From: Oscillospiraceae bacterium
Lineage (GTDB): Bacteria; Bacillota; Clostridia; Oscillospirales; Acutalibacteraceae
Direction: 5' to 3'
NCBI GenBank assembly: GCA_029227055.1
Contig: JAQXZE010000061.1
Span: 1 to 33,154, forward strand
DNA length: 33,154 nt
In this document: positions 1-33,154 of the stretch, piece by piece
Layout: each line of letters starts with the position of its first letter
Numbering within the stretch: the stretch's first letter is position 1
The notes under the pieces: generated by a model
Seen by the model: the letters and a program-made list of their open reading frames with translations, nothing else
Database searches by the model: none
What the model was told of the DNA's origin: nothing
Translations under genes and position numbers: made by a program

Positions 1-96
1 ACGGCGATATAAGGGAATAAAAAGATGCGTCTGCGCTCGGAGATGCCGAAAGGAATTACTTTTTGGACAGGGGTTCAATTCCCCTCGCCTCCACCA
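1..96 (+). ncRNA. ssrA: tmRNA (transfer-messenger RNA), 3' part only
   Basis: The 3' end of tmRNA, the tRNA/mRNA hybrid that rescues stalled ribosomes with SmpB. The visible part has the T-arm with the GGTTCAATTCC loop between GGGG/CCCC stem strands (about 70-84), then the acceptor strand and an encoded CCA ending at 96. A tRNA is unlikely because the sequence 5' of the T-arm does not fold as an anticodon arm and the CGCCTCCACCA ending is typical of tmRNA. The 5' part and tag reading frame lie outside the window. Tyrosine recombinases often use the tmRNA 3' end as an attachment site, which fits the accessory genes that follow. Confidence 0.88.
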
Positions 97-101
97 AACG
101 A

Positions 102-162
102 GTATTGGATGAACACCTACTTCTTTTGCGGCGGTTTCGCCGTAAGGTGTGACCTCTGATAC
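102..162. repeat. Imperfect inverted-repeat structure just after tmRNA
   Basis: A nested imperfect palindrome. Arms 102-120 and 142-162 share GTAT..GA..ACACC..AC in inverted order. Inside is a GC-rich hairpin with arms 126-133 and 138-145 around a GTTT loop. No T-run follows it, so it is not a classic terminator. It could be a tmRNA 3' processing structure or recombinase arm sites; I cannot tell which. Confidence 0.35.
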
Positions 163-163
163 A

Positions 164-219
164 AAAACAACAAACCCGCCATCTTAGATTAAACTCTAAG
201 ACGGCGGGTTTGTTGTTTT
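164..219. terminator. Bidirectional intrinsic terminator between tmRNA and the island operon
   Basis: Two 25-nt arms (164-188 and 195-219) are complementary except for one position, around a 6-nt loop. The GC core is CCCGCC/GGCGGG and both ends are A/T-rich, so a U-run follows in either direction. It sits between the plus-strand tmRNA and the minus-strand operon ending at 234. Confidence 0.92.
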
Positions 220-233
220 ATACAGTTGAAAAA

Positions 234-797
234 CTAATCTTTAAGACCTTCTATAAAATCTGATAACAACTTTCCAGCAAACAATTGGTTGCTACAAATA
301 TTCTCCAATTTCTTTTCGTCAAAATTCTCTTTGTCTTTGAATTTTGATTTTAAAAATTGTTTTAAAGCATTTGCTCCGCATAAAATTTGAAACTCATATT
401 GCAATTCGTTTTGGTTGTTGAATTGTTGATTAAATTCTTTTATTAAACCAGAAAGTACTTTTTTTATATCAGACTTATGTAATGCTTTACCAGTTCTAAA
501 CCAAAGATTCAATAAAAACAATGCTTCTTGTTGTCGTTCTTCAGTTCTTAATGCTTCGTCTAATTCCAAATCATCGGTGGCATCAACTAATAAATCGTAT
601 AAAAATATGTCTCTGAAATATCTTGCAGCTTCTTCAACATTCTCCGCAAAAAGAACTTGATGTTCTCCAACCTCAAATGGAGTTGACATTTTAAAAGAAG
701 TATAAATAAAAATGTCATCAGGCTTAGCAAAGGTTAAATCTCGCATAAAACTAGAGTGGTTACTTTTCCAACTTTTAAAATTATTGCAGTCTTTCAT
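234..797 (-). CDS. Unknown 187-aa protein, last gene of the DarT/NADAR operon
   Basis: I do not recognise a family. The protein is soluble-looking and charged, with no signal peptide or membrane segment. The first ~60 residues look mixed alpha/beta; from about residue 75 it is mostly amphipathic helix rich in Glu, Gln, Lys and Asn. Translation starts at ATG 797 after a GGAAG Shine-Dalgarno, 26 nt beyond the stop of the NADAR gene, so it is co-transcribed as the final cistron before the terminator at 164-219. Position suggests an accessory or regulatory partner of the toxin-antitoxin pair, perhaps an extra antitoxin component, but that is inference from context alone. Confidence 0.7.
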   Translation of the reverse strand: MKDCNNFKSWKSNHSSFMRDLTFAKPDDIFIYTSFKMSTPFEVGEHQVLFAENVEEAARYFRDIFLYDLLVDATDDLELDEALRTEERQQEALFLLNLWFRTGKALHKSDIKKVLSGLIKEFNQQFNNQNELQYEFQILCGANALKQFLKSKFKDKENFDEKKLENICSNQLFAGKLLSDFIEGLKD

Positions 798-823
798 TTT
801 TTATCTTCCTTCACAAAAAGTAA

Positions 824-1507
824 TCAAAAAAATGAAATTTGAACTCCTTCAGTAATTTTATTTTCATCTGAATATACTATTTCTTTAAATGCGTCCTTGT
901 TCTTTAATGCATCCGACAACAAGCCTTTTTTTAATAAAGATACGCAAATCGCAGCGGATCTTGCCTGACAGTTAATTGATTTTTCTGGATTAAAAGCAAT
1001 ATCAGTAAAGGCGTTATATTCAGATAATTTTGTAAGCAGTTCCTCATTTTGTGAAACAGCATTAACATATAACCAATCATAAAAAAATGTTTTAGGATTT
1101 ATGGGAAATTCATTACCTAAGAGAACAAATTTCATTAATCGTCCGCTATTCGACAGTCTTTCGTCTCTTTTTGAAACTATCGACGGACTATAAAATAAAT
1201 CGGTATATGGCCCACCATTTTCAAAAACTTTACTGGACTGAAAGGCAGATTCAACCGTCGTTTTTTTACCATCGATTGAAACGCCCAAATTAAAGGCACT
1301 TAATTTCGTGCCAAGTTCAGTAAGTGAATAGCGTGAAATTTCTAAGACCTTAACTTCAGGTTGCAGTTTTTTGATTGCAGCATGCAAACTATCAACGGAT
1401 TTTTGCTTTTGTCGAATAGCAAATCCATTGAAATACGTAAACTGCATATTTATTTCTTTAAAATAAGGTTTGCCTTCACTAATTAAAAAGGTAGGTCTTC
1501 TTGCCAT
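824..1507 (-). CDS. darG: NADAR-type antitoxin of a DarT1-like system
   Basis: Likely the antitoxin that reverses or blocks DNA ADP-ribosylation by the adjacent DarT. The 227-aa protein matches, by recall, the NADAR family found beside DarT1 toxins: an MARRPTF start, FNGFAIRQKQKS near residues 27-38, the ENGGPYTDL motif near 96-104, SGRL near 121, FYDWLYVNA near 142-150 and a SINCQARSAA segment near 177-186. NADAR enzymes are reported to remove ADP-ribose from guanine bases; antitoxins of DarTG2 systems use a macrodomain instead. The start ATG lies inside the end of darT (25-nt overlap), the usual sign of translational coupling. The 187-aa unknown follows 26 nt later. Confidence is good for the family, lower for substrate specificity. 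Confidence 0.82.
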   Translation of the reverse strand: MARRPTFLISEGKPYFKEINMQFTYFNGFAIRQKQKSVDSLHAAIKKLQPEVKVLEISRYSLTELGTKLSAFNLGVSIDGKKTTVESAFQSSKVFENGGPYTDLFYSPSIVSKRDERLSNSGRLMKFVLLGNEFPINPKTFFYDWLYVNAVSQNEELLTKLSEYNAFTDIAFNPEKSINCQARSAAICVSLLKKGLLSDALKNKDAFKEIVYSDENKITEGVQISFF

Positions 1508-2223
1508 ACGGTATTATCCTCTTTCGTTAATACATTGTGGTTTTGATAATAGGCATAATCTTTTCTATAAGTAAAAAATTTTCTGTCCACAGCAAATAAA
1601 GGCGAATGATATTTTTCAAAATAATAAGAAAAATCACTATTATTATCAAAATATATTTTTTTGAAATATTCAATTGGTATTGGTCCTTTAAGCAAAATCT
1701 CAGCCTGTGGTTCAGTAGTATAATACAAAGGTAAATCTCTGTCTTTTCTCATGTTTTCACAAGCAAACATATACTCCAAATGTTTGAGGTCTGGACCTAT
1801 CGCTTTATCCGGAGCCTTGGAAGATGCATTTACATTGCAAAAAAGTCTTTCATCAATATCAAATTTTTTTATTATAGAAGGGTCTATTTCAATTATGATA
1901 AAGCGTTGTTTCATTTCTTGCTCTTTTTTATATCTCATTTGATAATTTGGAAATGAAATCGACAATGAAATGAAATCTTTTAAATTATCATATCTCGTTG
2001 CATCTGTATACTGATATTTTATGCCATATCTATCACAGTAATTTCTCGAACAAATGCCATTCTTCAAAATACTATCCAAATTGCAAATCGGTGAAAAATG
2101 CAAGAACGAAGCAACATTTCTACTATCAAGGTAAGTTTTGATTTCATCTATATCGTCATTTCGAAGCTTGACTGTTTTATATATAGGATTTTTGTTTTTT
2201 AATTCATATTCACTTATATTCAT
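1483..2223 (-). CDS. darT: DarT-family DNA ADP-ribosyltransferase toxin
   Basis: Toxin that transfers ADP-ribose from NAD+ to bases in single-stranded DNA, stalling replication; DarTG systems act in phage defence. The 246-aa protein has the DarT layout: N-terminal LHFSPICNLDSIL (about 41-53, His42) for NAD binding, TRYDNL with Arg77, a conserved ISLSISFPNYQMRYK segment (85-99), and the C-terminal TEPQAEILLKGPIP motif (170-183) in which Glu175 corresponds to the catalytic Glu. No key residue appears missing. GGAGG lies 6-10 nt upstream of ATG 2223. Its NADAR partner overlaps the 3' end by 25 nt. The C-terminus reads QEDLPF, resembling the acidic tip of bacterial SSB. Residue equivalences are by eye. 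Confidence 0.88.
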   Translation of the reverse strand: MNISEYELKNKNPIYKTVKLRNDDIDEIKTYLDSRNVASFLHFSPICNLDSILKNGICSRNYCDRYGIKYQYTDATRYDNLKDFISLSISFPNYQMRYKKEQEMKQRFIIIEIDPSIIKKFDIDERLFCNVNASSKAPDKAIGPDLKHLEYMFACENMRKDRDLPLYYTTEPQAEILLKGPIPIEYFKKIYFDNNSDFSYYFEKYHSPLFAVDRKFFTYRKDYAYYQNHNVLTKEDNTVWQEDLPF

Positions 2224-2234
2224 CTTTTCTCCTC

Positions 2235-2420
2235 CTAAAAAGGCAATTCTTCTTCCTCTAAAGACAATCCTTTCTCTATTAATTCCTCAAGCAACTCTTT
2301 ACCAATTAATTCTTGACGAGTTATTCTATCAAAATTTATTGCAAAATTATCATCATATACATCCATATATAAAAATTTAGCTTCTGACAACCATTCTTCT
2401 AAGCAATCATTCTTTTCCAT
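2235..2420 (-). CDS. Small acidic protein (61 aa) with an SSB-like C-terminal tip
   Basis: Family not recognised. It is strongly acidic, with a Glu-rich helical second half (about residues 36-52) and the C-terminus SLEEEELPF. The last residues resemble the acidic tip of bacterial single-stranded-DNA-binding protein (DDDLPF/DDDIPF), which docks SSB-interacting enzymes. The gene is real: an AAGGAG Shine-Dalgarno sits 7 nt before ATG 2420, it fits between its neighbours with a 36-nt gap upstream and 11 nt to darT, and it is on the operon strand. It may compete for SSB partners or recruit replication or repair proteins; this is inference from the tail alone. Confidence 0.75.
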   Translation of the reverse strand: MEKNDCLEEWLSEAKFLYMDVYDDNFAINFDRITRQELIGKELLEELIEKGLSLEEEELPF

Positions 2421-2456
2421 TAGAATTCTCCTTTTGATAAACTGTTCTTCATAGTC

Positions 2457-3464
2457 TTAATACCAAAAATATTTTTCATCACTTGTTTCTAATTCACGGA
2501 ATTTTTCATATTCGTCGCAATATTCTTCCATGCTGTCATAAAGTCTATATTTATCTGAATAATCTGCTTCGTCATCATCATAACCACTAGAATCATAAAT
2601 ATATTCAGGATATGAGGCCATATCCTCAGCTTCTAAATCCGCATAATATTGCTCTATTTTTCTAAAAAAGTCATTGTTTCGTTCAGACTTTGAATAACGA
2701 AAATATTTGCAAATAATAGCTTTATCTATCAAAACTGTTGTTTTGTTATCTTCTATAGTTATTTTTGCAATAACGATGCCATCCATATATTTTCCTGTGT
2801 TGTATAAAAGTTTTTTTGTTGTTGAAATGAAATTAAAACTTTTTCTTGTTTCCGGATTGTATAGTGTAGCCTTTGCGCCCTCAGTTTTTATGTAGTGTGT
2901 ACCTGGGAAACGCACAGGAATATAAAATGATAAGTTTTCACTATTCTTGAACAATTCAAAAACTTTAAATGCGCTGATTGGTTGAATAAAAAGGTTAAAC
3001 AAATCACTTTTAGACGTATAGTGCAATTTTTCATATTTTTCTTTCAGTTTAAACCAATTTGTTGTACCTAAAACCTCATGTTTCCCTTTTATTCTCAAAA
3101 CATTAAATAATTTTATACTTATTTTACCCGCTTGCACAAATACATTTTCGCAAAGTTCAACAGGCACTTTAATTACCATTTTTGATTTTAGTTTTGCACA
3201 ATCCTCACTGTAAGAACAAAGACCATAGTTTTTACCGTGATTATCAATTAAAGAAACCACTTTGCCCGTAAAAACATCTAAACCTACAATCTTCAAATAT
3301 TTACGACCTTTTTGTTCACATATTCTATTGGATATAATTGCGATGTTTCTAATATCTTGACCGTTTAAGTCCGAAAGAAAAACATCATAGTATTTACGCA
3401 CTGTGTCATATTGTTCTTCATCAATACCAGTGGGCACGAATTCCTCATAATATAAATCATTCAT
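2457..3464 (-). CDS. 335-aa protein, possibly dual-OB-like, with acidic tail
   Basis: Weakly recognised. Residues ~38-100 contain IAIISNRICEQKGRKYLKI followed by a VGLDVFTGKVVSLI strand pattern, which recalls proteins annotated as dual OB-domain proteins (short beta strands, a GxxxxTGxxV turn). The middle is beta-rich and basic with several aromatic residues, compatible with nucleic-acid binding. Residues ~275-335 are extremely acidic and Tyr-rich. There is no signal peptide or membrane segment. It lies 14 nt after the smr-like gene and 36 nt before the 61-aa gene, in one operon. The OB assignment is a hypothesis; the gene itself is well supported by length, spacing and strand. Confidence 0.72.
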   Translation of the reverse strand: MNDLYYEEFVPTGIDEEQYDTVRKYYDVFLSDLNGQDIRNIAIISNRICEQKGRKYLKIVGLDVFTGKVVSLIDNHGKNYGLCSYSEDCAKLKSKMVIKVPVELCENVFVQAGKISIKLFNVLRIKGKHEVLGTTNWFKLKEKYEKLHYTSKSDLFNLFIQPISAFKVFELFKNSENLSFYIPVRFPGTHYIKTEGAKATLYNPETRKSFNFISTTKKLLYNTGKYMDGIVIAKITIEDNKTTVLIDKAIICKYFRYSKSERNNDFFRKIEQYYADLEAEDMASYPEYIYDSSGYDDDEADYSDKYRLYDSMEEYCDEYEKFRELETSDEKYFWY

Positions 3465-3478
3465 TCAATTATATCCTT

Positions 3479-3736
3479 TCATTGTGCCATTATCAAAACG
3501 GTTATTCCTTGATTCAAACTTAAATACTTGCGCGCAACTTTTTTACACTTAAACTCGTTACGTACCATTTGTTGCAATTCGGTTCCTCTATGATATCCAT
3601 GAATTACAACAATCTCTTTGACATCACTCGGCGCTAATAACACGCTTTTCGTGAGAACATCTTTTGCCATTACAACGGATAACTTGTGTAAATCTACATA
3701 CATAATTTCGTTTTCTTTACATGTTGAATAATACAT
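3479..3736 (-). CDS. Small stand-alone Smr-domain protein (85 aa)
   Basis: An Smr (small MutS-related) domain almost alone. VDLHKLS (14-20) is the conserved N-terminal (L/V)DLH motif, IVVIHGYHRGTEL (42-54) is the central HGxxxGT loop, and the end ITVLIMA is the last strand. Smr domains in MutS2 and related proteins bind and nick or cleave DNA or RNA. It is the first cistron of the operon, with AGGAG 7 nt before ATG 3736, and is directly preceded by the structured leader at 3770-3914. Small Smr proteins of this length occur widely in Clostridia, often near mobile or defence genes; target unknown. Confidence 0.8.
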   Translation of the reverse strand: MYYSTCKENEIMYVDLHKLSVVMAKDVLTKSVLLAPSDVKEIVVIHGYHRGTELQQMVRNEFKCKKVARKYLSLNQGITVLIMAQ

Positions 3737-3748
3737 ATAAATGCTCCT

Positions 3749-3776
3749 CTATTTCTTTTTCTGGGAAATAGAAAAA
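3749..3776 (-). promoter_or_regulatory. Two mutually exclusive hairpins before the smr-like ribosome site
   Basis: On the minus strand CTATTTC/GAAATAG (3765-3771 with 3749-3755) forms a perfect 7-bp hairpin ending one base before the AGGAG at 3744-3748. Alternatively TTTTTCT/AGAAAAA (3770-3776 with 3756-3762) forms a different perfect 7-bp hairpin. They share bases and cannot coexist. The second also uses the U-run after the closing helix of the leader RNA, so the pair could link leader folding to termination or initiation. Both stems are A/T-rich and weak. Confidence 0.45.
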
Positions 3777-3914
3777 CGCCTGTAGAAAAATATCTATTAA
3801 TGAAAGTTACAACAAACCAAGCCTTGATTTCCCATTCAAGACCTAATTATATTATCCGAGTCTAACAGATAATTGTTGTAACAAACAAAAATAAATAGCT
3901 TTCTACAAGCGTTT
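3770..3914 (-). ncRNA. Candidate structured leader RNA or small ncRNA (~145 nt), unknown class
   Basis: Read on the minus strand, bases 3914-3900 pair with 3788-3774 as a continuous 15-bp helix (AAACGC..TGTAGAAA) whose only non-Watson-Crick pair is U-G; as plus-strand RNA it would be an A-C mismatch, so the fold favours minus-strand RNA. Nested inside are CUAUUUA/UAAUAG (3892-3898 with 3794-3799), a perfect 10-bp helix GTTACAACAA/TTGTTGTAAC (3806-3815 with 3873-3882), and two small hairpins (3852-3872 with UUAUC/GAUAA; 3823-3840 with CUUGA/UCAAG). The promoter at 3920-3948 places the first transcribed base at about 3914, the start of the closing helix. A U5 run follows the 3' strand. I do not recognise an Rfam family. 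Confidence 0.6.
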
Positions 3915-3919
3915 GTATT

Positions 3920-3948
3920 ATGATAACACATTCTAAATACTTTGTCAA
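3920..3948 (-). promoter_or_regulatory. Sigma-A type promoter for the leader RNA and island operon
   Basis: Minus strand: -35 TTGACA (3943-3948), 17-bp spacer, -10 TATCAT (3920-3925). The -35 is perfect and the -10 differs from TATAAT at one position. Predicted transcription start is about 3913-3914, exactly at the first base of the leader's closing helix. No other convincing promoter is seen within the operon. Confidence 0.8.
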
Positions 3949-4087
3949 TATTTATTTAAATTTTTATAAATCCATCGATTTTGATTTCCTTTTCTTTTTT
4001 AATTATTACGCTATCCGGAATAGTTATACTTTTAGTGTTTTGCCAGATAGACCCATAAAAGACAATAAAAACATACATTTTTATATT

Positions 4088-4145
4088 TGTGCCGTAGGCA
4101 CACCAAGATTATTCATTTTTAATTATTCATCATTCATTATTCATT
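4088..4145. repeat. AT-rich intergenic repeat (GCC-hairpin plus ATTCAT repeats)
   Basis: A short perfect palindrome TGTGCC-GTA-GGCACA (4088-4102) is followed by imperfect direct repeats of ATTCAT/ATTATTCAT (4111-4145). It marks the right side of the AT-rich island just before the spoIVA terminator. Such sequences are frequent non-coding repeats in Clostridia. The rest of 3949-4087 is AT-rich with nothing else I can support. Confidence 0.5.
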
Positions 4146-4155
4146 AAACAAAAAC

Positions 4156-4174
4156 GGGAGGCTGAACGCCTCCC
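4156..4174 (-). terminator. spoIVA intrinsic terminator
   Basis: Perfect 7-bp stem GGGAGGC/GCCTCCC with a 5-nt loop. Read on the minus strand it is followed by GTTTTTGTTT, a good U-run. It lies 18 bases beyond the spoIVA stop. Confidence 0.9.
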
Positions 4175-4192
4175 ATACAAAGTTATTTAAAT

Positions 4193-5671
4193 CTACAGAA
4201 TTATACAAACAAGTCCGTTACAGCCGTCATTTATTACGCGCTCGATTGTTTCCTGAACCCTCATTCGAGCATCAACCGGCATTCTTGCAAGCTTGGTATG
4301 AAGTCCCTCGTTTACAAGCTCGTGAAGTGATTTTCCGAATATATTGGAATCCCAAATCTTAACGGGGTCTTCTTCAAATTCGCTAAGTAAATACATAATA
4401 AGGTCTTCCGACTGCTTTTCACTTCCCACAATCGGACTTACTTCGGTAGTAATATTAGCCTTCATAAGATGTATTGATGGTGCCGACGCTTTAAGCCGCA
4501 CGCCGTATCTTCCGCCCTGCTTTACAATTTCTGGCTCTTCTAAGGTTAGCTCCTCAATAGACGGCATAACTATTCCGTAGCCCGTTGCCTCTACCTCGTC
4601 GAGCGCACCTTTAATCCGCTCGTAATCCTTTTTCATAACCGCGAGACTTGAAATACAGCTCATAAGCTCCTGTTCGTCACTTATAACAAGACCCGTAGTT
4701 TCTGCAAGAATCTTATAAAAGAGCTCGGGATTAATTTCCACCTTTACCTTTGCCTTGCCCTGCCCTAAATCTATACTTTCAATAGATACATTTTCTATGT
4801 TTTCGTTTTCCTTAAACTCAGCATTAAATCCTGTTATATCTCTTATATGTTTTATATTCTCTGCCGAGTGGCGTATAGCTTCTGTAATATTTGACCGCAA
4901 CCAATGTTCAACGCTCAAAGAGTTTACCCACTTAGGATAATTAAAGCATATCTCTTTTACAGGGAATTCAAATAAAATCTTAGAGAGAATATTTTTTATA
5001 TCGTTTTCATTGAGGTCAAGACAGTTTACGGGAATAACAGGAACGCTGTATTTTAAGGAAAGCTCTTCCGAGAGTGCATAAGCCGACTCGCTCTCGGGGT
5101 ACATACAGTTTAAAAGCACTATAAAGGGCTTATTGATTTGCCTTAGCTCGTCAACTACACGCTCTTCTGCCTCGGCGTATTCCTCTCTAGGAATATCACT
5201 GATACTGCCGTCTGTTGTAATTACAAGACCTATTGTAGAATGTTCGGTTATAACCTTTCTAGTCCCGATTTCAGCCGCCATATTAAAGGGAATTGGCTCA
5301 TCGTACCAAGGGGTCATAACCATTCTAGGTTGGTCGCCCTCTATGTAACCTAGGGAACTCGGAACAATATAGCCTACGCAGTCTATAAGCCGTACATTCA
5401 TTTTCGCCGAATTATCTATGCTGATTTCTACCGCCTTTTCGGGTATGAATTTGGGCTCGGTTGTCATAATTGTTCTGCCTGACGACGCCTGAGGAAGCTC
5501 ATCATTAGCGCGTTCTCTTTCGTATTCCTCAGCTATATTCGGCATAACAAGTTTATCCATAAACTGCTTTATAAATGTAGATTTGCCTGTGCGGACCGGT
5601 CCTACTATTCCAACATAAATATCTCCGCCGGTCCTAGCCGAAATATCGCTATATATGTTTGCGTTTGTCAT
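4193..5671 (-). CDS. spoIVA: Stage IV sporulation protein A, spore coat morphogenetic ATPase
   Basis: SpoIVA polymerises on the forespore outer membrane after ATP hydrolysis and forms the basement layer of the spore coat. The 492-aa product equals the usual length. Near the N-terminus is ISARTGGDIYVGIVGPVRTG; the Walker A GPVRTGKS spans 24-31 with Lys30, the position known from B. subtilis. DELPQASSGRTIMTTEPKF and RLIDCVGY (Walker B region) follow, and the conserved C-terminal region ends GCNGLVCIIL. The frame stays open to a GTG at 5686, but that GTG and its next codons are the GGAGGAAG Shine-Dalgarno of ATG 5671, so 5671 is the start. A near-consensus sigma-E promoter lies upstream. Monocistronic, with its own terminator. 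Confidence 0.97.
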   Translation of the reverse strand: MTNANIYSDISARTGGDIYVGIVGPVRTGKSTFIKQFMDKLVMPNIAEEYERERANDELPQASSGRTIMTTEPKFIPEKAVEISIDNSAKMNVRLIDCVGYIVPSSLGYIEGDQPRMVMTPWYDEPIPFNMAAEIGTRKVITEHSTIGLVITTDGSISDIPREEYAEAEERVVDELRQINKPFIVLLNCMYPESESAYALSEELSLKYSVPVIPVNCLDLNENDIKNILSKILFEFPVKEICFNYPKWVNSLSVEHWLRSNITEAIRHSAENIKHIRDITGFNAEFKENENIENVSIESIDLGQGKAKVKVEINPELFYKILAETTGLVISDEQELMSCISSLAVMKKDYERIKGALDEVEATGYGIVMPSIEELTLEEPEIVKQGGRYGVRLKASAPSIHLMKANITTEVSPIVGSEKQSEDLIMYLLSEFEEDPVKIWDSNIFGKSLHELVNEGLHTKLARMPVDARMRVQETIERVINDGCNGLVCIIL

Positions 5672-5707
5672 AAAAGCTTCCTCCACTTAAAAAACTTCTT
5701 TTGTATA

Positions 5708-5736
5708 AAGATATGAGTGGGATTTTTCTAATATGA
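5708..5736 (-). promoter_or_regulatory. Sigma-E promoter of spoIVA
   Basis: Minus strand: -35 TCATATT (5730-5736) fits KMATATT, a 14-bp spacer, then -10 CATATCTT (5708-5715) against CATACAMT. This is the mother-cell sigma-E pattern expected for spoIVA. The predicted start, about 5700, leaves a ~30-nt leader before the Shine-Dalgarno and ATG 5671. Confidence 0.78.
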
Positions 5737-5741
5737 CAACC

Positions 5742-5963
5742 TTTTTGATAATGATTATAGAATGTCGAAACGACTATTTTCGTTTCGACAAGCCGATTTT
5801 ATCGGCTTTCGCATAATTAAATTTCAAAAAATTTAATTATGCTCTACATTCATTGCAATGGATTAGTCCAAATTTTTATGAAAAATTTGGCACAATATCA
5901 AAGATATTGTGTCGAAATAGCGTGAATTAATGCTATTTCGATTTACTATAACCATTATAAAAA
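5742..5963. repeat. Multi-hairpin element: consecutive palindromes inside a terminal inverted repeat
   Basis: Ends 5742-5760 and 5946-5963 are inverted repeats with one mismatch and one extra base. Inside stand perfect stems one after another: 10 bp (5764-5773/5780-5789), 8 bp (5790-5797/5801-5808), 14 bp (5811-5824/5829-5842), a small palindrome CATTGCAATG (5851-5860), 10 bp (5868-5877/5881-5890), 9 bp (5891-5899/5903-5911) and 10 bp (5912-5921/5932-5941). The second stem abuts the first, the sixth abuts the fifth, and the seventh abuts the sixth. No open frame is inside. It looks like a non-autonomous mobile element (MITE-like) or a structured extragenic repeat. The remaining gap to 6213 holds a weak promoter and an operator-like palindrome. 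Confidence 0.8.
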
Positions 5964-6117
5964 CCAAACCTCTTTAAATTTAGCGAAATTCATAATATTA
6001 TTCGGCGCAAAAAGTAAACATTAGTTTCCAAAAAACACCTTTATTTTTAAAAAAATTAGAGTAATTTTCCATATTATTAGCAGCTTTGCAACCTATAGTT
6101 GCGAAAAATTCAATGTT

Positions 6118-6146
6118 TTGTTGCTTGTAATTTCTTTCCAGATAAT
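6118..6146 (+). promoter_or_regulatory. Possible promoter of the HTH-GlmM operon
   Basis: TTGTTG (6118-6123), 17-bp spacer, GATAAT (6141-6146). The -10 matches five of six consensus positions, the -35 four. It is the best candidate upstream of ATG 6214; transcription would begin near 6153 and include the palindrome at 6184-6200. Confidence 0.4.
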
Positions 6147-6183
6147 GTATGATGATGATGATAGATGTGTTTTGATTAAATTC

Positions 6184-6200
6184 AAGAAATCTAATTTCTT
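6184..6200. promoter_or_regulatory. Operator-like palindrome before the HTH-GlmM gene
   Basis: AAGAAAT-CTA-ATTTCTT, a perfect 7-bp inverted repeat with a 3-bp centre, lies directly before the AGGAGG at 6203-6208. XRE-family dimers bind sites of this size, so autorepression by the fused HTH is possible. It could equally form an RNA hairpin beside the ribosome site. Confidence 0.35.
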
Positions 6201-6213
6201 TCAGGAGGATATT

Positions 6214-7827
6214 ATGACAATAGGTGAAAAAATTACCCATTTAAGAAATGCTAAGGGAATATCGCAAGAAGCTTTAGCAGATAAGCTTTCGGTATCACGC
6301 CAATCTGTTTCAAAATGGGAAATGGACCAATCCCAGCCTCAGATTGATAAAATTTTACTTCTTTGCGAGATTTTCAACATATCCGCTAACGAGTTGCTGT
6401 ATGACAAAATATCAATTAACACAGCAAATACACCGATTAAAAACAAATATTTCGGTACCGACGGTTTTCGCGGTGAGGCAAACTTAAATCTTACCTCTAT
6501 GCAGGCATACAAGGTCGGTAGATTTTTGGGTTGGTACTACTCTTCAAAGCTTTCGGGCTGTAATCAAGCAGGATACAGACCTAAAATCGTAATCGGCAAG
6601 GACACACGCCGTTCAAGTTATATGCTCGAATATTCAATCGTTGCAGGTATTACCGCATCGGGTGCAGATGCATATATGCTCCATGTTACAACCACACCCA
6701 GCGTTTCGTTTGTCACCCGACAGGATGAATTTGATTGCGGTATTATGATAACTGCTTCCCACAATCCTTTTTATGATAACGGAATTAAGGTTATTAACAG
6801 ATACGGCGAAAAGCTTGACGACCATACAACCTCTCTTATAGAAGCATACATAGACGGCAACTTAGACCTTTTAGGAGTTCAGGGAGATGATTTACCTCTA
6901 GCCCACAGAGAGCGAATCGGATGCATTGTGGACTATGTTTCAGGCAGAAACAGATATGTAGGTTATCTGATTTCGGTTGCTTCAAATTCATACAAAAATT
7001 TGAGAATAGGTCTTGACTGTGCAAACGGCGCTTCTTGGATGATTGCAAAGGCTGTTTTTGATGCACTTGGTGCTCAAACTGTAGTAATCGGTGCCGAGCC
7101 TGACGGTCTTAATGTTAATAACGGTTGCGGCTCAACTCATATCGAAAAGCTTTGCGCACTTGTAAAAGAACATCATCTAGATGTCGGTTTTGCCTTTGAC
7201 GGTGACACCGACCGTTGTTTAGCTGTTGACGAAAAGGGTAATATCGTAGACGGTGACGGAATAATGTATATCCTTGCAAATCGCTTTAAATCACGAGGTA
7301 TGCTTAACGGAAATACCGTTGTAGCAACTGTTATGTCCAACAGCGGTTTCTTTGCATCACTAAAGAAAGCCGGAATTGAATGTGTACAAACTCAGGTTGG
7401 CGACCGTTTTGTTTATGAGGTTATGCAAAACAAGGATTACAGTCTTGGCGGTGAGCAATCAGGTCATATTATTTTAAAGAAGTACGCCACCACAGGTGAC
7501 GGACTTTTAACAGCCATTATGTTAGCCGAAGAAATGTGCGACCGCAAATCTGTTTTGAGCAAATTAGTTGAACCTGTAACGCTCTACCCTCAGCATCTCA
7601 TCAACCTTAGGGTTAAAGATAAGTCAGCTGTTATGAATGACGCCGAGGTTCAAAAAGAACTCAAAAAGGTTGAAAAGCTTATAAACGGAAACGGCAGAGC
7701 ACTTTTAAGACCCAGCGGTACTGAACCTGTTATCCGCGTAATGTTAGAATGTGAAACAATAGAGCTGTGCGAAGAATATGCAAATATGATTGCTTCGCTA
7801 ATTAGAGAAAGAGGCCATTGTGAATAA
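6214..7827 (+). CDS. XRE-family HTH domain fused to a GlmM-like phosphoglucosamine mutase
   Basis: A 537-aa fusion. Residues ~4-62 are a lambda-repressor-type HTH (GISQEALADKLSVSRQSVSK, then a typical PQIDKILLLCEIFNISANEL helix). After a short linker, residues 78-537 form a complete alpha-D-phosphohexomutase: KYFGTDGFRGEAN, active-site Ser182 in TASHNP, metal loop DGDTDR (329-334; the paralog has DGDADR), sugar loop GGEQSGH (412-418) and the phosphate-binding RPSGTEPVIRV end. The catalytic set looks intact, so it should convert GlcN-6-P to GlcN-1-P or be a sugar-phosphate-sensing regulator. The start is ATG 6214 with AGGAGG 5-10 nt upstream; an in-frame extension to 6118 has no Shine-Dalgarno. 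The next gene overlaps by 8 nt. A closely similar unfused glmM lies at 28239-29636. Confidence 0.9.
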   Translation: MTIGEKITHLRNAKGISQEALADKLSVSRQSVSKWEMDQSQPQIDKILLLCEIFNISANELLYDKISINTANTPIKNKYFGTDGFRGEANLNLTSMQAYKVGRFLGWYYSSKLSGCNQAGYRPKIVIGKDTRRSSYMLEYSIVAGITASGADAYMLHVTTTPSVSFVTRQDEFDCGIMITASHNPFYDNGIKVINRYGEKLDDHTTSLIEAYIDGNLDLLGVQGDDLPLAHRERIGCIVDYVSGRNRYVGYLISVASNSYKNLRIGLDCANGASWMIAKAVFDALGAQTVVIGAEPDGLNVNNGCGSTHIEKLCALVKEHHLDVGFAFDGDTDRCLAVDEKGNIVDGDGIMYILANRFKSRGMLNGNTVVATVMSNSGFFASLKKAGIECVQTQVGDRFVYEVMQNKDYSLGGEQSGHIILKKYATTGDGLLTAIMLAEEMCDRKSVLSKLVEPVTLYPQHLINLRVKDKSAVMNDAEVQKELKKVEKLINGNGRALLRPSGTEPVIRVMLECETIELCEEYANMIASLIRERGHCE

Positions 7828-8482
7828 AAAAATAAAAACCTGTGAGTTATACGAATGTAATGTTCCATATTTAAAGGATTTATTTGAAAGCTCTCGATAC
7901 CCTTGGGAAATGCTTCCTAAAATTAAATCCTTAATACTTGAGCTTATAGAAAAAGGAATACCCGACTTTACCGAGCTCAAACCCGGTGTACTTGTGGGCA
8001 AGGATGTGAAAATCGCCGATTTTGTAACGATTGAAGCTCCTGCAATTATTGGTCACCGCACCGAAATTCGTCCCGGCGCATATATTCGAGGAAATGTTAT
8101 TACAGGCTCTGACTGTGTAATGGGAAATTCGAGTGAATTTAAAAATTGCATTTTATTAGACAGAGTCCAAGTGCCTCATTACAATTATGTAGGAGACTCT
8201 GTTTTAGGAAACAAAGCCCACATGGGTGCCGGTTCTATTTGTTCAAATCTTAAATCAGACGGCAAAGCCGTTGTTATTCACGCCGACGAAAAAATTGATA
8301 CAGGACTTCGTAAAATCGGCGGTATTTTGGCAGACGGTGCAGATGTAGGCTGCGGCTGTGTAATAAATCCCGGTACTGTAATCGGCAAAAACACATCGGT
8401 TTATCCCTTGACCGCCCTGCGAGGCGTTTATCCTGAAAACTGTATTGTAAAATCACAAAACAATGTTGTATTAAGAAAATAA
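7820..8482 (+). CDS. Left-handed beta-helix acyltransferase, GlmU C-terminal-like
   Basis: A 220-aa protein of the kind annotated as UDP-GlcNAc pyrophosphorylase-related. After a ~50-residue helical N-terminus come hexapeptide repeats typical of left-handed beta-helices (VLVGKDVKIADFVTIEAPAI, IIGHRTEIRPGAYIRGNVI) and, near 125-145, HYNYVGDSVLGNKAHMGAGS, which resembles the GlmU acetyltransferase site. The N-terminal nucleotidyltransferase domain of GlmU is absent. GlmU's matching activity acetylates GlcN-1-P, the product of GlmM, so pairing with the overlapping upstream mutase is sensible. It starts at GTG 7820 after AGAGG, overlapping the upstream stop by 8 nt. Substrate is inferred. Confidence 0.82.
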   Translation: MNKKIKTCELYECNVPYLKDLFESSRYPWEMLPKIKSLILELIEKGIPDFTELKPGVLVGKDVKIADFVTIEAPAIIGHRTEIRPGAYIRGNVITGSDCVMGNSSEFKNCILLDRVQVPHYNYVGDSVLGNKAHMGAGSICSNLKSDGKAVVIHADEKIDTGLRKIGGILADGADVGCGCVINPGTVIGKNTSVYPLTALRGVYPENCIVKSQNNVVLRK

Positions 8483-8500
8483 AAGAATATTATGGACACA

Positions 8501-8535
8501 AAAAAAGATGTGAGAAATTTTCTCACATCTTTTTT
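8501..8535. terminator. Bidirectional terminator
   Basis: Perfect arms 8501-8517 and 8519-8535 (core GATGTGAGA/TCTCACATC) flanked by A6 and T6+. It separates the converging acyltransferase gene and the penicillin-binding protein gene. Confidence 0.92.
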
Positions 8536-8536
8536 A

Positions 8537-10819
8537 TTATTGGTTTGCAGATAAAGTTTCAGAAGAACTGCCGTCTGAACTAGTGTCACCACCGTCACCG
8601 CCAGGAGTTTGTGAAGGAGTAGAAGTATCTTCACTCGGATTACTTGGAGTGGTAGTAGTGCTGTCGTCAGGTTCTGACGGTGTAGAACTTTCCGACGACG
8701 AGGGTTTTGAGCTCGATACAGGTTTTGAAGAGGAAGAAGAGCCTGAAGATGACGATGAGGATTCTGTTTTATGAATTCCGTCACAGGTTTCAAGCTTTAT
8801 ACCCTCAACATAAATTCCTTTTTCCTTCCAATAGCACTTTTTACCCGCTATCTTCCCTGTATAATGACAATATTCTTTCTCTACTATATCATCAGAAAAT
8901 TCAAATTCCTTGATTTCGAGGTCTTTATGTACCTCCTTCATAACAGTACGCCAAACGGTTGCAGCCGCAGCCTGATTCCAAACGGTTTGAGGGGTATCAA
9001 AGCCGTACCAAACCGAGCCTACATAATAAGGTGTACCTGCTACCATCCACAAGTCGTTAGATTCACTTGAAGTACCGGTTTTTGCATAAGCCTTCATTTT
9101 ACTATAGCTTGCAATACCTCTACCTGTACCGCTCCAACCGTAAACAACCTTTTGAAGAAGATTGTTCATAACAGTAGCAGTACCGAGCTTTATTGCTTGA
9201 TTGTTTCTGCCATCCTGTAGCACTATTTCGTTATTTGGGCCTACAATTTTATAATAGGTAACGGGATTATAATACTTTCCTCCGTTGCCGAAAATTGCAT
9301 AGGCTGCTGCAGATTCGGTAGTAGTAATACCGTAAGAACAACCGCCGATAGCTAAAGATGCTAGGTTTTTATCGGCCTCGGTAAGATATTTAAAATTAAG
9401 CTTTTCGGTTAAAAACTTGAATGATTCTTTAACCCCGAGTTCCTTTACAATTTTACAGGGAATTGTATTAGCAGAACGCTCGAGTGCTTTTGATACACTC
9501 ATATTGCCTGCATAATAACCGTACCACTCTCGAGGACCGTCTTTACCGTCAGGATAATACTTTTCAAGGGGAGAATCCTCATAAACCGAAGAATATGTTG
9601 TAATTCCCTTATCAATAGCAGGAGCATAGGCACCCAATGGCTTCATTGTAGATCCGGGTTGCCTTGGGGAATGCATTGCCCTATTAAGTCCTCTGTTTAC
9701 TGTCTTTTCCCCTACTCCGCCAACTATTCCTACAATATGACCTTTATAGTCCATTATAGTCATAGCTGACTGTACTTTTTCTCCCGTTTTATACGACTTC
9801 TGAGAGAAATATCGGTTTGTCTCGTTATAAACCTCTTCCATCTTAGACTGAATGGATAAATCAACCGTTGAATAAATTTTATATCCACCGTTATAAAGCA
9901 TTGAGGACGCAGTTTCCTTACTGCAAGAATATTTTTCACTCAAATCCTCTATAACATTATCAATAACTGTATCAACAAAATAACTGTTTATTGGCGCTTC
10001 CAATTCTTTGCGCTGTGAATCGTCAACTACTATATCTTCTAGGGCTGTATTATAATATTCTTCATAGGAAATTTTTTCGCACTCATACATTTTTTTGAGA
10101 ACCGTAACCCTGCGCTCTCTGTTGCCCTCAGGCTTATCCTCGGGGTTATATGCCGACGGATTTTTGGTTATAGCGGCAATAGCTGCACACTCTACAAGGC
10201 TAAGTTCACTTACATCCTTATTAAAATAGTAATTTGCCGCAACCTGTACTCCGCAAATTCCGTTTCCGAGAGATATGGTGTTAAGATATGCTTCTAAAAT
10301 TTGCTCTTTTGAGAGAGCTTTTTCTAAAATAAGAGCTCTTACAATTTCGCGCGCCTTTCTTGTGGCATTCTGCTCTTTATCTTTAGTTATGTTTTTGATT
10401 AACTGCTGAGTAATAGTTGAGCCACCCTGATTAGAGGAATAAAAGCCTAAAAACTGATTTAAAAATGCAGAAGTTGTACGCTTCCAGTCAACACCTACAT
10501 GGGAATAATAACGCTCATCTTCAATAGAAATAAAGGCATCAATCAGAGTTTGCGGAATTTTATCAAGACCTACCCAAATACGATTTTCCTCGCCGTGAAG
10601 ACGCTGATACTCTTCCCAATCACCCTTTTCATTTCTAACATAAATGATAGAGGTCTGATTAATTTCAAGATTTTCTATGTTTTTTACTATATCCTTATAG
10701 CCGAAAAAGTCCACTCCGCCTGCTTTTTTATCTGCATTTGCACCTACTAGAAGTGCGACAGAAGACAGAATTATCAAAACAGATAAAACCAGAGCTGTAA
10801 CCTTTATAATTTTTTCCAC
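8537..10819 (-). CDS. Class A penicillin-binding protein (glycosyltransferase/transpeptidase)
   Basis: Bifunctional peptidoglycan synthase of the PBP1A family, 760 aa. Transmembrane anchor ~6-27; GT51 domain ~70-245 with EDERYYSHVG (catalytic Glu100) and GGSTITQQL (132-140); transpeptidase ~340-640 with SxxK Ser390-Lys393 (PGSTMKP), SxN Ser449-Asn451 and KTG 580-582. The last ~75 residues are a Ser/Thr/Pro-rich low-complexity tail predicted outside the cell. Translation starts at GTG 10819 with an AGAGGTG Shine-Dalgarno. It is monocistronic, with a promoter at 10875-10903 and a shared terminator at 8501-8535. Confidence 0.96.
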   Translation of the reverse strand: MEKIIKVTALVLSVLIILSSVALLVGANADKKAGGVDFFGYKDIVKNIENLEINQTSIIYVRNEKGDWEEYQRLHGEENRIWVGLDKIPQTLIDAFISIEDERYYSHVGVDWKRTTSAFLNQFLGFYSSNQGGSTITQQLIKNITKDKEQNATRKAREIVRALILEKALSKEQILEAYLNTISLGNGICGVQVAANYYFNKDVSELSLVECAAIAAITKNPSAYNPEDKPEGNRERRVTVLKKMYECEKISYEEYYNTALEDIVVDDSQRKELEAPINSYFVDTVIDNVIEDLSEKYSCSKETASSMLYNGGYKIYSTVDLSIQSKMEEVYNETNRYFSQKSYKTGEKVQSAMTIMDYKGHIVGIVGGVGEKTVNRGLNRAMHSPRQPGSTMKPLGAYAPAIDKGITTYSSVYEDSPLEKYYPDGKDGPREWYGYYAGNMSVSKALERSANTIPCKIVKELGVKESFKFLTEKLNFKYLTEADKNLASLAIGGCSYGITTTESAAAYAIFGNGGKYYNPVTYYKIVGPNNEIVLQDGRNNQAIKLGTATVMNNLLQKVVYGWSGTGRGIASYSKMKAYAKTGTSSESNDLWMVAGTPYYVGSVWYGFDTPQTVWNQAAAATVWRTVMKEVHKDLEIKEFEFSDDIVEKEYCHYTGKIAGKKCYWKEKGIYVEGIKLETCDGIHKTESSSSSSGSSSSSKPVSSSKPSSSESSTPSEPDDSTTTTPSNPSEDTSTPSQTPGGDGGDTSSDGSSSETLSANQ

Positions 10820-10874
10820 TAAAACAACACCTCTTTTAGATGAAAAAATTTAAAATTTATCCAAATCTTATGGT

Positions 10875-10903
10875 ATTATAACACTTTTTTTACAATTTGG
10901 CAA
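10875..10903 (-). promoter_or_regulatory. Sigma-A promoter of the penicillin-binding protein gene
   Basis: Minus strand: TTGCCA (10898-10903), 17-bp spacer, perfect TATAAT (10875-10880). Transcription would start about 50 nt before GTG 10819. Confidence 0.8.
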
Positions 10904-10989
10904 ATTTATTTTATTTATTCACAGTTTTGTTATATTTTGGGAATATAATAATGCTATATGAATGATAAATTAAATTCGGAGGAAATTCA

Positions 10990-13602
10990 ATGCTAAAGCT
11001 TAACGGTATAAAAAAAGATTATCCTGTAGGTGACGATAAGGTAGAGGCGTTACGGGGGATAGACTTAGAATTCAGAAAAAATGAATTCGTATCTATCCTC
11101 GGCCACTCGGGTTGTGGTAAGACCACCCTTTTAAATATTGTAGGCGGTCTTGACCACTATACAGAGGGCGACCTTATAATAAACGGTAAATCTACAAAGC
11201 AGTTTAAGGATGCCGATTGGGACACCTACCGCAATCATACAATAGGCTTCGTTTTTCAAAGCTATAATCTTATACCGCATCAAAGCGTGCTTTCAAATGT
11301 TGAATTAGCCCTAACCCTATCGGGCGTTTCAAGAGCAGAACGAAGAAACCGTGCTCGTCAGGCACTCGAAAAGGTGGGTTTAGGCGACCAGTTAAGCAAG
11401 AAGCCCAATCAGTTATCGGGCGGTCAGATGCAGAGAGTAGCGATAGCCCGCGCTCTTGTTAACAACCCTGATGTTTTGCTTGCAGACGAACCCACAGGCG
11501 CGCTTGACAGTGAAACAAGTGTTCAGATAATGGCGCTTTTAAAGGAAATTGCCAAAGATAAGCTTGTTATTATGGTAACCCATAATCCCGACCTTGCAAA
11601 CGAATATTCAACCCGTATAATAAAGTTGCTTGACGGTAAAGTTACAGACGACACCAACCCCTATAACAGCGAGAGCGAGGAAGTAGACAGCAAAACCTTT
11701 AAAAAGCATACTTCAATGTCCTTCTTTACTGCCCTTTCCCTATCCTTAAACAATCTGCTTACTAAAAAAGGAAGAACACTTTTAACTGCATTTGCAGGTT
11801 CTATCGGAATTATCGGAATAGCGCTTATATTATCCCTTTCAAACGGTGTTTCTGCGTATATCGAGAGTGTTGAAGAGGATACTCTTTCAAGTTATCCCAT
11901 TTTAATTGAGCAGACAGCAACCGATATAAGCGACCTTACAAACACTCTTATGGATAAAAACGACCAAGATAATGAGCGTGACCCGAATAAAATTTATTCA
12001 AGCAACATTATGGGCGATATGATGACCACCATGGTAAACGGTGCTACCGCTAACGACCTTAAGGCCTTTAAGGAATATATTGAAAAAAATCCCGAAAAAT
12101 TAAAAGACTATACAAGCGATATAAAATATTCCTATTCCACCACTATGAACATTTATACCGAGGACGGAATAAGGGTAAATCCGAGCGAAGTGTTTGAAAA
12201 ATTAGGTTTTACTTCAGGTTCTGAACAAAACGGCGGTATGCAGATGGGAATTGGCGTACAAAACGCTGAAGTTTGGCAAGAGCTTATTGACAACGAAAAA
12301 TTGATAAGCGAGCAATATGAAGTAATTGCAGGCCGTATGCCGAAATCCTACAATGAAATTGTACTCATTGTTGACGATAAAAATCAGGTCAGCGACTACA
12401 CCCTTTATACCTTAGGACTTCTCGACTCAAACGAGCTTACAAAACAAATGGAAGCCGCAATGAAGGGTGAAAAGTTAGAAACGCCAAAAACTCACAGCTA
12501 CACCTATGATGAGCTGCTTGACCTTTCCTTTAAGCTTCTTATAAACACAGATTATTTTGCAAAGAATAAAAACGGCACTTGGGAAAACAAAAGCGATGAT
12601 AAGTTATATATGCTAGAAACCCTGAAAAAATCCGAAACACTCGACCTTGTCGGAATTTTAAGAGCTAACAGCGAGTCAGCTATTAGCGGAGCTAGCGGCA
12701 CAGTAGGATATATGAGCGGTCTTATGACCCATCTTATAAACAAAGTAAACGAGAGTGAAATTGTAAAGCTTCAAAAGAAAGACGATAAAACCGATATATT
12801 CACAGGTCTGCCCTTTAAAACCGAAGATGATGAATTCACATTTAAAGACCTTGAAAATTACATTGCAACACTTCCTGCCGCTCAGCAACAACAGTTTAAC
12901 GGATATATAATGGGTATGCGTCAAAACGGAATGACCGAGAGCCAAATTCTCGCTCAGTTCTCAGACTATCTTGAAAAAACAAAGAGTAGCTCAACCTATG
13001 AAAAGAATTTGAAAATTCTAGGCGTTTCAGACCTTGAGGTACCCTCTGCAATAAAAATATTCTCTAAGGATTTTGAATCCAAAGAAATTATAAGCGAAGC
13101 CATAAAGGAATATAACAGAGGTGTTGAGGAAAGTCAGGAAATTACCTATACCGATTATATAGGTCTTATGCTTTCATCGGTTACTACAATAATCAACGCT
13201 ATAAGTTATATTCTTATCGCCTTTGTAAGTATTTCGCTCGTTGTTTCCTCTATAATGATAGGAATTATAACCTATATTTCTGTTTTAGAGCGCACAAAGG
13301 AAATCGGCATTTTAAGAGCTATAGGTGCTTCAAAGAAAGATATTTCTAGAGTATTTAATGCCGAAACACTCATAGTAGGTTTTGTAGCGGGTGCTATGGG
13401 AATTCTCGTAACTGCACTACTCTTAATCCCCATAAACTCTATAATTGCCGCTATCACGGAAATAGAGGGTCTTGCCGTATTGCCTAGCGTTGCGGCAGGT
13501 GTTCTTGTAGCAATAAGTATGATTTTAACATTTATTGCAGGTCTGTTCCCCTCAAAGATAGCCGCCCGAAAAGACCCCGTTACAGCACTTAGAACTGAAT
13601 AA
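10990..13602 (+). CDS. ABC transporter, ATPase fused to FtsX/MacB-type permease
   Basis: An 870-aa fusion. Residues 1-220 are an ABC ATPase of the LolD/MacB type: Walker A GHSGCGKT (38-45), signature LSGGQ (142-146), Walker B DVLLADEP (161-168), H-loop His198. Then come a transmembrane helix at ~264-284, a ~420-residue extracytoplasmic region rich in charged residues, and three C-terminal helices (about 710-745, 790-820, 830-855) of the FtsX fold, including the SVLERTKEIGILRAIGASKK motif. This topology is that of mechanotransmission exporters; in Firmicutes relatives serve peptide or antimicrobial resistance or cell-envelope signalling. Substrate unknown. The start ATG 10990 has GGAGG upstream. 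No two-component genes lie beside it. Single gene, ending at a bidirectional terminator. Confidence 0.93.
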   Translation: MLKLNGIKKDYPVGDDKVEALRGIDLEFRKNEFVSILGHSGCGKTTLLNIVGGLDHYTEGDLIINGKSTKQFKDADWDTYRNHTIGFVFQSYNLIPHQSVLSNVELALTLSGVSRAERRNRARQALEKVGLGDQLSKKPNQLSGGQMQRVAIARALVNNPDVLLADEPTGALDSETSVQIMALLKEIAKDKLVIMVTHNPDLANEYSTRIIKLLDGKVTDDTNPYNSESEEVDSKTFKKHTSMSFFTALSLSLNNLLTKKGRTLLTAFAGSIGIIGIALILSLSNGVSAYIESVEEDTLSSYPILIEQTATDISDLTNTLMDKNDQDNERDPNKIYSSNIMGDMMTTMVNGATANDLKAFKEYIEKNPEKLKDYTSDIKYSYSTTMNIYTEDGIRVNPSEVFEKLGFTSGSEQNGGMQMGIGVQNAEVWQELIDNEKLISEQYEVIAGRMPKSYNEIVLIVDDKNQVSDYTLYTLGLLDSNELTKQMEAAMKGEKLETPKTHSYTYDELLDLSFKLLINTDYFAKNKNGTWENKSDDKLYMLETLKKSETLDLVGILRANSESAISGASGTVGYMSGLMTHLINKVNESEIVKLQKKDDKTDIFTGLPFKTEDDEFTFKDLENYIATLPAAQQQQFNGYIMGMRQNGMTESQILAQFSDYLEKTKSSSTYEKNLKILGVSDLEVPSAIKIFSKDFESKEIISEAIKEYNRGVEESQEITYTDYIGLMLSSVTTIINAISYILIAFVSISLVVSSIMIGIITYISVLERTKEIGILRAIGASKKDISRVFNAETLIVGFVAGAMGILVTALLLIPINSIIAAITEIEGLAVLPSVAAGVLVAISMILTFIAGLFPSKIAARKDPVTALRTE

Positions 13603-13605
13603 GCC

Positions 13606-13639
13606 AAAATCCCGTATTGCATTTGCAATACGGGATTTT
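13606..13639. terminator. Bidirectional terminator
   Basis: Perfect 16-bp arms (13606-13621, 13624-13639) with core ATCCCGTATTGCA, followed by a long T-run on the plus strand and AAAA/TTTT on the minus. It separates the converging ABC transporter and YgiQ genes. Confidence 0.93.
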
Positions 13640-13640
13640 T

Positions 13641-15530
13641 TTATTTTTTCTTAGGCTTATGCACATTTCTGATTGTCTTTTTGCGTTTTGCGGTATTCTT
13701 GCCGCCTTGTGCCTTAGAATTATTTAAAGCGGTTTTTTCGGGGGCTGCAAGACATCTTTTGCCTATACCTATCAAATCGGTTCTACCTGCTTTTTTAAGA
13801 GCTGATAAAACAATCTTTCGGTTTTCGGGTTTATAGTACTGCAAAAGCGCCCTCTGTTCTGCCTTCTCTTTAGGCGTTCTCGGGACATATACCTTTTCCA
13901 TAGTAATTGGGTCATATCCCGTATAGAACATACAAGTAGAAACTGTACCGGGGGTAGGATAAAAATCCTGTACCTGTTCGGGATGAAGTCCCTCTTTTTT
14001 AAGGAATAAAGATAGCTCTATTGCATCATTTAAGGTGCTACCCGGATGTGACGACATAAGATATGGCACCAAAAACTGTTTTTTACCCGCCCTTTCGGTA
14101 AGAGCATAAAAGCGGTCCTTGAATTTTTCATAAACATCAAAGGTGGGCTTGCCCATTCGCTTTAATACATTTGCAGAACAGTGTTCGGGCGCCACCTTTA
14201 GCTGACCGCTTACATGATGCTCCACAAGTTCACTGAAAAACTCCTCATTTTTATCAGCAATAAGGTAATCAAAGCGTATTCCAGAACGAACAAATACCTT
14301 TTTAACCTTAGGGAGTTTTCTAAGAGAACGAAGAAGCTCTAAATAATCGCTGTGGTCAACCTCGACTGCCTTGCACATTTTGGGCGCCAAGCATTTTTTA
14401 TCGGCGCAAAGTCCTTTTTTAAGCTGTGCCTTGCAAGAGGGGGCTCTGAAATTAGCGGTAGGACCGCCGACATCGTGAATATATCCCTTAAAATCATCCA
14501 TTTCGGTGATTTTTTTAGCTTCCTCAATTACAGAATTGTGGCTTCTACAGGAAATCTGTCTGCCCTGATGAAAGGCAAGCGAGCAGAAATTACAAGCCCC
14601 AAAACAGCCTCTGTTATGTATTATCGAAAATTTTACCTCTTCAATTCCGGGAACACCGCCGAGTGACTTATATGACGGATGGTAGTCTCTCATAAAGGGC
14701 AAAGAATACACCTTATCCATTTCCTCGGTATTAAGGGGCGGCATCGGCGGATTTTGAACTAAAATCTTATCGCCATGACGCTGAATAACCCGTCTGCCTC
14801 TAACGGCATCCTGCTCTTCTGACTGTATACGAGTAGCCTCGGCATATTTGATTTTGCCCTGTTCATCAGGTACAGATACCGCTTCAAAGGACGGACATTC
14901 TCTTGCAGAAGCAGGGATATAATCGGTTGTTTTTACCGCATAGCAGGTGCCCAAAATATCGGTAAGCTCGGATATTTTCTCGCCGCTATTTAATCTATCG
15001 GCTATCTCTACGATATGCTTTTCACCCATACCGTACATTAAAATATCAGCACCGCTATCTATAAGCACAGAGGGGCGAACCTTATCGTCCCAATAATCGT
15101 AATGGGCAAAGCGGCGAAGAGATGCTTCAAGTCCGCCTATTGCTATCGGCACATCACCGAAAATTCTGCGAACGGCTTTTGTATAGACTATAACCGCTCT
15201 GTCGGGGCGGTTTCCGCTTTTGCCGCCCGCTGTATATGCGTCATCACTTCTTCGCTTTTTAGCGGCGGTATAGTGAGCTACCATTGAATCTATATTTCCG
15301 CCGTTTATTAAAAATGCAAGTCGGGGTTTTTTAAATCGCTTATAATCCTCGTCGCTTCTAGGTTGCGGAATTATCGCTACTCTATACCCTGCCGCCTCTA
15401 AAACTCTTGATATGATAGCCGTGCCAAAGCTTGGGTGGTCTACATACGAGTCGCCCGTTACTATAACGAAATCGACATAATCCCACCCTCTATCTTGGGC
15501 TTCCTCTGCAGTTATCGGTAAAAACGGCAT
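13641..15530 (-). CDS. YgiQ-family radical SAM protein
   Basis: A 629-aa protein of the YgiQ family, whose reaction is not established. Its N-terminus [20 protein letters not shown] and [13 protein letters not shown] are the family hallmarks. The radical SAM cluster motif CFGACNFC (CxxxCxxC) is at Cys309, Cys313 and Cys316, followed by the TIM-barrel and a Lys/Arg-rich tail of ~40 residues. The frame is open to 15557, but ATG 15530 has GAGGTG spaced correctly and begins the conserved sequence, so it is chosen. It is divergent from the M50 protease gene and converges on the transporter terminator. Confidence 0.93.
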
Positions 15531-15611
15531 AAATACACCTCTTAAAGTAATATACATTTAATATACCATAACACCGCTTAATATACAAGCCAAAAGAGGA
15601 CGGATAATTAT

Positions 15612-16205
15612 ATGCAATTTAAACTTTTCGGTACAAAAATATATATTTCCTTTATATTTGCGGCGGTAATAACCGTAATGCTTTTCTTTGATAGGACAAC
15701 TCTATTTTTACCCTCTGCCATAGCCATAATTCTACACGAACTAGGTCATCTTTTTGCAATGTGGCTTTGCGAATGTACACCTAAAGAAATAAAACTTATT
15801 CCCGCATCTGTACAGATAATAAGAGGCTTTTCTTCAAAGCCTTACGGGGAGAGCATCATAGCTCTTTTCGGCCCAATTGTAAATCTGGTTATCTTCCTTG
15901 TTTTTTTAGTAAATTATCTTTATTTCAAGGATGAATGGGTGATTAAATTCGGACTTATAAATCTTATAATAGGCATTTTTAACCTATTGCCTGTAAAGGG
16001 GCTTGACGGCGGAACGGTTTTATACAACATCGTATCGGAGAAAAAAGGACTTCGGACTGCCGAGCGGTTACTTAACATTATAACCTTCGTTTCCTCTCTG
16101 ACACTCTTTGTACTCGGCATTTTTACTATTATAAACGGCAAGGTGAATATAACTGTATTTATAATGGCAATTTATCTTCTGCTTTCTGTGGTAATTAAAA
16201 TATAG
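15612..16205 (+). CDS. SpoIVFB-like M50 intramembrane metalloprotease
   Basis: A 197-aa, multi-pass membrane protein with the site-2 protease motifs: HELGH at 42-46 (zinc ligands His42, His46, catalytic Glu43) and NLLPVKGLDGG with Asp132 as third ligand. B. subtilis SpoIVFB, which cleaves pro-sigma-K, has nearly the same spacing. In many Clostridia a SpoIVFB-like gene precedes the TIGR03960/TIGR03936 radical SAM pair, as here. No SpoIVFA partner is seen beside it. GAGGA lies 11 nt before ATG 15612. Role as the sigma-K processing protease is plausible, not proven. Confidence 0.85.
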   Translation: MQFKLFGTKIYISFIFAAVITVMLFFDRTTLFLPSAIAIILHELGHLFAMWLCECTPKEIKLIPASVQIIRGFSSKPYGESIIALFGPIVNLVIFLVFLVNYLYFKDEWVIKFGLINLIIGIFNLLPVKGLDGGTVLYNIVSEKKGLRTAERLLNIITFVSSLTLFVLGIFTIINGKVNITVFIMAIYLLLSVVIKI

Positions 16206-16214
16206 TTGAAAGTT

Positions 16215-16243
16215 TTGACCTTTTATTGTAAAATAAGTGTATT
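16215..16243 (+). promoter_or_regulatory. Possible promoter of the radical SAM pair
   Basis: TTGACC (16215-16220), 17-bp spacer, TGTATT (16238-16243). The -35 is good and the -10 weak. It lies just after the M50 protease stop and ~25 nt before ATG 16267. Confidence 0.35.
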
Positions 16244-16266
16244 CTATCGAGTTTTGGAGTTGTTTT

Positions 16267-18111
16267 ATGGATAATAAAAAATTTGAAGAGCTTTTACTTA
16301 CCGTTCAAAAGCCGGGAAGATATTCGGGCGGAGAAATCGGAAGTGTAATAAAGGATAAAAATAAGGTAGACATCCGTTTTGCCTTTTGTTTCCCTGATAC
16401 CTACGAAATCGGTATGTCACACCTTGGAATGAAAATCCTCTACTCCCTTTTTAATGAACGAGAGGATATATGGTGCGAGCGTGTTTTTGCGCCTTGGACC
16501 GATTTTGAAAAGGTTATGAGGGATAACGATATACCGCTATTCGCTCTTGAAAGCCGAGATAATGTTCGTGACTTTGATTTTGTAGGCTTTACACTTCAGT
16601 ACGAGCTTTCATACTCTAATGTACTTAATATGCTCGATTTGGCGGGAATTCCCCTTAAAAGCTGTGACAGAGACGAAAATTCCCCGATAATAGTAGCAGG
16701 CGGCCCCTGTGCTTGTAATGCAGAGCCATTAGCTGACTTTATCGATATATTCTTCTTGGGCGAGGGCGAAGAGGTAGATTTAGAGGTTATTGACCTTTAT
16801 AAAGAATGCCGCGAAAAAGGTATTGGAAGACAAGAGTTCTTGCGTCTTGCCGCTAAAATTGAGGGTGTATATGTCCCCTCTCTTTACACCGTAAAATATA
16901 ATCCTGACGGCACAATTTCTGAATATGTACCAATATATGATGCACCCAAAACAATAGAAAAGCGAATTATAAAAGATTTAAACAAATCTTATTACCCAAA
17001 ACAGTTCGTAGTACCATATATAGAAATCGTGCACGACCGCGCCGTTCAGGAATTATACCGAGGCTGTATAAGAGGCTGCCGTTTCTGTCAGGCGGGATTT
17101 ATCTACCGCCCCGTCAGAGAAAAGAATTTTGAAGTTAACAACGCTCAGGCAAAAGCAATTTGCGATAACACAGGTTATGACGAATTATCGTTATCATCCT
17201 TAAGCACAAGCGACTACCGCGAATTAGAACCGCTTTTAAATGATATGCTTTCTTGGTCTGAAAAGGATAAGGTAAGTTTAGCTCTACCCTCTCTTAGAAT
17301 TGATAATTTTTCTGAAGAATTGCTCGAAAAAATAAGCCACATAAGAAAAAGCGGACTTACCTTTGCACCCGAAGCGGGTACTCAAAGACTTCGCGATGTT
17401 ATAAACAAGAATATCACAGAGGAAGAAATTATAAACACCTGCCGTACTGCCTTTAAAGGCGGATACACCTCTGTAAAGCTATATTTTATGATGGGTCTTC
17501 CAACCGAGACAGACGAAGATATAAAAGGTATTGCTGAGCTTGGTCAGCGTATAGTAAACGAATATTACAGTATGCCCGAGCGTCCTAAAGGTAAATCGGT
17601 TTCGGTATCTATAAGCGTTTCAACCTTTGTACCAAAGCCCTTTACGCCTTTCCAATTTGAACCGCAGATAACAAAGGAAGAAATTTTAAGAAAGCAGGCA
17701 TATTTACGCAGCTGTCTTACAACCAAAAAGATTTCTCTTAGTTGGCACGATAGCTCGGTAAGCTTCTTGGAGGGCGTGTTTGCAAGGGGTGACAGAAGGC
17801 TAGGAAGAGTAATAGAAGCAGCCGTTGAAAAGGGTTGCCGCTTTGACGGTTGGGACGAATGCTTTGACCTTCAAAAATGGCTTGACGCCTTTAGCGAATG
17901 CGGTATTGAGCCCGCCTTTTACGCTAACCGCCAAAGAGCTTTTGACGAGGTTAATCCTTGGGATATGTTTGATTACGGTGTTACAAAAAAATTCCTTATA
18001 TGCCAAAACGATTTAGCACACAAAGGAATTACTACACCCAACTGCCGAGAAAAATGTGCAGGCTGTGGAGCTAACAAATATGGGGAGGGTGTTTGCTTTG
18101 AGAAATGTTAG
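16267..18111 (+). CDS. TIGR03960-family radical SAM protein with B12-binding-like domain
   Basis: A 614-aa protein. Residues ~20-200 form a cobalamin-binding-like Rossmann region (FCFPDTYEIGMSHLGMKILY, PIIVAGGPCACNAEP). The radical SAM domain follows with CIRGCRFC (Cys267, Cys271, Cys274) and later FAPEAGTQRLRDVINKN. The C-terminus carries a Cys-rich patch (CREKCAGCGANKYGEGVCFEKC-type spacing) that could bind another cluster. It is paired with the TIGR03936 protein, whose start overlaps its end; the pair is widely conserved in Firmicutes, often next to rng and rplU, but its reaction is unknown to me. The longer frame from GTG 16237 lacks a Shine-Dalgarno; ATG 16267 has TTGGAG 7 nt upstream. 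Confidence 0.92.
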   Translation: MDNKKFEELLLTVQKPGRYSGGEIGSVIKDKNKVDIRFAFCFPDTYEIGMSHLGMKILYSLFNEREDIWCERVFAPWTDFEKVMRDNDIPLFALESRDNVRDFDFVGFTLQYELSYSNVLNMLDLAGIPLKSCDRDENSPIIVAGGPCACNAEPLADFIDIFFLGEGEEVDLEVIDLYKECREKGIGRQEFLRLAAKIEGVYVPSLYTVKYNPDGTISEYVPIYDAPKTIEKRIIKDLNKSYYPKQFVVPYIEIVHDRAVQELYRGCIRGCRFCQAGFIYRPVREKNFEVNNAQAKAICDNTGYDELSLSSLSTSDYRELEPLLNDMLSWSEKDKVSLALPSLRIDNFSEELLEKISHIRKSGLTFAPEAGTQRLRDVINKNITEEEIINTCRTAFKGGYTSVKLYFMMGLPTETDEDIKGIAELGQRIVNEYYSMPERPKGKSVSVSISVSTFVPKPFTPFQFEPQITKEEILRKQAYLRSCLTTKKISLSWHDSSVSFLEGVFARGDRRLGRVIEAAVEKGCRFDGWDECFDLQKWLDAFSECGIEPAFYANRQRAFDEVNPWDMFDYGVTKKFLICQNDLAHKGITTPNCREKCAGCGANKYGEGVCFEKC

Positions 18112-18748
18112 AGTTTTTTATAAAAAATCAGGCAGAATGAAGTTTATATCCCACCTTGATATGAACAGATTTATGTCACGAATTATAAAGCGTGCAAAAC
18201 TTCCTATTTGGCACACAGAGGGCTTTCACCCACATCCTTATATCACCTTTGCCCTTCCCCTTTCATTAGGGTTTGAGAGCGAGTACGAGGTTATGGATAT
18301 CCGTCTCGTAGACGATGATTTTCCTCTTGAAGATGTCCTTTCGAAGCTTAACGAAACCTTCCCCGAATATATTAAGGTTTTCTCTGTAGCAGAGCCTGTT
18401 ATGAAGGTTGGAAGTATCGCATTTGCAGATTTTGAAATCAGCTTTAACGATAACGGTGTTTTAAAGGATGGGCTAGAAAAGTTTTTGGTTCTTGACTCAA
18501 TTATCTGCTCTAAGAAAACCAAAAAGGGCGGAATAAAGGAAATAGATATTGCGCCGATGATAAAGGCTAAAAGTATTAAGTGTGATGAAAACACAACGCT
18601 TTTACTAACCCTTCCTGCCGGCAGCACCGATAATCTTAATCCTGAGCTTTTGCTAAACGCCTTTTTTGAAAATTATGCCGAGCAATATCTTCCCTATTCG
18701 ATTTGTCGCACAATGATTTATAACACAGATATGAAAGAATTCAAATAA
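18098..18748 (+). CDS. TIGR03936-family radical-SAM-associated protein (DUF2344)
   Basis: A 216-aa partner protein beginning RNVRVFYKKSGRMKFISHLD, with EGFHPHPYITFALPLSLGFES, hallmarks of DUF2344. It normally accompanies TIGR03960 proteins. No ATG gives a sensible start. TTG 18098 is chosen because GGGGAGG (18082-18088) lies 9 nt upstream and it precedes the conserved sequence. It overlaps the preceding stop by 14 nt, indicating coupled translation. The frame continues back to 18056 but those codons lie within the upstream gene without a ribosome site. Confidence 0.88.
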   Translation: MRNVRVFYKKSGRMKFISHLDMNRFMSRIIKRAKLPIWHTEGFHPHPYITFALPLSLGFESEYEVMDIRLVDDDFPLEDVLSKLNETFPEYIKVFSVAEPVMKVGSIAFADFEISFNDNGVLKDGLEKFLVLDSIICSKKTKKGGIKEIDIAPMIKAKSIKCDENTTLLLTLPAGSTDNLNPELLLNAFFENYAEQYLPYSICRTMIYNTDMKEFK

Positions 18749-18749
18749 A

Positions 18750-18779
18750 AAAAAGACTGCTCTTTCGAGCAGTCTTTTT
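18750..18779. terminator. Bidirectional terminator
   Basis: Arms 18750-18762 and 18767-18779 (GACTGCTC/GAGCAGTC core plus A5/T5) with a TTTC loop. It separates the DUF2344 gene from the converging secG. Confidence 0.92.
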
Positions 18780-18790
18780 AATTTTAAGTA

Positions 18791-19039
18791 TTACTTATTT
18801 AAAGCAAGAATGTTTGCTACGATAGCAAGTACAAAGAAAGCGATTGCAAAATACTTTGTTAAGCGAGCAATAAGTGCATCGAATGTACGAGCCTTGTTCT
18901 TAGAAAGAAAAGTATCTGCACCGCCGGAAATAGCACCGTTGATACCTGCACGACGGCCCTGCTGAAGAAGAACAGCAGCGATAATTACTAAAGAAACTAA
19001 TATAACAAGTATTCCGATTATAATCTCAAGAGCATTCAT
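18791..19039 (-). CDS. secG: Preprotein translocase subunit SecG
   Basis: An 82-aa membrane protein with two transmembrane helices (about 4-26 and 57-78) and the family's VLLQQGRRAGINGAISGGAD loop, which matches the usual SecG pattern of LLQxGKxxGLxxAFGGG. It assists SecYE in protein export. The frame runs to GTG 19057, but that codon overlaps GGAGG, the Shine-Dalgarno of ATG 19039, which is the start. Last gene of the minus-strand block. Confidence 0.93.
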   Translation of the reverse strand: MNALEIIIGILVILVSLVIIAAVLLQQGRRAGINGAISGGADTFLSKNKARTFDALIARLTKYFAIAFFVLAIVANILALNK

Positions 19040-19109
19040 TAAAACATACCTCCACAATTATTAAGCAAAATATAATATACCACAAGACGCATCAAAAATC
19101 AAGTGTTTT

Positions 19110-19490
19110 TTAGCCGTTTTCTCTTTTGCAGCCACAACCGCCGAAAAGCTTATCAATATCAAGGCGCCTTTCTGCCTTTTCCTTAATAAAGCCGAGCTTT
19201 AAAAAGAGTTCCTCGTCGGCAGCCTTTGAGTAAAATGCATTCATAATGCTTCTTTCGGCTGCTATATGCAAGGCAGAGCGCAAAATGCCGTCTGCAAGCA
19301 TAATATCCTCTATAGGTTCTACCTTGTGTATAACAATTCTTTCGGGCTCTAAATCAAAAAGACAGTAGCCCAAAATTTCGTCTGAAAATCTTGCTGTAAC
19401 GGCAAGAGAATATTCGGTCTTTTCAACACTGTTACTGCTAAAAAGTTTATCAACAAGCTCTAAATCCTTTTCCTTTAAAACTGTAACCAA
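19110..19490 (-). CDS. GNAT-like small protein
   Basis: A 126-aa protein resembling a compact or degenerate GNAT acyltransferase: strands ILGYCLFDLEPERIVIHKVE (about 39-58), a helix DGILRSALHIAAERSI, and an ELFLKLGFIKE segment like the GNAT C-terminal GF motif. The canonical acetyl-CoA loop (Q/RxxGxG/A) is not evident. The C-terminus is GGCGCKRENG. Translation seems to start at TTG 19490 just 2 nt after the rluB stop, with AAGGGGG upstream, so it is coupled to rluB. Substrate unknown; catalytic ability doubtful. Confidence 0.7.
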   Translation of the reverse strand: MVTVLKEKDLELVDKLFSSNSVEKTEYSLAVTARFSDEILGYCLFDLEPERIVIHKVEPIEDIMLADGILRSALHIAAERSIMNAFYSKAADEELFLKLGFIKEKAERRLDIDKLFGGCGCKRENG

Positions 19491-19492
19491 GA

Positions 19493-20230
19493 TTATTCCC
19501 CCTTAGAGCTTGAAATATTGGTAAGACGCTGCATTTCTCGCTCATTTAAATGACGCCATTTACCTCGGGCCAGCATTCCCATCTTAACGCCTGCAATCTC
19601 GGTTCTTTTAAGGCGTAAAACCTCAAGTCCTACTGCATCGCACATTTTTCTGATTTGACGGTTTCTGCCCTCGTGAATTATGAAATTTAGAACTGTTCTG
19701 TCCTCTCGTCTTTCTATAACGAAAACATCACAGGGCAGTGTTTTTTTGCCCTCTATCTCAACACCTGTACAGAGCTTGTCCAACTTTTCATCGTCAACCT
19801 CACCTGCAACGGTTACCCTATAGGTCTTATTGACATGTTTTGAGGGGTGGGTCAGATTATTTGCAAACTCACCATCATTTGTCATAAACAAAAGGCCCTC
19901 AGAATCCTTATCAAGTCTGCCTACAGGAAAGACTTTTATACCTAAGTCGGTTACAAGATCGGATACATTTTTACGGTCAAACTCGTCCTTCATAGTTGTA
20001 ACAAAGCCTCTCGGCTTATGAAGCATTATATAAACCTTTTCTTTATTATAAACTATCGTTTTACCCCTTACTGTAACCTTGTCACGCTTAGGGTCAACCT
20101 TACTGCCAAGCTCTGCTATATGGCCGTTAACCTTAACCTTTCCTGCCTCAATCAGTTCTTCTGATTTTCTTCGCGATGCAACACCGCTTTCAGACAAGAA
20201 TTTTTGCAAACGAATTTTTCCTGTTTTCAT
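19493..20230 (-). CDS. rluB: 23S rRNA pseudouridine synthase, RluB/RsuA family
   Basis: A 245-aa enzyme that isomerises a uridine in 23S rRNA. N-terminal S4 RNA-binding domain (about 5-60: LQKFLSESGVASRRKSEELI), then the synthase domain with MLHKPRG and the catalytic Asp107 in GRLDKDSEGLL, and the EGRNRQIRKM motif near 188-197. Start ATG 20230 with AGGAG upstream. It sits in the standard Firmicutes order after the carboxypeptidase gene. Confidence 0.94.
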   Translation of the reverse strand: MKTGKIRLQKFLSESGVASRRKSEELIEAGKVKVNGHIAELGSKVDPKRDKVTVRGKTIVYNKEKVYIMLHKPRGFVTTMKDEFDRKNVSDLVTDLGIKVFPVGRLDKDSEGLLFMTNDGEFANNLTHPSKHVNKTYRVTVAGEVDDEKLDKLCTGVEIEGKKTLPCDVFVIERREDRTVLNFIIHEGRNRQIRKMCDAVGLEVLRLKRTEIAGVKMGMLARGKWRHLNEREMQRLTNISSSKGE

Positions 20231-20250
20231 TTATATCTCCTAACTAGTGG

Positions 20251-21375
20251 CTACACTGAGAACAAAATAGCCAAAAACTGTTTTAAAAAACGAATTTGGG
20301 GCTTTATTTCCTGAACCCCTATCGCCTCTTTTGCATAAAGAGGCACACTTTTATAAACCTTTCCGTTTAAATACACTAAAAGCTCTGCTATCTTTTCATC
20401 CCTCTTTACAGGTGCATATAAAAACGGGGGCGCCAAAACCTCTGTAGTAACTGCACCGCCTTTAAGACAGTTTACAGAAATTTCGGGTATATCTATTGTT
20501 ATGTAATCGGATTTTCCGCCAACAACATTTATATTAATCTTTTCCTTTTCATAGGAAGCCTTTAGGGTAGTCAAGGCATCAAACCCTGCATCCAAAAGAT
20601 TTTTATGGTCCTGCCAATCATTAGGGTCGTTTAGAGTAACAACAATAATTTCCTTGCCATCACGGGAGGCCGATGTAACAAGACATCTTCCCGATTTTTT
20701 AGTAAACCCGGTTTTAACCCCGTTTAAGCCCTCGTAGGTTTTAAGAAGTCTGTTATGGTTTTTAATAGTTCTCTTATAGGGCGGATTTCCGTAAAATGCA
20801 GTATAAGAAACTGTTGAAGCCGCCGCTTTAAAGCGGTTGTTTTTCATAGCAAAGGCTGCAAGAAGTGCCAATTCCTTAGCGGTTGTATAGTGGTTTTCAC
20901 CGTCAAGCCCCGAAGGTGTTTCAAAGCTTGTATTTAAAAGACCAATTTCCTTTGCCCTTTTATTCATAAGCCGCACAAAATTTTCAACCGAGCCGCCAAC
21001 CACAATAGCTGCAGTATTTGCCGCATCGTTACCTGATGCCAGCATCATACCGTAAAGCAAATCCTTGAGAGTTACAATATCCCCCTCTAAAAGACCCATA
21101 GACGAGCCCTCTACCGCAACCATTTCACGAGTTACCTTTATCTCGCGGTTTTCATTACCGTACTCGCATAAAAGCAAAGACGTCATTATCTTTGTAGTAC
21201 TCGCCATTGGCAGACGCGTGTCCTCATTTTTGCCGAAAATAAGCTCTCCGCTTTCGGCGTTTATTACGGCGTGCGCCTTAGCCGAAGAGAAAACTGCAGT
21301 TGTTTTCAAGGTTGGAAAAATCCCGATTATACACATTATTGCCAACAAATTTGCCAGAGTTTTCTTCAAATTCAT
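20251..21375 (-). CDS. D-alanyl-D-alanine carboxypeptidase, DacB/DacF type
   Basis: Peptidoglycan D,D-carboxypeptidase (peptidase S11). N-terminal signal sequence (~5-30) ending before AKAHAVI. Active-site motifs, counted from ATG 21375: SxxK Ser59-Lys62 in MASTTKIMT, SGN about 114-116, and VKTGFT near 221. C-terminal PBP5-like domain and an amphipathic or hydrophobic end. Next to gerW and the segregation genes, it may be the sporulation-linked DacB/DacF form, which sets spore-cortex cross-linking; not provable here. The open frame adds GTG and TTG codons to 21381; none has a strong Shine-Dalgarno, so the start is uncertain by two codons. Confidence 0.92.
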   Translation of the reverse strand: MNLKKTLANLLAIMCIIGIFPTLKTTAVFSSAKAHAVINAESGELIFGKNEDTRLPMASTTKIMTSLLLCEYGNENREIKVTREMVAVEGSSMGLLEGDIVTLKDLLYGMMLASGNDAANTAAIVVGGSVENFVRLMNKRAKEIGLLNTSFETPSGLDGENHYTTAKELALLAAFAMKNNRFKAAASTVSYTAFYGNPPYKRTIKNHNRLLKTYEGLNGVKTGFTKKSGRCLVTSASRDGKEIIVVTLNDPNDWQDHKNLLDAGFDALTTLKASYEKEKININVVGGKSDYITIDIPEISVNCLKGGAVTTEVLAPPFLYAPVKRDEKIAELLVYLNGKVYKSVPLYAKEAIGVQEIKPQIRFLKQFLAILFSV

Positions 21376-21407
21376 CACCAATAAAGGTTATGCTTTAAAA
21401 GGCTCTT

Positions 21408-21788
21408 TTATGTGTTTTCTTCCGATTTATTGCCCTTGAAAAGTCCCTTTGCTTTATCAAGTAATTCGGGTGCCATATTAAGTGCCTTATCAATTGTATT
21501 AAGGTCATTATAGATAGGCATCATTTTTATGCTGTCACCCTTGACGGCAATAAAAGCTACAGGAGTAATTGTAACGCCTGCACCGCCGCCACCACCGAAA
21601 AGCTCGGTCTGATTTTTGCTTGGAAAATCGCTGCCGCCCGTTGCAAGACCAAAGGCTACCTTAGAAACCGGAAGAAGAGTAGTATCTCCCAGCACAACAG
21701 GTGTACCGATAATAGTGTCGGCGTCTACCATTGCGCGAAGCTTGTCCATGGTAGTATCCATAATACCCTTAATTTTATTTTCACTCAT
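21408..21788 (-). CDS. gerW: Germination protein GerW (YtfJ family)
   Basis: A 126-aa sporulation protein. The Gly-rich segment LFGGGGGAGVTITPVAFI (about 63-80) and the start KIKGIMDTTMDKLR are characteristic of YtfJ/GerW, needed in B. subtilis for normal spore germination. ATG 21788 overlaps the stop of the DUF2953 gene (ATGAGTGA), the same ytfI-ytfJ pairing as in B. subtilis. Confidence 0.95.
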   Translation of the reverse strand: MSENKIKGIMDTTMDKLRAMVDADTIIGTPVVLGDTTLLPVSKVAFGLATGGSDFPSKNQTELFGGGGGAGVTITPVAFIAVKGDSIKMMPIYNDLNTIDKALNMAPELLDKAKGLFKGNKSEENT

Positions 21789-22404
21789 TTTCTAGCACTT
21801 CCTTTATTTTCTTGTATTCACAGTAGGCTTTAACGGCTACCGTTAAAAGTATTATTATTTCTGCTTTTATATCTACTGAAAAGCTAAAATTCTGATTATC
21901 TCCGTCAAAATCGGAATAAATATTTATTGTCTTTGCTTTAAAATTCAGATTTGCATCTGCAAAGGCTATCATTGGATAAACGCCTGAGCAGACAGCTCCG
22001 TACTTAATAGCAGTATCGGCAGCATCCTCTCCCCTTACCGAAAGGCAGAGATTAAAATTTCTGATTTTAAGTCGTTTTATGAGCCATAGTATAGTATTCA
22101 GCAGTGCTTTTACAATACGAAGCACAATCCCTACAACCGCAAAAGTTCCCTTTTCCTTGAATACTTTTTTAATAAAGTTATCGGGCTTTGGCTCGGTTTT
22201 TGCGGGTTTATCGGACTTTTCAGCCTTTTTCGGCTTTTCGGTTTTCTTTGGGCTTTTGCTATCGTAAATTGGTATACCAATAATTGTAACAGCAAATGAA
22301 AACCCGTTATCATACTGAAGATGAAGACCAACTCTTATAAGAAGTATCAGTATAATAAATCCTAATATTGCACCGATGATGATTAGTGCCGTCAATAAAA
22401 GCAC
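21781..22404 (-). CDS. DUF2953 protein (YtfI-like)
   Basis: A 207-aa protein with an N-terminal transmembrane helix (~3-25), a Lys/Pro-rich linker with repeated KPKKAEK-type units (about 52-75), and the conserved core RNFNLCLSVRGEDAADTAIK typical of DUF2953. It occurs upstream of gerW in spore formers and probably works with it at the spore membrane. Function unknown. It overlaps gerW by 8 nt. Confidence 0.88.
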   Translation of the reverse strand: MLLLTALIIIGAILGFIILILLIRVGLHLQYDNGFSFAVTIIGIPIYDSKSPKKTEKPKKAEKSDKPAKTEPKPDNFIKKVFKEKGTFAVVGIVLRIVKALLNTILWLIKRLKIRNFNLCLSVRGEDAADTAIKYGAVCSGVYPMIAFADANLNFKAKTINIYSDFDGDNQNFSFSVDIKAEIIILLTVAVKAYCEYKKIKEVLENE

Positions 22405-22437
22405 CCCCTATCAATAATATCCTTTAATAAAGAAGAA

Positions 22438-23022
22438 TTATTCGTTTTCTGTTAAGGGTTCATCGTCGGCTACTATCGGTAACTGCTCACCTAAATCGCT
22501 AACTTCGGGACTTGCTGTCGGTAAAGTCGGCAAATCGCTTAAATCACTAAGAGAAAAGCATCTTAAAAAATTCTTTGTTGTTCCGTATAAAAGAGGTCTG
22601 CCGGGAAGCTCTAATCTTCCTCGCTCTTCAATAAGACCTTTTTCAACAAGTGTTGTTACAACGCCCGAACAGTCTACACCTCGCACCTGTTCTATAAATG
22701 CCTTTGTAACGGGCTGATTATAGGAAACAACCGCCAAAACTTCAAGCGCTGCAGAAGAAAGCGGTGTTTTTCTCTTTATATCAAATATCTTTTTGATATA
22801 TTCAGCATACTTTTCAGAGGAGACCATCTGATAGGTGTTTTCAAGCCTTACAAGTCTAACCCCTCTGTTTTGTGCCTCAAGATTTTCACTTAACTGCGAA
22901 AGCAACTTTTCGATTTTTTCAGGCTCTGCCTCAAAGGCAAGGGACAGCCTATCTATACTCACGGGCTCTCCGCTTGCAAACAAAACTGCTTCTATAGCAG
23001 ATAAAAATTCCTGTGTTTTCAT
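22438..23022 (-). CDS. scpB: Segregation and condensation protein B
   Basis: A 194-aa ScpB with two winged-helix domains: TQEFLSAIEAVLFASGEPVS at the start, then LSSAALEVLAVVSYNQPVTK and VVTTLVEKGLIEERGR. It binds ScpA and SMC in the bacterial condensin. The last ~40 residues are a variable acidic tail. The ATG overlaps the scpA stop in an ATGA junction. Confidence 0.97.
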   Translation of the reverse strand: MKTQEFLSAIEAVLFASGEPVSIDRLSLAFEAEPEKIEKLLSQLSENLEAQNRGVRLVRLENTYQMVSSEKYAEYIKKIFDIKRKTPLSSAALEVLAVVSYNQPVTKAFIEQVRGVDCSGVVTTLVEKGLIEERGRLELPGRPLLYGTTKNFLRCFSLSDLSDLPTLPTASPEVSDLGEQLPIVADDEPLTENE

Positions 23023-23741
23023 TTATGTTTCCTGCCTTTTATAAGTTTAATGTCGGCATTGTCGCCGTCTCCGCTTACTTCAACTCGGTTAGCCTTACAA
23101 AGCTCCAAAACTGCCAAAAAAGTAGCAACGAGTTCAGAACGGCTTTTTGCGGTTTTATAAAGACTTGAAAGCTTACTGCTTCCGCCCTTTAAAAGATTTC
23201 TCATTACAAAAACTATCCTTGTTGAAACCGCAACTATCTTTTTAGCAACAATTTTGGTAAAAGGAGTTACAGGCGGCGGCAGCTTTCTCTGTCCTCTGCC
23301 TACTGCCGCTAAATATGCTAAATAAAGAACATCGCTTGTATGAACAAGACAGTAGGTCTGGTCAAGCTCAGGCTCAGTTGGTCTTCTGACAAAACGGTCA
23401 AAGCCTACCGTCATTGTACCAAGCTTTTCTGCCATTTCCTTACAAACCTTATATTCGAGCAATTCACCCGTAAGCTCTTCCTTTAGCTTTTCAGCTTCCT
23501 CGTGTTTAGGCAAAAGACTTACTGTTTTTATATAAATAAGCCTTGCCGCCATCTCGAGAAACTCACTTGCGATTTCAAGGTTTTGCTCTTTAAATGAATT
23601 TATCTGCTCAATATACTGGTCGACAAGCAGAGTAATCTGTATATCGTAAATATTAAGCTTGTTTCGTGCTATAAGCTGTAAAAGCAAATCGAGGGGACCC
23701 TCAAAGCTTTCAAGCTTATATAGTAGCGTATTACTTTCCAT
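23019..23741 (-). CDS. scpA: Segregation and condensation protein A (kleisin)
   Basis: A 240-aa kleisin linking SMC heads: LESFEGPLDLLLQLIARNKL at the N-terminus, an IYIKTVSLLPKH segment near 71-82, and a C-terminal winged helix (FLAVLELCKANRVEV). The frame runs to GTG 23753. Two adjacent ATGs (23744, 23741) follow AGGTTT; 23741 gives the better spacing. The start lies 8 nt after the stop of the M50 protease gene. Confidence 0.96.
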   Translation of the reverse strand: MESNTLLYKLESFEGPLDLLLQLIARNKLNIYDIQITLLVDQYIEQINSFKEQNLEIASEFLEMAARLIYIKTVSLLPKHEEAEKLKEELTGELLEYKVCKEMAEKLGTMTVGFDRFVRRPTEPELDQTYCLVHTSDVLYLAYLAAVGRGQRKLPPPVTPFTKIVAKKIVAVSTRIVFVMRNLLKGGSSKLSSLYKTAKSRSELVATFLAVLELCKANRVEVSGDGDNADIKLIKGRKHK

Positions 23742-23749
23742 CATAAACC

Positions 23750-24433
23750 TCACATAAACTTAAACGGTAAAGCTGCTAAATAATCAAGGCCGTTTAAAAT
23801 TGCTCCCGAGAGATAGTCAAGCGGTACATCAAGTACACCCACCCATATAAGAGCAAAAATCACTATAAAGAAATATCTTTCATATCGCATAAGCGAATAA
23901 TAAATTCTATTCGGTAAAAATGCGGCTAAAAGGCGTGAGCCGTCAAGCGGCGGTATCGGTATAAGATTAAACACTGCCAAATAAACATTAATCTGAGCGA
24001 GATAAATAAAGAAATAGCATAAATAAATGATATACTTAAACCCTGAAAACAAAGAGCAAACATTAAGCAGCAAAAGAGAAATAAAAGCCAAAATTATGTT
24101 TGAAAGAGGACCTGCAAGAGCTACAATTGCCATATCTCTTTTAGGATTTTCAAAATTAGCCGAATTTACCGAAACAGGCTTTGCCCAACCGAAGCCGAAA
24201 ATGAGTATGCAAAGAGCACCGATGTAATCTATATGGGCAAAGGGGTTTAGGGTAAGTCTGCCCTGATAGCGAGGGGTATAATCCCCAAGCTTTGTAGCGG
24301 TATACCCGTGAGCAAATTCGTGAATAGGCAGGGTAAGAAATATTACGGTTAAAGAGGAAATTACATATACAACCGCTGTTGCAAAAGAAAGGTTTCCGCT
24401 TAAAAGACTTGACAACAAGTTACACCACTCCAC
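23750..24433 (-). CDS. M50-family site-2 protease-like membrane protein
   Basis: A 227-aa multi-pass protein with HEFAH (38-42) as zinc motif and NLIPIPPLDGSRLL with Asp164. This is the common Firmicutes M50 protein found upstream of scpA; physiological substrate unknown. The longest frame starts at GTG 24433. An alternative TTG at 24418 lies 8 nt after GGAGTGG and may be the true start, which would remove five residues. Confidence 0.92.
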   Translation of the reverse strand: MEWCNLLSSLLSGNLSFATAVVYVISSLTVIFLTLPIHEFAHGYTATKLGDYTPRYQGRLTLNPFAHIDYIGALCILIFGFGWAKPVSVNSANFENPKRDMAIVALAGPLSNIILAFISLLLLNVCSLFSGFKYIIYLCYFFIYLAQINVYLAVFNLIPIPPLDGSRLLAAFLPNRIYYSLMRYERYFFIVIFALIWVGVLDVPLDYLSGAILNGLDYLAALPFKFM

Positions 24434-24505
24434 AATAAACTATATATATAATAATTATACTACATTATTGACACAAATACAAGATAAATTACACCCATAA
24501 AAAAG

Positions 24506-24532
24506 AAAGCCCGAGCATTAAACTCGGGCTTT
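24506..24532 (-). terminator. mscL intrinsic terminator
   Basis: Perfect 10-bp arms AAAGCCCGAG/CTCGGGCTTT (24506-24515, 24523-24532). On the minus strand CTTTTTTATG follows. It lies just downstream of mscL. Confidence 0.9.
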
Positions 24533-24553
24533 TAGTTTTGTAGTTTAAAGATA

Positions 24554-24952
24554 TTAAACTTCAGATGTACAATGCGGACAACGGGTAGCCTCTATGCTGA
24601 TTTCACTCTTACAGAAGGGGCAAATCTTTGTGGTAGGAGCAACAGGAACTTCTTCCTTTTTCTTGTGGAAGATATTGATAAACTTAATAAGAAAGAAGAG
24701 CGCAACTGCCACGATAAAGAAATTGATTACCGCCATAATAAATGCACCGTAACGGATTTCTGCCTCAAAAATTTTGATGGTAAGGTCTGAAAAGTCCTTC
24801 TGGAAAATAATTCCGATGATAGGAGAAATTAAGTCATTTACAACAGAGTCTACAATAGCCTTGAAGGCAGCACCGATGATAACACCGACAGCCATGTCTA
24901 CAACATTACCGCGATTTATAAAGGCTTTGAATTCTTGGATAATTTTCTTCAT
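24554..24952 (-). CDS. mscL: Large-conductance mechanosensitive channel with zinc-ribbon tail
   Basis: A 132-aa MscL, the pressure valve opened by membrane tension. IQEFKAFINRGNVVDMAVGV then IIGAAFKAIVDSVVNDLISP form TM1; FIMAVINFFIVAVALFFLIK forms TM2. The C-terminus adds a zinc-ribbon-like CPFCKSEISIEATRCPHC (two CxxC pairs) in place of the usual helical bundle end. The frame is open to 25072, but the upstream part has no Shine-Dalgarno and no family similarity; GAGGTG sits before ATG 24952. Single gene with its own terminator. Confidence 0.95.
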   Translation of the reverse strand: MKKIIQEFKAFINRGNVVDMAVGVIIGAAFKAIVDSVVNDLISPIIGIIFQKDFSDLTIKIFEAEIRYGAFIMAVINFFIVAVALFFLIKFINIFHKKKEEVPVAPTTKICPFCKSEISIEATRCPHCTSEV

Positions 24953-25140
24953 AACGCACCTCTTAAAAATTTTTAAAAGCTTTTGCTTTATATCTATCTT
25001 AACAGACAAAAGTTGTAAATTCAAGATAAAATTATTTTTTTCGACAATTATTTTAATATCGCATCTACTCACAAAATAAATATATTATGTTTTCAAAGAG
25101 AAATGCATATAATATTTCAAAACGAGTATTGGGGATTTTT

Positions 25141-25647
25141 ATGGGTACTAAAAGAAATATTATCGCATTTATAGTTATAGGACTACTCGGCACTTTTTTG
25201 CATTTTCTTTATGATTTATCGGGTGAAAACGCAATTGTAGGAATATTTTCTGCCGTAAACGAGAGCATTTGGGAGCACCAAAAGCTTTTATATTGGGCGG
25301 CATTAATTTACTCAATAGGAGAATATCTGTTTTCAGAGCGACGACCTCACAATTATAAAATCGCCACAGCCTTAGGAATTTTAAGCGGAATTATGGCAGT
25401 TATTACTCTTTTTTACACCTATTCAGGCATATTAGGGTTTTCTATAACCTTTATTGACATATCTCTTTATTTTTTCGGTGTTATTATGTTTTTAATTGTT
25501 AGAAACTTAATAATCAAAAATCATTTTTTAACGAGCGGAACGGCACAAATTTCGGGAATTTTAATTATTATTGTTTTAGGAATTCTTTTTGCAGTTTGGA
25601 GCTTTTTTCCGCCAAAAATTTCAATTTTCATACCAAAGCTGCAATAA
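25141..25647 (+). CDS. DUF6512-like integral membrane protein
   Basis: A 168-aa membrane protein with five or so hydrophobic helices and a conserved soluble-looking turn FSAVNESIWEHQKLLYW (about 37-53) that matches DUF6512 proteins of Clostridia. Function unknown. ATG 25141 follows TTGGGGA; the frame runs back to 25087 without a ribosome site. It is divergent from mscL and ends at its own terminator. Confidence 0.8.
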   Translation: MGTKRNIIAFIVIGLLGTFLHFLYDLSGENAIVGIFSAVNESIWEHQKLLYWAALIYSIGEYLFSERRPHNYKIATALGILSGIMAVITLFYTYSGILGFSITFIDISLYFFGVIMFLIVRNLIIKNHFLTSGTAQISGILIIIVLGILFAVWSFFPPKISIFIPKLQ

Positions 25648-25650
25648 ACG

Positions 25651-25679
25651 AAAACTCTGTTCAAAATGAACAGAGTTTT
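25651..25679. terminator. Bidirectional terminator
   Basis: Perfect 13-bp arms AAAACTCTGTTCA/TGAACAGAGTTTT with an AAA loop, between the DUF6512 gene and the converging peptidase gene. Confidence 0.92.
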
Positions 25680-25683
25680 TATT

Positions 25684-26751
25684 TTAGAGAATTATTATAT
25701 CCTTAGGGCTTTTTGTCAGATTTTCGCAGCCGCTATCGGTAACTAAAACCATATCCTCTATTCTAACCCCGAATTTAGAGGGTATATAAATCCCAGGCTC
25801 TACCGTCATTAGCATATCGCTCTTAAGAGTAGCCTTCGATTTTGGCGAGCAGGCAGGTGCTTCGTGGATATCAAGGCCTAGCGAATGACCGAGGGCGTGA
25901 CCGAAATATTCCTTATACCCTGCATTATCAATTATATCACGGGCAGCCTTATCAACTTCACTGCATAAAACTCCGTTTTTTATAACAGATAAAGCTTTCT
26001 CCTGAGCCGAAAGCACTGTATTATAAACATTTATCTGCTCGTTATCAAGACAGCCGACAGCTACCGTTCTTGTCATATCAGAGCAATATCCCTCATACCT
26101 TGCCCCGAAATCCATAGTTATAAAGTCACCTATCTCAAAGGGCTTATCGGTTGGTACTCCGTGCGGCAGAGAGGAATTTTTACCCGAGACTACTATAAAA
26201 TCAAAGGCTATGCCGTCACTACCCGCATTTCTTATAAAAAATTCCATTTCGAGTGCCGTTTCTAGCTCTGTTTTGCCGACATTTATAAAATTTAAAATAT
26301 GCGAAAAGGTTTTATCGGTAAGAGATTGCGAATATTTTATAAACTCTATTTCCTCTTTTGACTTTATAGCTCGTTCTTCGTCTAAAAGCTTATCTATTTT
26401 TGAGTCAGACAAAACAGTTAAACAACTCAAGTTTTTCCTGAGTTCCGTAAACTCAGAAAGCGAAATTTTCGAGGTTTCGCAGTAAAGATATTCAGTTTTT
26501 TCTTTCAGGAAAAACTCTTTTAATTGCTCGTATTTATCTTTAAGCAATATTACCTCAAGACCTGAAACTGTAGTACTTGCCTTTTCAAAATATCTTGAAT
26601 CAACAAATAATGCGGCTTTATTGAGTGTTATAACAATTAGCCCTGCAGAGGATTTAAAGCCGCTTAAATATCGGCGTGTTATATCATTAGTAATTAAAAT
26701 CGCTTCGTTAGCATTTAAAGCGGCAGCTAGTTTTAAAATCCGTTCGTTTAT
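25684..26751 (-). CDS. Xaa-Pro aminopeptidase (M24B), non-canonical start codon likely
   Basis: Cytosolic aminopeptidase P-like enzyme that removes residues before proline. The C-terminal pita-bread domain has all five metal ligands: Asp214 and Asp225 (MDFGARYEGYCSDMTRT), His289 (HALGHSLGLDIHE), Glu318 (TVEPGIY) and Glu332 (RIEDM), counted from 26751. A conventional start (TTG 26547) would give only 287 aa and delete most of the N-terminal creatinase-like domain. The same frame continues upstream without a stop and encodes that domain (ITNDITRRYLSGF, AALFVDSRYFEKA). GGGGG followed by a 7-nt gap places initiation at ATA 26751 (355 aa, the usual length) or ATT 26757; no ATG, GTG or TTG fits. 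Confidence 0.88.
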   Translation of the reverse strand: MNERILKLAAALNANEAILITNDITRRYLSGFKSSAGLIVITLNKAALFVDSRYFEKASTTVSGLEVILLKDKYEQLKEFFLKEKTEYLYCETSKISLSEFTELRKNLSCLTVLSDSKIDKLLDEERAIKSKEEIEFIKYSQSLTDKTFSHILNFINVGKTELETALEMEFFIRNAGSDGIAFDFIVVSGKNSSLPHGVPTDKPFEIGDFITMDFGARYEGYCSDMTRTVAVGCLDNEQINVYNTVLSAQEKALSVIKNGVLCSEVDKAARDIIDNAGYKEYFGHALGHSLGLDIHEAPACSPKSKATLKSDMLMTVEPGIYIPSKFGVRIEDMVLVTDSGCENLTKSPKDIIIL

Positions 26752-26807
26752 GGTAATTCCCCCTACTTTTTTATCCTATAAGATTATACCATAATCAATT
26801 TCCCTCT

Positions 26808-28121
26808 TCAACTTCGATGTTTAGCAATCCCGAATTTTCTTAAAACAAATGTAAGAATTATTATATTCGGTATTGCCATAAGGGAATTGAAAATTTCGGA
26901 GATTACCCATATTTTTTCGGTAGACAAAACAGCACCTAAAACACAAGCTGCTGCAAAAACTATTTTATATAAACTTCTTCCCCGTTTTTTCCATAAAAAC
27001 TCTGATGCTACAATTCCGTAGGCACCCCAACCGAGCACAGAAGACACGGCAAAGAGTATCAAAAAAAGTGATAAAAGATAGGATGATACTATCCCGAACT
27101 GTGAGTAAAAGCTATCATTTACGGGAATAAGTCCCATATCCTTGCCGTAAAATATCGGCATCCTTGAGACAAGTATAACAATCGCTGTGAGGGTGCAGAT
27201 TGCGGTATCTATAAAAACCTCTAATATACCAATTTCTGACTCTGCGGATATGTTTTGATTATCTGCGGCACTATGTGTGAGCGACGCCGTTCCAAGCCCC
27301 GATTCATTAGATATAATTCCCCTGACAGCCCCCGTTCTTAAAACTATAAAAAAGGAAGAAACCACACCGCCCGTAACGGCTTTTGGATTAAATGCACCCT
27401 CAAAAATTTCGCTTATTGCTGCAGGTATTTCTCCTAAATTTTTGATTATTATAAAAAGAGATGCCGCAAGGTAAAGAATTAGCATAAACGGCACTAATTT
27501 TTCACAGACGCCGCTCACCTTTTTTATGCCTGAAATTAGTGTAAACCCTATCAAGAGAGCAAGAGTTATTGCAAATATTATAGCTAGTGTATCGGTATAT
27601 AAAAAATCTTTTGGAAGTATATTTTTAAAGCTTTCAACTGCAGTATTTATCTGAATAAGGTTACCTGTTCCAAAGGAAGCTACAATCGTAAAAAAGGCAA
27701 AAGCAAACCCTAAAAAATGAAGCTTTGGCGGTAAAATTTTTGCTAAATACATAATACCGCCCTTATACTGCCCTGCTTCTTTTCTTCGGTAATGCATAGA
27801 AAGATAAATTTCACAATACTTTATTATCATACATACAAACGAAGAAATCCAAATCCAAAATACAACTCCTGCGCCTCCTATGGCGATAGCACCCGAAATA
27901 CCAACAACATTACCCGTACCGATTGTTGCGGCAAGAGAGGTGCACATTGCCTGTCTTGTAGTAAGGCTGTTATCCTCTGTTTTTTTAGTTTTGGAGAGAT
28001 GTCGAAAAGAATTCAGCAACCCCTTTCCTTGAAAGAATTTTGTTTTAATGCTCAAAACAAGTCCGAAAACAATTATTAAGACAACCGAAAATCCGCCCAA
28101 ATACTCATTTATTGTATTCAT
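26808..28121 (-). CDS. Alanine/glycine:sodium symporter (AGCS family)
   Basis: A 437-aa transporter with about ten transmembrane helices. SLAATIGTGNVVGISGAIAI (about 62-82) is the AGCS signature, and SNESGLGTASLTHSAAD near 272-288 is the second conserved loop. It takes up alanine or glycine with sodium. Start ATG 28121 follows AGAGG. It sits upstream of, and on the same strand as, the peptidase gene, so free amino acids released by the peptidase and their uptake may be co-expressed. Confidence 0.94.
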   Translation of the reverse strand: MNTINEYLGGFSVVLIIVFGLVLSIKTKFFQGKGLLNSFRHLSKTKKTEDNSLTTRQAMCTSLAATIGTGNVVGISGAIAIGGAGVVFWIWISSFVCMIIKYCEIYLSMHYRRKEAGQYKGGIMYLAKILPPKLHFLGFAFAFFTIVASFGTGNLIQINTAVESFKNILPKDFLYTDTLAIIFAITLALLIGFTLISGIKKVSGVCEKLVPFMLILYLAASLFIIIKNLGEIPAAISEIFEGAFNPKAVTGGVVSSFFIVLRTGAVRGIISNESGLGTASLTHSAADNQNISAESEIGILEVFIDTAICTLTAIVILVSRMPIFYGKDMGLIPVNDSFYSQFGIVSSYLLSLFLILFAVSSVLGWGAYGIVASEFLWKKRGRSLYKIVFAAACVLGAVLSTEKIWVISEIFNSLMAIPNIIILTFVLRKFGIAKHRS

Positions 28122-28238
28122 ACAAATAACCTCTTAAAAAGTGATTATTCAATACTATGCATGCATATTTTTTAAAAGAATAGTTTAAAGCTAAACTTCA
28201 AATAATAAAATTAAAAGTTTTGGAAAGGTGATATTAAT

Positions 28239-29636
28239 ATGTCTAAAACAAAGTATTTCGGCACAGACGGATATAGAGGCGAAGCCAACAAAACTCTTAC
28301 TTCACTTAACGCTTATAAGGTCGGCAGATTTTTAGGATGGTACTATTCGTCACAGCTCTCAGGCAAAGAAGGCAGCTCATACCGCCCGAAAATAGTAATA
28401 GGAAAGGACACCCGCCGTTCAAGCTATATGCTCGAATATTCTATAGCGGCAGGCATTACCGCATCGGGTGCTGATGCATATATGCTACATGTTACAACAA
28501 CCCCTAGCGTATCCTATGTAGCAAATCAGGATAATTTCGACTGCGGCATAATGATAACCGCTTCCCACAATCCTTATTACGATAACGGAATAAAGGTTAT
28601 TAACCGATACGGTGAAAAATTAGACGATGCCACAACCATACTGATAGAAAATTATTTAGACGGCAATTTAGCGGCACTCGGTGTATCCAGTGACGATTTG
28701 CCTTTAGCTACAAAGGATAAGATCGGCAGAATTATAGACTATGTATCGGGCAGAAACAGATATGTTGGATATTTGATTTCCCTTGCATCTCACTCATATA
28801 AAAACCTTAAAATAGGGCTTGACTGCGCAAACGGAGCTTCTTGGATGATAGCAAAATCTGTATTCGGGGCGTTAGGTGCTCAGATGACGGTAATCGGCAA
28901 CGAGCCTGACGGAATTAATGTAAATCTTAACTGCGGCTCAACCCATATAGAAAATCTCTGCCGAATAGTCAAAGAAAATCACCTTGATTTAGGCTTTGCC
29001 TTTGACGGAGATGCCGACCGCTGTATCGCAGTAGACGAAAACGGAAATATAGTAGACGGAGACGCTATGCTATATATTTTGGGCAAACGCCTGAAATCGC
29101 GAGGCACACTAAATAAGGACACAGTAGTTGCAACAATTATGTCTAACAGCGGTCTGATTTCAAGTCTTGAAAATATAGGTATTAAATGCGAACAAACAAC
29201 CGTAGGTGACAGATTTGTTTACGAATGTATGCAAACGGGTGATTATACCTTGGGCGGTGAACAGTCGGGACACATAATACTAAAAAAATATGCAACTACA
29301 GGTGACGGACTTTTAACCGCTATAATGATAGCAGAAGAGGTCTGCGACTCTAAACTTCCCTTATCAGAGCTTGCAAGTGATGTAAAGCTTTATCCTCAGC
29401 ACACCAAAAATATACGAGTAAAGGATAAGGCGGCGGTGCTTGCCGATAAATCGGTGACAGAGGCACTAAAAAGGGTTGAAGAAATGATAGGCGGTAAGGG
29501 GCGTGCACTTTTAAGAGAGAGCGGCACCGAACCCGTTATCAGAATTATGATAGAATGTGAGAGCCGTGAAAAATGTGAAGAATACGCCGAAATTATAGCG
29601 TCGGCAGTAATTTCGGGCAGGCATACGGAACAATAA
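28239..29636 (+). CDS. glmM: Phosphoglucosamine mutase (unfused paralog)
   Basis: A 465-aa enzyme converting GlcN-6-P to GlcN-1-P for UDP-GlcNAc, peptidoglycan and teichoic acid synthesis. KYFGTDGYRGEAN start, active Ser109 in ITASHNP, metal loop DGDADR (256-261), GGEQSGH sugar loop and RESGTEPVIRI end. It aligns colinearly with the mutase part of the HTH fusion at 6214-7827 (39 of the first 50 aligned residues identical by eye). GGAAAGGTGAT precedes ATG 28239. Lacking the HTH, it is the better candidate for the housekeeping enzyme. Single gene with terminator. Confidence 0.93.
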   Translation: MSKTKYFGTDGYRGEANKTLTSLNAYKVGRFLGWYYSSQLSGKEGSSYRPKIVIGKDTRRSSYMLEYSIAAGITASGADAYMLHVTTTPSVSYVANQDNFDCGIMITASHNPYYDNGIKVINRYGEKLDDATTILIENYLDGNLAALGVSSDDLPLATKDKIGRIIDYVSGRNRYVGYLISLASHSYKNLKIGLDCANGASWMIAKSVFGALGAQMTVIGNEPDGINVNLNCGSTHIENLCRIVKENHLDLGFAFDGDADRCIAVDENGNIVDGDAMLYILGKRLKSRGTLNKDTVVATIMSNSGLISSLENIGIKCEQTTVGDRFVYECMQTGDYTLGGEQSGHIILKKYATTGDGLLTAIMIAEEVCDSKLPLSELASDVKLYPQHTKNIRVKDKAAVLADKSVTEALKRVEEMIGGKGRALLRESGTEPVIRIMIECESREKCEEYAEIIASAVISGRHTEQ

Positions 29637-29648
29637 ATTTTATATAAA

Positions 29649-29685
29649 AAAGACCGTAAACTAAATTTATTAGTCTACGGTCTTT
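29649..29685. terminator. Bidirectional terminator
   Basis: Arms 29649-29664 and 29670-29685 (AAAGACCGTA.ACTAA) pair with one mismatch, between glmM and the converging antiporter gene; T/A-rich on both sides. Confidence 0.88.
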
Positions 29686-29698
29686 AAATTTTGTTGTT

Positions 29699-30985
29699 CT
29701 ATTTTGCCGCTGTGGAAGTTCCGTGCAAGGCACCTCTCGCACTAGTCTTTTCGTGCGGCTTGATATCTCCGGCTTTAGTAAGCGCCCATTTTGTAAATAC
29801 AGGACCTACAAGCTCATAAATCAACACAGACATCAAGGTTATATTGGAAATCACATTTCCAACTTCACCCAAATTTGAGGCTTTAATCGCCATACCGAGC
29901 GCAACACCTGCCTGTGGCCAAAGTGTTATACCTAAGTATTTGACAATATTAGGTGAGCAATTTACCGATTTAGCCGAAGTATAAGCACCTATGTATTTAC
30001 CTGACGAGCGGCTTAAAATATAAACTAAACCTATTATTACTATTGAGAAATCTTTAAATACAGATAGCTCAAGCTCTGCACCGCTTATAACAAAGAAGAT
30101 TATAAAGAGAGGCGCTGTCCATCTGTCTACCCTTGTCATAAGCTCTTCGGAAAAATCGCATATATTACAGAAAATTGTGCCGAGCATCATACATACGAGC
30201 AATGAAGAGAAAGCAATATGAACAGGGCCGATATTAAACTCAAGCATAGAGATTGCAACTGTCAAGAAAACAAAGGTTACCGACATTGAAAGACGCTTTG
30301 AATTTGAATGGAAAAACTTTTCGAAAAAGGTAAAAATATATCCCATTAAAGCGCCAAGTCCTACCGAAAGAGCCACCTCAAGTAACGGCTCTATCACTAC
30401 CGATATTATATCTATTTTGCCTACCATAAGTGCCTTTGCAACGCCGAAAGAAACAGCAAAAAGCAAAAGACCTACCGCGTCATCAAGAGCAACTATTGGG
30501 AGCAAAATATCTGTAAGCTCGCCCTTTGCCTTATACTGACGAACAACCATAAGGGTTGCCGCAGGAGCAGTAGCAGAGGCTATTGCACCAAGCACGATTG
30601 CCGCGGGTAAAGGCAGCTTATCGGGCATTGCGAAATGAAGCGCTATAAGGAAAACATCAACCAAAACAGTTGTTATAACCGCCTGAAAAATGCCGATCAC
30701 TGTTGCTTGTTTGCCTGTTTTTTTGAGTTGGGCAAGTCTAAACTCATTACCGATAGAAAAGGCGATAAATCCGAGAGCTACATCACATATTATTGAATAC
30801 GATTTAACATCACCCATACTAACGAAGCCTAGTCCCTCTACACCGAATGCACCAAGGCAATAAGGACCTACCAAAATACCTGCAACGAGATATGCTGTAA
30901 CCGCAGGTAATTTAAAAAGCTTTGCTACACGAGACAGCATAAGACCCGTCAAAACGGCTATAGACAAACTAAGTAATGATTGCAT
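29699..30985 (-). CDS. Cation:proton antiporter (CPA2/KefB-like)
   Basis: A 428-aa membrane protein with 11-12 helices: LLSLSIAVLTGLMLSRVAKL, PAVTAYLVAGILVGPYCLG and the ion-binding-type ALDDAVGLLLFAV (about 167-179) typical of CPA2 exchangers. The KTN/TrkA regulatory domain is absent and the C-terminus is a short tail. It exports Na+ or K+ in exchange for H+. ATG 30985 follows GGAAG; the frame extends five codons to TTG 31000, which overlaps that site. Ion specificity is not clear from sequence. Confidence 0.92.
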   Translation of the reverse strand: MQSLLSLSIAVLTGLMLSRVAKLFKLPAVTAYLVAGILVGPYCLGAFGVEGLGFVSMGDVKSYSIICDVALGFIAFSIGNEFRLAQLKKTGKQATVIGIFQAVITTVLVDVFLIALHFAMPDKLPLPAAIVLGAIASATAPAATLMVVRQYKAKGELTDILLPIVALDDAVGLLLFAVSFGVAKALMVGKIDIISVVIEPLLEVALSVGLGALMGYIFTFFEKFFHSNSKRLSMSVTFVFLTVAISMLEFNIGPVHIAFSSLLVCMMLGTIFCNICDFSEELMTRVDRWTAPLFIIFFVISGAELELSVFKDFSIVIIGLVYILSRSSGKYIGAYTSAKSVNCSPNIVKYLGITLWPQAGVALGMAIKASNLGEVGNVISNITLMSVLIYELVGPVFTKWALTKAGDIKPHEKTSARGALHGTSTAAK

Positions 30986-31072
30986 AAAAAACACTTCCAA
31001 AAGAATAATAATTCAACGACTACATAGTCTACCACTTCAGAATATGAAAGTCAACCCAAATAAATATAAAAA

Positions 31073-31109
31073 AATGAGCATTCGTCAAAAAAATAAACGA
31101 ATACTCATT
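31073..31109 (-). terminator. ttcA-like gene terminator
   Basis: Arms 31073-31085 and 31097-31109 (AATGAGCATTCGT versus its complement, one G-U type mismatch). On the minus strand a TTTTTATATTT run follows. Confidence 0.82.
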
Positions 31110-31113
31110 AGGT

Positions 31114-31956
31114 TTAATCATATTTTTCAAGAAAAGAGTGTAGTTCTCCCGAATCGCTGTCTCTAAAGCCAGGGATTGTTGCCATATTTACATTATGAAG
31201 ACTTCTAAATATATTGTCGTCTGCTTCAGGATTTTTAAGGCGTAATTCCTTTATAAGCTCCTTCATTTCTTTGCGCTTTGAAAGGTCCTCATTATGCTCG
31301 CTTTCCTTAGTAAAGCGGCAAGCACAGCGCAAAAAGCGAAGCCCGTTATATTCACTCCAGGAAATAATATGCCGCTCTTTTACCTTGTAAAGAGGTCTGA
31401 TAAGCTCCATACCTTCAAAATTTGTACTGTGTAGCTTTGGGAGCATTGTTTTTATTTCAGACGAATAAAGCATACTCATCAAAAGGGTTTCTATAACATC
31501 GTCAAAATGATGACCGAGAGCAATTTTATTACAACCGAGTTCTTTAGCCTTTCCATAGAGGCAACCTCTTCTCATACGGGCGCAAAGATAACAGGGTGAG
31601 CCGCCCGCATCGGTTACAACATCAAAGATATTGCTATCAAAAAACACTACATCTTCAATGCCCATTATAGCGGCATTTTCTTCTATAAGTGCACGGTTTT
31701 CGGGGTTATAGCCGGGGTCCATCACTATGAATTTAAGTTCAAAGGTGACCTCACTGTAACGGCAAAGCTGCTGCATACATTTAGCAAGCAGCATCGAATC
31801 CTTACCGCCCGAAATACAAACGGCAATCCTATCCCCTGCTTTAATAAGCTCGTATTCCTTTACTGCGGCTACAAAATTTTTCCATATTGTTTTGCGGTAT
31901 TTTTTAGAAATACTGCGCTCGATTTCCTTTTCACGACTAAGTTCTTTTTTTGCCAT
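31114..31956 (-). CDS. TtcA-like tRNA 2-thiolation ATPase
   Basis: A 280-aa PP-loop ATPase. SGGKDS (49-54) binds ATP; Cys122 and Cys125 (CYLC) and Cys211/Cys213 (CAC) are in the positions expected for an iron-sulfur cluster, as in TtcA/TtuA enzymes that thiolate cytidine 32 or other tRNA positions. ALGHHFDDVIETLLM follows the second motif. The frame is open to 31989, but that region is the terminator hairpin of the upstream antiporter; AAGGAG sits just before ATG 31956. Exact tRNA position modified is not known from sequence. Confidence 0.9.
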   Translation of the reverse strand: MAKKELSREKEIERSISKKYRKTIWKNFVAAVKEYELIKAGDRIAVCISGGKDSMLLAKCMQQLCRYSEVTFELKFIVMDPGYNPENRALIEENAAIMGIEDVVFFDSNIFDVVTDAGGSPCYLCARMRRGCLYGKAKELGCNKIALGHHFDDVIETLLMSMLYSSEIKTMLPKLHSTNFEGMELIRPLYKVKERHIISWSEYNGLRFLRCACRFTKESEHNEDLSKRKEMKELIKELRLKNPEADDNIFRSLHNVNMATIPGFRDSDSGELHSFLEKYD

Positions 31957-31971
31957 AAATCTCCTTAAAAA

Positions 31972-31993
31972 AGGGTTGCCCTTCGGCAACCCT
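31972..31993 (-). terminator. nhaC-like gene terminator
   Basis: Perfect 9-bp stem AGGGTTGCC/GGCAACCCT with a 4-nt CTTC/GAAG loop. On the minus strand TTTTTT follows, directly before the Shine-Dalgarno of the ttcA-like gene. Confidence 0.92.
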
Positions 31994-32008
31994 AAAATAT
32001 TTTATATT

Positions 32009-33154
32009 TTATGCCTCTGCTTTTTTATTCATTAGCGCTTTAACTACAAACAAGGTTGCTACCATCAATACAATGGCTATCGGAAGTACGATTAACCAGT
32101 TTGAAACAAAGCCTGCAATTATATACGAAACAAAGGAGACTCCTGCAACGGTGAGTGCATAGGGCAACTGTGTGGAAACGTGATTTATATGGTTACACTG
32201 TGCACCTGCAGATGCCATAATTGTGGTATCGGAAATTGGTGAGCAATGGTCGCCGCAAACCGCACCTGCCATACAAGCAGAAATTGCAACGATTGTAATA
32301 TTTCCATCCTCTGCGCCAAATACGCTTAATACTATCGGGATAAGTATACCGAATGTACCCCAAGATGTTCCTGTTGCAAAAGAAAGACCAACTGCAATAA
32401 GGAAGATTATTGCAGGAAGTAATGCCTGAAGTGAACCTGCAGAGCCTTCTACTAAGTGAGAAATAAATATCTTAGCACCGAGGCTATCTGTCATAGCTTT
32501 AAGGGTCCAAGCACAAGTTAAAATCATAATTGCGGGAACCATTGACTTAAATCCGTCGGGTATAGATTCCATACATTTCTTGAAGGAAAGAACTCTACGG
32601 CAAAAGTAGAATATAACAGTAAATATAACTGCTATAAAGGAGCCATAGGTTAAACCTACAGATGCATCTGTATTAGAGAATGCTGTTATGAAATTTTTAT
32701 AACCATCAGAATCTGCTGTAAAGAATCCGCCTGAATAAATCATACCTATTACACAGGAGATTATAAGGAAGATAACCGGAACTACAAGGTCACAAACACG
32801 ACCGCGGGGATTAGCTTCAAACTTTTCTTCAAAATGCTCAACAGCACCCGAGAAGATATCTCCGTTTTTAGCGTTATCTTCATGTTTCTTCATAGGACCG
32901 TAATCGATATTACATACCGATATAACTATCATCATAACGATGGTTAAAATAGCGTAGAAGTTATAGGGAATTGCGTTAAGGAAGAGTGACATTCCGCTTG
33001 CAGCGCCTGTACCCTTTGCAAAGCCTGCAACGGCAGCAGCCCAAGAAGAAATAGGAGCTATAATGCAAACGGGAGCTGCAGTAGCATCTATAAGATAAGC
33101 GAGCTTTGCTCTTGAAATGTTTTGCTTATCGGTAACGGGACGCATTACAGAGCC
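32009..33154 (-). CDS. nhaC: NhaC-family Na+/H+ antiporter, N-terminus beyond the window
   Basis: At least 381 residues of an NhaC-family antiporter. The frame stays open to the right edge (codons Gly-Ser-Val before the ATG at 33145), and the conserved NISRAKLAYLIDATAAPVCI that begins the visible part is internal in the family, so the true start lies outside. The visible part has multiple helices and motifs SFATGTSWGTFGILIPI and AGAVCGDHCSPISDTTIMAS. It exports Na+ in exchange for protons. Terminator at 31972-31993. Confidence 0.92.
   Translation of the reverse strand, partial: GSVMRPVTDKQNISRAKLAYLIDATAAPVCIIAPISSWAAAVAGFAKGTGAASGMSLFLNAIPYNFYAILTIVMMIVISVCNIDYGPMKKHEDNAKNGDIFSGAVEHFEEKFEANPRGRVCDLVVPVIFLIISCVIGMIYSGGFFTADSDGYKNFITAFSNTDASVGLTYGSFIAVIFTVIFYFCRRVLSFKKCMESIPDGFKSMVPAIMILTCAWTLKAMTDSLGAKIFISHLVEGSAGSLQALLPAIIFLIAVGLSFATGTSWGTFGILIPIVLSVFGAEDGNITIVAISACMAGAVCGDHCSPISDTTIMASAGAQCNHINHVSTQLPYALTVAGVSFVSYIIAGFVSNWLIVLPIAIVLMVATLFVVKALMNKKAEA

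Follow-up and report, generated by a model that had tools for sequence, protein, structure and literature searches.

A strongly folded, strand-biased leader RNA of no catalogued family and its probable role as expression gate of a DarT1-NADAR operon

In this work we describe a strongly folded and strand-biased RNA, without a match among catalogued families, that heads a six-gene DarT1-NADAR operon of an Oscillospiraceae bacterium and is most likely an expression gate of that operon. The window, i.e., the whole stretch of DNA analysed, is 33,154 nucleotides long (contig JAQXZE010000061.1), and the features discussed below are collected in Table 1. We read the element as a cis-acting 5′ leader, attenuator and translation gate in one, that keeps the operon at low output, and we give this reading a probability somewhat short of one half (roughly 0.45). 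A predicted helix, which can hide the Shine-Dalgarno (SD) sequence belonging to the first gene and draws on the same U-run as the RNA, makes action in cis the simplest reading; this helix is new here, having been overlooked in the first-pass annotation of the stretch.

Results

Fold of the junction RNA

The RNA read from the minus strand folds into the same three-way junction under all four energy parameter sets. Its closing stem is made of parts of 16, 8, 2 and 9/10 bp, after which comes the junction with hairpins of 8 and 13 bp, and G.U pairs account for 8 of the 56 pairs in total. The first-pass annotation had placed a structured RNA at 3770-3914 of this strand, and that observation is confirmed as real: the outer helix has the 15 consecutive pairs that were claimed for it (3914-3900 with 3774-3788, followed by a G.U as the 16th pair), and the lone non-Watson-Crick pair among these 15 is, as had been described, a U.G (3908/3780). 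The inner helices had been recognised correctly and measured less so. The one given as 6 bp exists with 8 bp (3897-3890/3791-3798, one pair being U.G), the 10-bp one is present (3882-3873/3806-3815) and retains nine of its ten pairs in the minimum-energy fold, where the tenth A goes to a hairpin, and of the ‘two small hairpins’, both of which exist, the second is, at 13 bp, not small. The U-run reported after the 3′ strand is there too; it reads UUUUUCUAUUU, is interrupted, and its first three U are able to join the closing helix.

That the structure is more than a random leader also holds. The region 3760-3920 of the minus strand folds at -58.3 kcal/mol, against -26.2 ± 3.7 in 200 dinucleotide shuffles (z -8.65), none of which matches its stability, and 1000 shuffles of the exact RNA stretch average -22.9 ± 3.2 with a minimum of -33.5. 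The plus strand of the same region reaches only -35.8 kcal/mol, since the G.U pairs of the minus strand turn into A.C mismatches there. Over the exact stretch the minus strand is favoured by 23.9 kcal/mol, a difference above that of all 1000 shuffles (null -10.2 ± 3.4), which bears out the earlier description of a minus-strand-biased element heading the operon. This strand bias is the best substitute at hand for covariation and speaks for an RNA that is transcribed from the minus strand.

How unusual such a combination is within the genome was judged from 11,729 windows of 149 nt, taken on both strands from the analysed stretch and 20 others (357 kb of ~1.5 Mb). As many as 180 of them fold at least 2.8 standard deviations better than predicted from their GC, so that strength by itself is not unique to the junction RNA; the strongest include a palindromic element and stretches in which tRNA genes lie. 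Thirteen of the 180, at 11 places, have in addition a strand bias of at least 17 kcal, and two of these places overlap entries of Rfam, one of them a THF riboswitch/5S region and the other a T-box. When a residual of -4.5 or lower is combined with a bias of at least 17 kcal, two of the 11,729 windows are left, one being the junction RNA and the other (in L148) spanning a terminator and a gene leader. It is thus strength combined with strand bias that sets the junction RNA apart. RNase P, the lysine riboswitch and a second T-box in the surveyed stretches fail these cut-offs, which are therefore not a detector of structured RNA.

The same figures bear on whether this is a DNA element (a MITE, a cruciform or an operator-like inverted repeat) that plays no part as RNA, which we consider highly improbable. 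The region is an inverted repeat with 42-nt arms that are 79% complementary, and palindromic elements of DNA type do occur in this genome, e.g., at 5740-5950 of the window. Unlike the palindrome at 5761-5909, whose strands fold alike (-50.6 and -50.3), the junction RNA carries its 23.9 kcal strand bias; moreover its arms begin at the predicted transcription start. The DNA is present in a single copy in its own genome, and from the 69 other genus genomes the DNA search returned no counterpart, short matches only (best E 3e-4, a 46-base piece outside the RNA). A match to a transposon end had been named as a possible objection to the RNA, and in none of these genomes is there a transposon-like second copy.

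Table 1. Features of the leader and of the operon that follows it (positions in the window)
Feature	Position	Strand	Basis
Promoter-like site, extended -10: TTGACA, 17 nt, TATCAT	3920..3948	minus	11/12 consensus matches; consensus match only
Structured leader RNA, three-way junction	3774..3914	minus	folding and shuffles; four energy parameter sets
U-rich strand GUUUUUCUAUUUC, shared by a possible terminator (as tail) and the predicted SD-hiding helix (as 5′ strand)	3765..3777	minus	folding
3′ strand of predicted SD-hiding helix, GAAAUAGAGGAGC, with Shine-Dalgarno AGGAG of the Smr gene	3743..3755	minus	folding
First gene: Smr-like protein of 85 aa, small and stand-alone	3479..3736	minus	PF01713, E=0.0078, below cut-off
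335-aa protein, no family; acidic tyrosine-rich C-terminus	2457..3464	minus	sequence relatives only
61-aa acidic protein ending EEEELPF (SSB-tail-like)	2235..2420	minus	sequence
DarT1-type ADP-ribosyltransferase, 246 aa, ending WQEDLPF	1483..2223	minus	PF14487, 6.2e-14
NADAR antitoxin, DarT1-associated subfamily, 227 aa	824..1507	minus	PF22397, 8.5e-86
187-aa protein, last gene	234..797	minus	no match of weight

Predicted start and possible terminator

The promoter-like site stands in register with the helix, as the first-pass annotation had it. Its -10 is preceded by TG, and a start 6-7 nt past the -10 would fall on 3914/3913, where the pairing of the closing helix begins; from 3914 to the Smr start codon at 3736 there are 178 nt. 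Over an 800-base region the promoter scan finds 5 such sites where shuffles give 5.3 ± 2.0, so the scan alone proves nothing. Just upstream of the site, at 4060-4150, lies an intergenic repeat with relatives at two other places of the same genome (L140 and L143).

Between the RNA and smr, the helix and UUUUUCUAUUU form a putative terminator. The terminator scan, which accepts loops of 3-8 nt only, did not flag it.

Predicted pairing of the Shine-Dalgarno sequence

The first bases of GUUUUUCUAUUUC double as the 3′ base of the closing helix. Further on, the same U-rich strand is predicted to pair with GAAAUAGAGGAGC in a 13-bp helix that covers the whole SD of the Smr gene; when the upstream sequence is shuffled, 12 of 1000 trials reach this length. 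The hairpin on its own has -10.1 kcal/mol, and 5 of 1000 shuffles are equally stable. The assignments of start codon and SD are sound because the start methionine of the Smr-like protein is invariant in 11 aligned sequences.

Among 169 ORFs with an SD, picked mechanically from the same genome, that of Smr has the least accessible SD when the region from -60 to +30 is folded (unpaired 0.007, the next being 0.008; values below 0.05 are seen in 8 of the 169). With the whole leader folded it is only partly hidden, at a mean of 0.21 unpaired and rank 45 of 169. The start codon, unpaired at 0.001, ranks third of 169 in the whole leader and fourth locally, and this burial is the stronger statistic; a switch acting on it is a prediction from the folding model.

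The base of the closing helix (AAACGC/GCGUUU) competes with the GUUUUUCUAUUUC/GAAAUAGAGGAGC helix for common bases. If it is forced to form, the last three SD bases become unpaired at 0.94-1.0, and if the 5′ arm is deleted in silico they fall to 0-0.01. The two competing forms lie 1.4 kcal/mol apart (-70.8 vs -72.2); three of the four parameter sets put the SD-helix form first and one the closing-helix form, a split to be expected of two nearly equal states. Depending on the set, the last three SD bases are unpaired at anything from 0.07-0.22 to 0.76-0.84. Such an effect of the first 14 nt on the SD is not rare: a rise in exposure of this size is seen in 10 of the 169 genes (Smr included), and a change of this size in 21. 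For the SD and the start codon to open jointly, 8.6-12.5 kcal/mol would be needed whichever state the leader is in, so that formation of the closing helix would not by itself release the start codon.

Two other candidates for this region were tried and dropped. An RNA thermometer was rejected on a merely gradual climb of SD exposure from 15 to 42 C, and a leader peptide within the RNA after judgement by eye.

The operon and its neighbourhood

The genes follow one another in the order of Table 1, and the defence-type cassette proposed earlier is indeed an operon of toxin-antitoxin type, with DarT1 adjacent to NADAR. The Smr-like protein matches PF01713 at E=0.0078 and 16.8 bits, below the cut-off of 25.7, and all 11 aligned sequences of its kind match the Smr profile at E ≤ 0.1 (best 9.7e-5). 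Besides the start methionine, D15-L16-H17 and H46-G47 are invariant among them, residues that we take to be those of a nuclease. For the 335-aa protein there is no Pfam, NCBIfam or PDB match of weight, and its AlphaFold model is poor (pLDDT 47). The DuOB family was presumed to be a possible relative; in the comparison nothing matched, and the controls were equally silent. The sole PDB match of the ADP-ribosyltransferase up to E 1 is E. coli C7 DarT1 (8baq, 7.5e-19). The ends WQEDLPF of this protein and EEEELPF of the 61-aa one resemble DDDLPF, the acidic tip of the SSB that this genome encodes, and a toxin that modifies ssDNA and has an SSB-like docking tail is an idea worth testing.

Relatives of the 335-aa protein number 15 besides itself in the protein database, 14 of them full-length with 60-76% identity and one (P0016) a fusion of its front with a NADAR end, which suggests, going by the fused sequence, that the same gene neighbourhood exists elsewhere. 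The Smr-like protein is represented there by 10 clusters, two of them without a source label, and has no relative among viral contigs. Homologues of the 335-aa protein are absent from 294 other genomes of the order, and from genome, viral, plasmid and phage collections in which the records nearest to the window's genome may be missing.

Of 249 other genomes of the family, 68 have small smr genes, with 35-49% identity over the 29 loci that were compared, and NADAR genes occur in 6 of 199; these six NADAR loci have no match to the DarT, Smr or 335-aa protein of the window at E ≤ 1. DarT genes occur in 5 of 299; since four of the five adjoin a macrodomain gene, the DarT2 arrangement, they are not a like-for-like control. 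None of the five DarT proteins, at least four of which are macrodomain-linked, ends in LPF. In the openly accessible literature we found nothing that joins DarT, toxin-antitoxin and an Smr domain.

The operon is flanked by a copy of the tmRNA 3′ end (Rfam match 1-96) and by spoIVA (4193-5686). Positions 1-99 of the window reproduce, base for base, 99 bp of the tmRNA 3′ end (G000:C55:742-840); the gene is intact, with the tag DNKTVALAA, on another contig beside a phage holin gene. On this account the tmRNA end is probably the attachment site of a prophage or island, the alternative being a strain mixture. In the genus relatives compared, a different sequence follows spoIVA. On the far side of spoIVA, between it and the next gene, an array of near-perfect palindromes occupies 5740-5950, with ~-50 kcal/mol on both strands; a comparison with 324 kb of this genome shows no further copy. 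Further on, at 6118-7827, an HTH_3 DNA-binding domain is fused in a single open frame to a phosphoglucomutase/phosphomannomutase whose four domains are all present.

Searches for the leader elsewhere

An RNA of this kind might have been general to small smr genes, as the first-pass annotation had expected of homologous loci, and this found no support. Upstream regions of 59 smr loci (30 on GTDB contigs and 29 of the 68 family matches, the others yielding no locus, with the best of up to three windows each, and five apparently being one genome counted twice) were folded, and 16 of them were read. A few fold strongly, to judge by eye because of the preceding gene's terminator or of stems unrelated to the RNA. 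An RNA model (R1), weak since it was built from two copies of one sequence, returned over the 59 smr, 6 NADAR and 5 DarT loci its own two strands and three short matches (E 0.031-3.8), the best of which is not beside an smr gene. By folding and by RNA model alike, then, the leader is absent from the 59 loci. With the 349 family and 391 class genomes, own genome included, the same model gave its two own strands and three weak matches (E 0.025-0.07), i.e., nothing convincing in 348 and 390 other genomes. Ten stretches of viral contigs holding the exact pattern of the 10-bp helix were folded, and none is like the RNA by eye. In another genome, a multi-branched structure of -105.7 kcal/mol precedes a small smr gene (L029, ~1960-2070), where the RNA model has no match.

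The absence at these 59 loci means that Smr proteins as such need no leader of this kind, which speaks against the element being an autoregulatory site only, i.e., a site on its own mRNA that an operon protein would bind, as in the leaders of ribosomal proteins, and that takes no part in termination. A structured leader beside a gene for a fold that acts on nucleic acids, and the competition for the SD, are what such a site would look like; we regard it as quite improbable.

The RNA could also be one already catalogued, a known riboswitch, T-box or other, as its position and its switch-like geometry might suggest. In the window the tmRNA fragment alone passes an Rfam gathering score, and the 10 sub-threshold matches in 3400-4200 have wcaG (E 0.091) as the best, whilst the same search does find T-boxes and THF and lysine riboswitches elsewhere in the genome. 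The first-pass annotation, which saw no obvious known class here, was right in this respect, and the chance that the leader belongs to one is very slight.

Discussion

The arrangement recalls several leaders and toxin systems of known biology, and it is instructive to see how far each likeness goes. In AbiD1 of Lactococcus lactis, as described in the accessible portion of PMC2661086, a stem-loop of -9.1 kcal/mol just after the terminator may sequester poly-U and RBS, and a phage protein raises translation. Here too there is the leader of a defence gene, a poly-U and a stem-loop able to pair the poly-U with the RBS, although the pairing is a prediction, partly populated in the whole leader, and the terminator is putative. 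The two differ in the gene concerned and in size, the translation-initiation region of AbiD1 having 76 nt whereas here a 141-nt three-way junction stands before the hairpin; and activation by a phage protein is, according to the same portion, shown for AbiD1.

AbiF/RCd22, from a Clostridioides difficile prophage, comprises, in the part of PMC12373285 available, a SigA-type promoter, a structured RNA of 88-132 nt, a terminator and read-through into the toxin gene, with RCd22 acting in cis and in trans and contacting the AbiF protein. The start lies 168 nt before the ATG there and 178 nt here. In contrast, a search of Rfam finds the abiF motif (RF03085) nowhere in the window (up to E 10 in 3400-4200), and the Pfam scan finds no Abi_2/AbiF protein among the six operon proteins. 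By analogy, the leader would thus be wired like those of AbiD1 and AbiF/RCd22 while being a member of neither.

The type III toxin-antitoxin system ToxIN, as far as the partial account of it goes, shares with our operon an RNA gene before the gene for a possible endoribonuclease. ToxI, however, is made of repeats, whereas 3774-3914 has no direct repeat at a minimum length of 15, and no operon protein matches the ToxN family. The closest kinship in protein content is with DarTG1, an ADP-ribosyltransferase of the DarT1 branch next to a DarT1-associated NADAR; in the section of PMC11543638 consulted, DarT1-NADAR is an established toxin-antitoxin pair acting by reversible guanine ADP-ribosylation. 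Set against DarTG1 as that section presents it, our operon has four further genes, a structured leader, and SSB-like tails on DarT and the 61-aa protein.

These comparisons give some weight to a role in trans, in which a ~145-nt RNA would bind the Smr or the 335-aa protein as antitoxin, cofactor or guide, much as RCd22 does with AbiF and ToxI with ToxN. The first-pass annotation had ideas of this sort, in that the RNA could belong to the defence cassette as its RNA part or be something on which the Smr protein acts. A promoter-like site, then a discrete RNA with a U-run, then a gene is the arrangement of AbiF/RCd22 as far as it is described; the structure goes beyond that of an ordinary leader; DLH and HG are conserved in the Smr-type protein that the first gene codes for; and the Smr and 335-aa genes seem linked, judging by the equal longest contigs of P0004/P0017 and P0011/P0018 (2953 and 3608). 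All the same we hold a partner in trans to be somewhat unlikely. The operon already has a complete toxin-antitoxin pair in DarT1 and NADAR, the RNA lacks the abiF motif or any other Rfam RNA as well as the direct repeats of ToxI, and the SD pairing binds the element to the mRNA in cis.

We therefore return to the cis-acting leader, whose computed elements (the fold, its strand bias, the SD helix, the buried start codon and the two competing folds) would work together as follows, the transcription start, termination, control of translation and identity of the trigger being the conjectural parts. Transcription would begin at the first base of the junction RNA, and the closing helix with the U-run would act as a leaky terminator, so that many transcripts end as an RNA of ~145-150 nt. 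In those that read through, the U-run would pair with the Smr SD and the start codon would lie in a further hairpin, and translation would be poor. If the junction RNA were stabilised, whether by an operon protein such as Smr or the 335-aa one or by a protein of phage origin, the SD would become free and expression would increase, whilst opening or removal of the 5′ arm would close it. It counts against a gate that the large multi-branched structure exceeds what a simple one needs.

It is hard to refrain from a bolder idea, rather unlikely as we judge it, in which the ~145-nt RNA would belong to a ribonucleoprotein defence module of a new kind and be antitoxin, sensor and expression switch at once. 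The Smr or the 335-aa protein would bind this RNA, and perhaps cut it, and would be kept inactive by it; loss of the RNA when phage infects would both free the protein and shift the pairing of the SD, and with it the control of the DarT1-NADAR operon.

In conclusion, the DarT1-NADAR operon of this genome is headed by a strongly folded, strand-biased leader without a catalogued match, which is most likely its expression gate. Leader RNAs govern a defence gene in AbiD1 and AbiF, with a phage protein as the trigger in AbiD1, in so far as the parts of the two sources go. Should conserved pairing be shown, the present leader would represent a new class of structured RNA. If our interpretation is correct, a poised leader would answer both how the DarT1 toxin is kept quiet and what wakes it, and this RNA may be a sort of safety catch, or an alarm, for the operon that it leads.
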